Source: an uncultured Comamonas sp.
Lineage (GTDB): Bacteria > Pseudomonadota > Gammaproteobacteria > Burkholderiales > Burkholderiaceae_C
Assembly (NCBI GenBank): GCA_947306475.1
Contig: CAMZGS010000001.1
Location: 62,001-126,000 of the forward strand
DNA: 64,000 nucleotides
Direction of reading: 5' to 3'
How positions within the stretch are numbered: position 1 is the first letter of the stretch; each line of letters opens with the position of its first letter. This document shows positions 1 to 64,000 of this stretch, piece after piece. A model generated the notes under the pieces. That model saw only the letters and a list, made by a program, of their open reading frames with translations. It was not told the DNA's origin and ran no database searches. Made by a program: the position numbers and the translations under genes.

Positions 1-1
1 C

Positions 2-874
2 AACGCACGCAACATCCAGCTCAAGAACGTTGCCGCCGTGGTCGTCACCGCCGAGCTGCCTCCCTTTGCCCAGCCGGGCCAGCAGATCGATGTGGTGGTC
101 TCCTCCATGGGCAATGCCAAGTCCCTGCGCGGCGGCACGCTGATTGCCACCCCGCTGCGCGGCGCCGATGGCGAGATCTACGCCCTGGCGCAGGGCAATC
201 TGGTGGTGGGCGGCGCTGGCGCCTCGCAGGCCGGCTCCAAGGTTCAGGTCAATCACCTGAGCGCCGGGCGCATTCCCCTGGGTGCGCAGGTGGAGCGCGC
301 CGTGCCCACGCCGCTCAACGACAGCGACACCATTCGCCTGGGGCTGAATGCCTCTGACTTCCAGACCGCCAACAAGGTGGTGCAGGCCATCAACAGCCGC
401 CATGGCCTGGGCACCGCTGCGGCGCTGGACGGGCGCACGGTGGAAGTGCGCGCCCCGCTGGACCCCAGCGCGCGCGTGAGCTTCATTGCCGACATTGAGG
501 AATTGCAGCTGCCCGGCAGCAAGCCGGCGGCCAAGGTGGTGATCAACCCGCGCACCGGCTCCATCGTCATGAACCAGGCCGTCACCCTGGGGCCCTGCGC
601 CATCGCCCACGGCAATCTGGCCATCACCATCGATTCCACGCCCGTGATCAGCCAGCCCAACCCCTTCTCGCAGGGACAGACGGTGGTCACGGAAAAAGCC
701 AACATTCAGGTCACGCAGGAGCCGGGCAACATCGTCAACGTGCCTGCCTCGGCCAAGCTCTCGGATGTGGTGCGCTCGCTCAACGCCCTGGGCGCCACCC
801 CGCAGGATCTGCTGGCCATTCTGCAAGCCATCAAGGCCGCTGGCGCCTTGAATGCCGAGCTGGAGGTGTTATGA
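2..874 (+). CDS. flgI: FlgI, flagellar P-ring protein (5' end outside window)
   Basis: FlgI forms the periplasmic P-ring, the bushing around the flagellar rod in the peptidoglycan layer. The frame is open from the first bases of the window, so about 290 C-terminal residues are present; the start and the Sec signal peptide lie upstream. The visible part has the family features: the N-A-R-N-I-Q-L-K-N-V-A-A-V stretch, the ELPPFAQPGQQIDVVVSS segment, the RTGSIVMN segment and a C-terminal KLSDVVRSLNALGATPQDLLAI-like helix pair. The stop overlaps the flgJ start by 4 nt (ATGA), so the two are translationally coupled in the usual flgI-flgJ-flgK-flgL order. No frameshift is visible. Confidence 0.97.
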   Translation, partial: NARNIQLKNVAAVVVTAELPPFAQPGQQIDVVVSSMGNAKSLRGGTLIATPLRGADGEIYALAQGNLVVGGAGASQAGSKVQVNHLSAGRIPLGAQVERAVPTPLNDSDTIRLGLNASDFQTANKVVQAINSRHGLGTAAALDGRTVEVRAPLDPSARVSFIADIEELQLPGSKPAAKVVINPRTGSIVMNQAVTLGPCAIAHGNLAITIDSTPVISQPNPFSQGQTVVTEKANIQVTQEPGNIVNVPASAKLSDVVRSLNALGATPQDLLAILQAIKAAGALNAELEVL

Positions 875-1854
875 GTTCCAACATCCTGGGTTACAACGCC
901 AGCAATGCGCTGGCAGCCGATCTCAACTCCCTGAACAACCTCAAGACCGAGGCCAACAGCAAGACCCCGCAGGCCGCGCGCGAAGTGGCCAGGCAGCTCG
1001 AATCGCTGTTCATGCGCGAGATGATCAAGAGCATGCGCGACGCCACCATGAAAAGCGGTCTGCTGGGTGAGGACAACGGCGGCGATCTGGCACGCGACAT
1101 GTTCGACCAGCAGATGTCGGTGAACATGGCCGGCCTGCCCGGGGGGCTGAGTGCATCGATCACCGCGCAGATTGCCCGCTCCATGGGCATCGACGAAAAA
1201 GAGGCCCTGGCCGGCCTGCAGACCCCGGTGGGCGGGGTCGAGCGCGGCACCTTCTCCATCCCTTCGACGGTCAGCCTGGCCGGCAGAAACGGGCGCTTCA
1301 CCCAGTGGGCCGGCAACAACGGCATGCTGGGCACGGCCGCCAATGCCCAGGTGCTGGACAGCTATGGCGCCGCGCCCAAGGGCCGTGACAACTTCGTGCG
1401 GGCACACAGCGCCGCCGCGCAGCGCGTGGCACGCGAAAGCGGCATCCCGGCGCACTACATGCTGGGCCAGGCCGGGCACGAAACCGGCTGGGGCAAGAGC
1501 GAGATTCGCGGCGCCGGCGGGGTCAACTCCTACAACCTGTTTGGCATCAAGGCCGGGCCGGGCTGGAAGGGCAAGGTCGCTGAGATCACCACCACCGAGT
1601 ACGTCAATGGCCAGGCACAAAAAGTGAAGGCCAAATTCCGCGCCTACGACTCGTACGAAGAGTCCTTCCGCGACTACGCCCGCCTGATCAGCGAGAACCC
1701 GCGCTACGCCCAGGCCATGAAGAACACCGGCAACGCCAGGGACTACGCCTCTGCCCTGCAAAAGGCCGGCTATGCCACCGACCCGCAATACGCCAACAAG
1801 CTTTCGCGTGCCATTGAAAGCGCCCACGCCGTCCAGCGTGGCAATCAGGCCTGA
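871..1854 (+). CDS. flgJ: FlgJ, rod-capping protein with peptidoglycan hydrolase domain
   Basis: 327 aa, the usual length for two-domain FlgJ. The N-terminal part (about residues 35-95, REVARQLESLFMREMIKSMR) is the rod-binding domain that caps the growing rod. The C-terminal part (about residues 175-325) is a glucosaminidase-type lytic domain (PF01832) that opens the murein for the rod; the expected catalytic Glu is about residue 204 in AGHETGWGKSEI, followed by the NLFGIKA motif. A serine/alanine-rich linker joins the domains. It starts on the ATGA overlap with flgI. The dual-domain form is typical of beta- and gammaproteobacteria. Confidence 0.97.
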   Translation: MSSNILGYNASNALAADLNSLNNLKTEANSKTPQAAREVARQLESLFMREMIKSMRDATMKSGLLGEDNGGDLARDMFDQQMSVNMAGLPGGLSASITAQIARSMGIDEKEALAGLQTPVGGVERGTFSIPSTVSLAGRNGRFTQWAGNNGMLGTAANAQVLDSYGAAPKGRDNFVRAHSAAAQRVARESGIPAHYMLGQAGHETGWGKSEIRGAGGVNSYNLFGIKAGPGWKGKVAEITTTEYVNGQAQKVKAKFRAYDSYEESFRDYARLISENPRYAQAMKNTGNARDYASALQKAGYATDPQYANKLSRAIESAHAVQRGNQA

Positions 1855-1913
1855 GGTGCAACTGCCCCCAGGTTTGCGCACGCAGCCCCATTCCTTGAGA
1901 AAGAGATAGCACC

Positions 1914-3893
1914 ATGAGTCTCCTGAACGTCGGCGTCTCGGCCCTGAATGCCAACCAGCAGGCCCTGACCACCACCGGGCACAACATTGCCAACGTCAAC
2001 ACCCCCGGCTATTCGCGCCAGACCGTTTACACCAAAGCCATTCCCGGGCAGACAGCATCGTGCGCCAGTGGCTTTATCGGCAAGGGCGTGCAGGTGGCCA
2101 CCGTCATGCGCAACTACAGCGCCTTGCTCAACCGCCAGTCCAACGCGGCCAATGCCACCTACGCCGCCGACAGCAGCCGCCTGCAGGGGCTGATGCAGAT
2201 GCAGGACGTCTTCAGCGGCGGCGATGGCAGCCTGGGCGCAGCCATCAACAACATGATGAACGCCTTTGTGGATGTGCAGGCAGCCCCCACGGATGCCACC
2301 GGGCGCAATGTGGTGCTCACCCGCATGAACGAGCTGGCGGCGCGCTTTAACTCGGCAGCCCGTACGCTGGATGAGCAAAAGTACTCCACCGAGCAGCAGT
2401 TGGCCAACGATGTGTTGCTGGTCAACGATCTGGCTTCGCAAGTGGCCGATCTGAACATCCAAATCACGCGTGCGCTGTCTTCGGGCCACCAGCCCAACGA
2501 TTTGCTCGATGCCCGCGATCAGGTCATCCGCGACATCAACAAATACGTACAAACCAGCCAGGTGGCCGCCGATGACGGCTCCGTCAGCTTGTTTATTGGC
2601 GGCTCCCAAGCGCTGGTGATGGGCGCCAACGTCGGCCAGCTGAGCATTGCCGAAACGCAGGAATACCCCGGCAGCCAAAAGCTCTCGCTGTACTTCAGCC
2701 AGCCCGGTGGTCAGCGCGTGGAGCTGAGTGCGGCCATGGTCGCTGGTGGTGAAATCGCCGGCTTGCTGCAGTTCAACAACGAAGACTTGGTCGAAGGGCG
2801 CAATCTGCTGGGGCGTCTGATGCTCACCGTAGGCCATGAGCTCAACCAACAAAACAATCGTGGTCTGGATTTGAATGGCAACGCGGGTGCAGACCTGTTT
2901 GCGCTGACGACCAAGACCAGTGGTTATGCCAATATCACCGATGGCAACAACAATGTTCCAGGGACGGCCACGGCAGAGGTGAGTGATGCGCTTGAATTGA
3001 AGCCTTCGGATTACAAGATCATGTTCTCCGGTACTCAGCCCAATGTCGATGTGAGCTTGGTACGTCTTTCGGATGGCAAAACCATCAATGGCAACAGTAC
3101 TCCGCCACTGACCATTGCGACATTAGCTGGGGGCTATAAATTCGACGGTTTGACGTTCACTGTGCCTACCCCGCTTTCTGCAGAAGCTAAGGATGGACAA
3201 AGCATCTTGTTCCAGCCTTTCAACAAGGCGGCCAGCGAAGTCAAGGCCTTGCTGCACAACCCCGATGAACTGGCGGTTTCCAGTGCTTTGACAGCCAACA
3301 TCAACAAGGAAAACAAGGGCACGCTGCAGCTGAGCTTTGTTGGGGCCAATGATCTGAGTCTCGGTATTCCGGCACCCCAAGCACCAGTAACCTTAACCTT
3401 CTCCGTAAATGCCACGACGGGTGAGATTAGCTACACGGATGGCATTGCCAGCGGTACGTACAAGCCCGGCGAGCCTATCACTATCGAAGGCTGGAGCATC
3501 ATTTTGACGGGTACGCCAGCCGATGGAGACACCGTAGAGGTAGCCAATGCCCTCGATCTAGGCGACGGCTACAAGCTCAATGCAGGCAATGCAGGCGCCT
3601 TCCTGGATCTGCGCGACCAGAAAGTGTTTGACGGTGGCACGTCGCTGACCGATGGCTTCTCGGCCGCCATGGCCGTGGTGGGCACGCGTACGCAAAGCGC
3701 CCAGCTGGCAGCGCAGCTGTCCAGCACCGTGGCCAACAACCTGGAGCTGGACCGCACGGCCGTCTCCGGGGTGAATCTGGACGAAGAGGCCGCACGCCTG
3801 CTGCAGTACCAGCAGGCTTACCAGGCCTCGTCCAAGGTGATCCAGATTGCACAAAGTCTGTTTGATAGCGTTTTGAACGCTGTGGGCCGTTGA
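1914..3893 (+). CDS. flgK: FlgK, hook-associated protein 1 (HAP1)
   Basis: FlgK forms the first hook-filament junction layer. At 659 aa it is longer than the enteric protein (about 547 aa). The N-terminus carries the rod/hook/HAP signature (SALNANQQALTTTGHNIANVNTPGYSR). The C-terminus ends in the coiled D0 helix with SGVNLDEEAARLLQYQQAYQ and QIAQSLFDSVLNAVGR. The extra length sits in the middle (about residues 320-560, nt 2880-3590), where base composition drops visibly below the flanking arms, as expected for the variable, surface-exposed D2/D3 region. A GAGAAAGAGAT purine tract precedes the ATG. It is co-transcribed with flgJ upstream and flgL 31 nt downstream. Confidence 0.97.
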   Translation: MSLLNVGVSALNANQQALTTTGHNIANVNTPGYSRQTVYTKAIPGQTASCASGFIGKGVQVATVMRNYSALLNRQSNAANATYAADSSRLQGLMQMQDVFSGGDGSLGAAINNMMNAFVDVQAAPTDATGRNVVLTRMNELAARFNSAARTLDEQKYSTEQQLANDVLLVNDLASQVADLNIQITRALSSGHQPNDLLDARDQVIRDINKYVQTSQVAADDGSVSLFIGGSQALVMGANVGQLSIAETQEYPGSQKLSLYFSQPGGQRVELSAAMVAGGEIAGLLQFNNEDLVEGRNLLGRLMLTVGHELNQQNNRGLDLNGNAGADLFALTTKTSGYANITDGNNNVPGTATAEVSDALELKPSDYKIMFSGTQPNVDVSLVRLSDGKTINGNSTPPLTIATLAGGYKFDGLTFTVPTPLSAEAKDGQSILFQPFNKAASEVKALLHNPDELAVSSALTANINKENKGTLQLSFVGANDLSLGIPAPQAPVTLTFSVNATTGEISYTDGIASGTYKPGEPITIEGWSIILTGTPADGDTVEVANALDLGDGYKLNAGNAGAFLDLRDQKVFDGGTSLTDGFSAAMAVVGTRTQSAQLAAQLSSTVANNLELDRTAVSGVNLDEEAARLLQYQQAYQASSKVIQIAQSLFDSVLNAVGR

Positions 3894-3924
3894 TGCGGCG
3901 TTGATCGATTAAGGAGTTCTTGCC

Positions 3925-5163
3925 ATGTCCATCTCCCGCCTGGGTACGGCGCACATGTACGACCGTACCATCCACAACATCAACCGCCAGCAAAGCGAGC
4001 TGGCCAGCCAGATGGAGCACACCTCGGCCGGCATGCGCGTGATTCGCGCCAGCGACGACCCGGTGGCTGCGGCCCAGGCCGAGCGCGCGCGCAACCGCCT
4101 GGAGCGCATCGCCAGCGACCAGCGTGGCCTGGATGCACAAAAGGCCACCGTGGAGTACGCCGAGTCCACCCTGGGTGAAATCAACGATGCGCTGCAGGAG
4201 TTTCGTTCGCTGCTGGTGCAGGCCGGCAACGGTGCCTACAACCAGGTGCAGCGCGACACCCTGGTGGAGCAGCTCACCAGCCTGCGCGAGCAGATCGTCA
4301 AGTACACCAACCGCTCCGACAGCAACGGCCTGCCGCTGTTTCGCGGGCTGGATACCGAGTCGAACATACCCTTCCCCAATGACCAGGAAGGTGTGCAGTC
4401 CGGCCAGCCCAACAATGGCGAGTTCTCCATTGCCAATTCGCTCAACGGCGTGCTGGCCTTCTTTAGCGGCAAGACGGGCAATGGCGTGCTGGAGGTCGAG
4501 CCTTTCCTGCGCGACCCCGCCTCGACCCCACCCGACGCGCCCATTGCCAACAAGGGTAAGGCCCATGCCGATGTCGGCGCCATCAAAGACCCGGCAGCTG
4601 CCGCTGCGGTGACCACACCCATCAAGATCGTCTTCCGCGACAGCGCTGGCGTCATGGAGTACTCGGTCGGTGGCGGTGCTTGGACGCCTTACAAGGAAGA
4701 GGGCGCGATTGAAGTGGGCGGCATGGAGCTGGTCATCAAAGGCCAGCCCCAAGATGGCGATGGCTTTACCGTCAAGCCCAGCGAGACGATTTCCATCTTC
4801 GACGCCATGGACCGCGCCATTGCCGCCGTGCGCGACAACCACAATGCCGATGGCAGCACCGCCTTTGGCACGTTGGCGCATGGCATCACCAAGTCGCTTT
4901 CCGAGCTGGACATTGCGCTCAACCGCGTCTCCACCGTGCGCGGGCTGGCCGGTGACCTGCTCAACCAGGCGCAGCGCATGAGCAACACCCTGCTGGCGCG
5001 CGAGGAGCAGGTCGAAGCGCAGCGCGTGGCCGCCGAACAGTACGATGCCGAGGGCATGGTGCGCGCCATCTCGCAGATGCAGACCCAGCAGACGGCGGTA
5101 TCGGCAGCCCTGCAGTCGTATGCTTCGATCCAGAAACTGTCCCTGTTCAACTACATCAGCTGA
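3925..5163 (+). CDS. flgL: FlgL, hook-associated protein 3 (HAP3)
   Basis: FlgL forms the second junction layer between hook and flagellin filament. It is 412 aa, about 100 longer than the Salmonella protein, with the extra length in the central region. The flagellin-like N-terminal helix has the HAP3 pattern (RLGTAHMYDRTIHNIN ... SAGMRVIRASDDPVAAAQAERAR); the C-terminus is the paired helix EGMVRAISQMQTQQTAVSAAL ... LSLFNYIS. A strong AAGGAG ribosome site lies 9 nt upstream of the ATG. It is the last structural gene of the flg operon here. A hairpin-prone repeat copy follows the stop. Confidence 0.96.
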   Translation: MSISRLGTAHMYDRTIHNINRQQSELASQMEHTSAGMRVIRASDDPVAAAQAERARNRLERIASDQRGLDAQKATVEYAESTLGEINDALQEFRSLLVQAGNGAYNQVQRDTLVEQLTSLREQIVKYTNRSDSNGLPLFRGLDTESNIPFPNDQEGVQSGQPNNGEFSIANSLNGVLAFFSGKTGNGVLEVEPFLRDPASTPPDAPIANKGKAHADVGAIKDPAAAAAVTTPIKIVFRDSAGVMEYSVGGGAWTPYKEEGAIEVGGMELVIKGQPQDGDGFTVKPSETISIFDAMDRAIAAVRDNHNADGSTAFGTLAHGITKSLSELDIALNRVSTVRGLAGDLLNQAQRMSNTLLAREEQVEAQRVAAEQYDAEGMVRAISQMQTQQTAVSAALQSYASIQKLSLFNYIS

Positions 5164-5168
5164 GCCCC

Positions 5169-5212
5169 GTAGCGCCTTGATGAAAAAGCGCTTGCAGCTA
5201 TTGATTTGAGAG
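5169..5212. repeat. Comamonad-type intergenic palindrome, copy 1 (partial)
   Basis: Between flgL and the HDOD gene. It has the right-hand core AAAGCGCTTGCAGCTAT and a degraded left arm (TAGCGCCTTGAT). The same core recurs in seven other intergenic gaps in this window, each time near a gene end. Confidence 0.55.
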
Positions 5213-5224
5213 TCTGAGGCCACT

Positions 5225-6445
5225 GTGCAATACGCTTTGAACGCCCTGGTCATGGGCTACCGCCCCTTGTGGAGTGCCGAGCGCCGCATCTCCGGCGTGC
5301 AGCTGTTCCTGCACGACAGCCCCGACAAGCCGGTGGATGTGGCGCACCTGTTGCGCATCCTGCAGGAAACCTGGACGCCCAGCGCACCGCGGCTGCTGTT
5401 GTCGCCGCAGTCGCCGGCCTTGCTCAAGGCCTTGCTGGCGCACATCCAGCCCTGCCCGTTCTGGGCGCTGGAAGTGCGCGGCGAGTGGCTGCAGTGGGAC
5501 GATGTGCTGCTGGCCCACGTGCAACTGGCGGCCGATCGGCGCGTGCACCTGATCTGGCGCGGCCCCTACGACCAGCTGCCGCCGACCGAAGTGGCCAACC
5601 TGTTTGCCAGCGGTCTGCTCAGCCTGAGCCCGCAGGACGTGATCGAATTCCTGCGCAATCCCCAGCCGCTGCAGCAGTGTGCCTTTCTGGTCGAGCGCCA
5701 GATGTACGAGGACCTGCACAGCCAGAGCCTGCTGCGCTGCTGCCTGGAGCGCTACAACGCCAGCGCCATTGCCGGCTGGCCCGATGAGGACGTGCTGCAC
5801 AACCTGCGCGGCGCCAAGGCGCTGCAGCCTTCGTACGAGCACGTGCTGCGCCTGATGAAGGCGGTGGATGCCGACCAGCCGCTGGACCGCTTCGAGGAAA
5901 TCCTGAGCGAGGATGCGCTGCTGGCCTACCGCCTGATGCTGTACGCCAACTCCGCCGCGCTGGGCGCGCGCCATCCGATCGACTCGCTGCGCCGTGCCCT
6001 GGTCATGCTGGGTTACGGGCCACTGCAGAAGTGGCTGGGCAGCGTTCTGGTGCACGCTTGCGAGGAGCCCGACCTGCAGCCCGTGCGCCAGTCCATGGTG
6101 CACCGGGCGCAGCTGACCAGCCTGCTGGTGGATGCCGGCATCAGCCAGGAGCTGCGCAGCGAGGTCTATCTGTGCGGCCTGTTCTCGCGTCTGGACGACA
6201 TTCTGGGCGAGCCGCTGGAAGACAGCCTGGCACGCCTGCCCCTGTCCGAGCGCATCGCGGATGCCGCGCTGCGCCAGCAGGGCCCCTATGCCGCCAGCCT
6301 GCAGCTGGCCATTGCCATGGAAAGCGAAGGCAGCGCCGCCGCCGTGCGCGATCTGTGCGCGCTGCATGAGGTGTCGCTGGAGTTTGTCAACCGTACCCTG
6401 CTGCGCTTGATCTGCAGCTGGCAGAGCCAGCAGCCACGCTGGTAA
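5225..6445 (+). CDS. HDOD-domain signalling protein with degenerate N-terminal EAL-like region
   Basis: 406 aa, GTG start (GTGCAATACGC). The N-terminus (VMGYRPLWSAERRISGVQLFL) resembles the start of the degenerate EAL module of YuxH-type proteins, but no intact EAL catalytic motif is present. Residues about 200-380 form an HDOD domain: LRLMKAVDADQPLDRFEEILSEDALLAYRLMLYANSA-like helices, then SLRRALVMLGYGPLQKWLG and a YLCGLFSRLDDILGEPLED segment typical of the fold. HDOD proteins are non-catalytic HD-domain relatives tied to signalling and motility. Its position behind flgL suggests co-expression with hook-filament genes, with a role in regulating motility inferred only from context. No transmembrane segment is apparent. 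Confidence 0.8.
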   Translation: MQYALNALVMGYRPLWSAERRISGVQLFLHDSPDKPVDVAHLLRILQETWTPSAPRLLLSPQSPALLKALLAHIQPCPFWALEVRGEWLQWDDVLLAHVQLAADRRVHLIWRGPYDQLPPTEVANLFASGLLSLSPQDVIEFLRNPQPLQQCAFLVERQMYEDLHSQSLLRCCLERYNASAIAGWPDEDVLHNLRGAKALQPSYEHVLRLMKAVDADQPLDRFEEILSEDALLAYRLMLYANSAALGARHPIDSLRRALVMLGYGPLQKWLGSVLVHACEEPDLQPVRQSMVHRAQLTSLLVDAGISQELRSEVYLCGLFSRLDDILGEPLEDSLARLPLSERIADAALRQQGPYAASLQLAIAMESEGSAAAVRDLCALHEVSLEFVNRTLLRLICSWQSQQPRW

Positions 6446-6475
6446 TGCTGGTCATACCAAATCAACAAAATTCAG

Positions 6476-6551
6476 AGCTGCTGGCGCTTGTCACACAAGG
6501 ACTTCAGGTGCTTTTCTGTCTGAAATCTTGGATGGATAAGCGCAAGCAGCT
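6476..6551. repeat. Comamonad-type intergenic palindrome, copy 2 (complete)
   Basis: Left arm AGCTGCTGGCGCTTGTC and right arm GATAAGCGCAAGCAGCT can pair at 15 of 17 positions and enclose about 42 nt. It lies between the convergent HDOD gene and YgjP-like gene, so it may also serve as a bidirectional transcription end; a T-rich stretch (TTGTTTTTTAAT) follows on the plus strand. Confidence 0.7.
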
Positions 6552-6567
6552 TGTTTTTTAATAGCAG

Positions 6568-7302
6568 CTACCATTGGGGCGCTGCCTGCTGGCGCAGCTC
6601 GGCGCGCAGCTGGCGGTGCTCGGGGCAGACTTGGGCAACCCAGGCCCAGAAGCGCGGACTGTGGTTCATCTCGTGCAGATGTGCCAGCTCATGCGCCACC
6701 ACGTAATCGAGCACCGGCAGGCGGTAGTGCAGCAGCTTGGCGTTGAGCATGATGCGCCCGTCGCTGTGCGCGCTGCCCCAGCGCGTGCGGGCGTTGCTCA
6801 GGCGCAGGCTACGCCACTGCACCCCCAGCAGCGGGGCATAGTGCTGCAGGCGCTCGGTCAGCAGCTGGCGCGCCTGGCGCAGCCACCAGGCCCAGGTGAG
6901 GGCGCGGATTTCGCTGCTGCCAGCCTGCGCGCTGCAGGGCAGATGCAGGGCCCATTGCCCCGGCCCGATGGCCAGTACCTCGCCGCCTCGTGGGGCGGCA
7001 GGGTGCAGTTGCAGATGCAGCGTGCCACCCAGATAGGGCAGCTGGGTCTGTGGCTGCCAGACGATGCGGGTCTGCGCCGCCTGGCGCGCGTGCATGTGCA
7101 GCAGCTTGTCGGCAATCCAGCGCGCCTTGTCGTGCAGCACGCGCTCAATGGCCACCTGGCTGGCGCGCAGCGGCGCCCGCACGGTCAGGCCGGCGCTGCT
7201 CACCTCCAGGCCGATGCTGCGCCGCTGGCTGCGCACCAGGGTGTAGCTCAGCGGGCCGTGGGGCAGCTGTAGCTGCTGCGGCGTGCCTGGAGGGGATGCC
7301 AT
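6568..7302 (-). CDS. YgjP/DUF45-family zinc metallopeptidase
   Basis: 244 aa from ATG at 7302; an in-frame extension upstream would run into the preceding plsC gene and has no homology-like character. The C-terminal half carries the zinc site HELAHLHEMNHSPRFW: HExxH plus a downstream conserved NHS..FW, as in YgjP-like (DUF45, SprT-related) metal-dependent hydrolases. The N-terminal half (YTLVRSQRRSIGLEVSSAGLTVRAP) matches the family's strand-rich leader. Cytosolic: no signal peptide or membrane segment. It sits 31 nt downstream of plsC on the same strand, probably in the same transcript as fabA-fabB-gmhB-plsC. Physiological substrate is unknown. Confidence 0.88.
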   Translation of the reverse strand: MASPPGTPQQLQLPHGPLSYTLVRSQRRSIGLEVSSAGLTVRAPLRASQVAIERVLHDKARWIADKLLHMHARQAAQTRIVWQPQTQLPYLGGTLHLQLHPAAPRGGEVLAIGPGQWALHLPCSAQAGSSEIRALTWAWWLRQARQLLTERLQHYAPLLGVQWRSLRLSNARTRWGSAHSDGRIMLNAKLLHYRLPVLDYVVAHELAHLHEMNHSPRFWAWVAQVCPEHRQLRAELRQQAAPQW

Positions 7303-7333
7303 GTGCCGACAAAGCGCGTGCAGCTGGGGGCGC

Positions 7334-8119
7334 TCAGACGCGCTCCAGCCGGGGCGTGGTGGCCGGTTGCTGTGGGGCCGCGTCGGGATAGGCCTCGGGG
7401 TCCAGACGGCGCATCTCGGCCTCGATCCATTCCTGCACCTGGGCGGTGAGTTCCTCGTGCTTGCGCCCGGTGGTGGGGATGGGCTTGCCAATGGAGACTT
7501 CCACCACGCCAGGATGGCGCACAAAGCCATCGCGTGGCCAGCAGCGGGCGCTGGTGACGGCCACCGGCACCACCGGCACGCCACACATGATGGCCAGGCG
7601 CGCTGCGCCGCTCTTGTAGTCGCCCACCTTGCCGCGCGGCACGCGCGTGCCTTCGGGGAACATGGTCACCCACACGCCTTCGCCCAGCAGCCGCCGGCCC
7701 TGCTCCACCACCTTGTGGAAGGCGCGCACGCCGTCCTTGCGGTCGATGTGGATCATGTCCACGCTGTTGATCGACCAGCCAAAGAACGGGATCCTGAGCA
7801 GTTCCTTCTTGAACACGTAGGCAATGCGCCTGGGCAGGATGGTGGGCAGCAGAAAGGTTTCGTAGGCCGATTGGTGCTTGACCAGCAGCACCACGCCCTG
7901 GGCGGGATCGGTGGGCAGGTTTTCCAGGCCCTGCACGCGGTAGCGGATGCCGCAGAACCAGCGGGCAGCCTGCAGGCTCAGGCGCAGCCAGGCGCAGGAG
8001 ACGCGCCAGCGCGTCATCAGCGGCAGGCCCAGCACCCGTGCGAGCAGCACCACCAGGGTGTAGGGGATGACGGTGACGGTCATCCACAGGGTGTGAAGCA
8101 GGGAGCGCAGAAACGGCAT
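7334..8119 (-). CDS. plsC: 1-acyl-sn-glycerol-3-phosphate acyltransferase (PlsC/AGPAT type)
   Basis: 261 aa from ATG at 8119 (MPFLRSLLHTLWM...). It transfers a fatty acyl group to lysophosphatidic acid to make phosphatidic acid at the inner membrane. An N-terminal hydrophobic segment (MTVTVIPYTLVVLLARVLG) anchors it. Acyltransferase block I reads KHQSAYETFLL, an HX4E variant of the usual HX4D; block III is FPEGTRVPRG; block IV is VPVVPVAVTSARCW. The fabA-fabB cluster upstream supplies unsaturated acyl chains, so the neighbourhood is consistent with phospholipid synthesis. The longer open frame to 8290 reads into the gmhB end and lacks family similarity. Confidence 0.92.
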   Translation of the reverse strand: MPFLRSLLHTLWMTVTVIPYTLVVLLARVLGLPLMTRWRVSCAWLRLSLQAARWFCGIRYRVQGLENLPTDPAQGVVLLVKHQSAYETFLLPTILPRRIAYVFKKELLRIPFFGWSINSVDMIHIDRKDGVRAFHKVVEQGRRLLGEGVWVTMFPEGTRVPRGKVGDYKSGAARLAIMCGVPVVPVAVTSARCWPRDGFVRHPGVVEVSIGKPIPTTGRKHEELTAQVQEWIEAEMRRLDPEAYPDAAPQQPATTPRLERV

Positions 8120-8193
8120 GGCAGAAGGTCGGGTAGGAATGCGGGCCGGCAAGGCGCACCCGCAAGGGGGAGACGTCGGGACAGCGCCACCAC

Positions 8194-8757
8194 TCAGGTG
8201 GCGCGGGGGGAAGAGGGTGGAGCGGTCTGGGTCAGGGCCTGGGCCAGCGCCAGCCAGCCGGCGTAGCGTGGCACCTGGGGATCGGTGCACAGGGTGATGC
8301 TGGGCGGCAGCGGCATGTCCACATCCACCAGCGCCACATGGGCGCCCAGGGCCTGCCCGGCCTGGATGTGGGCGGAGCTCTGGCCGATCACCCAGATCTC
8401 ATGCGGCTCGGCGCCGTAGCGCGAGGCAATCTGCTGCAGCATGCCTGGTGCCGGCTTGCGGCACGAGCAGCCATCCTGCGGGGTGTGCGGGCAGAAGAAG
8501 AACGCTCCCACACGCGCGCCAGCGGCGTGCAGCGCACGTTGCAGGCGCCGGTGCAGGGCGTTGAGCTCGTTGATCTCCAGGCTGCCACGGCCCAGCCCCG
8601 GCTGGTTGGTGGCCTGCACCACGTGCCAGCCGTTGTGGTGCAGCAGGGCGATGGCTTCCAGAATGCCGGGCTGTGGCTCCCAGGAGCGTGCATCCATCAC
8701 GGCGCCGATGCTGTCCGGATCGATGTGGCCCAGAAAGTCGAGTACCGCCAGCTTCAT
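8194..8757 (-). CDS. gmhB: GmhB-like HAD phosphatase fold, catalytic motifs I and IV altered
   Basis: 187 aa from ATG at 8757. The overall sequence is that of D,D-heptose-1,7-bisphosphate phosphatase: TNQPGLGRG (motif II region, residues 50-58), and a zinc-loop set FFCPHTPQDGCSCRKP (C89, H91, C97, C99, then K101). Motif I should read D-x-D-G-T but here reads LDFLGHID: D7 is kept, the +2 acid/base Asp is Leu9. The motif IV pair normally seen as G-D-x-x-x-D reads GQSSAH (residues 125-130). The reading frame is intact, so this is either a pseudoenzyme or a diverged enzyme. It lies between fabB and plsC on one strand. Alternative start codons upstream add residues unlike the family. Confidence 0.82.
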   Translation of the reverse strand: MKLAVLDFLGHIDPDSIGAVMDARSWEPQPGILEAIALLHHNGWHVVQATNQPGLGRGSLEINELNALHRRLQRALHAAGARVGAFFFCPHTPQDGCSCRKPAPGMLQQIASRYGAEPHEIWVIGQSSAHIQAGQALGAHVALVDVDMPLPPSITLCTDPQVPRYAGWLALAQALTQTAPPSSPRAT

Positions 8758-8782
8758 GCGCCGTGCCTCCTGACCATGCCGC

Positions 8783-10006
8783 TCAGGTGCCCTGCCAGCG
8801 GCGCAGCACCAGGCTGGCGTTGGTGCCGCCAAAGCCAAAGCTGTTGGAGAGCACCTGGTTGAGCTGTGCCTGGCGCGTGACGGTCACCAGGGGCATGTCG
8901 CCCAGGGCGGGGTCGGGCGTTTCCACGTTCACCGAACCGGCGATGAAGCCCTTGTTCATCATGATCAGGCAGTAGATCGCCTCCTGCACGCCGGTGGCGC
9001 CCAGCGAGTGGCCGGTGAGCGATTTGGTGCTGGAAAACGGCGGCACGGTATCGCCAAAGACGGCCTGCATGGCGCGCACTTCCTGCATGTCGCCCACGGG
9101 GGTGGAGGTGCCGTGGGTGTTGATGTAGTCGATGGGGCCTTCCAGCCCTTCCATGGCCTGACGCATGCAGGCAATGGCGCCGTCGCCCGAGGGGGCCACC
9201 ATGTCCTCGCCATCGCTGGTGGCGCCAAAGCCGACCACCTCGCCCAGGATGGTGGCGCCGCGCGCCAGGGCGTGCTCCAGGCTCTCCAGCACCACCGCGC
9301 CGCCACCGCCGGCGATGACGAAGCCATCGCGGTTGGCATCGTAGGCGCGGGCGGCTTTTTCGGGCGTGGCGTTGTACTTGCTGGACATGGCGCCCATGCC
9401 GTCAAACAGCAGTGACATGCCCCAGGACAGCTCTTCGCCGCCGCCAGCAAACATCACATCCTGCATGCCCCAGGCAATCTGCTGGGCGGCAGCGCCAATG
9501 CAGTGCGCCGAGGTCGAGCACGCCGAAGTGATGGAGTAATTGATGCCCTTGACCTTGAAGTTGGTTGCCAGGCAGGCCGAGACAGTGCTGCTCATGCAAC
9601 GCGTGACCTGGTAGGGGCCGACGCGGCGGATGCCCTTTTCGCGCAGGGTGTCGGCCGCCTCGATCTGGTTGGCGGGCGAGCCACCGCCCGAGCCCATGAT
9701 CAAGCCGGTGCGCGGGTGGGAGATCTGCTCCGGCGTCAGTGCTGCTTGCTGGATGGCATCTTCCAGCGCAATCTGGGCGTACGCAGCGGCATTGCCCATG
9801 AAACGCAACTGTTTGCGGTCGATGCGCGCTTCAATATCAATAGTGGGTACGCCAGCCACCTGGCTGCGCAGACCCATTTCGGTCATTTCCGGCACGGCGC
9901 GAATGCCGCTGGTGCCGGCTCGCAAGGCTGCTTCGACGGTGGCTAAATCGTTGCCGATGCACGACACAATGCCGGCACCGGTAATGACAACGCGCCGTTG
10001 GTTCAT
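8783..10006 (-). CDS. fabB: FabB, 3-oxoacyl-ACP synthase I
   Basis: 407 aa, the usual KAS I length. It condenses malonyl-ACP with acyl-ACP and elongates the cis-3-decenoyl chain made by FabA, giving unsaturated fatty acids. The catalytic Cys lies in [20 protein letters not shown] (around residue 163); the two His are in [11 protein letters not shown] and TGHSLGATG; the C-terminus is [18 protein letters not shown]. Its ATG overlaps the fabA stop by 4 nt, so this is the fabA-fabB pair rather than fabF. Confidence 0.96.
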
Positions 10007-10527
10007 GCTTGTCCTCCAGCTTGATCGCCCTCGCGCAGGAACAGGCCCACGCGCAGGTCATTGCACACGTAAATCTCCTTGCCATCGGCCAGCAGACGCG
10101 CGTCGCCAATGGCCATGCACAGTTTGCGCTTGATGACGCGCTTGATGTCAATTTCGTACTTCACCAGCTTGACATCGGGGCCAACCTCGCCAGTGAATTT
10201 GACCTCGCCTGCACCCAGGGCGCGGCCACGGCCGGGCAGACGCAGCCAGGTCAGGTAAAAGCCGATGAGCTGCCACATGGCATCCAGCCCCAGACAGCCG
10301 GGCATGACCGGGTCGCCCTTGAAGTGGCAGTTGAAGAACCACAGGTCGGGCTTGACGTCCAGCTCGGCTTCAATGCGGCCCAGGCCGTGGGCACCGCCGT
10401 CTGCGCAGATGTGGGTGATGCGATCGAACATCAGCATCGGGGGCAGCGGCAGACGGCCACTGTCGGGGTTGAACAGCTTGCCTTCTCCAGAGGCAATCAG
10501 TTGTTCATAGGAAAAAGATTCGGCCAT
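10003..10527 (-). CDS. fabA: FabA, 3-hydroxydecanoyl-ACP dehydratase/isomerase
   Basis: 174 aa from ATG at 10527 with an ACGGAGT ribosome site upstream. FabA dehydrates 3-hydroxydecanoyl-ACP and isomerises trans-2- to cis-3-decenoyl-ACP, the branch point to unsaturated fatty acids. The active-site His is in [20 protein letters not shown] and the paired Asp in the following [10 protein letters not shown] helix, both intact. Other family blocks: [12 protein letters not shown] and GEVKFTGEV. It is the first gene of the run fabA-fabB-gmhB-plsC-ygjP on the minus strand. The 94 nt gap to lnt upstream probably holds its promoter. Confidence 0.96.
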
Positions 10528-10621
10528 GGGTGGTTTTACTCCGTAGCAGCCGGCGGGCTGCTGTGTATTGCACAGGTATCTCGATGGGGCAGCAGTGTAA
10601 ACGCTGGCTCTGTGTGCAGGA

Positions 10622-12223
10622 TTATGAAAGCGCAGAAGCTGCACGCCGTCGGCGGCGCCACAGCAGCACACCAGCTGGCAGCAGGGCCACGGCCCACAGC
10701 GGCCACAGCCCGCAGTGGGCGACCCAGTGCGTGTAGGGCGTGATCTGGGTGCGCCCCTGCACCTGGCCCAGCAGCACGCTGCGCTGGGCCGAGGGCAGGC
10801 GCTCCAGCACCTGGCCCCGGTGGTCGATGATGGCCGTGGCCCCGGTGTTGGTGGCGCGCACCATGGGGCGCTCCAGCTCCAGCGCACGCATGCGGCTGAT
10901 GTTCAGGTGTTGGTCAATGGCCACACTGTCGCCAAACCAGGCAATGTTGCTCAGGTTGACGAAGATGGTGGGCGCCTGCGCAGGGTCGCGAAAGCGCTGT
11001 GCCAGCTCCTCGCCAAACAGGTCCTCGTAGCAGATGTTGGGCGCCAGGCGCTGACCGGCCCAGTGCAGGGGGGGCTGGTGCGCATCACCACGGCTGAAGT
11101 CGCTCAGTGGAATTTCCAGCAGGCGCGTGAACCATTTGAACAGCGGCGGAATGAACTCGCCAAACGGCACCAGGTGCTGCTTGTCGTAGCGGTAGGGCTG
11201 CCCGGCATGTTCGGGCGACCAGCCCAGGGCCGAGTTGGTGTAACCCTGCACCCGGTTGCCCAGCGGAATGCCGATCAGCGCAGCCTGTTGCGCCCCCGGC
11301 TGGGTGAATCTGGCGCGCAGCTCCGCCAGATAGGTGTGCGGCAGCTGCTGCGGCAGCACCGGGATGGCGGTCTCAGGCGCCACCACCAGCTGCGCATCGG
11401 CGCTGAGCAGCTGGCTGGCGTACCACTGCAGTGCCAGCGGCAGGCCACTGCCGGGCTGGAATTTTTCATCCTGTGGGATATTGCCTTGCAGCAGGGCCAC
11501 GGACAGGGGGGGCAGGGTGTTGTCCTGCGCCCAGGCCTGGCTGCGTTGCCATTGGGCACCCGCCAGCACGGCGGCAACACCTGCTGCCAGCGCCCAGGTG
11601 CCCGGGCGGCGCAGCCAGGCGGGCTGCTGTTGCAGCAGCGCCAGTGCCATGGCCAAGGCGGCAGCACAGGCACTGATGCCGTACACCCCTACCCAGCGCG
11701 CCAGTGGCGCCAGCGGGCCGTCGATGTGGGCATAGCCGCCAGCGCCCCAGGGAAAGCCGGTCCACCACTGCCCGCGCGCCAGCTCCGCGGCCAGCCACAG
11801 GCTGGCAAAAAGTAGAGCTGTCAGCGCAGGATGGCTGGGCCTGAGCAGCACAAAACATGCACCGGCTGCGGCGTAATACAGCGCCAGAAACAACGCCAGC
11901 ACCAGCACGGCACCGGCGGCCAGCGGCGCGGCCAGTCCGCCGTAGGTGTGCATGGAAATGAACAGCCACCAGAACGTGCCCGCCAGCCAGCTGGTGGCAA
12001 AGGCCAGCCCCAGCCAGGCACCGCTGCGCCAGTGCGGCGCGCGCAGCAAGGTGGCGCACAGAAGGCCCAGGGCCGGCAGCTGCAGCCACCACAGCGCCTG
12101 GCCCTGCAGCCCGGCCACTGCCCAGGGCCAGGCCAGTGCGCCAGCGTGCAGGGCGCCCGCAGCCAGCACCAGCAGCAACCCGCTGCGTGGGGGCAGGTGG
12201 CGGGCAGAGGTGGGAAGCGTCAA
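10622..12223 (-). CDS. lnt: Lnt, apolipoprotein N-acyltransferase
   Basis: 533 aa, inner-membrane enzyme that adds the third acyl chain to lipoproteins. The first about 200 residues hold six or so hydrophobic membrane helices; the rest is the periplasmic nitrilase domain with the Glu-Lys-Cys triad: Glu about 282 in VVAPETAIP, Lys about 347 in [10 protein letters not shown], Cys about 397 in [11 protein letters not shown], and a C-terminal membrane helix. The start is TTG, overlapping the corC stop (TTGA); no ATG exists in frame until the middle of the membrane domain. The corC-lnt pairing is conserved (ybeX-lnt in E. coli). Confidence 0.95.
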
Positions 12224-13104
12224 GCCTTGCTGCCTTCTTCGTCTTGTGTGTCGTCCTGGTCCTGGCAGCGTACCTGGAACCAGCGCACGGCACCGCCCTT
12301 GGTGAGTAGCACGCGCAGCTCCACCGTGCCCAGATGCCAGACTTCGCCCCGGCGCGGGACGTGGCCCATGGCGTGCGAGACGTAGCCGCCCAGGGTGTCG
12401 AAGTCCTCCAGCGCCGAGCTGGGCAGTTGCAGATCGAAGGCGCTGATGGCGCGTGCCAGATCCAGGTCGCCAGCGACGCGGTAGCTGCCATCGGCCAGGG
12501 CGAAGATGTCGCCTTCTTCTTCCGGGATGTCGAATTCGTCCTCGATGGTGCCGACGATCTGCTCCAGCACGTCCTCCATGGTGACCAGACCGGAGATGTT
12601 GCCGAACTCGTCGATCACCATCGACAGGTGGTAGCGGTTGCTGCGAAATTCGCGCAGCAGGTCGTACAGGCCCTTGGTTTCCGGCACAAAGTTCACGGGC
12701 CGCAGCAGGGCGCGTAGGTGCAGCGTGGGCGAGCGCTGGAGCTTGAGCAGGTCCTTGGCCATGAGCACGCCGATGATGTTCTCGCGCGTGCCCTCGTACA
12801 CCGGAAAGCGCGAGTGCGCCGTGCGGATGACCTGATCGAGCAAGGCTTCAAATGGGGCGTGGATGTCGAGCACATCCATGCGTGGGGCCGGCACCATGAT
12901 GTCGCTGGCGGTGCGGTCGGCCATGCGGATCACGCCTTCCAGCATGGAGAGCGCTTCGGGGCTGATGATGGCCTTGTCCTCGGCCTCGGCCAGTGCCTGG
13001 ATGAGCTCGTCCGGGGTGTCGGGGCTGGGGTGCAGGAATTCCTGGAAGCGTTGCCAGAAAGAGCGCTTGGCATCGCGCTCGGGCGCTGAATGCGGGTCGG
13101 ACAC
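12220..13104 (-). CDS. corC: CorC/YbeX-type CBS-domain protein
   Basis: 294 aa from GTG at 13104 (VSDPHSAPERDAKRSFW); the open frame extends to 13206 but the extra residues are unlike the family. Two CBS domains (about residues 65-190: ASDIMVPAPRMDVLDI ... SRFPVYEGTRENIIGVLMAKD ... LLREFRSNRYHLSMVIDEFGNISGLVTMEDVLEQIVG) are followed by the CorC_HlyC domain (residues about 205-285, DGSYRVAGDLDLARAI). No transmembrane segment, so it is the soluble CorC type, associated with magnesium/cobalt efflux and envelope stress. Overlaps lnt by the TTGA junction, so the two are one transcript. Confidence 0.92.
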   Translation of the reverse strand: MSDPHSAPERDAKRSFWQRFQEFLHPSPDTPDELIQALAEAEDKAIISPEALSMLEGVIRMADRTASDIMVPAPRMDVLDIHAPFEALLDQVIRTAHSRFPVYEGTRENIIGVLMAKDLLKLQRSPTLHLRALLRPVNFVPETKGLYDLLREFRSNRYHLSMVIDEFGNISGLVTMEDVLEQIVGTIEDEFDIPEEEGDIFALADGSYRVAGDLDLARAISAFDLQLPSSALEDFDTLGGYVSHAMGHVPRRGEVWHLGTVELRVLLTKGGAVRWFQVRCQDQDDTQDEEGSKA

Positions 13105-13230
13105 TGTGGTCGGTGCAGAAATGCAGAAAGTGGAACACGGTGCCGAGAATAGCGGAAAGCGGGGCGGCCGGTGGCGCGAGCCCCCGCATGGCTGGCGGCG
13201 TCGCACCGCCAGCGGCGTGTCGGCTGGCCG

Positions 13231-13842
13231 TCAGATCAGGCGGCGCAGGTGCTTTTTGAGCAGGTAGTCCAGTTCGGCAAACTGGGTGTCCAGGCGCTGG
13301 GCCAGGCGGGTTTCCATGTCCGGGGCGGGCAGGCGCAGGTGCGCTTCGGCTTCGCTGCCGTGGTAAACCACGCGTGCGCCGGCGTTGCGCGCAATCTTGA
13401 GCATGGCCGAGTTCTGCGACAGGGCGTGGATGTACATGGTCTTGACGCAGCGGTTGCGTGCATGGCGCCCGGCGCGGGCAAACAGCCGCGCGCCCAGCCC
13501 CAGACCACGTGCGCTTTGCAGGACCGAGACGCCGAACTCGGCCCCGGCCTCCGGTGTGGGGCCATAGGCCAGGTGGGCCACGGCGATCAGGTCGAGGTTG
13601 CGGTTGAAGATGCCAAACACCTCATCGCGGACAAAGTCCAGCTTCTCGACGTAGCGGCGCACCTGCTCGTCGTTGGCCGCGTAGCCAAAGCGCAGGAAGC
13701 GGTCGGACTCACTCAGCTGCAGCAGGTGCGCCAGCACGCGGTCGCGGTGGCGCTGCGACAGCGGACGAATCGGCACCACCACCGGCAGCCAGCGTTGGCG
13801 GCGCAGACGTTGAACCCAGTTTTTGACAGCGGAAAAAGGCAT
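13231..13842 (-). CDS. GNAT-family N-acetyltransferase
   Basis: 203 aa. The central region shows the acetyl-CoA binding motif A of GNAT enzymes, SARGLGLGARLFARAGRHAR (about residues 108-127), preceded by the beta-strand AEFGVSVLQ and followed by MYIHALSQNSAMLKIARNAGARVVYHG, the usual motif B helix (N-x-x-M-x-x-I-A-x-x-x-G). The N-terminal LPVVVPIRPLSQRHRDRVLAHLLQLSESDRFLRFG segment resembles the acceptor-binding leader of stand-alone GNATs common in betaproteobacteria. Substrate cannot be named. Located 126 nt upstream of corC and 92 nt downstream of the Lrp-type regulator; co-transcription is possible but not shown. Confidence 0.85.
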   Translation of the reverse strand: MPFSAVKNWVQRLRRQRWLPVVVPIRPLSQRHRDRVLAHLLQLSESDRFLRFGYAANDEQVRRYVEKLDFVRDEVFGIFNRNLDLIAVAHLAYGPTPEAGAEFGVSVLQSARGLGLGARLFARAGRHARNRCVKTMYIHALSQNSAMLKIARNAGARVVYHGSEAEAHLRLPAPDMETRLAQRLDTQFAELDYLLKKHLRRLI

Positions 13843-13934
13843 GATGTGTTGCGTACAGACTCAGGGTTAACCCTGTGATTGCTGCATTGCAACACAAAGC
13901 AGAAAACCGGTTGGTTCTAGGGTTTCTACTGATA

Positions 13935-14417
13935 TCAGAGAGGCACCGATGTGGTGCCTTTGACACGGTCGAGCACAAAGCTGGTCTTGCAATCCTGTAC
14001 GCTGGGGTGCTTGAGCAGTGTCTCCATGATGAAGCGGCTGTAGTGCTGCATGTCGCTGACCACCACCTGCAGCAGGTAGTCCATCTCGCCGGTGAGGGAG
14101 GCGCACTCCACCACCTCAGGCCAGGTCTGCACGCTCTCGCAGAAGGCATCCATGGGGTTGCGCTTGTGGTCGGCGGTGTTCTTCTCCAGGCGCACGTTCA
14201 GGTAGGCGGTCAGGCCCAGGCCCACCTTGGCCGGGTCCACCAGGGCCACGTAGCGCTCGATGATGCCCATTTCCTCCAGCCGCTTGACGCGGCGCAGCAC
14301 GGCGCTGGGCGACAGGCCTACCTGCTCGCCAATCACGTCGTAAGTCTGGCGACCGTTTTCCTGCAGGCGGCGCAGGATGGCACGGTCAAGCTTGTCGATG
14401 GTCGGGGAGGCAGTCAT
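13935..14417 (-). CDS. Lrp/AsnC-family transcriptional regulator
   Basis: 160 aa from ATG at 14417 (MTASPTIDKLDRAILRRLQ); a longer frame to 14465 exists but the family begins at this point. N-terminal winged HTH: IDKLDRAILRRLQENGR ... IGEQVGLSPSAVLRRVKRLEEMGII; C-terminal RAM/AsnC ligand-binding domain from about residue 65 (LTAYLNVRLEK ... WPEVVECASLTGEMDYLLQVV). These proteins usually respond to amino acids and form octamers. It is transcribed divergently from the metallo-beta-lactamase-fold gene 178 nt away, which is a plausible target but not evidenced by a recognisable operator. Confidence 0.93.
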   Translation of the reverse strand: MTASPTIDKLDRAILRRLQENGRQTYDVIGEQVGLSPSAVLRRVKRLEEMGIIERYVALVDPAKVGLGLTAYLNVRLEKNTADHKRNPMDAFCESVQTWPEVVECASLTGEMDYLLQVVVSDMQHYSRFIMETLLKHPSVQDCKTSFVLDRVKGTTSVPL

Positions 14418-14594
14418 GAGGGTCTGTTGGCAAGACGAAACGCGGTTTTTGCGCAAGTTTCGCATGTTTTTAAGGTTTCCTGGTTTCTTCTTGCAGGTTT
14501 ATTGCGTCACAGGGAGTTTGCGCCCCGGTGCAGCGGTTGGGCATGTGGGATTACCCTTGTTGGAGTTGACGTTTACGTAAAACAGAATGACGCC

Positions 14595-15551
14595 ATGAAT
14601 GCATCTTCTCCCCCGGCCGCCTCTGCGGCTGCTGCTCCTGCCGCCGAGCTGTGGCCCGGCATGCACTTTCTGGAGCGTGGCTGGCTCTCGGCCAACAACA
14701 TCGTCTTTACGCGTGGCCGGGTCAGCGTGGTGGATACGGGCTATTGCAGCCAGGCCGCGCAGACGGTGGCGCTGCTGCAGCACACCCTGCAGGGGCAGCC
14801 GCTGCAGCACATCGTCAACACCCATCTGCACAGCGACCACTGTGGCGGCAACGCGGCCTTGCAGGCAGCCTGGCCCCAGGCCCAGACCTGGGTGCCGCCC
14901 GGGCAGGTGCAGCATGTGCACGACTGGGATCCCGATGCGCTCAGCTACACCCCCACCGGGCAGGAATGCCCGCGTTTTCGTGCCGATGGCGTGCTCCAGC
15001 CGGGCAGCACGGTGCAGCTGGGCGAGCACGAGTGGCAGATCCATGCCGCACCGGGCCACGACCCGCATGCGGTGGTGTTGTTCGAGCCGCAGCGGCGCCT
15101 GCTCATCTCGGCCGATGCGTTGTGGGAACAGGGCTTTGGCGTGGTCTTTCCCGAAGTGGAGGGGCAGCGTGCCTTTGATGAGGTGGCGGCCACGCTGGAT
15201 GTGATTGAGCAGCTGTGCCCCAGCTGCGTGCTGCCCGGCCATGGGCCCATGTTCCACGACGTGGCTGCTGCGCTGGCGGTGGCGCGCAAGCGTCTGGAGG
15301 GCTTTGTCGCCAACCCGCGGCGCCATGCGCGCTACGCGGCCAAGGTGCTGCTCAAGTACAAGATGCTGGAATGGCAGCAGGCCAGCGTGCAGCATGTGCA
15401 GGACTGGTGTTTAGCCACACCCTACATGCAGTTGCTGCGGGTGAGCTATTTCGCGCCGCTGGACAACGCTTCCCTGGTGCAGGAGCTGGTGCAGGAGCTG
15501 GTGGCCGCCAGGGCCCTGGCGGTGGAGGGAGAGCTGCTTGTCAACCTGTAG
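14595..15551 (+). CDS. Metallo-beta-lactamase-fold hydrolase
   Basis: 318 aa from ATG at 14595. The zinc site is intact: NTHLHSDHCGG (HxHxDH), a later His in AAPGHDPHAVV, Asp in LISADALWEQ, and a C-terminal His in VLPGHGPMF. After the catalytic core (about residues 25-225) comes a C-terminal helical extension of about 80 residues (RRHARYAAKVLLKYKMLEW), as in SoxH/LACTB2-like glyoxalase-II relatives. Substrate unknown. The preceding spacer is divergent with the Lrp/AsnC regulator. A very long upstream open frame in the same phase lies antisense to that regulator and is not coding. Confidence 0.87.
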   Translation: MNASSPPAASAAAAPAAELWPGMHFLERGWLSANNIVFTRGRVSVVDTGYCSQAAQTVALLQHTLQGQPLQHIVNTHLHSDHCGGNAALQAAWPQAQTWVPPGQVQHVHDWDPDALSYTPTGQECPRFRADGVLQPGSTVQLGEHEWQIHAAPGHDPHAVVLFEPQRRLLISADALWEQGFGVVFPEVEGQRAFDEVAATLDVIEQLCPSCVLPGHGPMFHDVAAALAVARKRLEGFVANPRRHARYAAKVLLKYKMLEWQQASVQHVQDWCLATPYMQLLRVSYFAPLDNASLVQELVQELVAARALAVEGELLVNL

Positions 15552-15571
15552 CATCCAGGGTGGGGGATGCT
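15550..15571 (+). terminator. Hairpin after the hydrolase gene, weak terminator candidate
   Basis: AGCATCC and GGATGCT form a 7-bp stem with an 8-nt loop that begins at the stop codon. No clear T-run follows, so termination may instead depend on the adjoining repeat copy. Confidence 0.35.
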
Positions 15572-15582
15572 CCTGAATAAAA

Positions 15583-15658
15583 AGCTGCTTGCGCTTGTCA
15601 GCTGGGGATTTCAGGATCTTTTTTATCTGAAAGTCGCAGCCATTCAGCGCAAGCAGCT
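15583..15658. repeat. Comamonad-type intergenic palindrome, copy 3 (complete)
   Basis: Arms AGCTGCTTGCGCTTGTC and AGCGCAAGCAGCT pair across about 45 nt. It lies between the convergent hydrolase and slt genes, the same setting as copy 2. The inner sequence (TTTCAGGATCTTTTTTATCTGAAA) is itself an inverted repeat, a layout also seen in copies 2, 5 and 8. Confidence 0.7.
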
Positions 15659-15687
15659 ATGAAAATCTTCTTTTCAGGTGACTTGCC

Positions 15688-17667
15688 TCAGGGCAGTTCC
15701 TTGTTGTAGGCCAGCGAGGTTTCCTTGGGTCCCACCTGTCCCAGGCGCGCGCGCAGCGACTGCGGCTGGCCGCTGATGTAGGCGGCGTAGTTGGTGGTGT
15801 TGGCCAGCACCTTCTTGACGTAGTCGCGCGTTTCGTTGAAGGGCACGTTCTCTGCCCAGATGGCCGCATCCAGCACCGGGCCGTTGCGCCAGTTGCGCGG
15901 GCGTCCGGGGCCGGCGTTGTAGCCAGCGGCGGCCAGCACCATGGAACCATCGAAGTCGTCCAGCGCCAGCTTCAGGTAGGCCGTGCCGATGGTGATGTTC
16001 ACATCGTGCTCATAAATCATGTGCGGCTGGAAGTCCTTCATGCCGATCTTCCTGGCCGTCCACTTGGCGGTGGCGGGCATGACCTGCATCAGGCCTGAGG
16101 CGCCCACGTGCGAGCGCGCATCCATGATGAAGCGGCTTTCCTGGCGGATCAGCCCGTACACGTAGGCCGGATCCAGCCCGATGCTTTGCGCGCGGGTGAT
16201 CACTTCATCCCTGAACGGCATGGGGTAGCGCTGCTTCCAGCTGGCAAAGCTGCGCGTGCGTTCGCTGGTGTTGATGCAGCGGTCCCAGACCTGCTCCTGG
16301 CAGGCCAGGGTGGCAGCGGCCAGCAGTTCGCGGTCGCTCATGCCGCCGGGCTGGTGCAGGTTGGTGGTGTAGTTCCACTCGCGCACGCCCTCGTTGCGCA
16401 GGCCGATGCGGATGGCGTGCAGCGCCCGGATCAGGCCGGGGTTGCTGCGTGCCTGGGCCAGTTCGGCCGGGCTGCTGGGCTCGGGCTCGGGCGGCGGGGT
16501 GATGCGCTGGCCCAGTGCCTCCAGCGCCAGCTGTTCGTAAAAGCCATCCACCCCGGCGATGGAGCGCAGCAGCTGCTCGGCCTGTGCCTGGGCTTCGGGC
16601 GTGTGCTCGCTGGCCTGCAGGGCGCGCGCCAGCCAGTAGGTCCAGGTGCTGTTGCGCTGGGTGGCGGGCTGCATGGCGGCAATGGCCTGGCGTACGGTAT
16701 GCCACTGTCCGGCGCGCATGGCGGCGCGTGCCATCCAGCCCAGGGTGTCGTCGTCCAGGTCGGCCGGGCGGGTGACCTGGGCAAAGTAGTCCATGGCCTC
16801 ATCGCTCAGGCGGCGGGCGGCCACCTTGCCCACGGCGCCCCAGGCCCAGTTGCGCTGTTCGTTCCTGAGCAGCTCGCCCCAACGGTCCCGCAATTGCGCG
16901 GCGGCATCCTGCGGCGCGGTGTTGGCCAGGCGCACCAGGGCGAGCACGGCCAGCTCACGCTGGGCGGCGTTGTGCACGGCCTTGGTGTTGTTCAGGTACT
17001 GCGCCGGCTTGGCAAAAATGCCGTTCAACGGCCCCATGTGCTCGGGGGCCACGATGGCCAGCGCCCCACGGGTGGCGGTCTGCTGGTTGCGCTCGGCCCC
17101 CAGGCGTGCGCGCTGCCACGCCACGTGCTCGGGCAGCGCCCCTGCGGCGTACAGCTCGCCGGCAGCGTAGGTGCAACCGTCGTCGCCATTGGGCTGGCTC
17201 AGCCACAGGCGCTCGATCTGGGCGGCCACGTCGGCCGGCTGCTGGCCCTGGATGGTGGCAATGGCCAGGTCGTAGCAGCGCAGCTGCGTGTCGTCCTGCA
17301 TGCGGAACTCTGCGTGCAGGCGGACGAACTCCGACCACTGGCGGCGCTGGCCCAGCTGCAGCAGCCAGTCGTTGCGCAGGCGGTCTTCCAGGTAGGTGCC
17401 CTTCCAGCGCTGCAGGAAGTTTTCCACCTCGGCGCTGCTGGCGGTGCGCAGGCGGGCCTTGAGCTCCCAGTACTCCGCCCATATACGCAGCGGGTGGCCC
17501 TGGGTGGCCGGCAGCAGTTGCGTCAGGGTTTTCTGGTCCCCCTTGCGTGCGGCCTGCTGCATTTGCAACAGGGCCTCGTCGCCCGAGGGCTGGGCCCATG
17601 CCACGGAAGCGCCGCCCAGCCAGGTGGCCAGGGCGCAAAGCGGTGTCAAAATCCAAAGCCGTTTCAT
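15688..17667 (-). CDS. slt: Soluble lytic murein transglycosylase (Slt-type)
   Basis: 659 aa from ATG at 17667 with a signal peptide (MKRLWILTPLCALATWLGG..ASVAWA). It cleaves the glycan strands of murein to 1,6-anhydro-muropeptides in the periplasm. A long alpha-superhelical U/L-domain of helical repeats (residues about 30-470) precedes the goose-lysozyme-like SLT domain: YGLIRQESRFIMDARSHVGASGLMQVMPATA contains the catalytic Glu (LIRQESRF) and GLMQVMPATA; then NITIGTAYLKLAL, AAAGYNAGPGR and the C-terminal IPFxETRxYVxxV-type block (VPFNETRDYVKKVLANTTNY). Divergent from the cyclo-ligase gene with only 15 nt between starts, so their promoters must overlap into each other's coding sequence. Confidence 0.95.
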   Translation of the reverse strand: MKRLWILTPLCALATWLGGASVAWAQPSGDEALLQMQQAARKGDQKTLTQLLPATQGHPLRIWAEYWELKARLRTASSAEVENFLQRWKGTYLEDRLRNDWLLQLGQRRQWSEFVRLHAEFRMQDDTQLRCYDLAIATIQGQQPADVAAQIERLWLSQPNGDDGCTYAAGELYAAGALPEHVAWQRARLGAERNQQTATRGALAIVAPEHMGPLNGIFAKPAQYLNNTKAVHNAAQRELAVLALVRLANTAPQDAAAQLRDRWGELLRNEQRNWAWGAVGKVAARRLSDEAMDYFAQVTRPADLDDDTLGWMARAAMRAGQWHTVRQAIAAMQPATQRNSTWTYWLARALQASEHTPEAQAQAEQLLRSIAGVDGFYEQLALEALGQRITPPPEPEPSSPAELAQARSNPGLIRALHAIRIGLRNEGVREWNYTTNLHQPGGMSDRELLAAATLACQEQVWDRCINTSERTRSFASWKQRYPMPFRDEVITRAQSIGLDPAYVYGLIRQESRFIMDARSHVGASGLMQVMPATAKWTARKIGMKDFQPHMIYEHDVNITIGTAYLKLALDDFDGSMVLAAAGYNAGPGRPRNWRNGPVLDAAIWAENVPFNETRDYVKKVLANTTNYAAYISGQPQSLRARLGQVGPKETSLAYNKELP

Positions 17668-17682
17668 GTTGGGGATTATGTG

Positions 17683-18258
17683 ATGGACAAAGTTGCCCTG
17701 CGTCGCACTTTGGTGCAGCAGCGCCTGCAGATGCCGGATCGCCTGGAGCGCAGCCAGGCGCTGCAAAGCGTGATGCGCATGTGGCTGGTGCGTCGGCCCG
17801 ATACGGTGATTGGCGCCTACTGGCCGATCAAGGGTGAGTTTGACCCGCTGCCCGTGCTGCACCGCTGGAAGGAGGACGGGGAACTGCTGGACAAGCCGCA
17901 GCTGCGCCGCATCGGCCTGCCGGTCATCGACAAGGCCACCAGGACCATGCGTTTTCACGTCTGGTATCCCGGCTGCCCCATGGAGGAGGATGCCTACGGT
18001 ATTCCCAAGCCCAAGGACACCGAGGTCATCGAACCAACCCTGCTGTTCGTGCCCTGCGTGGGTTATGCGGCCGGTGGCTACCGTCTGGGGTATGGCGGTG
18101 GTTTTTATGACCGCACCCTGGCGCAGTTGAAACCGCGTCCATTTACCGTGGGTTTGGGGTTTGCACCGGCATTTATCGAGGATTTTGCGCCCGAGCCCCA
18201 CGATTTACCCCTGGACGCCATTTTGAACGACTACGGCACCGTATGGCCTGTGGAGTGA
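17683..18258 (+). CDS. ygfA: 5-formyltetrahydrofolate cyclo-ligase
   Basis: 191 aa. ATP-dependent enzyme that converts 5-formyl-THF to 5,10-methenyl-THF. The family blocks are visible: the N-terminal KVALRRTLVQQRLQMP, the YWPIKGEFDPLPVL substrate loop, and the ATP-binding LLFVPCVGYAAGGYRLGYGGGFYDRTLA (P-x-x-x-x-x-x-x-G-x-R-L-G-x-G-x-G-x-Y-D-R). Start at ATG 17683; a GTG one codon earlier is possible. It is divergent from slt with 15 nt between the two start codons. In many bacteria this gene lies near 6S RNA (ssrS), but I see no convincing 6S structure here. Confidence 0.93.
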   Translation: MDKVALRRTLVQQRLQMPDRLERSQALQSVMRMWLVRRPDTVIGAYWPIKGEFDPLPVLHRWKEDGELLDKPQLRRIGLPVIDKATRTMRFHVWYPGCPMEEDAYGIPKPKDTEVIEPTLLFVPCVGYAAGGYRLGYGGGFYDRTLAQLKPRPFTVGLGFAPAFIEDFAPEPHDLPLDAILNDYGTVWPVE

Positions 18259-18473
18259 GGCATGGGGTGCAAGGGCGTCCGGCAGGGCGCCAAAGGTGCT
18301 GCAAAGGTTGCGGTATTGGGGCACTGGCTTGCACTTGGGGCGGCCTGGCACCGCTAAACTGCGTGCCCGCGATGTTTTCGTGTCTTTTGGGGGCTTCCTA
18401 GTCGTCAAGAAGTGCTGCCTTCTTCCCCCAGTTCCCTTTTTTGGCTGCCCGCCAGTCTGACAAAATCTGCACC

Positions 18474-19334
18474 ATGTTTGCCCTTATCGGTTATTTCATT
18501 GCTTTCGGTTGCGTGTTCGGCGTGTATGTCATGCACGGCGGAAACGTCAGCGTTCTGGCCAAGGCGCTGCCATTTGAAATGGCCACCATCGGTGGTGCAG
18601 CATTTGGTGCCTTCCTGGTGTCCAACCCGCCCAAGGTACTCAAGGCCACCATGGCAGCGATGGTGGCTGCCCTGAAAGGCAGCAAGTTCACCAAGGCCCG
18701 CTTCATGGATCTGCTGGCGCTGCTGTACGACTTGCTGCAAAAGGCGCGCAAGGAAGGGCTGATGTCGATCGAAATGGACGTGGAAGAGCCGCACAACTCG
18801 CCGATGTTCCAGAAGTACCCGGCCCTGCTGGCCGACCACCATCTGGTGGACTTCATGACCGATTACCTGCGCATGATGGTCTCGGGCAACCTCAACTCGC
18901 ACGAGATCGAGGCCCTCATGGAAAACGAAATCGACGCCCACCATCAGGAGGCGCACCGCCCCGTGATCGCGCTGCAACGTCTGGCCGGTGCCCTGCCGGC
19001 CTTCGGTATCGTGGCTGCGGTGCTGGGTGTGGTGAACACCATGGGCTCCGTGGGGCAGCCGCCCTCCGTGCTGGGCGGCATGATTGCTTCGGCCCTGGTG
19101 GGTACGTTCCTGGGTATCTTGCTGGCCTATGCGCTGGTGGAGCCGCTGGCCGGCCTGATCGAGCACAACGTACAGGATGCCGCCAAGGAGTTCGAGTGCA
19201 TCAAGTGCACCCTGATTGCCAGCATGCAGGGCTACAACCCGCCCACGGCCATTGAGTTTGGCCGCAAGGTGCTGTTCACGACCGAGCGCCCAGGCTTCCT
19301 GGAGCTGGAAGCCCACGTCAAAGGGAACAAGTAA
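18474..19334 (+). CDS. motA: MotA, flagellar motor stator proton channel subunit
   Basis: 286 aa from ATG at 18474 (MFALIGYFIAFGCVFGVYVMHGG). Four membrane helices: about residues 2-20, 33-50, 165-190 and 198-220 (PAFGIVAAVLGVVNTMGSVGQPPSVLGGMIASALVGTFLGILLAYALVEPL). The cytoplasmic loop between TM2 and TM3 holds the motor-interacting charged residues (HQEAHRPVIALQRLAGALPAFG). Forms the A5B2 stator with MotB. The stop abuts the motB ATG directly (TAAATG). Upstream 215 nt non-coding spacer should carry the promoter, but no convincing sigma-28 box was found. Confidence 0.97.
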   Translation: MFALIGYFIAFGCVFGVYVMHGGNVSVLAKALPFEMATIGGAAFGAFLVSNPPKVLKATMAAMVAALKGSKFTKARFMDLLALLYDLLQKARKEGLMSIEMDVEEPHNSPMFQKYPALLADHHLVDFMTDYLRMMVSGNLNSHEIEALMENEIDAHHQEAHRPVIALQRLAGALPAFGIVAAVLGVVNTMGSVGQPPSVLGGMIASALVGTFLGILLAYALVEPLAGLIEHNVQDAAKEFECIKCTLIASMQGYNPPTAIEFGRKVLFTTERPGFLELEAHVKGNK

Positions 19335-20357
19335 ATGGCGACGGCACCAGGTGCTCCCGGAGCCCCCAGTACGGGAAGCAGTACGGGTGGCAGCGAAAAG
19401 AAGCTGCAGCCCATCATCGTCAAGCGCGTCAAGAAGGGCGGGCATGGAGCGCACGGTGGTGCGTGGAAGATTGCCTATGCCGACTTCATGACGGCCATGA
19501 TGGCCTTCTTCCTGCTGATGTGGCTGCTGGGCTCCACTTCCAAGGGGGATCTGCAAGGTATTGCGGCGTACTTCAATTCGCCGTTGAAGGTGGCCATGCA
19601 GGGCGGCGACGGTGCGGGCACCAGCTCCAGCATCATCCCCGGTGGCGGCACCGATCTGGCGCGCGTGCACGGACAGGTCAAGCGCTCGGATACCGACGAC
19701 GATTCCAACCGCCGTCGCGAGATGGACCCCAAGGCCCGCCGCGCGCAGCAGGACGCCCAGCGCATCCAGGCCCTGCGAGCCAAGATCGATGCCATGATTT
19801 CCAGCAATGCCACGCTCAACGAATACCGTTCGCAGATTCGCATGGACGTGACGCCCGATGGCCTGCAGATCCAGATCGTCGATGAGCAGAATCGTCCCAT
19901 GTTCGACATTGGCAGTGCCGTCGTCAAACCCTACATGCGCGACATCCTGCGTGAAGTGGGTGCCGCCCTGGGTGGGGTGGAGAACCGCATCAGCCTGGCA
20001 GGCCACACCGATGCGGCCCCCTACGGTAGCGGCGAGCGCGGCTACAGCAACTGGGAACTGTCCACGGACCGCGCCAATGCCTCGCGCCGCGAGCTGGTGG
20101 CCGCGGGCATGCCCGACGACAAGCTGGCGCGCGTGGTGGGGCTGGCCTCCACCGACCTGCTGCTGCCCGATGCACCGCGCGCGGCGCAGAACCGGCGCAT
20201 CACGATCACCGTGCTGACCCACGAGGCCGAAGAACGCCTGCTGGGCAAATCCCGCACATCCCCGCGAGAAACCGTCTCACCAGCCGCGCTGGCGGGACAA
20301 AACCAGGACAATCCGCCATCTGTACCAGGGACCTTGGCCCCGGAGATTCCGGATTGA
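19335..20357 (+). CDS. motB: MotB, flagellar motor stator peptidoglycan-anchoring subunit
   Basis: 340 aa. The single membrane helix (about residues 44-66) contains the proton-accepting Asp50 in AYADFMTAMMAFFLLMWLLG. An OmpA-like peptidoglycan-binding domain occupies about residues 170-295, with the signature SLAGHTDAAPYGSGERGYSNWELSTDRANASRREL. The N-terminal 43 residues carry a Gly/Ser-rich and then basic segment (KRVKKGGHGAHGGAWK). C-terminal tail of about 45 residues is Pro/Thr/Ser-rich. Immediately follows motA; cheY begins 86 nt later. Confidence 0.97.
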   Translation: MATAPGAPGAPSTGSSTGGSEKKLQPIIVKRVKKGGHGAHGGAWKIAYADFMTAMMAFFLLMWLLGSTSKGDLQGIAAYFNSPLKVAMQGGDGAGTSSSIIPGGGTDLARVHGQVKRSDTDDDSNRRREMDPKARRAQQDAQRIQALRAKIDAMISSNATLNEYRSQIRMDVTPDGLQIQIVDEQNRPMFDIGSAVVKPYMRDILREVGAALGGVENRISLAGHTDAAPYGSGERGYSNWELSTDRANASRRELVAAGMPDDKLARVVGLASTDLLLPDAPRAAQNRRITITVLTHEAEERLLGKSRTSPRETVSPAALAGQNQDNPPSVPGTLAPEIPD

Positions 20358-20443
20358 CAGGCGGCAGGCTGGTATGCAGCCTTGCCAAGTAATCTGTATC
20401 ACTTTGCATTACCGTGCATAACTTTTGACCGAAAGGGTCCATC

Positions 20444-20836
20444 GTGGCGAACAATGCCCTTCGTTTTTTGATCGTTGACGACTTCTCTACCATGCGCCGC
20501 ATCGTGCGCAACCTGCTCAAGGAGAGCGGTTTCACTGAGGCCGATGAAGCCGAAGATGGCGTAGTGGCACTGCAAAAGCTGCGTAGCAGCAAGTTCGACT
20601 TCGTCGTGACCGACATCAACATGCCGAACATGAACGGCTTTCAGCTGCTCTCAGAGGTCAAATCCGACGAAAAGCTCAAGCACCTGCCGGTGCTGATGGT
20701 CACGGCCGAGGCACGCAAGGAGGACATCGTCGCAGCCGCGCAGGGCGGAGCGGCCGGTTACATCGTCAAACCCTTCACCAAGGCGACTCTGGAAGAAAAG
20801 GTCAACCTTATCCTGAAGAAACAGGGCCTGGCGTAA
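20444..20836 (+). CDS. cheY: CheY, chemotaxis response regulator
   Basis: 130 aa single receiver domain, GTG start with a GAAAGGGTCC ribosome site. All five signature residues sit at the enteric CheY numbers: acidic pocket D12/D13, phospho-acceptor D57 ([12 protein letters not shown]), T87 (LMVTAEA) and K109 (YIVKPF). Phospho-CheY binds FliM and reverses the motor. It pairs with CheZ 15 nt downstream, so phosphatase and substrate are co-expressed; the cheA/cheW/receptor genes are not in this window. Confidence 0.98.
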
Positions 20837-20851
20837 CGCCTTGCAAGAGCC

Positions 20852-21607
20852 ATGGTTGAAGAGCCACACAATCCCCCCGCGGAGGCGCCGCACCCTGGTT
20901 ACGACCAGGGCGGCGTGCACAACAAGCTGGGGCAGTTGACGCGTCAGTTGCATGATGCTCTGCGTGAGCTGGGCTACGCACAGCGTCTGCGCAGCTCTGC
21001 CGACCAATTGCCCGATGCGCAAAACCGACTGTCCTACATCGCCCGCCTGACGGGAGAGGCGGCCGAGAAGGTGCTGACACTGGTGGACGCTGCCAAGGCG
21101 CGGCAGACCACCATCGTCGAGCAGACCAAGCGCATGCGCCAGGCCATGATTGCCGATCCGGTGGCCGCTGTGGCCAAGGGGCACATCATGAATTACCTGG
21201 AGGAGATGGAGCGCTCCACCGAAATCGTGGACCAGCAGCTCACCGACATCATGATGGCCCAGGATTTTCACGATCTGACCGGGCAGGTGATTGCCAAGGT
21301 GGTGAACCTGGCCGCCAACCTGGAAGGCCAGCTGGTCGAGCTGTTGCTGCAGACGGCGCCACCGGGTGCAGCGGCGGCAACTGCTCCTGCTCCTGCAACC
21401 GCCACTGCAAGCGATCTGGATGCCGGCAGCGTCGAGGACGCCTGGGCGGCTGCCCTGGCCGAGGGGCAGGGGGCCGCTGGCGCGGAGGCAAGCTCTGGAG
21501 CGCCGCACCCTGAATTGCATGGTCCGGTGGTGGATCCGGAATCCACGCCGAATGTCGTCACCTCGCAGTCCGAGGTGGACGATCTGCTGGCCAGCCTCGG
21601 GTTCTGA
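20852..21607 (+). CDS. cheZ: CheZ, CheY-P phosphatase
   Basis: 251 aa. A long helical hairpin contains the catalytic segment MMAQDFHDLTGQ; D141 and Q145 correspond to the enteric Asp143/Gln147 that stimulate CheY-P hydrolysis. An Ala/Pro-rich flexible linker (about residues 168-225) leads to the C-terminal CheY-binding helix QSEVDDLLASLGF. It is co-transcribed with cheY. A repeat copy and a T-rich stretch follow the stop. Confidence 0.95.
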   Translation: MVEEPHNPPAEAPHPGYDQGGVHNKLGQLTRQLHDALRELGYAQRLRSSADQLPDAQNRLSYIARLTGEAAEKVLTLVDAAKARQTTIVEQTKRMRQAMIADPVAAVAKGHIMNYLEEMERSTEIVDQQLTDIMMAQDFHDLTGQVIAKVVNLAANLEGQLVELLLQTAPPGAAAATAPAPATATASDLDAGSVEDAWAAALAEGQGAAGAEASSGAPHPELHGPVVDPESTPNVVTSQSEVDDLLASLGF

Positions 21608-21610
21608 TTT

Positions 21611-21672
21611 TGGATAAAAACTGGCGCAAACCCTTGCTGGGCAAGCGCTTGCAGCTTCTTTTTTTGATGTTT
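21611..21672. repeat. Comamonad-type intergenic palindrome, copy 4 (half element)
   Basis: Right arm GCAAGCGCTTGCAGCTT downstream of cheZ, followed by TTCTTTTTTTG, with only a weak left arm (TGGCGCAAACCCTTGC). The 12-bp palindrome GCAAGCGCTTGC plus T-run could act as a terminator for motA-motB-cheY-cheZ. Confidence 0.5.
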
Positions 21673-21824
21673 TCTTGACGGCTGGCAGCGCAGCGCCTAT
21701 CCCCTTGCAGGGTGGCGTGGTGCGTACCGGCTGCTGGATAAGCTGGCGCTAAACGCCGCTTATTGCCGCTTTGCCTTTGGGCCAGATCCGCACAATGGCA
21801 TGAGACCTTACCTCTCATGCCGCC

Positions 21825-22982
21825 ATGGAATCGAGCCAAGATAAATCCCTACCAGCAACCGCCAGGAAGCTGCAAAAGACCCGCGAGAACGGCCAAACGT
21901 CGCGCTCGCGGGATTTGTCGCATCTGGCGGTTTTGGGTATGGGCTGCGCCATGGTGCTGGCCGGTGGCCCCACGCTGCTGCAGCACATGCGCATCGAGGT
22001 GGGGCGTCAGTTCACCTTCGATGGCGCCACCGTGCTGGCGCCGCAGCTCATGCTGGAGCGCTTTGGCAGCATGATCAGCCTGGGTCTGACGGGCGTACTG
22101 GTATTTGCCCTGTGCATCAACATCGCTTCCGTACTGCTCAGCCTGATGTCGGGCGGCTGGATCTTCAGCTGGAAGCCCATCTTTCCCAAGTTCAGCAAGC
22201 TCAATCCTTTGGCTGGCCTGGGCAACCTGTTTTCCAAGCAGCAGCTCATCACCGCCCTGAAGAACGTTGCCCTGACGCTGCTGCTGGGGCTGGTGGCGTG
22301 GCTGCACATTCGCGATGGCATCACCCATGTGGCGCGTCTGCCGCACCAGGGCAGCTCCATGGCACTGGCCATGGTGGGCGACTGGATCCTGACGGGCATT
22401 GCCATGCTGATGCTGGTGGTGTTTGCCATGGCGCTGATCGATGTGCCGCTGCAGCGCTTCCTGTTCCTGCAGCGCCTGAAGATGAGCCACCAGGAAGTCA
22501 AGCAGGAGCACAAGGAGTCCGAGGGCAGCCCCGAGGTCAAGGGCAAGATCCGCCAGAAGCAGCGCGAGATCGCCCACCGTGCTTCGATCAGCCGCGTGCC
22601 GGCGGCCGACTTTGTCGTCACCAACCCCACGCACTATGCCGTGGCCCTGCGCTACGACGAACACACCATGGCTGCGCCCCAGGTGGTGGCCATGGGTGCC
22701 GATCTGATCGCCCTGAAGATCCGCGAAGTGGCCAGGGCACACCAGGTGCCGGTGCTGGAAGCGCCCATGCTGGCGCGTGCCCTGTACGCCCATGCCGAGC
22801 TGGATCAGGCCATTCCCGCCCAGTTGTACACCGCCGTGGCCCAGGTGCTGGCTTACGTGTATCGCCTCAAGGCCAGCCTGCGCGGCCAGGCACCGGATCC
22901 GGGTGAGCTGGTGCAGCCCAGCGTGCCGCCGGAGCTGGATCCGCACAGCAAACGCCGTGCGCCCACCAGCGCGCAGCAGTAA
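21825..22982 (+). CDS. flhB: FlhB, flagellar type III export gate/switch protein
   Basis: 385 aa inner-membrane protein. Four hydrophobic segments occupy residues about 30-210; a basic, charged cytoplasmic linker follows (MSHQEVKQEHKESEGSPEVKGK). The autocleavage motif N-P-T-H is at about residues 267-270 in FVVTNPTHYAVALRY; cleavage between Asn and Pro switches export from hook to filament substrates. The start at ATG 21825 (MESSQDKSLPATARK) gives the family N-terminus. It is followed 49 nt later by flhA. The 217 nt spacer upstream contains repeat copy 4 but no evident sigma-54 or sigma-28 box. Confidence 0.97.
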   Translation: MESSQDKSLPATARKLQKTRENGQTSRSRDLSHLAVLGMGCAMVLAGGPTLLQHMRIEVGRQFTFDGATVLAPQLMLERFGSMISLGLTGVLVFALCINIASVLLSLMSGGWIFSWKPIFPKFSKLNPLAGLGNLFSKQQLITALKNVALTLLLGLVAWLHIRDGITHVARLPHQGSSMALAMVGDWILTGIAMLMLVVFAMALIDVPLQRFLFLQRLKMSHQEVKQEHKESEGSPEVKGKIRQKQREIAHRASISRVPAADFVVTNPTHYAVALRYDEHTMAAPQVVAMGADLIALKIREVARAHQVPVLEAPMLARALYAHAELDQAIPAQLYTAVAQVLAYVYRLKASLRGQAPDPGELVQPSVPPELDPHSKRRAPTSAQQ

Positions 22983-23031
22983 GCAGTAATAAGTCCAAGA
23001 GATTCAAGCAGTTCAAGAAGGTTGTCGTGCC

Positions 23032-25137
23032 ATGAGTACCGCAAGTTTGAAAAACCTCCAGCAATGGGCTGACCAACGTGGTCTGGCCCTGCAAGGCCTG
23101 GCTGCGCCGGTGTTGGTGATGGCCATCCTGGCCCTGATGGTGCTGCCCATTCCGCCGTGGATGCTCGATACCTTCTTCACCCTGAACATCGCCGTGGCGC
23201 TGATGGTGATGATGGTGGCGGCCTACATGATCAAGCCGCTGGACTTTGCGGCCTTTCCTTCGGTGCTGCTGCTCACCACCCTGATGCGCCTGTCGCTGAA
23301 CGTGGCCTCCACCCGTGTGGTGCTGCTGGAAGGTCATTCCGGTCCGGGTGCCGCCGGTGCGGTGATTGAGGCTTTCGGCCACTTCCTGATCGGCGGCAAC
23401 TTTGCCGTGGGTCTGATCGTGTTTGCCATTCTGGTGGTGATCAACTTTGTGGTGATCACCAAGGGTGCCGAGCGTATCGCCGAAGTGTCGGCACGCTTCA
23501 CCCTGGATGCCATGCCCGGCAAGCAGATGGCCGTGGACGCCGACCTGAACGCCGGTCTGATCGATGAGGCCGAAGCCAAGCGCCGCCGCCTGGAAGTGCA
23601 GGAGGAAGCCAACTTCTTTGGCTCCATGGACGGTGCCAGCAAGTTCGTGCGCGGTGACGCCATCGCCGGCATTCTGATTCTGATCATCAACATCGTCGGC
23701 GGCTTTGCCATCGGCATGGCCCAGCACGGCCTGTCTGCCAGTGAGGCAGCCAACAGCTACATCCTGCTGGCGGTGGGTGACGCGCTGGTGGCACAGATTC
23801 CCGGCCTGCTCATCTCCGTGGCCGCTGCCATGGTGATTTCGCGTGTGGGCAAGGACAACGACACGGGCAAGCAGATCGCCACCCAGGTGTTCATGTCGCC
23901 GCGCGCACTGGGCATCACATCGGGCATCCTGCTGCTGCTGGGGATCATTCCCGGCATGCCGCACACCGTGTTCCTCCTCATGGGCGTGGCCTTTGGCTAT
24001 GGTGCCTGGCTGGCCTGGAATGCCCAAAACAAGCCCAAGGCAGCGGCAGAAGAAGCGGCTCAAGCACAGCAGCAGGCCCTGGCAGCACCCCAGCAGGACA
24101 CCGAAGCCACCTGGGACGACCTGCAGCCCGTGGACCTGCTGGGTCTGGAGCTGGGCTACCGCCTGATCGCGCTGGTGGACAAGAAGCGCCAGGGTGACCT
24201 GCTCACGCGCATCAAGGGCGTGCGCCGCAAGTTTGCGCAGGAAGTGGGCTTTTTGCCCCCCGCCGTGCACGTGCGCGACAACCTCGAACTCAAGCCCAGC
24301 GCCTACCGCATCACCTTGCGTGGCGTGATGGTGGGCGAAGGCGAAGCCTTCCCCGGCATGTACCTGGCCATCAATCCCGGTGGCATCACCACGCCGCTGA
24401 TCGGCACCCCCACCACCGACCCCGCCTTTGGCCTGCCTGCGCACTGGATCGATGAGCGCCAGAAGGAAGCGGCACAAATGGCCGGTTTTACGGTCGTTGA
24501 TTCGGAAACCGTGATGGCGACACATTTGTCACACTTGATGCAAATGCATGCAGCCAAGTTGCTCAGTCGTAACGAAGTGCAACAGCTGGTGGAGCATGTG
24601 GCCAAGTCCGCCCCGAAACTGATTGAAGAAGTGATCCCCAAGATGGTTTCCATCACCGTGTTCCAGAAGGTGCTGCAGTTGCTGCTGGAAGACGCTGTGC
24701 ATATCCGCGACATCCGCACCATCATCGAAACCCTGGCCGAGCACGCTGCGCATACGCAGGACCCGGTCGAGCTGGCACGGCGTGTGCGTATCGCGCTGGC
24801 TCCGGCCATCGTGCAGCAGATCTATGGTCCGACGCGCGAGCTCAACGTCATCGCCATCGAACCCGGCCTGGAGCGTCTGCTGGTGCAGGCCCTCACCAAT
24901 GCCAACGGCCCTTCGCTGGACCCTGGCGTGGCCGACGTGCTCACACAGCGTGCCGCCGAAGTGGCCAACAAGCAGGAAGAGCTGGGCATGCCCGCCTGCC
25001 TGCTGGTGCCCGACCAAATCCGTAACGCCATCGCCCGCCTGGTGCGCCGCGTGGCGCCGCGCCTGCAAGTGCTGGCGCACAGTGAAATTCCCGAGACGCA
25101 TACCATCCGCATCGGCCCGATCCTTAAAGGTGCATAA
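23032..25137 (+). CDS. flhA: FlhA, flagellar export gate protein
   Basis: 701 aa, standard length. Eight membrane helices lie in residues about 20-330, with the FHIPEP-type cytoplasmic loop between (ITKGAERIAEVSARFTLDAMPGKQMAVDADLNAG), the conserved basic/acidic residues that couple export to the proton motive force. The C-terminal cytoplasmic ring domain (about 350-690) binds chaperone-substrate complexes; EEVIPKMVSITVFQKVLQLLLEDAVHIRDIRTIIETLAEHA is the typical block. Only 2 nt separate its stop from flhF. Confidence 0.98.
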   Translation: MSTASLKNLQQWADQRGLALQGLAAPVLVMAILALMVLPIPPWMLDTFFTLNIAVALMVMMVAAYMIKPLDFAAFPSVLLLTTLMRLSLNVASTRVVLLEGHSGPGAAGAVIEAFGHFLIGGNFAVGLIVFAILVVINFVVITKGAERIAEVSARFTLDAMPGKQMAVDADLNAGLIDEAEAKRRRLEVQEEANFFGSMDGASKFVRGDAIAGILILIINIVGGFAIGMAQHGLSASEAANSYILLAVGDALVAQIPGLLISVAAAMVISRVGKDNDTGKQIATQVFMSPRALGITSGILLLLGIIPGMPHTVFLLMGVAFGYGAWLAWNAQNKPKAAAEEAAQAQQQALAAPQQDTEATWDDLQPVDLLGLELGYRLIALVDKKRQGDLLTRIKGVRRKFAQEVGFLPPAVHVRDNLELKPSAYRITLRGVMVGEGEAFPGMYLAINPGGITTPLIGTPTTDPAFGLPAHWIDERQKEAAQMAGFTVVDSETVMATHLSHLMQMHAAKLLSRNEVQQLVEHVAKSAPKLIEEVIPKMVSITVFQKVLQLLLEDAVHIRDIRTIIETLAEHAAHTQDPVELARRVRIALAPAIVQQIYGPTRELNVIAIEPGLERLLVQALTNANGPSLDPGVADVLTQRAAEVANKQEELGMPACLLVPDQIRNAIARLVRRVAPRLQVLAHSEIPETHTIRIGPILKGA

Positions 25138-25139
25138 CT

Positions 25140-26693
25140 ATGAACATCCAACGCTTTATTGCTCCCACCTCGCGTGAAGCTTTAGCCAAGGCGCGGTCTG
25201 TCTTTGGTGAAGGCACTTTGATCCTGTCCAACCGCCCCACCGCTCAGGGTGTGGAGGTGATGGCCACGGCGGAAGAGAGCTTGCAGCGTCTGGATGCCGG
25301 TCAAAAGACCAGCCCCAGCCTGCGTGCCGCCATTCAGGCGCGTGAAGCAGAAGAAACCCGTCCACTGCGTTCCATGCCCGAGCCACCCAAGGCCCCCAGC
25401 AGGCCGGTGCGTTCTGCGCAGTCCGCAGCGATGCGCACCGAACCCGTGCTGCAGGCCAACCCGCGTCAAAGCGTGGAGCAGGACACCGAGCAGCTGGCGA
25501 TGAGCACCCTGTCCTTCCAGGACTATGTGCGCGAGCGCATGCTGCGCCGCCGCAGCGAGAGCCTGCAGGAGCACATCCCGGATGAACAACTGCCCACCTT
25601 TGCGCGCAAGGCTCGTGCAGAGAGTGCGGCCGCCAGCGCTGCAGCCGGCCAGAGCATGCCCGCGCCCGTGCGCCACAATCCCCTGCGTGGGCTGGGGAGT
25701 GAAGCACCTGCCAGCAGCGCCAAGGTTGCAACTGCCCAGATGCCTGCGCTGAGCGCGGGTGTGATGGGTGAGCTGCAGTCCGTGAAGGCACTGATCGAAG
25801 AGCGCTTCAACACCCTTGCCTGGTTGGGCAAGACGCGCCAGAACCCGCTGCAGTCGAACCTGATCCTGAAGCTGATCCGCGCTGGCTACTCCCCCGCGCT
25901 GGCCCGTCTGCTGATCGAGCGCATGCCCGAAGGCCAGGGCCCCGCAGAAAGTCTGCGCTGGCTGATGCAGGTGCTGGAGCGCAACCTGCGTACCGATGCA
26001 GCAGCTTCACCCATTTACGACGTGGGCGGCGTCTTTGCGCTGATCGGCTCCACCGGCGTCGGCAAAACCACCACCGCCGCCAAGCTGGCCGCCCTGTGCG
26101 CCCAGCGGCATGGACCGCAAAGCGTGGGCCTGATCACGCTGGACACCTACCGTGTTGGCGGTCATGAGCAGCTGCGTGCCTATGGTCGCATGCTCGGTGT
26201 TGTGGCCCATCTGGCGCATGACAAGGCTGCCCTGCAGGATCTGCTGGGTCTGCTGTCGGGCAAGAAGATGGTCATCATCGACACCACCGGCGTGGCACCG
26301 CGCGATCCGCGCAAGGACGACATCCTGCAAGCGCTGGATCTGCCCGGTGTGCAACGTCTGCTGGTGGCCAGCGCCGGCTGCCACGGCGACACCCTGGACG
26401 AATCCCTGGCTGCGTTCAAGCAGGACAACTGCCGCCAGGCCATCCTCTCCAAGGTGGACGAGGCCGTGAAGATCGGCCCCGCACTGGATGCGCTCATTCG
26501 CCACCAGATGGTGCTGCGCGGCATCACCAACGGCCAACGCGTGCCCGAGGATTTCGAGCGTGCTGTGGCCAGCGAGCTGGTGGCCAGCTCCATGCGTGCG
26601 CACAGCAAGTCGCCGTTCGATCCATCGGAGCTGGATCTGGACTTCTTCTACGCCGATTCCCCCATCGGTGGTTACGGAGGCATGCATGCTTGA
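25140..26693 (+). CDS. flhF: FlhF, SRP-like GTPase for polar flagellum placement
   Basis: 517 aa. N-terminal basic/natively disordered B domain (residues 1-190), a helical N domain, then the SRP-type G domain from about residue 290: P-loop GSTGVGKTTTAAKLAALCA (about 302-320), the ITLDTYRVGGHEQL motif II, and VIIDTTGVAPRD for motif III (DTxG). FlhF recruits the first MS-ring components to the pole. It begins 2 nt after flhA and overlaps the next gene by 8 nt, the classic flhA-flhF-flhG-fliA order. Its usual partner FlhG is aberrant here (next entry). Confidence 0.95.
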   Translation: MNIQRFIAPTSREALAKARSVFGEGTLILSNRPTAQGVEVMATAEESLQRLDAGQKTSPSLRAAIQAREAEETRPLRSMPEPPKAPSRPVRSAQSAAMRTEPVLQANPRQSVEQDTEQLAMSTLSFQDYVRERMLRRRSESLQEHIPDEQLPTFARKARAESAAASAAAGQSMPAPVRHNPLRGLGSEAPASSAKVATAQMPALSAGVMGELQSVKALIEERFNTLAWLGKTRQNPLQSNLILKLIRAGYSPALARLLIERMPEGQGPAESLRWLMQVLERNLRTDAAASPIYDVGGVFALIGSTGVGKTTTAAKLAALCAQRHGPQSVGLITLDTYRVGGHEQLRAYGRMLGVVAHLAHDKAALQDLLGLLSGKKMVIIDTTGVAPRDPRKDDILQALDLPGVQRLLVASAGCHGDTLDESLAAFKQDNCRQAILSKVDEAVKIGPALDALIRHQMVLRGITNGQRVPEDFERAVASELVASSMRAHSKSPFDPSELDLDFFYADSPIGGYGGMHA

Positions 26694-27471
26694 TCCCAAC
26701 TGGTGGAACCAAGGCAGCGGCCTGGCTTGGCATACCAGCGGGCATGAGCTGCGCGTCCTGAGCGTCATCCCTTCCGGGGAAGTGGCCGACCACCATGCCC
26801 TGCTGCAGGCCTGCGTGTATTTGCAGCAGCAGGGCTATCCCGTCGTGGTGCTGGACGGCACGGAACGCGAAACGCCCGAATCCCCCGGCCTGCAGGACCT
26901 GATGCAGCATGGCCTGGGGCGCTCCACCCTGCCCGTGGACATGCGCCAGCCGCAAATCATTGCCAGCCTGCCCGCAGCATGCGGCATGGTGCAACTGGCC
27001 CATCTGGCCAGGGTACAAGGGCAGATGCCGCTATCCTTGTTGCAGCATCATGTGGGCCATCACGCCCTGGCGGTACTAGTGGCGCCGGCGCCTTTGCTCA
27101 GCCCCCTGCTGGCAGGTTGTCAGCAGCCTCCCCTGCTGATGGTGCCTTCGCAGCGCAGCAGTGTGCTCAGCTGTTATCGCGCACTCAAACAGGTGTTCAT
27201 GGACACTGGTCTCATGCCACGGCTGCTGGCGTTGCGCCCTGAGTTCATGGGGCTGGACCCCTTGCTCAAATCGGTGGCCAGGTGCAGCCTGCACCACCTG
27301 CACACAGAGCCCCTGGCGCAGCAAATCGACCCGGACAACCCCCGGCAGCTGCAGCGCTGGTCGCTACAATGCCTGGAGCACGCCGAGGTGGTGCAGGCCG
27401 ACCATGCACCCGAGCAATCGACAGCCCTCACCCACCACAGCCCAACCACTCCCATCGCGTGGAATCACTGA
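26686..27471 (+). CDS. flhG: FlhG/FleN-position protein lacking the ATPase P-loop
   Basis: 261 aa, ATG at 26686 overlapping the flhF stop by 8 nt. Between flhF and fliA one expects FlhG (FleN/YlxH), a MinD-type ATPase that limits flagellar number. The N-terminal strand-turn-helix layout is recognisable (ELRVLSVIPSGEVADHHALLQACVYLQQQGYPVVVLDGTE), but where MinD/FlhG carry K-G-G-x-G-K-T the sequence is IPSGEVADHH (residues about 28-37). No deviant Walker A lysines and no DTxxG box are seen. The C-terminal part (YRALKQVFMDTGLMPRLLALRPEF) is otherwise unremarkable. Either a non-ATPase descendant of FlhG or an unrelated replacement; the neighbourhood supports the former. Confidence 0.7.
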   Translation: MLDPNWWNQGSGLAWHTSGHELRVLSVIPSGEVADHHALLQACVYLQQQGYPVVVLDGTERETPESPGLQDLMQHGLGRSTLPVDMRQPQIIASLPAACGMVQLAHLARVQGQMPLSLLQHHVGHHALAVLVAPAPLLSPLLAGCQQPPLLMVPSQRSSVLSCYRALKQVFMDTGLMPRLLALRPEFMGLDPLLKSVARCSLHHLHTEPLAQQIDPDNPRQLQRWSLQCLEHAEVVQADHAPEQSTALTHHSPTTPIAWNH

Positions 27472-27475
27472 GTTG

Positions 27476-28192
27476 ATGTACACCTCCCACGGCCAGTTGA
27501 ATCGTGACGCTCTCATCCGCCAGCACGCTCCGCTGGTGCGGCGCATTGCCCACCACATGCTGGCCAAGCTGCCACCCAGTGTGGAGCTGGATGACCTCAT
27601 CCAGGTCGGCATGATCGGGCTGGCCGACGCTCTCTCGCGCTTCGAAGCCAGCCAGGGCGTGCAGTTTGAGACCTTTGCCAGCCAGCGCATCCGTGGTGCC
27701 ATGCTCGACGAGCTGCGCGACAACGACTGGCTCAGCCGTGGCGCCCGCAAAGGGCAGAAAGACATCGAGACCGCCATCCACCGCCTGGAGCAGGAGCTGG
27801 GTCGCCCCCCCAAGGAGTCCGAAATCGCCCAGGCCATGGACATGGAACTGGCCGAATACCAGGCCCTGCTCGGCCGCGTGCGTGGCACCCAGCTTCTTTA
27901 CCTGGAAGACATGAACCAGGGCGGGGAGGAGGGCGAAAGCTTTCTTGAGCGCCACGTCGCTGATGCCGGTGCCGACCCCTTCGCCCAACTGCGCGACCAG
28001 CGCCTGCGTCAAGCGCTGGTCCAGGCCATCGAAAACCTTCCTGAGCGCGAGAAATACGTCATGGCCATGTACTACGAGCATGACATGAACCTCAAGGAAA
28101 TCGCTGCTGTGCTGGAGGTGACCGAATCGCGAGTAAGCCAATTGCATAGCCAAGCCATTGCCCGTTTGCGCACCAAGATGCGGGCGCATTGA
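27476..28192 (+). CDS. fliA: FliA, flagellar sigma-28 factor
   Basis: 238 aa from ATG at 27476. Region 2: LVRRIAHHMLAKLPPSVELDDLIQVGMIGLADALSRFE ... FETFASQRIRGAMLDELRDNDWLSR, which includes the promoter-melting and -10 recognition helices. Region 3 is KGQKDIETAIHRLEQELGRPPKESEIAQAM; region 4 is LPEREKYVMAMYYEHDMNLKEIAAVLEVTESRVSQLHSQAIARLR, the -35 HTH. FliA transcribes late flagellar genes; a matching promoter is visible upstream of the flagellin at 38132. Starts 4 nt after the flhG-like stop. No flgM anti-sigma gene is in this window. Confidence 0.97.
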   Translation: MYTSHGQLNRDALIRQHAPLVRRIAHHMLAKLPPSVELDDLIQVGMIGLADALSRFEASQGVQFETFASQRIRGAMLDELRDNDWLSRGARKGQKDIETAIHRLEQELGRPPKESEIAQAMDMELAEYQALLGRVRGTQLLYLEDMNQGGEEGESFLERHVADAGADPFAQLRDQRLRQALVQAIENLPEREKYVMAMYYEHDMNLKEIAAVLEVTESRVSQLHSQAIARLRTKMRAH

Positions 28193-28306
28193 AGATTTCG
28201 TCCTTTATAGAGAGTTTAAGCAGGCATCTGCCCTCTTGATATTCACTTTTTTTAGCGTTGGGCCTCTTGTATTTATCGGGATAGGCATGCTTGGCTAAAA
28301 AGTGTA

Positions 28307-28333
28307 ACAATTTTCAGCTAATCCAATCGATAA
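28307..28333 (+). promoter_or_regulatory. Possible sigma-28 promoter of the GT41 gene
   Basis: ACAATTTT, 11 nt, ATCGATAA lies 43 nt upstream of the ATG. It matches the sigma-28 consensus (TAAAGTTT-N11-GCCGATAA) at 5 of 8 and 6 of 8 positions with exact spacing. The surrounding DNA is AT-rich, so chance matches are more likely here. Confidence 0.3.
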
Positions 28334-28375
28334 TTGGTATCGGCTATCTTTAATTAAATTCATCAAAAGGTAAAT

Positions 28376-31237
28376 ATGGCAAAGACTGATGGGGTCACTC
28401 AAGATCTTGGGGATAAAAACAAATCTTCTGAAGACAGATTGGAAATTGCTATTGAGCTTCAGCAAAAATGGCTTTTTGATGAGGCAAGGCTTCAATATGA
28501 AGAAATACTGAAGGAAAATCCTGATGATGCTAATGCACACCATAATATTGGGGTTTTGTTTTCAGTTCAACTTCTTCAGCCCATGGAGGCACTGAAGCAT
28601 TTTGAAGCTGCTTTAAATATAAATCCTACAAAATTGCAGTTTTGGTTCAGTTATATCGATGCTTTAATTAAAGTGGGCGCTGTAGATGTGGCTGAGCATG
28701 TTCTGGCACTGGCTAGTAATTATGGCTTAAACGACTTGCAAATATCTTCATTCGAGCGTGATATTCGGCTGGCTCGAACTACAGTTGCAGATTTGGTCTC
28801 GCAGGTGTTAAGTGGCACAGACCCACTGCCAAAATTTGAAAAAAATATTAATTCTAAAGTTGAATCAGAAAAAAATTATGGTGACCCAAGTATAGCAGAT
28901 TTACAGCGCTTGTTGAGCTTGTTCAATCAAAAGAAATATGATCGTGTCTGCAGTTCCATAAAAAAATTAATTCGCTCATTTCCTAAGTCTCCAACCTTAT
29001 GGAAGCTTTTGGGAGAATCAGAAAGGCTCATGGGAAGTGCTGAAAATGCATTGGAAGCCTATAAAAATTTGGCTAATTTAATGCCGAATGATACTCAGGC
29101 TCAAATGGATTTTATAAATATACTGATTCTTTGCAAGAAACATGTAGAAGCAGAAGTTGTTTTGAATGATTTATTGTGCAAAAATCCTGGTTTTTCTCCT
29201 GCATATGGTAAGTTGGGTATTCTTTATCAGCACCAGGGGAAAATAGAAGAGGCATTGTATAGCTATGCTAAATGTCTAAATAATGATTATTATGATCCAA
29301 TAATTTTAGAGAAATTTGGTGCTCTTTTAAGGATCAGAGGAGATCAAGATGGTGCCCTCGTGTGCTTCAAGTCTGCTGTGGAGGCCAGCCCAAATTCTGC
29401 AGAATTACAGCATGCCTATGGCATTACGCTATTGAATCAAGAGCGCTTGGCGGCAGCTGAAAATGCCTTCAGAAGTGCTTTGAAAATCCATCCTGGGTAC
29501 ACGCCTGCACTGCGCAGTTTGTGCCACTTGCTTGAATTGCATGGGCGATTTGCTGAGGCAGAGGCAGGTTTGCTGCGCTATGCAGAAATCGACAATGAAA
29601 GCCCGGAAAGTCTGTATGAAATTGGTCGTAACCTGGTGCAGCAGAAAAAAGAAAATGAAGCATTGGAGTGGTTACGCCGTGCGATCAAAGCCCAGCCAGA
29701 TTACGCTGCGGCCCATATTACCCTTAGCGCTGCACTGAACTCCACCGAAGACCCCTTGGCAGCTATGGAGGAAATTAAGGCCAGCATTAAAGTCTTGCCC
29801 AATATTCCGCACTTGCATACCAATTTAGGGATTGTGAACCTCTCCCTTAGCCGCGCTGATGATGCCATTGCATGCTTTCGCAAAGCATTGGAAATTGCGC
29901 CTAACTTCTCTCATGCCCGCAGCAGCATGCTGTTTGCCCTGAGTCATAGCACCAAAATCACCCCCGAAGAGCTGTACCGAGAGCACCGTGCTTACGGTAA
30001 ATTGATCGAAGAAGAAGTAAAAGGAAAGGAATACACCACCTATAGCAATAGCCGTACCACCGATCGGCCTTTAAAAATAGGGTTTGTTTCTGCTGACTTT
30101 AGGAATCATGCGGTAGCTAAATTTGTCATTCCATTCTTTGAAGAATTGCATAAGCGACCAGAATTTATTACCTACGCCTATTCCAATCATGGAGCAGTGG
30201 ATGAGTCAATGCTCGCCATCCAAAAAAATATGGATGTTTGGCGGACGGTCGTGCAATGGTCAGACGATAAACTGGCTGAAAAAATTCGAGAAGACCAAAT
30301 TGATATCCTGGTGGATATGAGTGGCCATACTGCCGGAGATAGACTAAAAGTATTCGCACGACATCCTGCGCCTGTACAAATGACGTGGCTGGGATACCCT
30401 GGAACTACGGGTTTGAAGGCAATGGATTATTTGGTGACTGAAAAAAATCTATTGCCTGGAAAGAATATTTACCCGCAGTTTGTGGAACGCATCATCCGTT
30501 TGCCTAGAGCGTTTTCGTTTGATGGGCAGGGTAATATGCAGTCAATTGGCTCTGCACCGCATGTTGAAAATAAATTCATTACATTCGGTTCGTTCAATCG
30601 ACTCAATAAGATAAACCGTGAAGTCATTGGGTTGTGGGCGCAGGTACTACGCGCCGTACCTGATTCACGCTTGCTGATGGCGGCGATGCCCAGCAGTGGC
30701 GCACCTGATGAGTTGTTGGAATGGTTTGCGGAAGAAGGTATCACCGAGGATAGGCTTTATTTCTACCCACGCTCTGGATTCGGTGAATATCTGAAATTGC
30801 ACAATCAAGTGGATTTCTGCTTGGATACTTTCCCGTACACCGGCGGCACAACAACTCTGCATGCTCTGTGGATGGGGGTGCCCACTCTGACGTTGGGTGG
30901 CGCCACTTATCCCAACTATCAAGGGGCCTTGATGTTGCACCAAGTGGGGTTGAATGACTATTTTGTGGCCGAGGACAAAGAGGATTTCGTCAAAAAGGCA
31001 CTCTTCTTGACGCAGAATAAACTTCTCTTGCAAGAAGTCCGTCAAGAACTACGTAACTACCTTTTGAATAATTACGAAAATAATTTGAAGGGGGTGGTGG
31101 ATGGTTTTGCAGCTGCTTTTCGTAAATCTTGGGAAATTTGGTGTTCTGGTAGTGGGGCAGTTCATTTCGAAATTGATTCTGAAGATATCAATTTTGATGC
31201 CAATCTGCCTCAATACTCTAAATACTTAGGTAAATAA
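28376..31237 (+). CDS. TPR-domain GT41 (SPINDLY/OGT-type) glycosyltransferase
   Basis: 953 aa. Residues about 20-540 are tetratricopeptide repeats (e.g. ALKHFEAALNINPTKLQFW, ALVCFKSAVEASPNSAELQHAYG, AIACFRKALEIAPNFSHARSSM). Residues about 560-930 are the GT41 catalytic region of SPINDLY/O-GlcNAc transferases: LKIGFVSADFRNHAVAKFV, DILVDMSGHTAGDRLKVFARHPAPVQMTWLGYPGTTG, FITFGSFNRLNKI, DTFPYTGGTTTLHALWMGVPTLTL. It would add a sugar to Ser/Thr of protein acceptors in the cytosol. The DNA is far more AT-rich than the surrounding chromosome, a strong sign of transfer. Position between fliA and the flagellin genes suggests flagellin as acceptor (inference). AAAAGGT ribosome site 4 nt before the ATG; strong terminator at the end. 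Confidence 0.9.
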   Translation: MAKTDGVTQDLGDKNKSSEDRLEIAIELQQKWLFDEARLQYEEILKENPDDANAHHNIGVLFSVQLLQPMEALKHFEAALNINPTKLQFWFSYIDALIKVGAVDVAEHVLALASNYGLNDLQISSFERDIRLARTTVADLVSQVLSGTDPLPKFEKNINSKVESEKNYGDPSIADLQRLLSLFNQKKYDRVCSSIKKLIRSFPKSPTLWKLLGESERLMGSAENALEAYKNLANLMPNDTQAQMDFINILILCKKHVEAEVVLNDLLCKNPGFSPAYGKLGILYQHQGKIEEALYSYAKCLNNDYYDPIILEKFGALLRIRGDQDGALVCFKSAVEASPNSAELQHAYGITLLNQERLAAAENAFRSALKIHPGYTPALRSLCHLLELHGRFAEAEAGLLRYAEIDNESPESLYEIGRNLVQQKKENEALEWLRRAIKAQPDYAAAHITLSAALNSTEDPLAAMEEIKASIKVLPNIPHLHTNLGIVNLSLSRADDAIACFRKALEIAPNFSHARSSMLFALSHSTKITPEELYREHRAYGKLIEEEVKGKEYTTYSNSRTTDRPLKIGFVSADFRNHAVAKFVIPFFEELHKRPEFITYAYSNHGAVDESMLAIQKNMDVWRTVVQWSDDKLAEKIREDQIDILVDMSGHTAGDRLKVFARHPAPVQMTWLGYPGTTGLKAMDYLVTEKNLLPGKNIYPQFVERIIRLPRAFSFDGQGNMQSIGSAPHVENKFITFGSFNRLNKINREVIGLWAQVLRAVPDSRLLMAAMPSSGAPDELLEWFAEEGITEDRLYFYPRSGFGEYLKLHNQVDFCLDTFPYTGGTTTLHALWMGVPTLTLGGATYPNYQGALMLHQVGLNDYFVAEDKEDFVKKALFLTQNKLLLQEVRQELRNYLLNNYENNLKGVVDGFAAAFRKSWEIWCSGSGAVHFEIDSEDINFDANLPQYSKYLGK

Positions 31238-31263
31238 AAAATCCGGCTATAGCCGGATTTTTT
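31236..31263. terminator. Bidirectional rho-independent terminator
   Basis: Perfect palindrome AAAATCCGGC TATA GCCGGATTTT, with A-run on the left and T-run on the right. It sits exactly between the convergent GT41 gene (+) and acyltransferase (-), so it can end both transcripts. Confidence 0.93.
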
Positions 31264-31825
31264 ATTTGATGGAATTTAGTAATTCTTTCTCGAGATCTAT
31301 TAAATTTCTTTTCCTGGGTTTTATTCTTTTTGCAGGATTTCCAGCGTAAATGTAGAACTCTTCGCAATTCTTGTTGACTAGGCTGAGTGCACCAATAGCA
31401 ACACCATTAGCGATATGTGTTCCTGGCAAAATAACGCTTCCACAGCCAATAATTACATGTTTTCCTAAGAAAACATCATCGTTATTTACGTTGGAAAATT
31501 TGCTTGGAACAGTAGGATTTGTTAAATATTCTCCAGAATAGTCATCGCTGCTAGAGTAAATAGATACTCTGGAAGAAAGTCCTGCAAAATCTGATATTGT
31601 GACCGCTCCTTTGCCTATTATTGAAGAGTGGCATGCTATATGTACATAGTTTCCTATTTTGATTTCTTTTCCACTTGATAAAATGCAGAAGTCATCAATT
31701 CTGACATTGTCTCCTAGGCTTATATTTTCTGCACCATAAAATTGAGCTTTGTCCGAGATGGAAATATTTTTTCCTAGGCTTTTAAAGCCTATTTTTTTTA
31801 TTTTTTCTTGTGTTAACATTCCCAT
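31262..31825 (-). CDS. Left-handed beta-helix (hexapeptide-repeat) acyltransferase
   Basis: 187 aa. Imperfect [LIV]-G-x-x-x-x hexapeptides run from about residue 15 to 160 (ISLGDNVRIDDFCILSSG, VHIACHSSIIGKG, VFLGKHVIIGCGSVILPGTHIANGVAIGALSLVNKN), ending in the family tail IYAGNPAKRIKPR. These trimeric enzymes move acetyl or other acyl groups from CoA to a sugar hydroxyl or amine. The DNA is very AT-rich, like the GT41 gene. The start overlaps the end of the aminotransferase by 13 nt (or 7 nt if the second Met is used), so the pair is translationally coupled. With the aminotransferase it would make an N-acylated amino sugar nucleotide. Confidence 0.88.
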   Translation of the reverse strand: MGMLTQEKIKKIGFKSLGKNISISDKAQFYGAENISLGDNVRIDDFCILSSGKEIKIGNYVHIACHSSIIGKGAVTISDFAGLSSRVSIYSSSDDYSGEYLTNPTVPSKFSNVNNDDVFLGKHVIIGCGSVILPGTHIANGVAIGALSLVNKNCEEFYIYAGNPAKRIKPRKRNLIDLEKELLNSIK

Positions 31826-32934
31826 GTTGCATCCTTTATTGTATTAATGATTTTTTCTTGCGCGTGAATTTCTAATTTTGGATAAATAGGTAAGCACAGA
31901 ACTTGATCCGAAGCATAGCATGCATGGCCGAGGTTGGCGCGTGTTGCAGAGGGCAAGCCACGGTACATCGGAAAATCCGCGATCAATGGATAAAAATAGC
32001 GGCGTGCATAAATGCCATGTGCCTTGAGTTTTTCATACAGCGCATCTCGGCCCAATGGGTAGTCTGGCCCCACCAGGATCGGGAAGTAAGAGTGGTTGGC
32101 GACGGTCTGGTGCCCTTTGGGCAGGCAGGTGATGCCGGGCACGTTGGCCAGTTGTTTGCGGTACTGTGCATCGATTTCGGCACGGCGCTGCAGGACATGG
32201 GGCATGTGTTGCAGCTGCAGCAGCCCAAAGGCGGCATTGATCTCGCTCATCTTGGCGTTGATGCCTGGCGCTACCACCGTGGTTTCGTTCACAAAACCAA
32301 AGTTTTTCAGGTGATCAATGCGCTGTTTGGTTTTGGCATCGTGGCAGATGATGGCACCGCCTTCAAAGGTGTTGAAGACCTTGGTGGCGTGAAAGCTCAG
32401 TACCGATAGGTCGCCGTGGCGCAAGATGCTGCCTCCGGCATCTTCCACCCCAAAGGCATGGGCAGCGTCGTAGATCACGCGCAGGTTGTAGTTGTCGGCA
32501 ATTTTTTGAATGGCTTCGGTGTCACACGGGTTGCCATAGCAGTGCACGGGCAGAATGGCTGTAGTTTGGGGCGTGATGGCCGCTTCGATTTTTGCCGGGT
32601 CTAGATTGAGTGTGCGTGGCTCCACATCCACAAACACGGGCTTGCAGTTTTGCCAGAGCAAGGCGTGTGCCGTGGCCACAAAAGAGTAAGGGGTGGTGAT
32701 AACTTCCCCCGTCACGCGCAGGGCCTGCAAGGCGGTGATGAGTGCCAGCGTTCCGTTGGTAAATAGCGCAATATGCGGCACGCCCAAGTACTCACACAGT
32801 GCTTGTTCGAGTTGCTGGTGAAAGGGGCCGCAGTTGGTCAGTACTTTATTGGCCCAGATTTGCTCCATGTAGGGGATGAACTCCTCCAAGGGGGGCAGGT
32901 AGGGCTGGGTGACGTAGATGTTTTCTTCTGCCAT
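31813..32934 (-). CDS. DegT/DnrJ/EryC1/StrS-family sugar-nucleotide aminotransferase
   Basis: 373 aa PLP enzyme of the ArnB/VioA/FdtB type that aminates 4-keto (or 3-keto) deoxy-sugar nucleotides. The PLP lysine is about residue 187 in LSFHATKVFNTFEGGAII; other blocks are NGTLALITALQAL, VITTPYSFVATAHALLW, VHCYGNPCD, YDAAHAFGV, NAKMSEINAAFGLLQL and RRYFYPLI. Composition is closer to the chromosome than the AT-rich acyltransferase that follows. The aminotransferase-acyltransferase pair next to a protein glycosyltransferase and flagellins parallels the vioA/vioB arrangement for viosamine on flagellin in pseudomonads; the exact sugar cannot be told from sequence. ATG at 32934; promoter probably in the 208 nt upstream. 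Confidence 0.9.
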   Translation of the reverse strand: MAEENIYVTQPYLPPLEEFIPYMEQIWANKVLTNCGPFHQQLEQALCEYLGVPHIALFTNGTLALITALQALRVTGEVITTPYSFVATAHALLWQNCKPVFVDVEPRTLNLDPAKIEAAITPQTTAILPVHCYGNPCDTEAIQKIADNYNLRVIYDAAHAFGVEDAGGSILRHGDLSVLSFHATKVFNTFEGGAIICHDAKTKQRIDHLKNFGFVNETTVVAPGINAKMSEINAAFGLLQLQHMPHVLQRRAEIDAQYRKQLANVPGITCLPKGHQTVANHSYFPILVGPDYPLGRDALYEKLKAHGIYARRYFYPLIADFPMYRGLPSATRANLGHACYASDQVLCLPIYPKLEIHAQEKIINTIKDATWEC

Positions 32935-33044
32935 AGCATGTGCAGCGCCCGTAGGCGAAGCAAGATGGGGGATGACGCCAAGCGTAGCAGCTCGAGCTTG
33001 AAATCAAAGGTGCAAATAGACGTGGAAAAGAGTGCTTCTTTGGA

Positions 33045-33083
33045 TAAAAAATTGGCCTGCTGTGCTCACGTACACAGCAGGCC
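33045..33083 (-). terminator. Rho-independent terminator of the octapeptide-repeat gene
   Basis: An 11-bp perfect stem (GGCCTGCTGTG / CACAGCAGGCC) with an 8-nt loop, followed on the minus strand by AATTTTTTATCC. It lies 60 nt beyond the stop codon at 33143. Confidence 0.92.
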
Positions 33084-33142
33084 GCACTTGTCATCTCTTA
33101 CTGAGCATCTGCTGCAAAAGACAGTGCCGCAGAGAGAATGGT

Positions 33143-36100
33143 TTAAGGACTTTCGCTAGGGTCCTTTAGACCCAGAGCTTGCAGCTGATCTTCCTCTAGT
33201 TCGGCCAACTGTGCTTTAGTTAGCGCTTGAACCTGGGTATAGCTCAGTTTGCCCAATTGATCTGTGCTGAGTGAGGCGATCTTGTCGGCAGCGATGCTGC
33301 TGATTTGTTTGGGCAGCAGTGCCTGCAGTTGCGCATCTCCCAGATCTGCGATGGTCAGCGCGCCAAGCTGGCTAGTAGAAAGAGAGGCAATGACGGCTGG
33401 TTTAATGGCAGACAATTGCGTGCCGTCCAGCGCTGCAAAGTGATCGGCGCTCCAGCTCTTAATGGTGCTGGCTGTCAGCAAAGCCAAGTTGTCGGTGCTG
33501 ATATCGCCCACCACCTCCTTACTTAAGGCACCAATTTGTGCAGCACTCAGAGCACTAAATTGCGCAGTACCCATCTCGGCCACTTGCTCTGGCGTGATAT
33601 TTGCTATTTGCTTCACCGTCAGGGCTTGCACCTGTGTGCTCGTTAATTTCGCAAAATTGCCTGGTTCGATAGCTTGCAGTTGATCAGGCGTCAAAGCAGC
33701 AATCTGGCTTTTACCCAGTGCGGTCAACTGTGCTTCATCCAGCGCAGCTATGCCGTCGGGGGTGATCGCCTGGATTTGTTGGTTAGACAACGCGCTCAGT
33801 GCAGACTTGCTAAGTTTTGCAATATCTTCGCCCAACTCTTCAATTTGTGTGCTGGTCAACCCCTTGACTTGGGCTGCAACCATCTCGGTAAGCACGTCGG
33901 CTTCCAGTGATGTGATTTGCTCCACCTCCAAAGCAGCGATCTGGCTGTATTTCATGGCTTGCAGTTGAGAGCTTGTGAGTTGTGAGACGTCCAACTGCTT
34001 GACCTGTGCGCTCCCCAGTTGAGCCAAGTCTTCTGGTTCCAGCCATTTCACTTGCTCGGCGTTGAGCCATCCCACCTGTTCGGCTGTCAACGCCTTAGCT
34101 TGGGCTTTGGTCAAGTCTTGGATTTGGGTTTCTTCCAAGGCCTCAATCTGTGCCTGCGTCAATGCTTTGATTTGGCTGGTTTTGAGAGCTTGGATTTGCT
34201 CTGTATCAAGCACTTTGATGTGCTCCGGTGTCAAGGCTTGCAGCTGTGCTGTACTGAAGCCACTTAACTGTTTGCCCGTCAGTGCTTTGACTTGCTCGTC
34301 AGCATCCAGCGCGCCAATGTGATCTTTGCTGAGCCCCTTGATTTGTGCCGCCGTCATGGCTTGCAGTTGTGCTGGTACCAGCGCTTGGAGTTGAGGAACG
34401 GTGAGCTCTGCGATTTGCTTGGCATTGAGTGCTGTGAACTTGTCCGCAGCAATTGTTGCGAGATCTTCCGGCTTGATGAGCGCAATTTGTTGGGGCGTGA
34501 GCGCTTTGAGCTGCGCGGCACTCAGTCCCTTGATTTGCTCTGGGGTCATTGCTTTCAGCTGTGCGTCGCCCAAGTTTTTCAGCTGGGTACTGGTCATACC
34601 ACCCACATCACCTACGTCGAGAGCAGCAATTTGCCCGTCGTTCATAAAGTTGAGCTGTGTAGCAGACAGTTGCTTGACCTGGGCTGCTGTCAGCGCGGTC
34701 ACCTGAGCTTCATCCAGCGCTTTGATCTGCACCTCACCCAGGCCTTTGATTTGCATACTTCCGAGTTGTGCCAAATCAGCAGGCGCGATGGCTTTAACCT
34801 GCTCAGCAGTCAGTGCGCCCATTTGGGCGGAACTGAGCACTTTGAGCTTATCGGCGCTGATCTTGGAAAAATCCGCTGCATCCACTTTGGCAATCTGTGT
34901 AGTGGTCAAGGCTTTGAGCTGGTTGGCCGTCAGCTTTTCTACCTGGCCCTCGGTCAGGCTCTGCAAGTGTTCAGCCTTGATGCCTTTGAGCTGTGCCACC
35001 TGAATGAATGCCACGCCTTCGACATCTAATTGCTGAATTTGGGTATCGCTCAATGCATTGATTTGTGCTGCACTCAGGTGGGCAATGTGTTCTTTGCCTT
35101 TGAGTGCGCTAAGCTGATCATCACCGAATTTGGACAGTTGATCCGGCGTCAGTGCCTTGATTTGAGTGGCCGTCAACGCTGCAATTTGTTCAGGCTTTAA
35201 CGCCTGAATGTGCGTTTCTTCCAACGCCTGCACTTGCTTGGCAGAAAGTACCTGAACATTGGTGCCCAGATGCTCAATGTTTTTGCCCAGTGCTTTAACT
35301 TGCTCGGGGCTCAGTGCCTTGATTTGTGCTGGGCTCAAGGCTTTGATCTGGTCTTCGCTCAGGTTGTCCACTTTGTCCACAGCCAGGCCTTTGAGCTGCG
35401 TGCTGGAGAGGACGCTCACGTCAATCTCATCAATGAAGTCTTCCGAGATAGCGTTGATCTGAGCGGCCGACAGCGCCTTTAACTGTGTAGGCGTCAGCGC
35501 TTGAATGGAGGCTTCTGGCAAGTTGCTGATTTGCGCCGTGGTCAGCCCTTTAATCTGGCTGCTCGACAGCTCTTTGATTCGATCGCCCAGTTCCGCTAAT
35601 TGCCCATCTTTGAGTGCGCCCACGTGCTTGGCGCTGAGCCCTTGCAAAGCAGACGCACTGATGCCAGCAAAGGCCTCTGGCTCAATGGCTGCAATTTGCT
35701 CGGGCGTCAAGCTCTTGAAGTGTGTCGCAGTGAGTTTGCTAACTTGCGCTGCATTCAGAGCACCCAGTTGGCTGTTGTCGAGCGCTTTGAGCTGCGCCGC
35801 CGACCAATGTGCAATCTTGTCGCCCAGTTCGGTGATCTGCTCGGGAGTCAGATTCTTGAGCTGTGCAGGCGTCATCGCCTGCACCTGGGTGCTTGTCAAG
35901 GCTTTGACAAAATCACTGCCTAACGCCTGCACTTGCGCGTTGGTCAGCCCCTTCAGTTGGCTGCTGGTAAAGACCGATTTGTCGTAGGTTCCCATTGCCT
36001 CGGCCAGCTCATCGGCTTTCATGGCACCAATCTGTTTGCCGCTGAGGGTGACAAAGTCGCGGGTTTCAATGGCGACGATTTGATCTGCCTTCAGTGCGCC

Positions 36101-36211
36101 GATCTGATCGGTGCTCATGGCCCTAAAGTCTTTGGCGGTCAAGTCTGTAATTTGCTGTGGGGTGAGCTGACCGACTTGTGTAGGCGTTAAACCGCTGATG
36201 ATGGAAGACAT
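33143..36211 (-). CDS. Giant octapeptide-repeat protein of the flagellin locus, function unknown
   Basis: 1022 aa from ATG at 36211, with a GGAG ribosome site 7 nt upstream; a 33-codon in-frame extension to 36310 runs through the repeat-rich spacer and is unlikely. From residue 7 to the last dozen residues the whole chain is an 8-residue repeat, consensus L-[ST]-x-x-Q-[IVL]-x-[AGS] (for example LTPEQIKA, LSAAQLKA, LSSTQLKG), about 125 copies, with a few 7- or 9-residue units such as LGDKIAH. Leu at position 1, Ile/Val/Leu at 6 and a small residue at 8 imply a regular solenoid or short-helix stack. No signal peptide, no membrane segment and no cysteine; a handful of Trp. Short C-terminal tail (LGLKDPSESP). 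Own terminator and own ribosome site. GC is lower than the flagellar core. I do not recognise a defined family; adhesin-like, scaffold or flagellum-exported protein are all possible. Confidence 0.85.
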   Translation of the reverse strand: MSSIISGLTPTQVGQLTPQQITDLTAKDFRAMSTDQIGALKADQIVAIETRDFVTLSGKQIGAMKADELAEAMGTYDKSVFTSSQLKGLTNAQVQALGSDFVKALTSTQVQAMTPAQLKNLTPEQITELGDKIAHWSAAQLKALDNSQLGALNAAQVSKLTATHFKSLTPEQIAAIEPEAFAGISASALQGLSAKHVGALKDGQLAELGDRIKELSSSQIKGLTTAQISNLPEASIQALTPTQLKALSAAQINAISEDFIDEIDVSVLSSTQLKGLAVDKVDNLSEDQIKALSPAQIKALSPEQVKALGKNIEHLGTNVQVLSAKQVQALEETHIQALKPEQIAALTATQIKALTPDQLSKFGDDQLSALKGKEHIAHLSAAQINALSDTQIQQLDVEGVAFIQVAQLKGIKAEHLQSLTEGQVEKLTANQLKALTTTQIAKVDAADFSKISADKLKVLSSAQMGALTAEQVKAIAPADLAQLGSMQIKGLGEVQIKALDEAQVTALTAAQVKQLSATQLNFMNDGQIAALDVGDVGGMTSTQLKNLGDAQLKAMTPEQIKGLSAAQLKALTPQQIALIKPEDLATIAADKFTALNAKQIAELTVPQLQALVPAQLQAMTAAQIKGLSKDHIGALDADEQVKALTGKQLSGFSTAQLQALTPEHIKVLDTEQIQALKTSQIKALTQAQIEALEETQIQDLTKAQAKALTAEQVGWLNAEQVKWLEPEDLAQLGSAQVKQLDVSQLTSSQLQAMKYSQIAALEVEQITSLEADVLTEMVAAQVKGLTSTQIEELGEDIAKLSKSALSALSNQQIQAITPDGIAALDEAQLTALGKSQIAALTPDQLQAIEPGNFAKLTSTQVQALTVKQIANITPEQVAEMGTAQFSALSAAQIGALSKEVVGDISTDNLALLTASTIKSWSADHFAALDGTQLSAIKPAVIASLSTSQLGALTIADLGDAQLQALLPKQISSIAADKIASLSTDQLGKLSYTQVQALTKAQLAELEEDQLQALGLKDPSESP

Positions 36212-36292
36212 AAAAAACTCCAAGAGATAGCTCAACCGGAGCGCACCGCTGCGAAACCTCAGTGAAGAGCTGGGGGGACTGGCTAAAAAAAT

Positions 36293-36368
36293 AGCTGCTA
36301 CCACTGGCAATACATAGGTTTTAGGAAGTTTTATGCCTAAAACCTATGCATAGCAAGCGCTAACAGCT
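36293..36368. repeat. Comamonad-type intergenic palindrome, copy 5 with a 13-bp inner stem
   Basis: Outer arms ATAGCTGCTA and AGCGCTAACAGCT enclose a perfect 13-bp inverted repeat, CATAGGTTTTAGG at 36313-36325 and CCTAAAACCTATG at 36336-36348, separated by 10 nt. It lies between the octapeptide-repeat gene and flagellin 1, both on the minus strand, and so in the 5' region of the former. Confidence 0.75.
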
Positions 36369-36429
36369 CAGATTTTGATAGTTGGGCTTTGAGCAGCCGG
36401 GCCGATAGACCCGGTCTGCGGCCCTGTGC

Positions 36430-37740
36430 TTAGCCTTGCAGCAATTGCAGCACGTTCTGTGGGATCTGATTGGCCTGTGCCACCATGGCCGTACCGGCTT
36501 GTTGCAGGATCTGGGTGCGGCTCAGGTTGGCGGTTTCTACGGCAAAGTCGGCGTCCACAATGCGGCCACGGGCCGCAGCCAGGTTTTCCACTTGTACATC
36601 GATGTTGTTCACTGCCGTTTCAAAACGTGTCTGGATGGCGCCCAGCGTGGCGCGGGCACTGTTGACTTGATCGATGGCGCTGTCGATTTTTTTCAGTGCG
36701 ACCCAGGCGCCAGCCTGAGTAGAGACGTTGATGTCCTCAATGCCCTTTTGATTCCCCAGCACGTTGGCACCGGATGCGCCACCATCAATCTCAATTGATG
36801 TAGCGTCCATACCGGTAAGTGCTTCTGTGAAGCCATCAAAGGTAACGCTGACAGGATTGCCCTGACCATCCAGCTTGCCGGACATGATTTCAATGTGGTA
36901 GGCCTCGGTGCCTTCTACCTTGGTCAAGTATGCAGTCACACCAGTGTCAGCACTCTTGTTGTTGATGGCTTCCACCACTTGGCCCAGGCGCTCTTGCGGA
37001 CTCTCAGCGGCCTTCATGTCGCCCAGGGGCACTTCCACTTGAGCCAGAGGGTTGCCGTCAGGATCGTAGCCGTCAATCAAGATCTTGAGATCACCCAAAG
37101 CAATAGGCTGATCAAAGTCCGTGATGGAGTTGGCCACGGGGGGAGAGGCGCTGCTGTCGATACTGGTGTCCACCACGATGGGGGTGGGCGGATCGGCGGG
37201 GACGGGAGCAATGCCGTAGGAGATGTTGGAGATTTGCGAGGCACGTGTATCCACCAGCGCACCCAGCGTGATGTTGTCGCCGGAGTTGGCGCCTACCTGG
37301 AACACGGCGCCAGCAAAGCTGCCGTCCAGCACTTTTTGACCGTTGAAGTTGGTTTGCTTGGCCACACGGTCGATCTCATCGGCCAGTTGCTTCACTTCCA
37401 GTTGCAGGGCCTTGCGGTCAGAGGCGCTGTTGGTGGCGTTGCCGGCCTGCACGGCTAGCTCGCGCATGCGCTGCAGCATGTCACCAATCTTGCCCAGGGC
37501 GCCTTCGGTGGTTTGCGCCAGCGAGATGCCGTCGTTGGCATTGCGCGAAGCCACAGTCAGGCCCTTGACCTGGGTGTTCATGCGCTCGGCAATGGCCAGG
37601 CCAGCGGCATCGTCCTTGGCGCTATTGACGCGCAGGCCCGAGGACAGGCGCTGCATGGTGGTGTTCAGGGACTGGCCCGAAAGTGCCAGATTGCGCTGGG
37701 CGTTGATGGAGGCGATGTTCGTATTGATAGTTGCGGCCAT
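36430..37740 (-). CDS. fliC: Flagellin 1
   Basis: 436 aa from ATG at 37740 (MAATINTNIASINAQRNL). The conserved D0/D1 N-terminus (TTMQRLSSGLRVNSAKDDAAGLAIAERMNTQ ... NDGISLAQTTEGALGKIGDMLQRMRELAVQAGN) and C-terminus (RIVDADFAVETANLSRTQILQQAGTAMVAQANQIPQNVLQLLQG) are intact. The middle (about residues 175-350) is the variable outer domain and differs most from flagellins 2 and 3. An AAGGAATCACAGCA ribosome-site context almost identical to flagellin 2 precedes the start. Transcribed away from flagellins 2 and 3; no sigma-28 box is evident on this strand. Secreted by the flagellar export apparatus. Confidence 0.97.
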   Translation of the reverse strand: MAATINTNIASINAQRNLALSGQSLNTTMQRLSSGLRVNSAKDDAAGLAIAERMNTQVKGLTVASRNANDGISLAQTTEGALGKIGDMLQRMRELAVQAGNATNSASDRKALQLEVKQLADEIDRVAKQTNFNGQKVLDGSFAGAVFQVGANSGDNITLGALVDTRASQISNISYGIAPVPADPPTPIVVDTSIDSSASPPVANSITDFDQPIALGDLKILIDGYDPDGNPLAQVEVPLGDMKAAESPQERLGQVVEAINNKSADTGVTAYLTKVEGTEAYHIEIMSGKLDGQGNPVSVTFDGFTEALTGMDATSIEIDGGASGANVLGNQKGIEDINVSTQAGAWVALKKIDSAIDQVNSARATLGAIQTRFETAVNNIDVQVENLAAARGRIVDADFAVETANLSRTQILQQAGTAMVAQANQIPQNVLQLLQG

Positions 37741-37993
37741 TGCTGTGATTCCTTCAGTTAGGCTGAAAACGGAGGATGCGAGAGCTTCGCGTCGCCTAGA
37801 AACCATGGCCGCTGAAAAGCGGCAGGCAACAGGAGCGATGGGTGGATTCTTCCCGTTCCACCTGCCGGCCATTGCAGCGATAAGCGCGGGCTTTCGGGGG
37901 CTTCTTGGTGCTTTGTGGGAGGTGCAGACCCCAAAAAAGAGAGCTGCAAGTGCTTGTCAGGCAATGGTTTTGATGCTTTTTTGAAAAAAGTCC

Positions 37994-38020
37994 TAAAGAT
38001 TCCTGCGTACGCCCCGATAA
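37994..38020 (+). promoter_or_regulatory. Sigma-28 (FliA) promoter of flagellin 2
   Basis: TAAAGATT, exactly 11 nt, CCCGATAA: 7 of 8 matches to each half of the sigma-28 consensus TAAAGTTT-N11-GCCGATAA. Transcription should start near 38027-38030 and give an untranslated leader of about 100 nt. Confidence 0.88.
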
Positions 38021-38034
38021 CCCACCTGTACGCA
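38004..38034. promoter_or_regulatory. Inverted repeat flanking the sigma-28 -10 element
   Basis: TGCGTAC at 38004-38010 and GTACGCA at 38028-38034 are perfect inverted repeats, 17 nt apart, bracketing the CCCGATAA -10 element and the expected start site. Half-site spacing of 24 nt centre to centre (just over two helical turns) would suit a dimeric repressor; it could also be a chance match. Confidence 0.45.
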
Positions 38035-38131
38035 GCAGGCACTACACGCCGCAACGGCACAAAGAGGCCAGGCAGCCATGCAGCGACAAGCAAAACATTG
38101 TTCAAACACCGTCGTGTAAAGGAATCACATC

Positions 38132-39328
38132 ATGGCAATGACCATCAACACCAACGTCGTCTCCATCAACGCCCAGCGCAATCTGAGCCTGTCGGGTAGC
38201 TCTTTGGGTGTGTCCATGCAACGTCTGTCTTCCGGCCTGCGTGTGAATAGCGCCAAGGACGACGCTGCTGGCCTGGCCATTGCCGAGCGTATGAGCACCC
38301 AGGTGCGCGGCTTTGCTGTGGCTTCTCGTAACGCCAACGACGGTATTTCGCTGGCACAAACCGCTGAAGGCGCCCTGGGCAAGGTGGGTGACATGCTGCA
38401 GCGCATGCGTGAACTGGCCGTGCAGGCCGGTAACGCCACCAACAGCAAGAGCGACCGTGAAGCGCTCAATGCCGAGCTGGTGCAACTGCGCGATGAGGTG
38501 GACCGCGTGGCCAAGACCACCACGTTCAATGGTGCCAAGCTGTTGGACGGCAGCTTCACCGGTGGCGTATTCCAGGTGGGGGCCAACTCGGGCGACAACA
38601 TCACCGTGGGGGCGCTGGCCAATACCAAGGTGACTGAACTGGGCAAGGCCAACTATGGCACGGGGGCGGGGGCAGCGTTTGTGACTGCTGATAAAGATGC
38701 AGCCGCTGCAGCCATGACCAATGCCAATGTCACGATCACCATCATTGGTGCCGGCGGTGGGTCTGGTGTGACAGCCGTCGTTGCTAAAGATCCTAATATC
38801 ACAGGGGACGAAGCACTGGGGCGGATGATTCAGGCCATCAACTCCAAAACTGCCGATACCGGGGTGGTGGCCTTCCTCAATGATGCTGGGGACGCAATTG
38901 AATACCGCGCTACCGTGGGCGAAGGGGAAGATGCAACGAATGTTGCCATCTCTGCAGACGTTGCAGATGCCAATACCTTGATTGAACTGGCGGCGGGTAT
39001 TGATGCCAGCACCAAAGGCATCGACAAAATGGACATCAAAACCCAAGCCACTGCATGGGAGTCGCTGCAGCGCATTGACAGCGCCCTGGACAAAGTCAGC
39101 TCTGCCCGTGCCGAGCTGGGCGCTATTCAGACGCGCTTTGAGAAGGCGATCGAAAACATCGACATCATGCACGAGAACATCTCTGCTGCCCGCGGTCGCA
39201 TTGTGGACGCCGACTTTGCCAAGGAGACGGCCAACCTGAGCCGCACGCAGATCCTGCAGCAGGCCGGCACTGCCATGGTCTCGCAGGCCAACCAACTGCC
39301 CCAGCAAGTGCTGCAGCTGCTGCAGTAA
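38132..39328 (+). CDS. fliC: Flagellin 2
   Basis: 398 aa (MAMTINTNVVSINAQRNLSLSGSSLGVSMQRLSSGLRVN...). Conserved D0/D1 arms are nearly identical to those of flagellin 3 (EGALGKVGDMLQRMRELAVQAGNATNSKSDREALNAEL at the N-side; ARGRIVDADFAKETANLSRTQILQQAGTAMVSQANQLPQQVLQLLQ at the C-side); the central part (about residues 175-300) diverges. It is the only one of the three flagellins with a clear sigma-28 promoter. The high-frequency codon choice suits an abundant protein. Flagellin 3 follows 190 nt later on the same strand, suggesting tandem duplication. Confidence 0.97.
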   Translation: MAMTINTNVVSINAQRNLSLSGSSLGVSMQRLSSGLRVNSAKDDAAGLAIAERMSTQVRGFAVASRNANDGISLAQTAEGALGKVGDMLQRMRELAVQAGNATNSKSDREALNAELVQLRDEVDRVAKTTTFNGAKLLDGSFTGGVFQVGANSGDNITVGALANTKVTELGKANYGTGAGAAFVTADKDAAAAAMTNANVTITIIGAGGGSGVTAVVAKDPNITGDEALGRMIQAINSKTADTGVVAFLNDAGDAIEYRATVGEGEDATNVAISADVADANTLIELAAGIDASTKGIDKMDIKTQATAWESLQRIDSALDKVSSARAELGAIQTRFEKAIENIDIMHENISAARGRIVDADFAKETANLSRTQILQQAGTAMVSQANQLPQQVLQLLQ

Positions 39329-39372
39329 GCGGGTCAGGAAAGAGATATGCAGCGCTGGACTGAAATCCCTTC

Positions 39373-39392
39373 ACAGCACGGTCCGGTGCTGT
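39373..39392 (+). terminator. Weak hairpin between flagellins 2 and 3
   Basis: ACAGCAC and GTGCTGT form a 7-bp stem with a 6-nt loop, 44 nt after the flagellin 2 stop, without a T-run. It could attenuate rather than stop transcription into flagellin 3, which has no obvious promoter of its own. Confidence 0.35.
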
Positions 39393-39518
39393 ACCAGGAC
39401 ACGGAGGGCCTTGTGCTCTCCGCACAAAGAGCCTGACTTAGATATTTGAGAAGACATAACTCGAAATCCGGGGACAGGCATATCACTGAAGGTAGATCCA
39501 TCAAGAAGGGGAATCCAA

Positions 39519-40706
39519 ATGGCTATGTCCATCAACACCAATGTGGTGTCCATCAATGCCCAGCGCAACCTGGGTCTGTCGGGCGGTTCGCTGGCCCAAT
39601 CCATGCAGCGCCTGTCTTCCGGCCTGCGCGTTAACAGCGCCAAGGACGACGCTGCGGGCCTGGCGATTGCCGAGCGCATGAGCACCCAGGTCAAAGGCCT
39701 GGCCGTGGCTTCGCGCAATGCCAACGATGGCATTTCGCTGGCGCAAACCGCTGAAGGCGCTTTGGGCAAAGTGGGCGACATGCTGCAGCGCATGCGTGAA
39801 CTGGCGGTGCAGGCCGGTAACGCCACCAACAGCAAGAGCGACCGTGAAGCCCTGCAGGCTGAACTGAAGCAGCTGCGGGAAGAGGTGGACCGTGTGGCCA
39901 AGACCACCAGCTTTAACGGCAAAAAGCTGCTGGACGGCAGCTTCACCGGCGCTGTGTTCCAAGTGGGTGCCAACTCTGGCGACAACATCACGGTGGGTGC
40001 TTTGGCCAACACCAAGGTGGACCAACTGGGTAATACCACCTACGCCACCAGCTCGGCAACCATCGATACCACTGCAATGTCCAGCATGGCAGCGGCGATT
40101 AAGTCGACGGCCGCTAATGCCGGTGACATCACTATCAAGGGTGCCAATGGCATCACTGTCACGGCCACAGTGGCTCAAGACGACAATGTGACCAATGAAG
40201 AGGCATTGGGCCGCGTGATCGAGGCCATCAACTCGAAGACTGCGGATACTGGCGTGACGGCTTTCCTGGAAGACAACGCAGGCGTCAAGAGCATTGCCTT
40301 CCGTGCCACGGCCAACGACGCAGGTGTGGCTTCGAGCGTAACTGTTTCGGGTGCAGGCTTGGCTAGCCAAACACTGGTTCAGACCACTGTAACGGGCATC
40401 GACAAGGTGGACATCGGTACCCAAAAAGGCGCGTGGGAAGCCTTGCAGCAAATCGACCAAGCCATCGACAAAGTCAACAGCGCCCGCGGCGAGCTGGGTG
40501 CCATCCAGACTCGTTTTGAGAAGACCGTCGAGAACATCGACATCCAGAACGAGAACCTGTCTGCTGCCCGTGGCCGTATCGTGGACGCCGACTTCGCTCA
40601 AGAAACGGCCAACCTCAGCCGCACGCAGATCCTGCAACAAGCCGGTACTGCCATGGTGGCCCAGGCCAACCAGCTGCCCCAGCAGGTGCTGAGCCTGCTG
40701 CGTTAA
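39519..40706 (+). CDS. fliC: Flagellin 3
   Basis: 395 aa (MAMSINTNVVSINAQRNLGLSGGSLAQSMQRLSSGLRVN...), a tandem paralogue of flagellin 2 with near-identical terminal arms (SLAQTAEGALGKVGDMLQRM; VDADFAQETANLSRTQILQQ). The central domain (about residues 175-300) contains Thr/Ser/Ala-rich stretches that would offer O-glycosylation sites. An AAGAAGGGGAATCC ribosome site precedes the ATG. The 190 nt upstream lacks a sigma-28 box, so it may depend on read-through from flagellin 2. A strong terminator ends the gene. Confidence 0.97.
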   Translation: MAMSINTNVVSINAQRNLGLSGGSLAQSMQRLSSGLRVNSAKDDAAGLAIAERMSTQVKGLAVASRNANDGISLAQTAEGALGKVGDMLQRMRELAVQAGNATNSKSDREALQAELKQLREEVDRVAKTTSFNGKKLLDGSFTGAVFQVGANSGDNITVGALANTKVDQLGNTTYATSSATIDTTAMSSMAAAIKSTAANAGDITIKGANGITVTATVAQDDNVTNEEALGRVIEAINSKTADTGVTAFLEDNAGVKSIAFRATANDAGVASSVTVSGAGLASQTLVQTTVTGIDKVDIGTQKGAWEALQQIDQAIDKVNSARGELGAIQTRFEKTVENIDIQNENLSAARGRIVDADFAQETANLSRTQILQQAGTAMVAQANQLPQQVLSLLR

Positions 40707-40718
40707 GCGGCGGTACAG

Positions 40719-40755
40719 CCCACCCCATCCCGGATTCTGGCTGGGGTGGGTTTTT
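40719..40755 (+). terminator. Rho-independent terminator after flagellin 3
   Basis: A 9-bp stem CCCACCCCA / TGGGGTGGG with a 14-nt loop, directly followed by TTTTTG, 13 nt after the stop. Confidence 0.92.
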
Positions 40756-40784
40756 GTGAAATGTTTTGCTTTTGACAGCAGCCT

Positions 40785-40870
40785 TTGCGCAAGCACTGGC
40801 TGCTTTTTTTTGCGTCTGCTGTTGGTGGCAGGTGGCAAAAAAATAGCTGCCAAGGTGGCAGCTATTTGAA
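40785..40870. repeat. Comamonad-type intergenic palindrome, copy 6 (rearranged)
   Basis: Contains the element's signature words (TTGCGCAAGCACTGGCTGC and AAATAGCTGCC...GGCAGCTATTT) between the convergent flagellin 3 and SPFH genes. The arrangement differs from complete copies, as if two partial copies were joined. Confidence 0.5.
40835..40867 (-). terminator. Rho-independent terminator of the SPFH gene
   Basis: Perfect 11-bp stem AAATAGCTGCC / GGCAGCTATTT with a 5-nt loop; on the minus strand the stem is followed by TTTTTTTGCC. It lies 36 nt past the SPFH stop codon. Confidence 0.85.
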
Positions 40871-40902
40871 AATACATAGCGTGTGACGCTGGATGCAAGC
40901 CG

Positions 40903-41997
40903 TTATCCGGCCAAAAACTCATCCAAAGCGGCTTTGGCTATGCGCCAGTTGCTGCCAATTTTGCGTCCCTTGAGGTGGCCGGCTTCCAGTTCGGCCAGCA
41001 CGTCGGCCACATCCACGCCCAGCAGCTGGGCGGCCTGTTCGGGGGTGAAGACCTGCAGGGGGGCAGAAGCGGCAGGGGCATCTGCCGCTGTGGGCGCCGG
41101 GGCGGGCGCAGCAGGCTGGGGCGCAAAACCGCTGGGCGCAGCGGCGGGCTGCTGCATCTGCTTCATCATCTCCTGTGCCATGCCAAAGCCCATGGCCATG
41201 CTGGCGGGCAGGGTGGCGGCGCTGTCACCGCCGTTGGCCATGGCCTGGCCCATCTGGTACTTCACATAGTCGTTGAGGTTGCCAATGGCCGTCATGCTCG
41301 AGCGCTTGTCGATGGCTTCCTCCACCTCGGGGGGCACGGAGACGTTTTCCAGCACAAAGCTGGTGATCTCGATGCCGTACTTGTCCACCATCGCCGGGTT
41401 GATGATCTGCACCAGCGCGGCGCCCAGGTCGCTGTAGCGTGTGGCCACGTCCAGCACAGGGATGCGGGCCTTGGCCAGGGCCTCGCTGAAGACACTGACA
41501 ATGCGCGAGCGCATGGTGTCGGCAAACTCATCCAGGCGGAAGTTCTGGTCCGTGCCGGCCACTTCCTTGAGGAACAGCGCTGGCTGCACGATGCGAAAGT
41601 CGTAGGTGCCAAAGGCACGGATGCGCACCACGCCAAAGTCCTGATCGCGCACCGTCACCGGGTTGGCCGTGCCCCACTTGTTGCCGGTGAACAGGCGCGT
41701 GTTGATGTAATAGACATCGCACTTGAAGGGCGACTGAAAGCCGTACTTCCAGCCGTAGATATCCGACAGGATCGGGATGTTCTCGGTGGTCAGCGTGTGC
41801 TTGCCCGGGCCGAACAGGTCGGCGTACTGACCGGCGGCGACGAACTGCACCTGCTGCGACTCGCGCACGATGAGCTGGGCGCCGTTCTTGATCTGCTTGT
41901 CCTCATCGGGCCAGCGGTAGGAGAGGGTGTCGCGCGAGTCATCGGTCCATTCGATGACCTCGATGAGCTGGTTCTTGATGATGTTCAGGATGTTCAT
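40903..41997 (-). CDS. SPFH (YdjI-type) protein with C-terminal excisionase-like HTH
   Basis: 364 aa. The N-terminal two thirds (about residues 20-240) match the YdjI-like SPFH/band-7 family: QLIVRESQQVQFVAAGQYADLFGPGKHTLTTENIPIL ... TVRDQDFGVVRIRAFGTYDFRIVQP ... YGIEITSFVLENVSVPPEVEEAIDKRSSM. A helical, Met/Gln-rich stretch and a long Ala/Pro linker (about 265-310) lead to the last about 48 residues, which resemble an excisionase/MerR-type helix-turn-helix (FTPEQAAQLLGVDVADVLAELEAGHLKGRKIGSNWRIAKAALDEFL). Members of this family usually end in a zinc ribbon or GYF-like unit. No membrane helix. Function of the family is unclear (membrane-stress scaffolding has been suggested). Faces away from glyQ and shares its 160 nt upstream spacer. 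Confidence 0.82.
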   Translation of the reverse strand: MNILNIIKNQLIEVIEWTDDSRDTLSYRWPDEDKQIKNGAQLIVRESQQVQFVAAGQYADLFGPGKHTLTTENIPILSDIYGWKYGFQSPFKCDVYYINTRLFTGNKWGTANPVTVRDQDFGVVRIRAFGTYDFRIVQPALFLKEVAGTDQNFRLDEFADTMRSRIVSVFSEALAKARIPVLDVATRYSDLGAALVQIINPAMVDKYGIEITSFVLENVSVPPEVEEAIDKRSSMTAIGNLNDYVKYQMGQAMANGGDSAATLPASMAMGFGMAQEMMKQMQQPAAAPSGFAPQPAAPAPAPTAADAPAASAPLQVFTPEQAAQLLGVDVADVLAELEAGHLKGRKIGSNWRIAKAALDEFLAG

Positions 41998-42157
41998 GAC
42001 GGCTCCTTGCGCAAGCGGTAAATCAAGCAGTTAAAAGCAACGGGGCATTGTAGGGTGGGGCCACGGGCCTAAAATCGCACGTTTTGCCTGACAAGACGGT
42101 GCCGGCCGGCGCTGCGCGGCCAGGCGCCCTCAGAACACAGAACGTAGAACGCGACCC

Positions 42158-43093
42158 ATGCTCACCTTCCAAGACATCATTCTGAAACTGCAGACCTACT
42201 GGGCCAACCAGGGCTGCGCACTGCTCCAGCCCTACGACATGGAGGTGGGTGCGGGCACCTCGCACACCGCCACCTTCCTGCGCGCCATTGGCCCCGAGCC
42301 GTGGAAGGCCGCCTACGTGCAACCCAGCCGCCGCCCCAAGGATGGCCGCTATGGCGACAACCCCAACCGCCTGCAGCACTACTACCAATATCAGGTGGTG
42401 CTCAAGCCCGCGCCCAGCAACATCCTGGAGTTGTACCTGGGCAGCCTGGAAGCGCTGGGCTTTGATCTGAAGAAGAACGACATCCGCTTCGTCGAGGACG
42501 ATTGGGAAAACCCCACGCTGGGCGCCTGGGGCCTGGGCTGGGAAGTGTGGCTCAACGGCATGGAAGTGACCCAGTTCACCTACTTCCAGCAAGTGGCCGG
42601 CATCGACTGCCGCCCCGCCACTGGCGAAATCACCTACGGCCTGGAGCGCCTGGCCATGTACCTGCAGGGCGTGGACAACGTCTATAACCTGACCTGGACC
42701 GAAGGCCTGACCTATGGCGACGTGTACCACCAAAACGAAGTGGAACAGTCGGCCTACAACTTCGAGCACTCCAACGTCGATTTCCTGTTCAGCGCCTTTG
42801 CTGCGCACGAAGCCACGGCCAATCAGCTGATGGAAGCGCAACTGGCGCTGCCGGCTTACGAGCAGGTGCTCAAGGCCGCGCACACCTTCAACCTGCTGGA
42901 TGCACGCGGCGCCATCTCGGTGACCGAGCGTGCCGCCTACATCGGCCGCATCCGCAACCTGGCCCGCGCCGTGGGCAAGAGCTATCTGGACAGCCGCGCG
43001 CGCCTGGGCTTCCCGATGGCGCCCAAGGCGCATGCCGACGAAGTGCTGGCAGAGCTGGCCAAAGCGGCCGAAAAACAGAAAAAAGCCGCCTAA
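42158..43093 (+). CDS. glyQ: GlyQ, glycyl-tRNA synthetase alpha subunit
   Basis: 311 aa class II aminoacyl-tRNA synthetase subunit that activates glycine. Signature blocks: [113 protein letters not shown]. It is the bacterial heterotetrameric (alpha2beta2) form; the beta subunit follows 65 nt downstream. No T-box is apparent in the 160 nt leader. Confidence 0.98.
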
Positions 43094-43115
43094 TATTTTT
43101 TTAAAAAAATTGCCC

Positions 43116-43150
43116 TCTAACGCTTACTGGATAAGCGCTAGCAGCTATCA
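43116..43150. repeat. Comamonad-type intergenic palindrome, copy 7 (short)
   Basis: CTCTAACGCTTACTGGATAAGCGCTAGCAGCTAT between glyQ and glyS. The inner arms (CGCTTA / TAAGCG) close to a hairpin only a few bases long. It is inside an operon, unlike most other copies. Confidence 0.55.
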
Positions 43151-43158
43151 AAATTGCC

Positions 43159-45321
43159 ATGACCACTGCCAACCTTCTTGTTGAACTGTTCGTTGAAGAA
43201 CTGCCCCCCAAAGCGCTGCAAAAACTCGGCGATGCCTTCGCCACCGTGCTGCGCGACCAGCTTGCTGCCCAGGGGCTGACCACTGCCGAATCGCAACTGA
43301 CCGCCTACGCCTCACCGCGCCGCCTGGCTGCGCACATCAGCGCCGTGCTGGCGCAGGCGCCCGATAAAGCCGTCTCGCAAAAGCTGATGCCCGTTGCGGT
43401 GGGCCTGGAGGCCGATGGCCAGCCCAAGCCCGCGCTGCTGAAAAAGCTCGCCGCTCTGGGGGCCGATGCCAGTGTGGTGTCCAGCCTCAAGCGCGTCGAT
43501 GATGGCAAGGCCGAAGTGCTCTATCTGGAAAGCACCGCCCAGGGCGCCACCCTGGCCGCTGGCCTGCAAAAGGCGCTGGACGAGGCCATTGCCCGCTTGC
43601 CCATCCCCAAGGTCATGACCTACCAGCTGCAGGACGGCTGGAGCAACGTCCACTTCGTGCGCCCGGCGCACGGCCTGGTGGCGCTGCACGGCGCCAGCGT
43701 GGTGCCCGTCACGGCGCTGGGCCTGCAAGCCGGCAACAGCACCCAGGGCCACCGTTTTGAAGCCAGCGCCAACCCCGTCGTGCTGCGGGATGCCGACAGC
43801 TACGCCCAGCAACTGCGCGACGAAGGCGCCGTCATCGCCAGCTTTGCCGAGCGCCGCGCCCTCATCGCCCAGCAATTGCAGGTCGCTGCGGCCCAGGTGG
43901 GCGGTGGCGTCCAGCCGATCCAGGACGAAGCCCTGCTGGACGAAGTCACCGCTCTGGTTGAGCGCCCCAACGTCCTCATCTGCCAGTTCGAGAAGGAATT
44001 CCTGGCCGTGCCGCAGGAATGCCTGATCCTGACCATGAAGGCCAACCAGAAATACTTCCCGCTGCTGGACGCGCAAGGCAAGCTCACGCACCAGTTCCTG
44101 ATCGTCAGCAACATCTCGCCACAGGACACCTCGGCCATCATCGGCGGCAACGAGCGCGTGGTGCGTCCGCGCCTGGCCGATGCCAAATTCTTCTTTGACC
44201 AGGACCGCAAGAAAACCCTGGTCAGCCGCGTGCCCCAGCTGGACAAGGTGGTCTATCACAACCAGCTCGGCACCCAGGGCGAGCGCGTCGAGCGCGTGCG
44301 CGCCATTGCCAAGGCGATTGCCGTGCAGCTGTTCGACAACCTGGGCGCGCAGCACGAAAGCCTGAACAGCCACGAAGGCGAAGTGGCGCAAGACTGGCTG
44401 CTCACCTGTGTGGACAACGCCGCCCTGCTGGCCAAGACCGACCTGGTCACCGACATGGTGGGCGAATTCCCCGAGCTGCAAGGCATCATGGGCGGCTACT
44501 ACGCCCTCAACGATGGCCTGCCCGACACCGTGGCCCACGCCATCGAAGACCACTACAAACCCCGCTTTGCCGGTGACCAACTGCCGCGCGACAACGTCGG
44601 TCTGGTGGTGGCGCTGGCCGACAAGCTGGAAACCCTGGTCGGCATGTTCGGCATCGGCAACCTGCCCACCGGCGACCGCGACCCGTTTGCCCTGCGCCGC
44701 CATGCGCTGGGCGTCATTCGCATGCTGATGGAAAAGGCCATGCCGCTGGATCTGGGCCAACTCATTGCCCGCGCCGTGCCGGTGTTTGGCGACAAGATCC
44801 AGGACCCCAGCAGCGCCTTGCTGGATTTCTTCTACGACCGCCTGGCCGTCAACCTGCGCGAGCAAGGCTACAGCGCCCAGGAAGTCGATGCCGTGCTGGC
44901 CCTGCGCCCGCAGCGCCTCTCGGACGTGGCCCAGCGCCTGGCCGCCGTGCGCGCCTTTGCCGCGCTGCCTGAGGCCCCGGCCCTGGCCGCAGCCAACAAG
45001 CGCGTGGGCAACATCCTGAAAAAGGCCGAAGACACCGTCGCGTCCAAGGTCGATGCCGCACTGTTGCAGGAAGCCGCTGAAAAAGACCTGTACGCCGCGC
45101 TGCAGACCATCGCCGCCCAGGCCCAGCAGCAACTGCAAGCGGGCGACACCACCGCCCACCTGCAAACCCTGGCCGCCCTGCGCGCGCCGGTGGATGCCTT
45201 CTTTGAACACGTCATGGTCAATGCCGAGGATGTGGCGCTGAAGAACAACCGCCTGGGCCTGCTGGCCACCCTGCACCAGACCATGAACCAGGTGGCCGAT
45301 CTGGCGCGCCTGGCGGTTTAA
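43159..45321 (+). CDS. glyS: GlyS, glycyl-tRNA synthetase beta subunit
   Basis: 720 aa, usual length. Binds tRNA-Gly and completes the alpha2beta2 enzyme. Family blocks: LLVELFVEELPPKALQKLGDAFA at the N-terminus, FEKEFLAVPQECLILTMKANQKYFPLLDAQGKL, NERVVRPRLADAKFFFDQDRKKTL, EFPELQGIMGGYYAL, DRDPFALRRHALGVIRMLME, ending in a DALR-like anticodon-binding helical domain (FFEHVMVNAEDVALKNNRLGLLATL). It ends 15 nt before gspE, so the T2SS genes probably share transcripts with glyQS. A very long antisense open frame covering it is a GC-bias artefact. Confidence 0.98.
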   Translation: MTTANLLVELFVEELPPKALQKLGDAFATVLRDQLAAQGLTTAESQLTAYASPRRLAAHISAVLAQAPDKAVSQKLMPVAVGLEADGQPKPALLKKLAALGADASVVSSLKRVDDGKAEVLYLESTAQGATLAAGLQKALDEAIARLPIPKVMTYQLQDGWSNVHFVRPAHGLVALHGASVVPVTALGLQAGNSTQGHRFEASANPVVLRDADSYAQQLRDEGAVIASFAERRALIAQQLQVAAAQVGGGVQPIQDEALLDEVTALVERPNVLICQFEKEFLAVPQECLILTMKANQKYFPLLDAQGKLTHQFLIVSNISPQDTSAIIGGNERVVRPRLADAKFFFDQDRKKTLVSRVPQLDKVVYHNQLGTQGERVERVRAIAKAIAVQLFDNLGAQHESLNSHEGEVAQDWLLTCVDNAALLAKTDLVTDMVGEFPELQGIMGGYYALNDGLPDTVAHAIEDHYKPRFAGDQLPRDNVGLVVALADKLETLVGMFGIGNLPTGDRDPFALRRHALGVIRMLMEKAMPLDLGQLIARAVPVFGDKIQDPSSALLDFFYDRLAVNLREQGYSAQEVDAVLALRPQRLSDVAQRLAAVRAFAALPEAPALAAANKRVGNILKKAEDTVASKVDAALLQEAAEKDLYAALQTIAAQAQQQLQAGDTTAHLQTLAALRAPVDAFFEHVMVNAEDVALKNNRLGLLATLHQTMNQVADLARLAV

Positions 45322-45336
45322 GGAAACGGAAACGAC

Positions 45337-47073
45337 GTGCCTGCCACCACCATGACCACCCCCACCCTGGAGCCAGCAGCCTCCAGCGCCCCGGCGCCGC
45401 GCCTGGGCGAGCGGCTGATCGCCGCCGGCAAGCTCTCCGAACGCGACCTGCACAACGCCCTGCAGGCCCAGCATGAGCTGGGCGGGCTGCTGGGGCAGGT
45501 GCTGGTGCAGTTGGGCGTGGTGGCAGAAGCCGACGTGGCCCAGGCACTGGCCGAGCAGCTCAACCTGTCCTGGCTGCGCGCGGACGACTTCCCCGACCTG
45601 CTGCCCGAAGTCCCGGGCCTGCAGCCCGGCTTTCTGGACACCCAGTGCGTCTGCCCCATCGCCGTGAACGACGGCGTCCTGCAGGTGGCCATGGCCGTGC
45701 CGCAGGACGCCTTTGTCATCAAGGCCCTGCGCCTGGCCACGGGCCTGCAGATTGCACCCGTGCTGGCGCTGGAAGCCGACATCCGCAAGGCCCTGGCCGA
45801 AGCCCAGCAGGACGAGGCCGCAGAGGACGACGCTGCCGACGACTGGGGCGGCAGCGCCAGCGGTGGCGACTTTGTCGAACACCTCAAGGACCTGGCCAGC
45901 GAAGCGCCCGTCATCCGCCTGGTCAGTAGCATCATCTCCCGCGCCATTGAGCTGCACGCCTCCGACATCCACCTGGAGCCGTTCGAGGACGGCCTCAACG
46001 TACGCTACCGCATCGATGGCGTCATCCACCTGGCCGAAGTGGTGCCCGCACGCCTGAGCGCTGCCGTGGGCTCGCGCGTCAAGCTGCTGGCGCATCTGGA
46101 CATTGCCGAGCGCCGCCTGCCCCAGGATGGCCGCATCAAGACCCGCGCCAAGGGGCGTGAGCTGGACCTGCGCGTCTCCACCACGCCCACCGTGCATGGC
46201 GAAAGCATCGTCATGCGTGTGCTCGACCGCGCCAGCGTGCGCCTGAGCCTGGACACCATGGGCTTTGCCGCCGACACCCTGCGGCGCTTCAACGAGCTGC
46301 TCACCCGCCCGCACGGCATCGTGCTGGTGACTGGGCCAACGGGTTCGGGCAAGACCACCACGCTGTATGCCGCGCTGTCCAAGATCGACGCCCAGGCCAA
46401 CAAGATCATCACCGTGGAAGACCCGGTGGAGTACCAGCTCGACGGCATCAACCAGATCCAGGTCCATGCCCAGATCGACCTGACCTTTGCCAACGCCCTG
46501 CGCTCCATCCTGCGCCAGGACCCGGACATCATCATGATCGGCGAAATGCGCGACACCGAAACCGCGCAGATTGCCGTGCAATCCGCACTCACCGGCCACC
46601 TGGTGCTCTCCACCCTGCACACCAACACCGCCGCCGGCGCCGTCACCCGCATGCGCGACATGGGCGTGGAAAGCTACCTCATCACCTCCAGCGTCAACGG
46701 CGTGCTCTCCCAGCGCCTGGTGCGCACCCTCTGTACCCACTGCAAGCAGCCGGTGGAAATTCCCCAGGCCGTGCAGCAGAGCACGGGCCTGGCGCGCTTT
46801 CTGGGGCCGGATGCCCAGCCCTGCCAGGCCGTGGGCTGCGAGCACTGCCGGGGCACCGGCTTCAAGGGCCGCACCGGCGTGCACGAGCTCATGGTGCTCG
46901 ACGACGTACTGCGCCGCGCCATCATCGACGGGCAGGACGCCAATGCCCTGCACGCCCTGGCCGCGCAGCGCGGCATGCTCAGCCTCTACGAAGATGGACT
47001 GCGCAAGGTCGCCGCAGGCCTGACCACGCTGGAAGAAGTGCTGCGCATCACACAGGACCAGGGCGATGCCTGA
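45337..47073 (+). CDS. gspE: GspE, type II secretion ATPase
   Basis: 578 aa hexameric cytoplasmic ATPase that drives pseudopilus assembly. N1 domain (about residues 15-150) has the RLIAAGKLSERDLHNALQAQ repeat; the N2/C domain has SDIHLEPFEDGLNVRYRIDG, Walker A VTGPTGSGKTTTLYAAL (about 332-348), Asp box DPVEYQLDGINQIQV, Walker B DPDIIMIGEMRDTETA, His box TGHLVLSTLHTNTA, and a tetracysteine zinc site C-T-H-C / C-E-H-C (about 465 and 502). GTG start chosen because ACGGAAACGAC lies 6-10 nt before it; ATG at 45352 is an alternative. It overlaps gspF by 8 nt. Confidence 0.95.
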   Translation: MPATTMTTPTLEPAASSAPAPRLGERLIAAGKLSERDLHNALQAQHELGGLLGQVLVQLGVVAEADVAQALAEQLNLSWLRADDFPDLLPEVPGLQPGFLDTQCVCPIAVNDGVLQVAMAVPQDAFVIKALRLATGLQIAPVLALEADIRKALAEAQQDEAAEDDAADDWGGSASGGDFVEHLKDLASEAPVIRLVSSIISRAIELHASDIHLEPFEDGLNVRYRIDGVIHLAEVVPARLSAAVGSRVKLLAHLDIAERRLPQDGRIKTRAKGRELDLRVSTTPTVHGESIVMRVLDRASVRLSLDTMGFAADTLRRFNELLTRPHGIVLVTGPTGSGKTTTLYAALSKIDAQANKIITVEDPVEYQLDGINQIQVHAQIDLTFANALRSILRQDPDIIMIGEMRDTETAQIAVQSALTGHLVLSTLHTNTAAGAVTRMRDMGVESYLITSSVNGVLSQRLVRTLCTHCKQPVEIPQAVQQSTGLARFLGPDAQPCQAVGCEHCRGTGFKGRTGVHELMVLDDVLRRAIIDGQDANALHALAAQRGMLSLYEDGLRKVAAGLTTLEEVLRITQDQGDA

Positions 47074-48301
47074 ATACCACTGGGAAGCCTTCGATGCCAG
47101 CGGCCAGCGCAGCAGCGGCCAGCACCATGCCGCCAGCGTGGCCGATGTGGTGCTGCACCTGCGCAAGAACCGCCTCTCCCCCGTCAAGGTCGAAGAAGCG
47201 GCCAGCGCCGGCAGCGGGGCAGGGGGACTGGTGGCGGGGCAGGGCGCGCGCAAGCTGCACACCGGCCCCATCAAGGCGCTGGACATCCACACCATGACCA
47301 CCGAACTGGCCATCATGATGCGCGCCGGCCTGTCGCTGGACAACGCCCTCAAGGTCCTGCTGGACATGAGCCACAAGCAGGCCATGCAGACCATGCTGCA
47401 GTCCGTGCTCGATGGCGTCAAAGGCGGCATGCCGCTCAGTCAGGCACTGCAGCAGCACCAGCAGCACTTTGGCGACTTCTACATCAACATGGTGCGCTCC
47501 GGCGAAGCCAGCGGCCAGATGGCCGCCGTCCTGGGCCGCCTGGCCGACCACCTGGAGCGCCAGCGCGCCCTGCGCGACAGTGCCATCTCCGCCACCATCT
47601 ACCCCGCCATCCTGCTGGGCGTGGCCGTGCTCTCGCTGGTGGCCATGCTGGGCTTCGTCGTGCCGCAGTTCGAGCAGCTCTTTACCGACATGGGCGATGC
47701 CTTGCCGCTGCCCACCCAATGGGTCATGGCGCTGGGCCATGCGTTTCGCAGCTACGGCCTGTACATCCTGGCGCTGTGTGCCCTGGGCTTCTGGCTGCTG
47801 CGCCGCTGGCTGGCCAGTCCGGCCGGTCGGCAGAAGTGGCAAAACTGGCTCTTGCGCCTGCCATTGCTGGGGCCCGTGCTACACAAATACCAAATCACAC
47901 TGTTCAGCCGCTCGCTGGGCACCCTGCTGGACAACGGCGTGGGCCTGATGGTGGCGCTGCGCATCGCCAGCGACACCGTGGACAACCAGGTCATTCGTGC
48001 CCCCCTGGAGCAAATGGCCCCCCTGGTCAAGCAAGGCCAGCGCCTGGCGCAGGCTGCCGCCCAAAGCGGGCAGTTCGAACCCCTGGCCCTCAACCTGGTG
48101 CGCGTGGGCGAGGAAACCGGGCGCCTGGGCGACATGATGCTGCAGCTGTCCGATATTTTGAACCGCGAGGTGGAAACCAGCATCAAACGCCTGCTCACCA
48201 TGCTGGAGCCTGCCCTGATCCTGGTGCTGGGCATGCTCATCGCCGCCATCATCATCGCCATCCTGCTGGGCATCCTGTCGGTGAACGATCTGGCGGTGTA
48301 G
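47066..48301 (+). CDS. gspF: GspF, type II secretion inner-membrane platform protein
   Basis: 411 aa. Two homologous cytoplasmic T2SF domains (about residues 70-195 and 275-395), each with the FxxxLATLLxxG-type helix (TELAIMMRAGLSLDNALKVL; SRSLGTLLDNGVGLMVALRIA), and three membrane helices at about 170-192, 222-245 and 378-400 (LEPALILVLGMLIAAIIIAILLGIL). The N-terminal YHWEAFDASGQRSSG is the usual start. Anchors GspE at the membrane. Overlaps gspE; gspG follows after 67 nt. Confidence 0.95.
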   Translation: MPEYHWEAFDASGQRSSGQHHAASVADVVLHLRKNRLSPVKVEEAASAGSGAGGLVAGQGARKLHTGPIKALDIHTMTTELAIMMRAGLSLDNALKVLLDMSHKQAMQTMLQSVLDGVKGGMPLSQALQQHQQHFGDFYINMVRSGEASGQMAAVLGRLADHLERQRALRDSAISATIYPAILLGVAVLSLVAMLGFVVPQFEQLFTDMGDALPLPTQWVMALGHAFRSYGLYILALCALGFWLLRRWLASPAGRQKWQNWLLRLPLLGPVLHKYQITLFSRSLGTLLDNGVGLMVALRIASDTVDNQVIRAPLEQMAPLVKQGQRLAQAAAQSGQFEPLALNLVRVGEETGRLGDMMLQLSDILNREVETSIKRLLTMLEPALILVLGMLIAAIIIAILLGILSVNDLAV

Positions 48302-48368
48302 GCCGTGGTTGCGCCCACGCAAAAGAATTTTCATCCCCTTGTCGTCATCCCTGGAAAGCTTTCTTCCC

Positions 48369-48800
48369 ATGCCACAACATCGCACCCACCACACCCTCCG
48401 TCGCCATCTGGGCTTCACCCTGATCGAGCTGCTGGTCGTCCTGGTCATCCTCACCCTGCTGGCCGGCCTGGTCGGGCCGCGCCTGCTCAACCAGTTGGGC
48501 TTCGCTAAGAGCAAAACCGCCGTGGTGCAGATCGCCGACATTGAAAAGGCCCTGGATCTGTACAAGCTCGACGTCGGGCGCTACCCCACCACCCAGCAAG
48601 GCCTGCAGGCGCTCAACCAGCAACCCGCTGGCGTGATCGGCTGGAACGGCCCCTACCTCAAGGGCGGTGTGCCCAACGACCCCTGGGGCAATCCTTACCA
48701 GTACAGCCTGGCGGGAGCCGAACCGCAAATCGTCTCCCTGGGTGCCGATGGCGCCCCTGGTGGTGACGGCGAAAACGCCGACATCAGCAACGCCAGGTAA
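48369..48800 (+). CDS. gspG: GspG, major pseudopilin
   Basis: 143 aa prepilin-like protein from ATG at 48369. Prepilin peptidase site G|FTLIE at residues about 15-20 (HLGFTLIELLVVLVILTLLAGLVGPRLL), hydrophobic helix, then the conserved major-pseudopilin features KTAVVQIADIEKALDLYKLDVGRYPTTQQGLQAL, the GWNGPYLKGGVPNDPWGNPYQY segment and the calcium-site Asp/Asn loop SLGADGAPGGDGENADI. It polymerises into the pseudopilus. The prepilin peptidase gene (gspO/pilD) is not in this window. In-frame extension to 48309 looks unlike a prepilin leader. Confidence 0.95.
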   Translation: MPQHRTHHTLRRHLGFTLIELLVVLVILTLLAGLVGPRLLNQLGFAKSKTAVVQIADIEKALDLYKLDVGRYPTTQQGLQALNQQPAGVIGWNGPYLKGGVPNDPWGNPYQYSLAGAEPQIVSLGADGAPGGDGENADISNAR

Positions 48801-48860
48801 GCCCTGCTTTTCCCAACCCTCCCAAGGGGCGGTGCCTTGCCGCAACCGCCCTTGCCACCC

Positions 48861-49313
48861 ATGCGCGCATTCCAACGGGGCTTCACGCTGATCGAACTGC
48901 TGGTCGTCTTTGCACTGCTGGCGCTGGTCGTCGGCGTGGTGCCGCCCGCCCTGGAAAAAATGCGCACCGGCATGGACTATCGCCACACCGTGCAAGACAT
49001 CACCCGCCTGCTGCGCCGCGCCCGCTTTGAAGCCACCACCCAGGGCCAGCCTGTGGCCGTGGCCTTCCACGCCCGACAGCGCAGCTACGGCCTGGTGGGC
49101 CAGCCCGCACGCCAGTTGCCCGAGTCGCTGGAGATGCACCTGCAAACCGCCGCAGAGGCCAACCTGGCCGACGGCAGCCAAAGCATCGTCTTTCTGCCCG
49201 GCGGGGGCGCCACCGGCGGCAGCATCACCGTGCTGCGCAACACCCAGCCCCCCACCGGCACGCGCCTGCGGGTGGACTGGCTCTCGGGCCTGATCAGCCA
49301 GGAGCAGCCATGA
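48861..49313 (+). CDS. gspH: GspH, minor pseudopilin
   Basis: 150 aa from ATG at 48861. The leader is short and basic (MRAFQRG) before the cleavage site G|FTLIELLVVFALLALVVG; the soluble part contains QDITRLLRRARFEATTQGQPVAVAF, the GspH/FimT pattern. A TTG start 24 nt upstream (48837), preceded by an AAGGGG purine run, would add MPQPPLPP and is an alternative. GspH sits at the pseudopilus tip region with I, J and K. The stop overlaps the gspI start (ATGA). Confidence 0.88.
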   Translation: MRAFQRGFTLIELLVVFALLALVVGVVPPALEKMRTGMDYRHTVQDITRLLRRARFEATTQGQPVAVAFHARQRSYGLVGQPARQLPESLEMHLQTAAEANLADGSQSIVFLPGGGATGGSITVLRNTQPPTGTRLRVDWLSGLISQEQP

Positions 49314-49750
49314 CAATCGCTCCCCTGGCGCCCCACACAGCCAGCGCCAGCGCCGCCGCCACGGCACGCCGGCAGCGTGGCATCACCCTGCTGGAAATGC
49401 TGGTGGCCATGACCATCATGGCCATCTCCATCACCATCATCTACCGCGCCGTGGGCGGCTCGGTGCGCGGGGTGGAGCAGGTGGGCGAAAGCCAGCACGC
49501 CATGCAGATCATGCAATCCCTGCTGGATGCCTACCCGGTCATCGACCCCCAGCGCCTGTACGACAGCGGGCAGGACGGCAACCTCACCTGGGCCGTCAGC
49601 GCCAGCCCCTACAGCGCTGCGCCGGGCAACGCCGGCCAGGCCGGGGACGCCGTCGTCCTCTACCAGCTGAACATCGACATCCGCTCGCCCGCAGGCCGCC
49701 AGTGGCAGACGCAAACCCTGCGCCCCCTGCTGCGCGTACAGGGGGGCTGA
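49310..49750 (+). CDS. gspI: GspI, minor pseudopilin
   Basis: 146 aa. Unusually long leader (about 24 residues, Ala/Ser-rich then RRQRG) before the prepilin site G|ITLLEMLVAMTIMAISITIIYRAVGG. The soluble domain is short (QIMQSLLDAYPVIDPQRLYDSGQ ... VVLYQLNIDIRSPAGRQWQTQTLRPLLRVQ). Assigned GspI from gene order and the TLLEMLVAMTIMA helix. Starts on the gspH stop (ATGA) and its stop overlaps the gspJ ATG by 1 nt. Confidence 0.85.
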   Translation: MTIAPLAPHTASASAAATARRQRGITLLEMLVAMTIMAISITIIYRAVGGSVRGVEQVGESQHAMQIMQSLLDAYPVIDPQRLYDSGQDGNLTWAVSASPYSAAPGNAGQAGDAVVLYQLNIDIRSPAGRQWQTQTLRPLLRVQGG

Positions 49751-50457
49751 TGCAGGCACTGCCCCAAACCCTCTCCTGCCGCCGCACCCACCAGGCACAC
49801 GGCTTCACCCTGGTGGAGCTGCTGGTGGCCCTCATGCTGCTCTCCCTCATCGCCCTGGGCCTGGGGGGCGCCATGCGCACCATCTCGCAGACCCAGGAAC
49901 GGGTGGACACCCGCACCGAGCGGGCCGAGCGCCAGCAAAGCGCCGTGCGGTTTCTGCGCTCCGTCATGGCCGACGTTTCGGGCGAGCGCCGGCCCAGCGC
50001 TCAAGTGCGCCCCGGTGAAAGCCGCTACTACTTCGTCGGCCAGCCCCAGGAGATGCAATGGCTGGGCAGCATGCCAGCCGGCTTTGGCGGAGGCGGTGGC
50101 CGCACCATGTTTCGCCTGGCCCTGCAGCCCGGGGCGCAGGGCACGCAGCTTGTCCTGCAGTACAGAATGTGGGAGAAAAACGCCACAGGGCAAGACTGGT
50201 CAAACGCAAGCAGCTATGTATTGGATAGCGATGTGCAGCACTTCTCCCTCAACTACCAGCGCATCTCGCGCGAGGCCGGCCTGCAATGGCTGCCCCTGTG
50301 GGATGCAAAGCAGATGAACGACGAACTGCCCAGCGCCATCGGCATACGGCTGGTGACGGCAGATGGCGCCTGGCCCCTGACCGTGCTGGCGCTGCGTCAG
50401 CCCATGGCCGAGGCCGCAGCCAGCGGCGGTCACGCCATCGGGGGGAGTGCCCGGTAA
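49750..50457 (+). CDS. gspJ: GspJ, minor pseudopilin
   Basis: 235 aa from ATG at 49750. Leader MQALPQTLSCRRTHQAHG, cleavage site G|FTLVELLVALMLLSLIALGLGGAM, then a helix TISQTQERVDTRTERAERQQSAVRFLRSVMADV and a beta-rich domain ending EELPSAIGIRL-like (NDELPSAIGIRLVTADGAWPLTVLALRQP). Forms the tip complex with GspI and GspK. Starts and ends on 1-nt overlaps (TGATG and TAATG), so translation of gspI-J-K is tightly coupled. Confidence 0.9.
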   Translation: MQALPQTLSCRRTHQAHGFTLVELLVALMLLSLIALGLGGAMRTISQTQERVDTRTERAERQQSAVRFLRSVMADVSGERRPSAQVRPGESRYYFVGQPQEMQWLGSMPAGFGGGGGRTMFRLALQPGAQGTQLVLQYRMWEKNATGQDWSNASSYVLDSDVQHFSLNYQRISREAGLQWLPLWDAKQMNDELPSAIGIRLVTADGAWPLTVLALRQPMAEAAASGGHAIGGSAR

Positions 50458-51287
50458 TGCTCGTCCCTCATCGCAATCGTCACAGGGCCACCCCTCGGGC
50501 GCAGCGCGGCATGGCGCTCATCATCGTGCTGTGGATGCTGGCAGCCCTGTCCCTGTTTGTTGCCAGCCTGGGGGGACTGGTGCGCGACCAGGCGCGTCAG
50601 GCATCGGTGCAGCGCAACCTGATGCAGGGGCAGGCCGTGGGTGAAGCGGCCATGTACCTGGCACTGCAACAATTGCAACAGGAAAACCGTCGCCCTGCGG
50701 CAGAGAGCATTGCCGTTGCCTTCGCTGGCTACACCGTCCAGGTGCGGTTTCAGCCCTGGAGCGGCCTGGTCAACATCAATCAGGCGCCCCAGGCCACCTG
50801 GAAGGCCCTGCTGCAGGGCGCCGCCGGGCTGGGCGCGCAGCAGGCAGGCGCTCTGGCGCAGGCCATCGTCGATGCGCGAGAGCGCACACGCAAGGAGCAG
50901 GAAGGCGCCTTCCGCCAGCCCTGGGCCACCCTGCAGGACCTGCTGCAAGTGCCCGGTCTGGGCTATGGAATCTACATTCGTTTGCAGCCCTATCTGGTGG
51001 CCAGTGCCAGGAACGCACGCACCGTTGGGCAAAATACAGCCCCGCCAGAGCTTCTGCGCTGGCTCCAGGCGCAGGCGCCGGAGCAACTCCACGCCGGAGG
51101 GGACAGCGACGGGCTCTACACCCTGGAGGCATGGGTGCCTCTGCCGGACGGGATGGTGCGCGTGCAGCGCCATCTGTCCTGGCAGCGGCAGACATCCACG
51201 GGCCTGCCCTGGGCGCTGCTGGCCAGCTCCGCAGTGTGGCGCCCGGCAGTGCCGACACACCCCGCAGAACACCACCTGTCCCCATGA
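50457..51287 (+). CDS. gspK: GspK, tip pseudopilin
   Basis: 276 aa from ATG at 50457, shorter than enteric GspK (about 320 aa). Leader ends RAQRG|MALIIVLWMLAALSLFVASLGG with the typical lack of Glu at +5. The body includes LVNINQAPQATWKALLQGAAGL (a helix-hairpin-helix-like saposin insert) and QPWATLQDLLQVPGLG, characteristic of GspK. Capping subunit of the pseudopilus tip. The stop is followed 21 nt later by the gspL ATG. Confidence 0.88.
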   Translation: MLVPHRNRHRATPRAQRGMALIIVLWMLAALSLFVASLGGLVRDQARQASVQRNLMQGQAVGEAAMYLALQQLQQENRRPAAESIAVAFAGYTVQVRFQPWSGLVNINQAPQATWKALLQGAAGLGAQQAGALAQAIVDARERTRKEQEGAFRQPWATLQDLLQVPGLGYGIYIRLQPYLVASARNARTVGQNTAPPELLRWLQAQAPEQLHAGGDSDGLYTLEAWVPLPDGMVRVQRHLSWQRQTSTGLPWALLASSAVWRPAVPTHPAEHHLSP

Positions 51288-51308
51288 TTGCGAAAGACGC
51301 TTTTTCCT

Positions 51309-52433
51309 ATGGCCAAACTCAGTGCTGATGCCACCCTTTTCGGGCTCGATCTCAGCCGTGCCTGGGCGCACCTTTGCCAGCTCGGCAGCAGCCTGCCGCT
51401 GCTGCGGTGGCTGCAGCGCGCCATACCGGCCACCCCGGTGGCGCTGGTGCAGGCCGGCGGCCCGCAGCCGCAGGCCGCCGGGCCCCGGCAGGTGCTGCTG
51501 CGCACGGGCAGCTGGCTGGGTGAAGCCGCTGGCGAGCCAGCGGCGCCGGGCAAGAAGGCCGCACGCTTCAGTGCCCTGCTGCTGCCCGAAGACCTGATCC
51601 TGACGCGCAGCCTCACCCTGCCGCCCATGAGCCCGGCCGATCTGGCCGCTGCCATGCAGCTTCAGGTGCTGACGCACACCCCCTTTGCCGAGCAGGACAC
51701 CTACAGCGCCTACAGCGCCCGGCCAGACCCTGCCACGCAGCGGCTGCACGTGCAGCTGGTGCTGGCATCCCGCCCCACCATTGAGCAGCTGCTGCAACGC
51801 GTCGTGGACAGCCAGCGCCTGCCCCAGCCCCCCGAAGTGTGGGCCCCCACGGCTCAGGGCCCCATCCTCTGCACCGGGTGGGGGGAGCGGCCACGCCTGC
51901 GGCATGAGCGGCTGCAGCGCTGGCGCCTGCTGGCCAGCGCCCTGCTGGTGCTGGGCCTGCTGCTGGCTCTGGTGCTGACACCCTCCCTCAAACTGCGCCA
52001 GCAGGCACTGCAGGCCCAGCAGCAGACCCAGGCGCTGGTGCGCCAGACCACGGAAGTGGCCGCACAGCGCCAGGCCTTCATGGCGCAGGTGCAGACGCTC
52101 GGCACCCTGGCGCCCCAGCTCACCCAGCAGATCGACCCCCTGAAGCTGCTGCTGACCATCACGCGGCTGCTGCCCGACGACACCGCCGTCCAGAGCCTGA
52201 CCCTGGAAGGCAACCGCCTGAGCCTGCAGGGCCTGAGCGACAACGCCTCGCGCGTGCACGAGCTGCTGAGTCGCGAGCCAGGCTTTCGCAACGTGCGCCT
52301 GCCCTCGGCCATCACCCGCGAAGGGCGCAGCAACAAGGAAAGCTTCGTGCTTGAGGCCGAGCTTGACCCCTCCACCTTCACGCTCTGGCAACTGCCGCAG
52401 GGCAGCAGCGCGCCATCCACCACCGCCCCATGA
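51309..52433 (+). CDS. gspL: GspL, type II secretion assembly platform protein
   Basis: 374 aa from ATG at 51309 (GAAAGA purines 10 nt upstream); a TTG at 51288 is the longer alternative. N-terminal cytoplasmic actin-like region (FGLDLSRAWAHLCQLGS ... ALLLPEDLILTRSLTLPPMSPADLAAAMQLQV), a membrane helix at about residues 212-232 (LLASALLVLGLLLALVLTP), and a periplasmic PilN/GspL-like ferredoxin-fold domain (PLKLLLTITRLLPDDTAVQSLTLEGNRLSLQG). Recruits GspE and contacts GspM. Overlaps gspM by 4 nt. Confidence 0.85.
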   Translation: MAKLSADATLFGLDLSRAWAHLCQLGSSLPLLRWLQRAIPATPVALVQAGGPQPQAAGPRQVLLRTGSWLGEAAGEPAAPGKKAARFSALLLPEDLILTRSLTLPPMSPADLAAAMQLQVLTHTPFAEQDTYSAYSARPDPATQRLHVQLVLASRPTIEQLLQRVVDSQRLPQPPEVWAPTAQGPILCTGWGERPRLRHERLQRWRLLASALLVLGLLLALVLTPSLKLRQQALQAQQQTQALVRQTTEVAAQRQAFMAQVQTLGTLAPQLTQQIDPLKLLLTITRLLPDDTAVQSLTLEGNRLSLQGLSDNASRVHELLSREPGFRNVRLPSAITREGRSNKESFVLEAELDPSTFTLWQLPQGSSAPSTTAP

Positions 52434-53062
52434 CCGCACCGTTCAGCCGCTCATCCCCCTTGTCCGCACGCCTGCAGCAGCACCTGCTGCAGGCAGCCTT
52501 GTTGCTGGTGCTGGTGCTGCCCCTGGGCGCTGCGGCGCTGTGGTGGCATGGCAAGCACCAGGCCTGGCAGAACGAGCTGCAGCGCCTGGAAAGCCTGCAC
52601 GCACGTCTGCTGGGCATGCAGCAGCAGCAGGACGCCATCGTCCAGGCGCTGCAACAGACGGAACAGGCGCGCACGCAATTTTTCTACCCGGCAGACATGC
52701 AGGCCGAGCAGGCCGCCAACTCCGCTCTGCAGGGCCTGCGCCGGGTGCTGACACAGGCCGGCATGAAGGTGGAAAGCAGTCAGGTGCGTGTGCCCCAGGA
52801 TGCCGATACAGCCGCCGATGCCGCCACCGCCGACCAGGACAGCGACTACACCCAGCGCATCGAGCTGCTGGTCAGTGCCGAGGGCGGCTGGGTCAGCCTG
52901 CAACTGGCGCTGGCGGCCCTGCGCGAATTGCGCCCGGCTGTCTCCGTCGAGCGCATCCACCTCAGCACCCGCATGCGCCTGCAAAGCGCCAACCCGGCGG
53001 TGGAGCAGGCCATCAACGCCAGCTTCACCTTCAGCGTGCGTAAATTGCAGGAGGGCGCATGA
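52430..53062 (+). CDS. gspM: GspM-type platform protein (GspMb family)
   Basis: 210 aa. Short N-terminal cytoplasmic piece, one membrane helix (about residues 17-40, LLQAALLLVLVLPLGAAALWWHG), a coiled-coil (KHQAWQNELQRLESLHARLLGMQQQQDAIVQALQQTE) and a ferredoxin-like periplasmic domain (YTQRIELLVSAEGGWVSLQLALAALRELRPAVSVERIHLSTRM). This is the T2SSM_b pattern rather than enteric GspM. Works with GspL in the inner-membrane platform. Overlaps both neighbours by 4 nt. Confidence 0.85.
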   Translation: MTAPFSRSSPLSARLQQHLLQAALLLVLVLPLGAAALWWHGKHQAWQNELQRLESLHARLLGMQQQQDAIVQALQQTEQARTQFFYPADMQAEQAANSALQGLRRVLTQAGMKVESSQVRVPQDADTAADAATADQDSDYTQRIELLVSAEGGWVSLQLALAALRELRPAVSVERIHLSTRMRLQSANPAVEQAINASFTFSVRKLQEGA

Positions 53063-53643
53063 CCACAACATCCCGCCGCACCATCCCGCAGCGTTACACC
53101 CCCACCCAATGGCTGTTGCTGGCCGGCGCCACGCTGGCGGCCGTGCTGGCCTGGCAGTGGCTCTGGCCCGCCCAGCGCGCCATCTGGAATCCGCCGCCGC
53201 CGCAATTGCAGGACATCCAGGCCATGCAGCCCGCGCTGCCGCGCCCGGCCGGCGACTGGCCCGACTGGCAGAACCTCATCCTGCAGATGCAGGAGCGCCC
53301 CCTGTTCATGCTCAGCCGCCGCCTGCCGCCACCGCCGCCCAAGGAGGACACGCCAGCGCAGTCGGACCAATGGGAGCGCGCCACCTTGCTGGGCACCTAC
53401 GCTGCCGGGCAAGTCTCGGGGGCCTTCCTCCTGTTTGACGGTCAGCCCCAGCGCCTGGTGCTGGGGCAGGAGCTGGGCGGATGGACGCTGCACGCCGTGC
53501 AGCCCGACAGCATCGAACTGCAGCGCCATGACCAAAAGCGGCAACTGCAGGTGCAGAAAAAAGACCTCACCCAAGGCGCCGCCAAGGGCGGCAAGGGCCA
53601 GCCGCCCTCGCCATTTGCCATCACCATCCAACCCTCCAGATAA
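53059..53643 (+). CDS. GspN/GspC-like inner-membrane protein with HR domain
   Basis: 194 aa. Single N-terminal membrane helix (about residues 17-36, LLLAGATLAAVLAWQWLW), a Pro-rich spacer and MQERPLFMLSRRLPPPPPKE, then a homology-region (HR)-like beta domain: ATLLGTYAAGQVSGAFLLFDGQPQRLVLGQELGGWTLHAVQPDSIEL, as in GspC/PilP and in XpsN-type proteins. No PDZ domain and no coiled-coil tail. In the absence of another gspC it is the likely bridge between the inner-membrane platform and the GspD secretin. Overlaps gspM by 4 nt; gspD begins 59 nt later. Confidence 0.78.
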   Translation: MTTTSRRTIPQRYTPTQWLLLAGATLAAVLAWQWLWPAQRAIWNPPPPQLQDIQAMQPALPRPAGDWPDWQNLILQMQERPLFMLSRRLPPPPPKEDTPAQSDQWERATLLGTYAAGQVSGAFLLFDGQPQRLVLGQELGGWTLHAVQPDSIELQRHDQKRQLQVQKKDLTQGAAKGGKGQPPSPFAITIQPSR

Positions 53644-53702
53644 CCTGCGGCGGCGTGCCAGCCATCGCGCCGCCACCTGCCACCTTGCATTCCAGTGCCG
53701 TT

Positions 53703-56075
53703 ATGACCACCTTACCCCTGTCCCGCACCCTTATCGCCCTGGCCATCAGTCAGGCCCTGGTGGCCTGTGCCCCGTTGAAACCCCAGTTCGTCAGCCACTT
53801 CAGCACCGACCCCAACGAACTGCCCGAAGCCACCCAGCCCCAGGACGGCGCAGCCAGCGCCGATGCCGACAAGGCACAGCCCGAAGACGACGGCGTGCGC
53901 ACCATCATCGGCAACGGCCAGCGCATCGCTGCCCCCAAACCCTACAAGCGGGAGTCGGGCCAGTCCGTCACCCTCAATCTGGAAGACGTGCCCGTTGCCC
54001 AGCTGGTGCGCACCGTGCTGGGCGACATCCTGAACGTGGACTACGTGCTGCACCCGCCCATTGGCGGCAACGTCACCCTGTCCACCAAAAAGCCCGTCAG
54101 CCCCGACCAGGCCATCAACCTCATGGAAATCGCCCTGCAGGCCAACGGCCTGGCCATGGTGCGCGACACACGCGGCGTCTTCCACATTGGCCGCGTCGAT
54201 GCCCTGCGCAGCCTGGGCGCTGCCGTGCGCGTGGCCGACAGCAGCGCCCCCATGGCGCCGGGCTATGGCGCCATCGTCATCCCCCTGCAATACATCGGCG
54301 CGCAGGAAATGGCCGCCATCCTGCGGCCCATGGCACACGACGGCGCCATCCTGCGCGTGGACAGCGTGCGCAACCTGCTCGTCATGAGCGGCACCCGCGC
54401 CCAGGCCGAAGGCTGGCTGGACATGGTGCGCACCTTCGACGTCGATCTGCTGCAGGGCATGTCCGTCGGGCTCTTCCCGCTCAAATACCTCAGCATCGAA
54501 GAAGCCAGCGCTGCCCTGCAACTGCTTAGCGGCGGCGGTGCGGCCGCTGCCGCAGCGGCAGTGCCTGGTGCCGCAGCAGCTGGTGGCAAGGCGGGGGGGG
54601 CAGCCGCTGCTGCTCCTGCTCCGCTGGGCGGCAGCCTCGGGGCCACGCCGCTGGCTGGCGCCCTGCACATCCTGCCCATTGAGCGCCTCAACAGCCTGCT
54701 CGTCATCACACCGCACGCCCCCTATCTGGAACAAGTCAGGCGCTGGATGGCCAAGTTCGACCAGCCCGGCAGCGCCAGCAGCCAGCCGCAGCTGCACATC
54801 TACCACGTGCAAAACGGCAACGCCAAGCACCTGGCCGGCGTGCTGTCCGGCATCTTCGGGGGCAGCAGCACCACTGGCAGCAGCGATAGTGGCGTGGCCC
54901 CCGGTCTGAGCAGCACCACCAGCAGCACCGGCGGCATCGCACAGAACAACACCAGCACCGGCAGCAACACCCTTGGGGGCAGTGGCCTGCGCCTGGGCGC
55001 AGGGCTGGGAAGCAGCCTGGGTGCCGGCGGCCTGGGCAATGCCGGCCAGCCCGTCAGCGGCGGCGTGGGCAACGTCTCCGACCTGGGCGGCATTCGCGTC
55101 ATGGCCGATGAGCTGAACAACTCCGTGCTCGTCTGGGGCACCGGGGCCGAGTACGAACGCATCGAGGCCGCCCTCAAGCGCCTGGACGTGCCCCCCACCC
55201 AGGTGCTGATCGAGGCCAGCATCATCGAAGTCACCCTCAACGACAGCCTGCGCTACGGCCTGGAATGGTCATTCAGCGGCAGCGGTGGCGGTGGTGGGCG
55301 CACCGGCAGCGGCGGCCTGGTCGGCACCGCCAACGGCAACGGTGGGGGTGGCGTGGGCGATGTGCTGGCCGGCTTCACCTACACCGTGCGCAACTCCGCC
55401 GGCAACGTACGCGCCGTGCTCAATGCCCTGGCCAGCAAGACCAACCTCAAGGTCGTGGCCAGCCCCACCCTGATGGTGCTGGACAACCACACCGCTGCCA
55501 TCAACGTCGGCACCCAGCAACCCTTTGAGGCCGGGCAGACCATGAACAGCGACGGCAAGCTCATCACCAGCAACCTGCAATACAAAGACACGGGTGTGAG
55601 CCTGGAGGTCACCCCTTCGGTCAACGCCGGCAACATCGTCACCATGACGGTCAACCAGTCCGTCACCGACGTCGGCGCCAAAGACGAAGTCACCCAGCAG
55701 CGCAGCTTCTTGCAACGCCAAGTCTCCAGCCGCGTGGCCGTGCGCTCGGGCGAATCCATCGTCATGGGCGGCCTGATTCAGGAAACCGCCAGCAAGGGCA
55801 AGAGCGGCGTGCCCTGGCTGCACGAAATCCCCGTCATCGGCAACCTCTTTGGCAGCACCAACACCGAGGGGGGGCGCACCGAGCTGATCGTCATCATCAC
55901 CCCCCGCGTGGTCCGCACCGATGTCGATATCCGCGAGGTGGGCGACAGCCTGCGCCAGCACATGGGCCAGCTCGCCCCCCTGCTGCAGCCCGTGCCTCCG
56001 CAGCAACTGCCTCTGCCCCAGCAGCCCCCGGCCACCGTGGATGGCGTGCACCCCGCCCTGCAACAGCAGCCCTGA
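53703..56075 (+). CDS. gspD: GspD, type II secretion outer-membrane secretin
   Basis: 790 aa from ATG at 53703. The signal peptide ends in a lipobox (ISQALVAC), so it may be a lipoprotein. N0 domain (VTLNLEDVPVAQLVRTVLGDILNVDYVLHPPIGGNVTLSTKK), N1-N3 domains with two long Gly/Ala/Ser insertions (about residues 278-315 and 395-460), then the C-terminal secretin barrel (about 500-740: VLIEASIIEVTLNDSLRYGLEW, VASPTLMVLDNHTAAINVGTQQP, SVEVTPSVNAGNIVTM-like, SVVMGGLI-type gate, PWLHEIPVIGNLFGSTNTEGGRTELIVIITPRVV). Pro/Gln-rich C-terminus. An IS200/IS605 element starts within about 15 nt of the stop. Confidence 0.95.
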   Translation: MTTLPLSRTLIALAISQALVACAPLKPQFVSHFSTDPNELPEATQPQDGAASADADKAQPEDDGVRTIIGNGQRIAAPKPYKRESGQSVTLNLEDVPVAQLVRTVLGDILNVDYVLHPPIGGNVTLSTKKPVSPDQAINLMEIALQANGLAMVRDTRGVFHIGRVDALRSLGAAVRVADSSAPMAPGYGAIVIPLQYIGAQEMAAILRPMAHDGAILRVDSVRNLLVMSGTRAQAEGWLDMVRTFDVDLLQGMSVGLFPLKYLSIEEASAALQLLSGGGAAAAAAAVPGAAAAGGKAGGAAAAAPAPLGGSLGATPLAGALHILPIERLNSLLVITPHAPYLEQVRRWMAKFDQPGSASSQPQLHIYHVQNGNAKHLAGVLSGIFGGSSTTGSSDSGVAPGLSSTTSSTGGIAQNNTSTGSNTLGGSGLRLGAGLGSSLGAGGLGNAGQPVSGGVGNVSDLGGIRVMADELNNSVLVWGTGAEYERIEAALKRLDVPPTQVLIEASIIEVTLNDSLRYGLEWSFSGSGGGGGRTGSGGLVGTANGNGGGGVGDVLAGFTYTVRNSAGNVRAVLNALASKTNLKVVASPTLMVLDNHTAAINVGTQQPFEAGQTMNSDGKLITSNLQYKDTGVSLEVTPSVNAGNIVTMTVNQSVTDVGAKDEVTQQRSFLQRQVSSRVAVRSGESIVMGGLIQETASKGKSGVPWLHEIPVIGNLFGSTNTEGGRTELIVIITPRVVRTDVDIREVGDSLRQHMGQLAPLLQPVPPQQLPLPQQPPATVDGVHPALQQQP

Positions 56076-56091
56076 CCTGGTGCGCGGCAAG

Positions 56092-56111
56092 CCTCGGCCT
56101 TCAGGCCGGGG
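56092..56111. repeat. IS605-type left-end hairpin
   Basis: 8-bp stem with 4-nt loop TTCA and a GAAGGATAGCG tail, the expected TnpA recognition structure at the left end. Confidence 0.75.
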
Positions 56112-56148
56112 AAGGATAGCGCGGACGCCGTAGGCGTCCTTTGGGCGG

Positions 56149-56565
56149 TCAGTGTGGCGTCTGCTGCTGTTCGATGTACTGGCGGATGATCTCGATGGGT
56201 GCACCGCCGCAACTGCCAGCGAAGTAGGACGGCGACCACAGGGCACCGCCCCACAGCTTCTTGCGGATGCTCGGGTAGTTCTTTTTGCGGATCATGCGGC
56301 TGGACACGCCCTTCAGGCTGTTCACCAGCGCCGAGACGGCGACCTTGGGCGGGTAGTTCACCAGCAGGTGGACGTGATCGTCCTCACCGTCGAACTCCAC
56401 CAGTTCCGCCTCGAAGTCGGCGCAGACGCTGGAGAAGATGTTACGCAGGTCGTCGAGGATTTCCTTGGTAAACACTTCGCGCCGGTATTTGGTCACGAAG
56501 ACCAAATGCACGTGCATCAGAAAGACGCAGTGCCGACCCCGCCGAATATCGTTGTCGTTGCTCAT
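56149..56565 (-). CDS. tnpA: TnpA, Y1-type (HUH) transposase of IS200/IS605
   Basis: 138 aa, the normal length of single-domain Y1 transposases. The HUH metal site is HVH in GEDDHVHLLVNYPP (about residue 64) and the catalytic tyrosine is Tyr130 in IEIIRQYIEQQ. Other family blocks: CVFLMHVHLVFVTKYRREVF at the N-terminus and SLKGVSSRMIRKK. It cuts and rejoins the top strand at the hairpin ends during peel-and-paste transposition. Divergent from tnpB with 23 nt between start codons. Confidence 0.95.
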   Translation of the reverse strand: MSNDNDIRRGRHCVFLMHVHLVFVTKYRREVFTKEILDDLRNIFSSVCADFEAELVEFDGEDDHVHLLVNYPPKVAVSALVNSLKGVSSRMIRKKNYPSIRKKLWGGALWSPSYFAGSCGGAPIEIIRQYIEQQQTPH

Positions 56566-56588
56566 AGGCCAAGCGTATCATTTCGCCC

Positions 56589-57833
56589 ATGCAACGTCTG
56601 CAAGCCTTCAAATACGAACTGATGCCGACCGGCGAACAGCAGCGCCAGATGCGCCGCTTTGCCGGGTCGTGCCGCTTCGTCTTCAACAGGGCGCTGGCGT
56701 TGCAGAAGGAACGCTACGAGCAAGGCGAGAAGAAGCTCGGTTACGCCGGGCTGTGCAAGATGCTCACCGAGTGGCGCAATGGGCCTGAAACGCCGTGGCT
56801 GGCCGATGCGCCTGTGCATCCGCTGCAACAAACGCTCAAGGATCTGGAGCGCGCTTACGCCAACTTCTTCGCCAAGCGGGCCGACTTCCCGAGCTTCAAG
56901 AAGAAGGGTCAGTCGGACAGCTTCCGCTACCCCGATCCGAAGCAGATCAAACTCGATCAGGGTAACAGCCGCATCTTCCTGCCAAAGCTCGGCTGGCTGC
57001 GTTACCGCAACAGCCGCGAGGTTCTGGGTACGGTAAAGAACGTTACCGTCAGCCAGTCGTGCGGCAAATGGTTCGTGAGCATCCAGACCGAACGCGAGGT
57101 CGAACAGCCGATTCCGAACGGCGGTGCGGTCGGCATCGACATGGGCATCGCCCGCTTCGCCACGCTCTCAGACGGCACGTTCTACGCGCCGCTCAACAGT
57201 TTCAAGCGGCACGAAGACCGTTTGCGCCGTGCGCAGCAGGCGATGAGCCGCAAAACGAAGTTAAGCAACAACTGGAAGAAGGCGAAAGCCCGCGTCCAGA
57301 AGATTCACGCCCGGATCGGTAACGTCCGCCGCGACTACCTGCACAAGGCCACGACCACGATCAGCCAAAACCACGCGATGGTGTGCATCGAGGACTTGCA
57401 GGTGCGAAACATGTCCAAGTCGGCGGCAGGCACCACCGAGCAGCCGGGAAAGCACGTTCGGGCCAAGTCCGGTCTGAACAAAGCCATCCTAGACCAAGGC
57501 TGGTTCGAGTTCCGCCGACAACTGGACTACAAGCTGGCATGGGCCGGCGGGCATCTCATCGTCGTGCCGCCGCAGAACACGTCGCGGACGTGCCCGGCCT
57601 GCGGCCATGTGTCGGCGGACAACCGCCAGACGCAGGCCCGGTTCCTGTGCGTCGAATGCGGTTTCGAGGAAAACGCCGATCTGGTCGGCGCGATCAACAT
57701 ACTCAGGGCGGGACACGCCCGTTGCGCCTGTGAAGTGAGCGGTGCAGTAATGCCGCCAGCAGCAGGAACCCACCGAAGCGACTCATTCCGGCTCGATGCC
57801 GGGGTGAGCGCCGTAGGAATCCCCCGACTTTAG
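56589..57833 (+). CDS. tnpB: TnpB, RNA-guided nuclease of IS200/IS605
   Basis: 414 aa. N-terminal WED/REC region (AFKYELMPTGEQQRQMRRFAGSCRFVFNRAL), split RuvC-like nuclease with Asp about 183 (GGAVGIDMGIARFATLSDG), Glu about 267 (MVCIEDLQVRNM) and Asp about 364 (ENADLVGAINILRAGH), and a zinc finger CPACGHV ... CVECGF (about 335-360). All catalytic residues are present. TnpB uses an RNA from the right end of its own element to cut donor joints and so keep the IS in place. The stop codon lies inside the right-end hairpin. Confidence 0.95.
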   Translation: MQRLQAFKYELMPTGEQQRQMRRFAGSCRFVFNRALALQKERYEQGEKKLGYAGLCKMLTEWRNGPETPWLADAPVHPLQQTLKDLERAYANFFAKRADFPSFKKKGQSDSFRYPDPKQIKLDQGNSRIFLPKLGWLRYRNSREVLGTVKNVTVSQSCGKWFVSIQTEREVEQPIPNGGAVGIDMGIARFATLSDGTFYAPLNSFKRHEDRLRRAQQAMSRKTKLSNNWKKAKARVQKIHARIGNVRRDYLHKATTTISQNHAMVCIEDLQVRNMSKSAAGTTEQPGKHVRAKSGLNKAILDQGWFEFRRQLDYKLAWAGGHLIVVPPQNTSRTCPACGHVSADNRQTQARFLCVECGFEENADLVGAINILRAGHARCACEVSGAVMPPAAGTHRSDSFRLDAGVSAVGIPRL

Positions 57834-57853
57834 GCGGGGGAGGATGTCAACGC
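57700..57853 (+). ncRNA. Predicted right-end (omega/reRNA) guide RNA of tnpB
   Basis: In this family the guide RNA is the 3' end of the tnpB transcript: a structured scaffold over the last coding part and right end, then about 16 nt of flanking host DNA as guide. Here the scaffold would cover the hairpin at 57820-57841 and the inner GGCTCGATGCCGGG stem-loop, with the guide starting around 57851. Placement is inferred from the family, boundaries approximate. Confidence 0.5.
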
Positions 57854-58025
57854 CCGATCAACGGGTGTGGTGCACGTGTGGTGAACCTTTGCCAGGCCAC
57901 ACGCTCCCACGCCGGGTTTGCCTTCGGTGGCGGGCAGGGGGTGTGTTCAGACCCCGGCCCGCGCCGCAGCGCTAACATTGATCCAGCCTTTTGTTTCATC
58001 CATTTCAGAAAGCACCACCTCTGCC

Positions 58026-58460
58026 ATGACACAACGTCTTACCTTGTCCGCACTTGCCCTGGCTGCCGCCCTGGCTGGTTGTGCCGCCACCACCCCGCCA
58101 GCATCGTCTGACGCTGCGCCGGCCGCTGCCACAGCCGGGCACGAGGAACGCATCCGCGCCCGCTCTGCCGCGTTTTGGGAGGCGCGCCAGCGCAACGACG
58201 TGGCCGCCTCGTACCAGTTCACCAGCCCCTCGTACCGCAAAGTCAATGACCAAGAGCGCTTTCGCAACCACTACGCGGGCGTGCCCGTGGTGGTTGGGCG
58301 TGAGGTCGAGCGCATCACCTGCGACGATCCGCCGCAGCGCTGCGTCGTAAAACTGGGCCTAAAGGTGGCCCCGCCCATGGCGCCGGGCTTGGTGGCCACC
58401 GTGTACAGCGATGAAACCTGGATTTTGGAAGAAGGCGAGTGGTGGGTCTTCCGCCCCTGA
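58026..58460 (+). CDS. Small putative lipoprotein, NTF2-like
   Basis: 144 aa from ATG at 58026. Signal peptide with lipobox LAGC (LSALALAAALAGCAATTPP), then an Ala/Pro-rich spacer and an about 100-residue domain (RSAAFWEARQRNDVAASYQFTSPSYRKVNDQERFRNHYAG ... VYSDETWILEEGEWWVF) whose helix-then-strands layout fits an NTF2-like fold. Four tightly spaced Trp/Tyr near the end. No enzyme motif. It lies just outside the IS right end; a longer in-frame start at 57918 would include the spacer and is unlikely. Confidence 0.75.
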   Translation: MTQRLTLSALALAAALAGCAATTPPASSDAAPAAATAGHEERIRARSAAFWEARQRNDVAASYQFTSPSYRKVNDQERFRNHYAGVPVVVGREVERITCDDPPQRCVVKLGLKVAPPMAPGLVATVYSDETWILEEGEWWVFRP

Positions 58461-58649
58461 AGCCCGCGCCCGCCCTCTGACGCTGTTGTCGCAAAACCAC
58501 ACATGGGAAGAAAAGTTGGCACATGCCTGGCGCGGCATTGCACAATCGGCCGTTGCAGCCTGCAGGTCCACAGCAATTGCTTGCAGTTGTTGTTTTTTTG
58601 CAGCAGTCGGTGAGAAAAATCGAGTTGCTACAAAAAACTGTTGGAGATT

Positions 58650-58673
58650 GCTGTGCTACGATACCGCAGACTT
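58650..58673 (+). promoter_or_regulatory. Possible extended -10 promoter of the cell surface protein gene
   Basis: TGTGCTACGAT fits the extended -10 pattern TGnTAnnnT in the 269-nt leader upstream of the surface-protein gene. No good -35 hexamer at 16-18 nt; the call is tentative. Confidence 0.3.
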
Positions 58674-58729
58674 CCATTGTGGTGGTAGTTGATTCTTCCC
58701 CTCTCGCTTTTCCATTTGGAGATAGTTGT

Positions 58730-60337
58730 ATGAAAAAAAATGTTCTGGCCCTGAGCATCGCCACCATGATTGGTGGTCTGGGCTTCTCTGGCGCCGCCAT
58801 GGCCCAAGCTTCTTTTGACGTGAACGAAAGCGGCACCGGCGTTATCCAAATCGTGCCCTACTTCACCGCCCAAGATGGCAACGCTACCGTGCTGCACGTG
58901 GTGAACACCGACACCATCAACGCCAAGGCCGTGAAGATCCGCTTCCGCGGCGCTTCCAACTCTGACGACCTGCTGGACTTCCAAGTGTTCCTGTCGCCCG
59001 GCGACGTGTGGACCGGCTTGGCCAGCGCCAACGCTGAAGGCCGCCTGCAACTGGTGACCAGCGATAGCAGCTGCACCCTGCCCGCTTCCGTGCGCACCGA
59101 TGGCGTGACCCTGGCTCCTCTGGATCGCCTGAGCAACCGTCTGTGGGACACTGCTGAGAAGAAACACGCCCAAACCCGTGAAGGCTATATCGAAATTCTC
59201 GAAATGGCTACTATTCCGCCATTCCGCGATCCTGCCGCTAACCCCACCTCTGGTACCGTGAATCCTCTTTACACCGCAGTTAAGCACGTAAAGAAGAATG
59301 GCAAGATGGAAGCTCCTTGCACTTCGACCGCTTTCGAATTCCTGGATACCATCACCGACGGCGGTGTTACGGAAGCAGGTCAGGCAGCTGGCGCCACAGG
59401 CGCGCGTCTGCAGGCGCCTACAGGCACTTTGTCCGCTTCTTGGTACATCATGAACGTGGCTAAGTCCACCACCTTCTCTGGCTCTGCTACTGCACTGGCC
59501 TTGGATGCGACTTCTGCGGGTACCGCAAGACCTGTGTACGCACCCCAGAAGGCTCAGACTGCCAGTGCTTTGGAAACTGCCGATCCGCTGATCGCTTCGG
59601 GCGTGGTTGATAAGCAAGACTTCGACGTGCCAGACCTGTCCACCCCCATCGCTGGTGCTGCTGCTACCTTGGTAGCTGCCAACACCCAAGCGGGTAACCT
59701 GAGCAAGGCTATCAACCGCTTCCAAGTGTTCAACCAGTTCTACCACGATGCTGGTCTGCAAGCTGCTACCGACTGGGTGTTCTCTATGCCCACACGTCGC
59801 TACTTGGTTGCTGCCAACTACGATGCCAAGCAGTACGTCAAGGGTACCGTGTTTGATGCGGTGGATGCTGCGGGTGCCCTGGTGGCGGTTACCGACCGTG
59901 AGGCGAACTACGTCTTCCGCAACTTGGCAGCAGCTAATACTGCTGATAACAAGTTCGCGGGTGTTCCCGCTAGCAACATCACGGTGAACACCGCTGGTCA
60001 AATCTGCGTGGCCGCCAACGGCCAGACCTTCTACGACCGTGAAGAAGACTCGGTTAAAGACGGTCACGTGGTGTCGCCCGGCATTGCTAAGAAGCTGAAC
60101 CTGTGCGGTGAAGTGCATGTGGCTACCTTCGGTGCTAAGTCGCCCCTGGGTGCTTCCGTTGCACAATCCACCTTCCAAACCGACTTCGGCGCTGGCTGGG
60201 GTGTTGTTGACTTCGGTACGGGTGCCGGTAATGGCGTGCCCGTCCTGGGCGCTGCTTTCACCGCAGCAACCAACCCCAACGCCGCTGCTGGTATGGTGGG
60301 TAACTACGGCATCACTTGGCCGCACTTCTACAAGTAA
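58730..60337 (+). CDS. Secreted cell surface protein of Comamonadaceae type
   Basis: 535 aa from ATG at 58730 with a GGAG ribosome site. Sec signal peptide MKKNVLALSIATMIGG..SGAAMAQA, then a Thr/Asn/Ala-rich mature chain starting with VIQIVPYFTAQDGNATVLHVVNTDTINAKAVKIRFRGASNSDDLLDFQVFLSPGDVWTG. I recognise this as the family usually labelled cell surface protein in Comamonadaceae; its function is not established to my knowledge. Codon choice is strongly biased to the preferred codons (GCT, ACC, AAC, GGT), as in very abundant proteins, and a strong terminator follows. A periplasmic parvulin comes next and may help it fold. Confidence 0.82.
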   Translation: MKKNVLALSIATMIGGLGFSGAAMAQASFDVNESGTGVIQIVPYFTAQDGNATVLHVVNTDTINAKAVKIRFRGASNSDDLLDFQVFLSPGDVWTGLASANAEGRLQLVTSDSSCTLPASVRTDGVTLAPLDRLSNRLWDTAEKKHAQTREGYIEILEMATIPPFRDPAANPTSGTVNPLYTAVKHVKKNGKMEAPCTSTAFEFLDTITDGGVTEAGQAAGATGARLQAPTGTLSASWYIMNVAKSTTFSGSATALALDATSAGTARPVYAPQKAQTASALETADPLIASGVVDKQDFDVPDLSTPIAGAAATLVAANTQAGNLSKAINRFQVFNQFYHDAGLQAATDWVFSMPTRRYLVAANYDAKQYVKGTVFDAVDAAGALVAVTDREANYVFRNLAAANTADNKFAGVPASNITVNTAGQICVAANGQTFYDREEDSVKDGHVVSPGIAKKLNLCGEVHVATFGAKSPLGASVAQSTFQTDFGAGWGVVDFGTGAGNGVPVLGAAFTAATNPNAAAGMVGNYGITWPHFYK

Positions 60338-60382
60338 TCTTGTATACCTTTGGGCTTGAAACTTTTCGGGCCTAAAAATCAC

Positions 60383-60409
60383 AAAAGCGGGGGTAACCCC
60401 GCTTTTTTT
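60383..60409 (+). terminator. Rho-independent terminator after the surface protein gene
   Basis: AAAAGCGGGG GTAA CCCCGC followed by seven T. A 10-bp stem with tetraloop, 45 nt after the stop; it would stop most transcripts before the parvulin gene. Confidence 0.95.
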
Positions 60410-60440
60410 ACGCCCCGGTTTTTCACAAGGACAGTGATTT

Positions 60441-61373
60441 ATGCAACTTTTCCGTCTTGCTGGCGTGGCTGCGGCCTTGGCTATGTGCTTGGGTACCGCC
60501 CATGCCGATAGCTTGCAACAGCCCATTGTGGTGGGTACCAGCGCCTCTGGCGTGCAGGTGACCAGCCTGGACCTGGTGGCCGATGCCCAGCGCATTCCGC
60601 CCGAAGTACGCGCCCAATTGCAATCGCGCACCAAAAACCTGGAGCAACAGGCTAGTAACCTGCTGGCCCGCCGCATTGTGGCCCAGCAGGCGCTAGAGCA
60701 GGGGCTGGACAAAGACCCCGTGGTGCAAGCCGCTCTGCAGGTGGCCCGCGACCGCGTGCTGTCGGACATGATGCTTGAGCGTGCCGATGCCGCCGCCCGC
60801 CCCAGTGCCGAGCAGGTCGAGGGCCTGGCCCGCAATATTTACACCGCCCAGCCCCAGCGTTTTGAGGTGCCCGAGCAAGTGCAGGCCCGCCATATCCTGA
60901 TTGCCGGTAAAGACGCCGCAGCCCGCGCCAAGGCGCACCAGATCAGCAAAGAGCTGGCCGCAGGCGGCGACTTTGCCGCCCTGGCCAAAGAGCACTCGGC
61001 CGACCCCGGCTCGGCCAAGCGCGGTGGCGACTTGGGCTTTTTCACCAAAGGCCGCATGGTGCCCGAGTTTGAGCAGACCGCTTTTGCCCTGAAAGACGGC
61101 CAGATCAGCGACCCGGTGGAATCGCAATTTGGCCTGCACATCATCCAGCGCACGGCCAGCAAGCCCGCCGGCAAACAGCCCTTTGAAGAAGTGCGCGAGC
61201 AGCTGATCAAAGAAGTGGCCGACGGTCTGGGCCGCGACGCCCGCGCCGCCCTGGCCGACAAAGCCAAGGCCCAAGTGCAACTGCAGCCCCAAGCGCTGCA
61301 GACGGTGGCTGACGACTACGCCAAGCAAATCCCTGCCGAGCAGGCCGCCCCCGGCGCACAGGGCACACAGTAA
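60441..61373 (+). CDS. Periplasmic parvulin-type peptidyl-prolyl isomerase
   Basis: 310 aa. Signal peptide MQLFRLAGVAAALAMCLGTAHA, an N-terminal helical chaperone-like region, and a PpiC/rotamase domain at about residues 145-240: VQARHILIAGKDAAARAKAHQI ... AKEHSADPGSAKRGGDLGFFTKGRMVPEFEQTAFAL ... ISDPVESQFGLHIIQ. These catalyse prolyl cis-trans isomerisation of exported proteins (SurA/PrsA/PpiC relatives). An AAGGA ribosome site lies 12 nt before ATG. Lies between two strong terminators, so it likely has some transcription of its own or limited read-through from the surface protein. Confidence 0.93.
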   Translation: MQLFRLAGVAAALAMCLGTAHADSLQQPIVVGTSASGVQVTSLDLVADAQRIPPEVRAQLQSRTKNLEQQASNLLARRIVAQQALEQGLDKDPVVQAALQVARDRVLSDMMLERADAAARPSAEQVEGLARNIYTAQPQRFEVPEQVQARHILIAGKDAAARAKAHQISKELAAGGDFAALAKEHSADPGSAKRGGDLGFFTKGRMVPEFEQTAFALKDGQISDPVESQFGLHIIQRTASKPAGKQPFEEVREQLIKEVADGLGRDARAALADKAKAQVQLQPQALQTVADDYAKQIPAEQAAPGAQGTQ

Positions 61374-61433
61374 CGGCACGGACGCGGGCCGCCCACCCGG
61401 AAGGAAAGGGGCACGCCCGTGTTCACCCCGCCG

Positions 61434-61457
61434 AGCACCCGCAAGGGTGCTTTTTTT
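61434..61457 (+). terminator. Rho-independent terminator after the parvulin gene
   Basis: AGCACCC GCAA GGGTGCT followed by a T-run; 60 nt after the stop. Confidence 0.93.
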
Positions 61458-61538
61458 ATAGCTGCATGCGCTGATGAATGGTTGGTTTCAGGTATGAAAC
61501 CATCAGATTTTCTTGACCAGAAAGCGCTGGTAGCTATA
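61458..61538. repeat. Comamonad-type intergenic palindrome, copy 8
   Basis: Outer arms ATAGCTGCATGCGCTGATG and AAAGCGCTGGTAGCTAT enclose an inner inverted repeat (GGTTTCAGGTATGAAACC), again between convergent genes and abutting the parvulin terminator. Confidence 0.65.
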
Positions 61539-61558
61539 TTTTTTGAATAGCACCGTAC

Positions 61559-61909
61559 TCAGCGGGTGCTGGCCAGGGCCACGCCGGCGATGATCAGGCC
61601 GCTGCCGGCCCAGGTGCGCCAGTGCACTGGCTCGCCCCAGAGCAGCCAGGCCAGCACGGGCACGATCACAAACGCCAGGCTCATGAAGGGGTAGGCCAGC
61701 GCCAGCGGTACATGGCGCAGCACCCACACCCAGCCCAGTGTGGTGGCGCCGTACAGCGCCACGGCCAGCAGCAGCCAGCCGTTGCCCAGCAAGCCCGCAG
61801 GGGAAAAGTCCCGGATGGACAGGGCAGCCTGCTTGAACAGCAGCTGGCCCGCCGACATGCCGCCCACGCACAGCAGCATGTAGAGGTAGTGGGTGTGTTG
61901 TTGTTGCAT
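61559..61909 (-). CDS. EamA/SMR-like small transporter (ArnE/ArnF type)
   Basis: 116 aa with four hydrophobic helices spanning nearly the full length (YMLLCVGGMSAGQLLFKQAAL; GWLLLAVALYGATTLGWVWVL; LALAYPFMSLAFVIVPVLAWLL; WAGSGLIIAGVALA). The GQLLFKQAA and PLALAYPFMSL words match the EamA-type half transporters, such as the undecaprenyl-phosphate-L-Ara4N flippase subunits ArnE/ArnF. It follows the methyltransferase by 3 nt and a GT2 glycosyltransferase, so a role in moving a lipid-linked sugar across the inner membrane is likely but inferred. Confidence 0.8.
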   Translation of the reverse strand: MQQQHTHYLYMLLCVGGMSAGQLLFKQAALSIRDFSPAGLLGNGWLLLAVALYGATTLGWVWVLRHVPLALAYPFMSLAFVIVPVLAWLLWGEPVHWRTWAGSGLIIAGVALASTR

Positions 61910-61912
61910 GGC

Positions 61913-62782
61913 TCAGGCCTTTTTCAGCAGCCAGGCGTGGATGTCCGGTCTGCCGGTGCGTATCCACGGATAAGCCGCTCTTATGGCGTGGTACAGGAGC
62001 AGGGATTTCACCCTCGCATGTGCCTGCGTGTATTGGATGCGCTCGCGCAGGCCACGCAGTGAGATGCTGGGCAGGGGGGTGCGGTCTTCCATGAGGAAAC
62101 CGTTGGCTGCGGCCAGTTTCTGCAGGGTGGCGGTGTTGAAGTAGTACAGGTGGGGGGAGGGCAGACCGAGCTGCCACATTCTTTCGAATGCGCCGGGCTG
62201 CTTCAGGCGGGCGAGTGTTCTGGACAGGCGGTAGAAGAGGCCTTCGCTGTCCGGTGCGTTGACGACGATGTAGCCGCCCTCGTGCAGATGCTGGTGGCAG
62301 CAGCGCAATACCTGGCCCACATCGGGGATGTGTTCCAGCACGTCGTTGAATACGATGATGTGAAAGCGCTCGTTTTCCTGCAGGGCATCCGGAAAGAAGC
62401 CGGTGCGCACCGCCAATCCTTTGGCCTGGGCCTGGCGGGCGATAGCGTGGTCGGGCTCGATGCCTTCGGCCTGGTATTTTTCCTGTGCCTTTTGCAGGAA
62501 CCAGCCGTGCGCGCAGCCGACTTCCAGCAGGGCGGGGCGCTGTGGCAGGTGGCCAGCGCAGCGCTGCTGCAGCCAGTCGAGCAGGCGGGTGAAGTTGCTG
62601 GCACGCAGGTCCTGCAGGGCTGCGGCGCGCTGCGCTTCGTCGATGCTGTGCAGTTCGTTGATCCTGGGGGCGAGTGTGGATTTTTCCAGGTGGCAGTCAG
62701 CGCAGAAAAAATGCCAGTTGGCCAGGCCCGGGTTCATGGGCGTGCCGCACAGGTCGCACAGGGGTGTTGCAGATGCCGGCAT
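61913..62782 (-). CDS. SAM-dependent methyltransferase (zinc-ribbon N-terminus)
   Basis: 289 aa. An N-terminal zinc-ribbon-like unit (LCDLCGTPM ... HFFCADCHLEKS, two C-x-x-C pairs), then a Rossmann-type class I methyltransferase: motif I LLEVGCAHGWFLQKA, acidic end of strand 2 GIEPDHAIARQA, motif II/III IIVFNDVLEHIPD and LHEGGYIVVNAP. The HYYFN..L-type C-terminal region (LPSPHLYYFNTATLQKLAAANGF) is common in sugar or lipid methyltransferases next to GT2 genes. Starts 1 nt after the GT2 stop. Substrate unknown. Confidence 0.87.
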   Translation of the reverse strand: MPASATPLCDLCGTPMNPGLANWHFFCADCHLEKSTLAPRINELHSIDEAQRAAALQDLRASNFTRLLDWLQQRCAGHLPQRPALLEVGCAHGWFLQKAQEKYQAEGIEPDHAIARQAQAKGLAVRTGFFPDALQENERFHIIVFNDVLEHIPDVGQVLRCCHQHLHEGGYIVVNAPDSEGLFYRLSRTLARLKQPGAFERMWQLGLPSPHLYYFNTATLQKLAAANGFLMEDRTPLPSISLRGLRERIQYTQAHARVKSLLLYHAIRAAYPWIRTGRPDIHAWLLKKA

Positions 62783-62783
62783 G

Positions 62784-63746
62784 TCAGTAAGGATCGGACG
62801 ACAGTGGGTCTTTGGGGGTGTTGCTCACGTCGTAATGCAGAAAGGCAATCAGAAATTGCACCCCCAGGATGATGGGCAGGGCGGCCAGCATGACGGTGCC
62901 GCTGGAGGCCACTTGCTGGTAAAGAATGCTTTTTGCCCAGTGGATGGCGCCAAAGATGCTGCCTGCCAGGCACAGCAGACACCCCAGCAGGCTGTACAGG
63001 CTGCCGATGTTGAAGTCTCTGACCAGGTACAGGTAGAAGTAGCGCTTGCAGAACCTGGAGATGTTCTTGAGGAAGAACTCCGGCAGGGCGTGGAGCACTT
63101 TCAGGTTGGATTCCTCGTCTTCGTAGATGGCGTCCATGGGGATGTCCCGGACCACTGCCCGGATGATGTTCAGGTGGTAGAGCATGTCGGTCTCGAAAAA
63201 ATACCGGTTTTCGATTTTTTCCAGGGGCAGGCGCTCGATGATCCGGGTGTGGATGGCGGTGTAGCCGTTGGTCGGGTCCATGCAGCCCCAGTAGCCGCAG
63301 CTTAGTTTGGTGATGAAGGACAGCGCGGCATTGCCCAGCAGGCGCACGGGCGGCATGGTGCGCAGGGATTCCGGCCGGTGGAAGCGGTTGCCCTTGGTGT
63401 AGTCCGCCAGCCCTTTGGCGATGGGGCGCACGAACGCCGGCAGCAGGGCCGGGTTCATTTGTCCATCGCCGTCGATTTTCACCACGATGTCGATGCCGTC
63501 CTGCACTGCGGCCCGGTAGGCCGTCAACATGGCGGCGCCCACGCCCTGGTTGCTGTGGTGGTAGAGCACTTGCACGCGGGTGTCCGGGCAGCGGCTGGCG
63601 ATCAGCTTGCCGCTGCCTTCGGGGCAGGCGTCGTCCACGGCATAGATGCGTTCCACTTCCGGGCCAATGGCGGCGATGACGTCCAGTATGTGTTTGTGAA
63701 CCTTGTAGCAGGGTATGGCTACGGCAATGCGTGGGCTTTCAGACAT
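62784..63746 (-). CDS. GT2 membrane glycosyltransferase (dolichol-P-Man synthase/ArnC-like)
   Basis: 320 aa from ATG at 63746 (MSESPRIAVAIPCYKVHKHILDV). The GT-A domain has the nucleotide-binding AVDDACPEGSGKLI and the metal site DIVVKIDGDGQMNPALL (DxD), then FETDMLYHLNIIRAVVRDIPM. Two membrane helices follow near the end (SLYSLLGCLLCLAGSIFGAI and VMLAALPIILGVQFLIAFL). This build fits transfer of a sugar from a nucleotide donor to a polyprenyl phosphate. First gene of a three-gene set with the methyltransferase and ArnE/F-like transporter. The longer frame to 63899 lacks family character. Confidence 0.9.
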   Translation of the reverse strand: MSESPRIAVAIPCYKVHKHILDVIAAIGPEVERIYAVDDACPEGSGKLIASRCPDTRVQVLYHHSNQGVGAAMLTAYRAAVQDGIDIVVKIDGDGQMNPALLPAFVRPIAKGLADYTKGNRFHRPESLRTMPPVRLLGNAALSFITKLSCGYWGCMDPTNGYTAIHTRIIERLPLEKIENRYFFETDMLYHLNIIRAVVRDIPMDAIYEDEESNLKVLHALPEFFLKNISRFCKRYFYLYLVRDFNIGSLYSLLGCLLCLAGSIFGAIHWAKSILYQQVASSGTVMLAALPIILGVQFLIAFLHYDVSNTPKDPLSSDPY

Positions 63747-63955
63747 GGTGGTGGGCTTGCTGCGGCGAGCGTTGCCGGCGGTGGGTGGGTGCCTGCGGGG
63801 GATGTTTTTCAACCCATTGATTTGATTTGGGCTGTGGCTTCCCGCCTGGCGGCGTGGGGGGGCGGGGCGGGCGTCACCCCGGGGAGTGTAGTTGCTCATG
63901 GGCTGTTGCGGACTATGGCATCATGCCCGGCTTTGCTTGGCCCTGACGATTTTTG

Positions 63956-64000
63956 ATGCATAGCTTGAGATCTGAAGCCGCCTGCCTGTGGCGCAGCCGC
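63956..64000 (+). CDS. Possible start of a divergent gene, cut by the window edge
   Basis: An ATG at 63956 opens a frame to the end of the window (15 codons, MHSLRSEAACLWRSR). It is divergent from the GT2 gene with a 209-nt spacer. Too short to identify or to confirm as coding. Confidence 0.25.
   Translation, partial: MHSLRSEAACLWRSR

What the first reader, a model, noticed from the sequence alone, without database searches (positions are those of the whole stretch)
33143..36211. A 1022-residue, cysteine-free protein built of about 125 octapeptides beside the flagellins
Seen: almost the whole chain is an 8-residue repeat, L-[ST]-x-x-Q-[IVL]-x-[AGS], with Ser/Thr-Pro-Glu-Gln turns typical of helix caps and a few 7-residue LGDxI slips. 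It has its own ribosome site and a textbook terminator, no signal peptide and no Cys. The DNA copies are diverged while the protein periodicity is kept, so selection holds the octad. Known: Cys-free chains without Sec signals are typical of flagellar-exported or type I-secreted proteins. Inference: it could be a flagellum-associated sheath, tether, adhesin or export ruler. I cannot name a defined family for it.
Basis: partly seen in the sequence, partly recalled or inferred. Interest (0 to 1): 0.8.

Follow-up and report, generated by a model that had tools for sequence, protein, structure and literature searches.

The report
Octapeptide-repeat protein beside flagellin genes
A bacterial protein made almost wholly of one eight-residue repeat belongs to a known but functionally uncharacterised repeat family, and its relatives are often encoded right beside a sugar-attaching enzyme, which suggests that they are sugar-coated proteins carried out of the cell.

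Summary
In detail: window 33143-36211 (-) encodes 1022 Cys-free residues of an 8-residue repeat under strong selection; a same-genus ortholog is also 1022 aa (56% identical, synonymous sites saturated). 'No defined family' is wrong: Pfam PF20080 (ALTTAQ repeat) matches at E 5.5e-132. New here: in 77 named loci from several phyla a TPR/GT41 (O-GlcNAc-transferase-like) gene lies within 2 kb of the octad gene in 44, in 33 of them downstream on the same strand. All 50 of those genomes that were tested carry GT41; in the family sample 99 of 103 octad-positive and 148 of 296 octad-negative genomes do. Type I secretion genes (15 of 130 loci) or flagellar genes (14 of 130) sometimes lie nearby, never both. 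Flagellin linkage is recurrent but not general (7 of 98 genomes within 15 kb). Here the octad gene is a presence/absence insert between flaA, from which a terminator-like hairpin parts it, and a sugar-aminotransferase gene; the GT41 nearby is not of the octad-partner clades, and no type I exporter was found in the window. Best reading: an exported, probably glycosylated repeat rod. Export route and flagellar role are unproven.

The parts
33143..36211 (-). octad-repeat (ALTTAQ, PF20080) protein, 1022 aa
   Evidence: same-length ortholog
36218..36221 (-). GGAG ribosome-binding site, 6 bases from ATG
   Evidence: read
33054..33083 (-). intrinsic terminator of the octad gene, 12-bp stem, T run
36284..36362 (-). 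long hairpin followed by a T run in the flaA-octad gap: a terminator-like element that would part the octad gene from flaA (limits approximate)
   Evidence: folded; hairpins with T runs stand in the matching gaps of three same-genus genomes
35882..36211 (-). N-terminal ~110 residues: sub-family signature shared with Tepidimonas and Limnohabitans, with a non-octad stretch
36430..37740 (-). flagellin (flaA) upstream, same strand
   Evidence: Pfam Flagellin_N and _C
31813..32934 (-). DegT-type sugar aminotransferase; next to flaA directly in two octad-less same-genus genomes
31262..31825 (-). hexapeptide acyltransferase
28376..31237 (+). TPR + GT41 (SPINDLY/OGT-like) glycosyltransferase of the flagellar cluster; not in the octad-partner clades
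38132..39328 (+). second flagellin
   Evidence: PF00669 match
39519..40706 (+). third flagellin
   Evidence: PF00669 match

Best explanation
The protein is a member of the PF20080 octad family: one long chain of short repeated turns, made without a recognisable Sec signal and exported as a repeat rod that is probably O-glycosylated in the cytoplasm first. Its kin are often encoded with a TPR-GT41 glycosyltransferase, which would bind the repetitive chain through its TPRs and place sugars on Ser/Thr at octad positions 2 and 3, and in some lineages with a type I ABC/HlyD exporter. In this genus the gene is an optional insert in the flagellin-glycosylation-type region between flaA and degT, with its own terminator and a terminator-like hairpin before it. 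There it would make a surface or flagellum-associated adhesive or coating rod, glycosylated, if at all, by the flagellar cluster's own GT41. Shown: the repeat, its conservation, family membership, the GT41 linkage and co-occurrence in kin, presence/absence between flaA and degT. Inferred: export, glycosylation, rod shape, and the adhesive or coating role.
For: PF20080 at 429.6 bits (cut-off 26.4), 36 stretches. Ortholog of identical length, pS 0.75 against pN 0.28, octad position-1 and position-5 residues identical in 88% and 90% of 105 units. GT41 gene within 2 kb in 44 of 77 named loci, 33 downstream on the same strand; the commonest neighbour cluster (40 of 77), the next being at 11. GT41 in 50 of 50 tested genomes, about half with only two match segments, that is probably one gene; 99 of 103 against 148 of 296 in the family sample. 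Octad-adjacent GT41s cluster on a tree (7 label changes, 24.1 in shuffles). Nine plasmid partner genes confirmed as TPR + GT41 by Pfam. Full cassettes: Cereibacter sphaeroides plasmid b, octad + O-linked acetylglucosamine transferase + peptidase-domain ABC + HlyD; Rhodospirillaceae SSF9, ABC-HlyD-octad-GT41. Flagellin, octad and GT41 together in Thauera and on a Pseudorhizobium plasmid. 100 of 126 complete octad proteins, the window's included, are Cys-free.
Against: The window GT41 belongs to a separate lineage that is also present in same-genus genomes without the octad gene, so the octad partner proper is missing here. Four of 103 octad genomes have no GT41, among them a close N-terminal relative, G084. 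In the 38 unnamed family loci GT41 is within 2 kb in only 5. Only 63% of P0001 units have Ser/Thr at position 2 or 3 (71% in the ortholog), against 93-96% on average in the relatives; position-2 Ser/Thr does not differ between loci with and without a GT41 neighbour (0.70 and 0.67, p 0.12), and position-3 Ser/Thr is lower with one (0.76 and 0.85). No type I exporter gene was found in the 64-kb window; the rest of the genome was not searched for one. The 99/103 comparison is not corrected for relatedness.
Confidence: 0.5

Rival explanations
1. A flagellum-specific accessory: exported by the flagellar type III apparatus and bound to the filament as a sheath, tether or adhesin.
For: Downstream of flaA on the same strand in two species of the genus. 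Flagellin within 15 kb in 7 of 98 octad genomes against 0.9 expected (one of the 7 is the window's own). Recurs in other lineages. Octad proteins with flagellin within about 11 kb are all bare (8 of 8 proteins in six genomes; others 62 bare and 56 capped, Fisher p 0.009).
Against: Most relatives are not near flagellar genes. Capped forms do occur 12-25 kb from flagellin (G072, G439, G227, G304, and a cap domain in G116). The Tepidimonas relative with the same N-terminus is 180 kb from its flagellin. A terminator-like hairpin parts the gene from flaA. No sigma-28-like site before it (best 7 of 12 positions, ortholog 10 of 12), but this says little, as flaA and flaC score 7 too and only flaB scores 11. 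Sister species keep the flagellin cluster without it.
Confidence: 0.22
2. A type I-secreted surface adhesin like its ABC-linked relatives, the flagellin neighbourhood being merely a permissive site for variable surface genes.
For: ABC plus HlyD genes within 10 kb in 9 of 77, 4 of 15 and 2 of 38 loci, beside both bare and capped proteins. The insert is a presence/absence cassette. Some plasmid records annotate relatives as large exoprotein or heme utilization protein.
Against: No ABC, HlyD or TolC match in the 64-kb window; flagellin proximity in the family exceeds chance.
Confidence: 0.35
3. A cytoplasmic scaffold or length-defined repeat protein that is not exported and works in flagellin glycosylation or chaperoning.
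For: Lies between flaA and degT; exact length conservation between two species; no Sec signal by eye.
Against: Relatives with type I exporter genes and EF-hand-like caps point outward; sister species have the cluster without it.
Confidence: 0.12

Closest known systems
Pfam PF20080 ALTTAQ repeat
   Same: Same octad, 36 stretches over the chain, far above the cut-off
   Different: I saw only name and score, and no function in my literature searches. P0001 is short for the group (median about 2280 aa), lacks the C-terminal cap and has fewer Ser/Thr at octad position 3
Caulobacter FlmG-flagellin system (PMC7591256, abstract and passages seen)
   Same: A cytoplasmic enzyme of TPR plus glycosyltransferase domains that O-glycosylates an exported, self-assembling substrate; the window GT41 lies in a flagellar cluster
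   Different: The substrate there is flagellin; most octad-GT41 pairs lie away from flagellin genes. The passages seen place FlmG in the GT-B superfamily and do not name GT41
HMW1/HMW1C (PMC3012730 and PMC3983070, search listing with start of abstract only)
   Same: GT41-type enzyme working with one large exported adhesin
   Different: HMW1 is N-glycosylated and two-partner secreted; no two-partner domain in P0001
PDB 9zem HeliScrew4
   Same: 120-residue chain of the same LTPEQ-type octads, phmmer E 1.8e-14
   Different: Only the entry name and its alignment were seen; its origin and fold were not read

Membership tests
PF20080 ALTTAQ repeat | score above curated cut-off | tested here: met
   429.6 bits against 26.4
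capped octad proteins | EF-hand-like C-terminal domain of about 230-290 aa | tested here: not met
   chain ends in octads and LKDPSESP
octad-GT41 pair | GT41 gene of the octad-partner clades beside the octad gene | tested here: not met
   window GT41 lies about 1.9 kb away with two genes between and in a separate clade
type I secreted RTX-type adhesin | RTX repeats, or ABC/HlyD genes close by | tested here: not met
   no RTX family among Pfam hits; no ABC/HlyD/TolC match in the window
two-partner secreted adhesin (HMW1 type) | TPS domain and Sec signal | tested here: not met
   no such Pfam hit; signal judged by eye only
flagellin or flagellar axial proteins | flagellin N/C domains | tested here: not met
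   no hit in P0001
flagellar type III substrate | export lost in flhA mutant | not testable with these tools
   experiment needed

The most novel reading that the evidence does not exclude
Octad proteins and their TPR-GT41 enzymes form a widespread, undescribed cytoplasmic glycosylation-and-export module: a rod with about one candidate sugar site per eight residues, made with its own O-glycosyltransferase and plugged into either a type I exporter or the flagellar exporter. The flagellin-linked bare forms, including this one, are glycosylated flagellar appendage proteins.
Probability: 0.25. Interest if true: 0.8.

Novelty: new variant of a known kind. Interest (0 to 1): 0.55.

Why it matters
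It gives a testable function to a Pfam repeat for which my searches found none: a ready enzyme-substrate pair, present in species close to laboratory models (Cereibacter sphaeroides; a Caulobacter), for bacterial GT41 enzymes, whose native substrates are, as far as I recall, poorly known. A repeat with about one candidate acceptor per octad would be a simple substrate for studying TPR-guided O-glycosylation.

Tried and rejected
Other Pfam hits on P0001 (CAAP1, over its cut-off at 105 bits, SAM_3, also over it, EndoS LRR, DUF4351 and so on) and the LRR chains in PDB were set aside as matches to the leucine spacing. NCBIfam hits were all far below their cut-offs. PHROG 15773 (E 2.6e-23) has no function; the phage records held one weak match. 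Ser/Thr at octad position 2 does not set apart 53 loci with a GT41 neighbour from 61 without (p 0.12). GT41 presence inside the genus is only suggestive: 3 of 3 octad carriers and 20 of 50 others. A sigma-28 site before the octad gene was not found, nor before two of the three flagellins. Literature searches gave nothing relevant on the repeat: octapeptide repeat/solenoid, ALTTAQ, HeliScrew/PF20080, LTTAQ-type strings, GT41 with type I secretion, Rhodobacter with OGT.

Errors of mine: the record P0001 was read from an alignment file with gaps, so its own numbers there are void; one search repeats them from the window DNA. The first cap test used a cap query that held octads and misfiled the Thauera protein; one search replaces it. 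In one search the ortholog was started six residues late; its length, 1022, is. One search missed the GT41 hit of L161, seen. One search used partner genes of two plasmid loci as seeds; one search repeats the plasmid count without them (8 of 15 again) and one search confirms the genes. One search included three genomes (G046, G077, G086) that are not octad carriers.

Full report
The finding. The open frame at 33143-36211 (-) encodes 1022 residues without cysteine. A profile learned from the chain places 105 octads over 840 residues, 86 of 104 steps being exactly eight residues; the strict motif is found 27 times against 0.17 in shuffles. The DNA copies are old: 45% mean identity between units, and one weak tandem row. 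A ribosome site and a clear terminator flank it.

It is a known family. Pfam PF20080, ALTTAQ repeat, scores 429.6 bits (cut-off 26.4) over 36 stretches. A PDB chain called HeliScrew4 (9zem) has the same octads. I found no paper on the repeat in the open library. Plasmid records call relatives hypothetical protein, heme utilization protein, ice nucleation protein or large exoprotein. Of 14 control genomes only Caulobacter vibrioides holds PF20080; it and Synechococcus elongatus hold GT41.

It is under selection. In the genus, 3 of 53 genomes carry octads. One of them, G465, has a full ortholog of exactly 1022 residues, 56% identical with few indels; synonymous differences are saturated (0.75) while non-synonymous ones are 0.28, and octad positions 1 and 5 (Leu and Gln as a rule) are identical in 88% and 90% of units. 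A repeat gene that has kept its length through that much change is not free to expand and contract.

Local context. In G000 and G465 the gene lies between flaA and a DegT aminotransferase, with a TPR-GT41 gene and flagellar genes further on (FlhA, FlhB, FlhF, FlhG and FliA are names that I gave by recognition, carried over by tblastn). Two sister genomes, G024 and G029, have the same order without the octad gene, flaA and degT being about 210 and 265 bases apart. So the octad gene is an optional insert. In all four gaps behind flaA a long hairpin with a T run is predicted, so the octad gene is probably not read through from flaA. The window GT41 aligns to SPINDLY and OGT chains, with the conserved His, His and Lys stretches in place (which residues are catalytic is recalled). 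No ABC, HlyD or TolC match was found in the window.

Relatives. In the family sample 103 of 399 genomes (48 of 141 genera) match. Many are giants with an EF-hand-like C-terminal cap; others end in octads, as P0001 does. Of 136 complete chains gathered, the window's included, 56 are capped, 70 bare and 10 unclear; 100 of the 126 clear ones lack Cys. The N-terminal 100 residues define a sub-family; a scan with them confirmed 458 places, of which the best 80, in 77 named loci from several phyla, were returned. Some loci are in both the named and the unnamed sets (for example L161 and L085, L205 and L097, L209 and L079), so the sets are not independent.

The GT41 partner. A GT41 gene is within 2 kb of the octad gene in 44 of the 77 named loci, in 33 of them downstream on the same strand; in the 38 unnamed family loci it is 5 of 38, and in 15 plasmid loci 8 within 3 kb. 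No other neighbour cluster comes near this: 40 loci against 11 for the next. All 50 genomes tested, out of those behind the 77 loci, carry GT41; the limit of 50 decided the number. In the family sample GT41 is present in 99 of 103 octad-positive and 148 of 296 octad-negative genomes (Fisher p 6e-20, not corrected for kinship). There GT41 often sits near flagellin too (all of 20 regions picked for it hold both within 8.5 kb), which weakens that comparison. On a tree of 73 GT41 catalytic domains the octad-adjacent ones group (7 changes against 24.1 shuffled); 14 flagellin-adjacent ones and one further row share a clade, whose nearest neighbours are five octad-adjacent ones; the window GT41 and its same-genus kin form a third, distant lineage. 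So the pairing is real in the family, but this window lacks the proper partner.

Export neighbours. ABC plus HlyD genes lie within 10 kb in 9 of 77, 4 of 15 and 2 of 38 loci; flagellar genes within 11 kb in 6, 2 and 6; no locus has both (zero is not significant at these counts, and flanks are 10 kb or less). Examples: ABC-HlyD-octad-GT41 in Rhodospirillaceae SSF9, octad with OGT, ABC and HlyD in Cereibacter sphaeroides, flagellin-octad-GT41 on a Pseudorhizobium plasmid, octad and GT41 beside FlhA and FliI on a Rhodovastum plasmid. Flagellin lies within 15 kb of an octad gene in 7 of 98 family genomes (0.9 expected) and within 25 kb in 11 (1.5 expected); the window genome is one of each. Octad proteins within about 11 kb of flagellin are all bare (8 of 8 proteins in six genomes), but at 12-25 kb capped ones occur (G072, G439, G227, G304, G116).

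Interpretation. The safest account is an exported, Sec-less repeat rod, in many kin modified by its own cytoplasmic GT41. Whether P0001 is glycosylated is open: its genus lacks the partner clade beside it, and P0001 and its ortholog have fewer Ser/Thr at octad positions 2-3 (63% and 71%) than the relatives (93-96% on average). Whether it leaves by the flagellar or a type I route is open too.

Noticed in passing
window 28376-31237 and 31262-32934: TPR-GT41, hexapeptide acyltransferase and DegT between FliA and the flagellins: looks like a flagellin O-glycosylation cluster of FlmG type; GT41 and DegT are present with or without the octad gene in the genus.
   Followed up: partly
L228-L247: In 20 regions of the family picked for it, a GT41 gene lies near flagellin genes; 14 of these enzymes entered the tree and fall in one clade with one further row.
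   Followed up: partly
window about 36284-36362: Long hairpin with a T run behind flaA; hairpins at the same place in three same-genus genomes differ in sequence but keep the form.
   Followed up: partly
G090:C12:770620-796485: About 26 kb rich in octad-coding matches in one stretch, apparently several genes, some matches with a stop inside.
   Followed up: no
L092:2689-6708 and L093:13587-15737: A 1339-residue flagellin beside a 2061-residue octad frame, and in the same genome a 716-residue flagellin beside a 2437-residue octad frame.
   Followed up: no
L062-L099: Methylmalonyl-CoA mutase-like genes lie near octad giants in 11 of 38 loci and a GntR regulator in 5: a recurring chromosomal site.
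   Followed up: no
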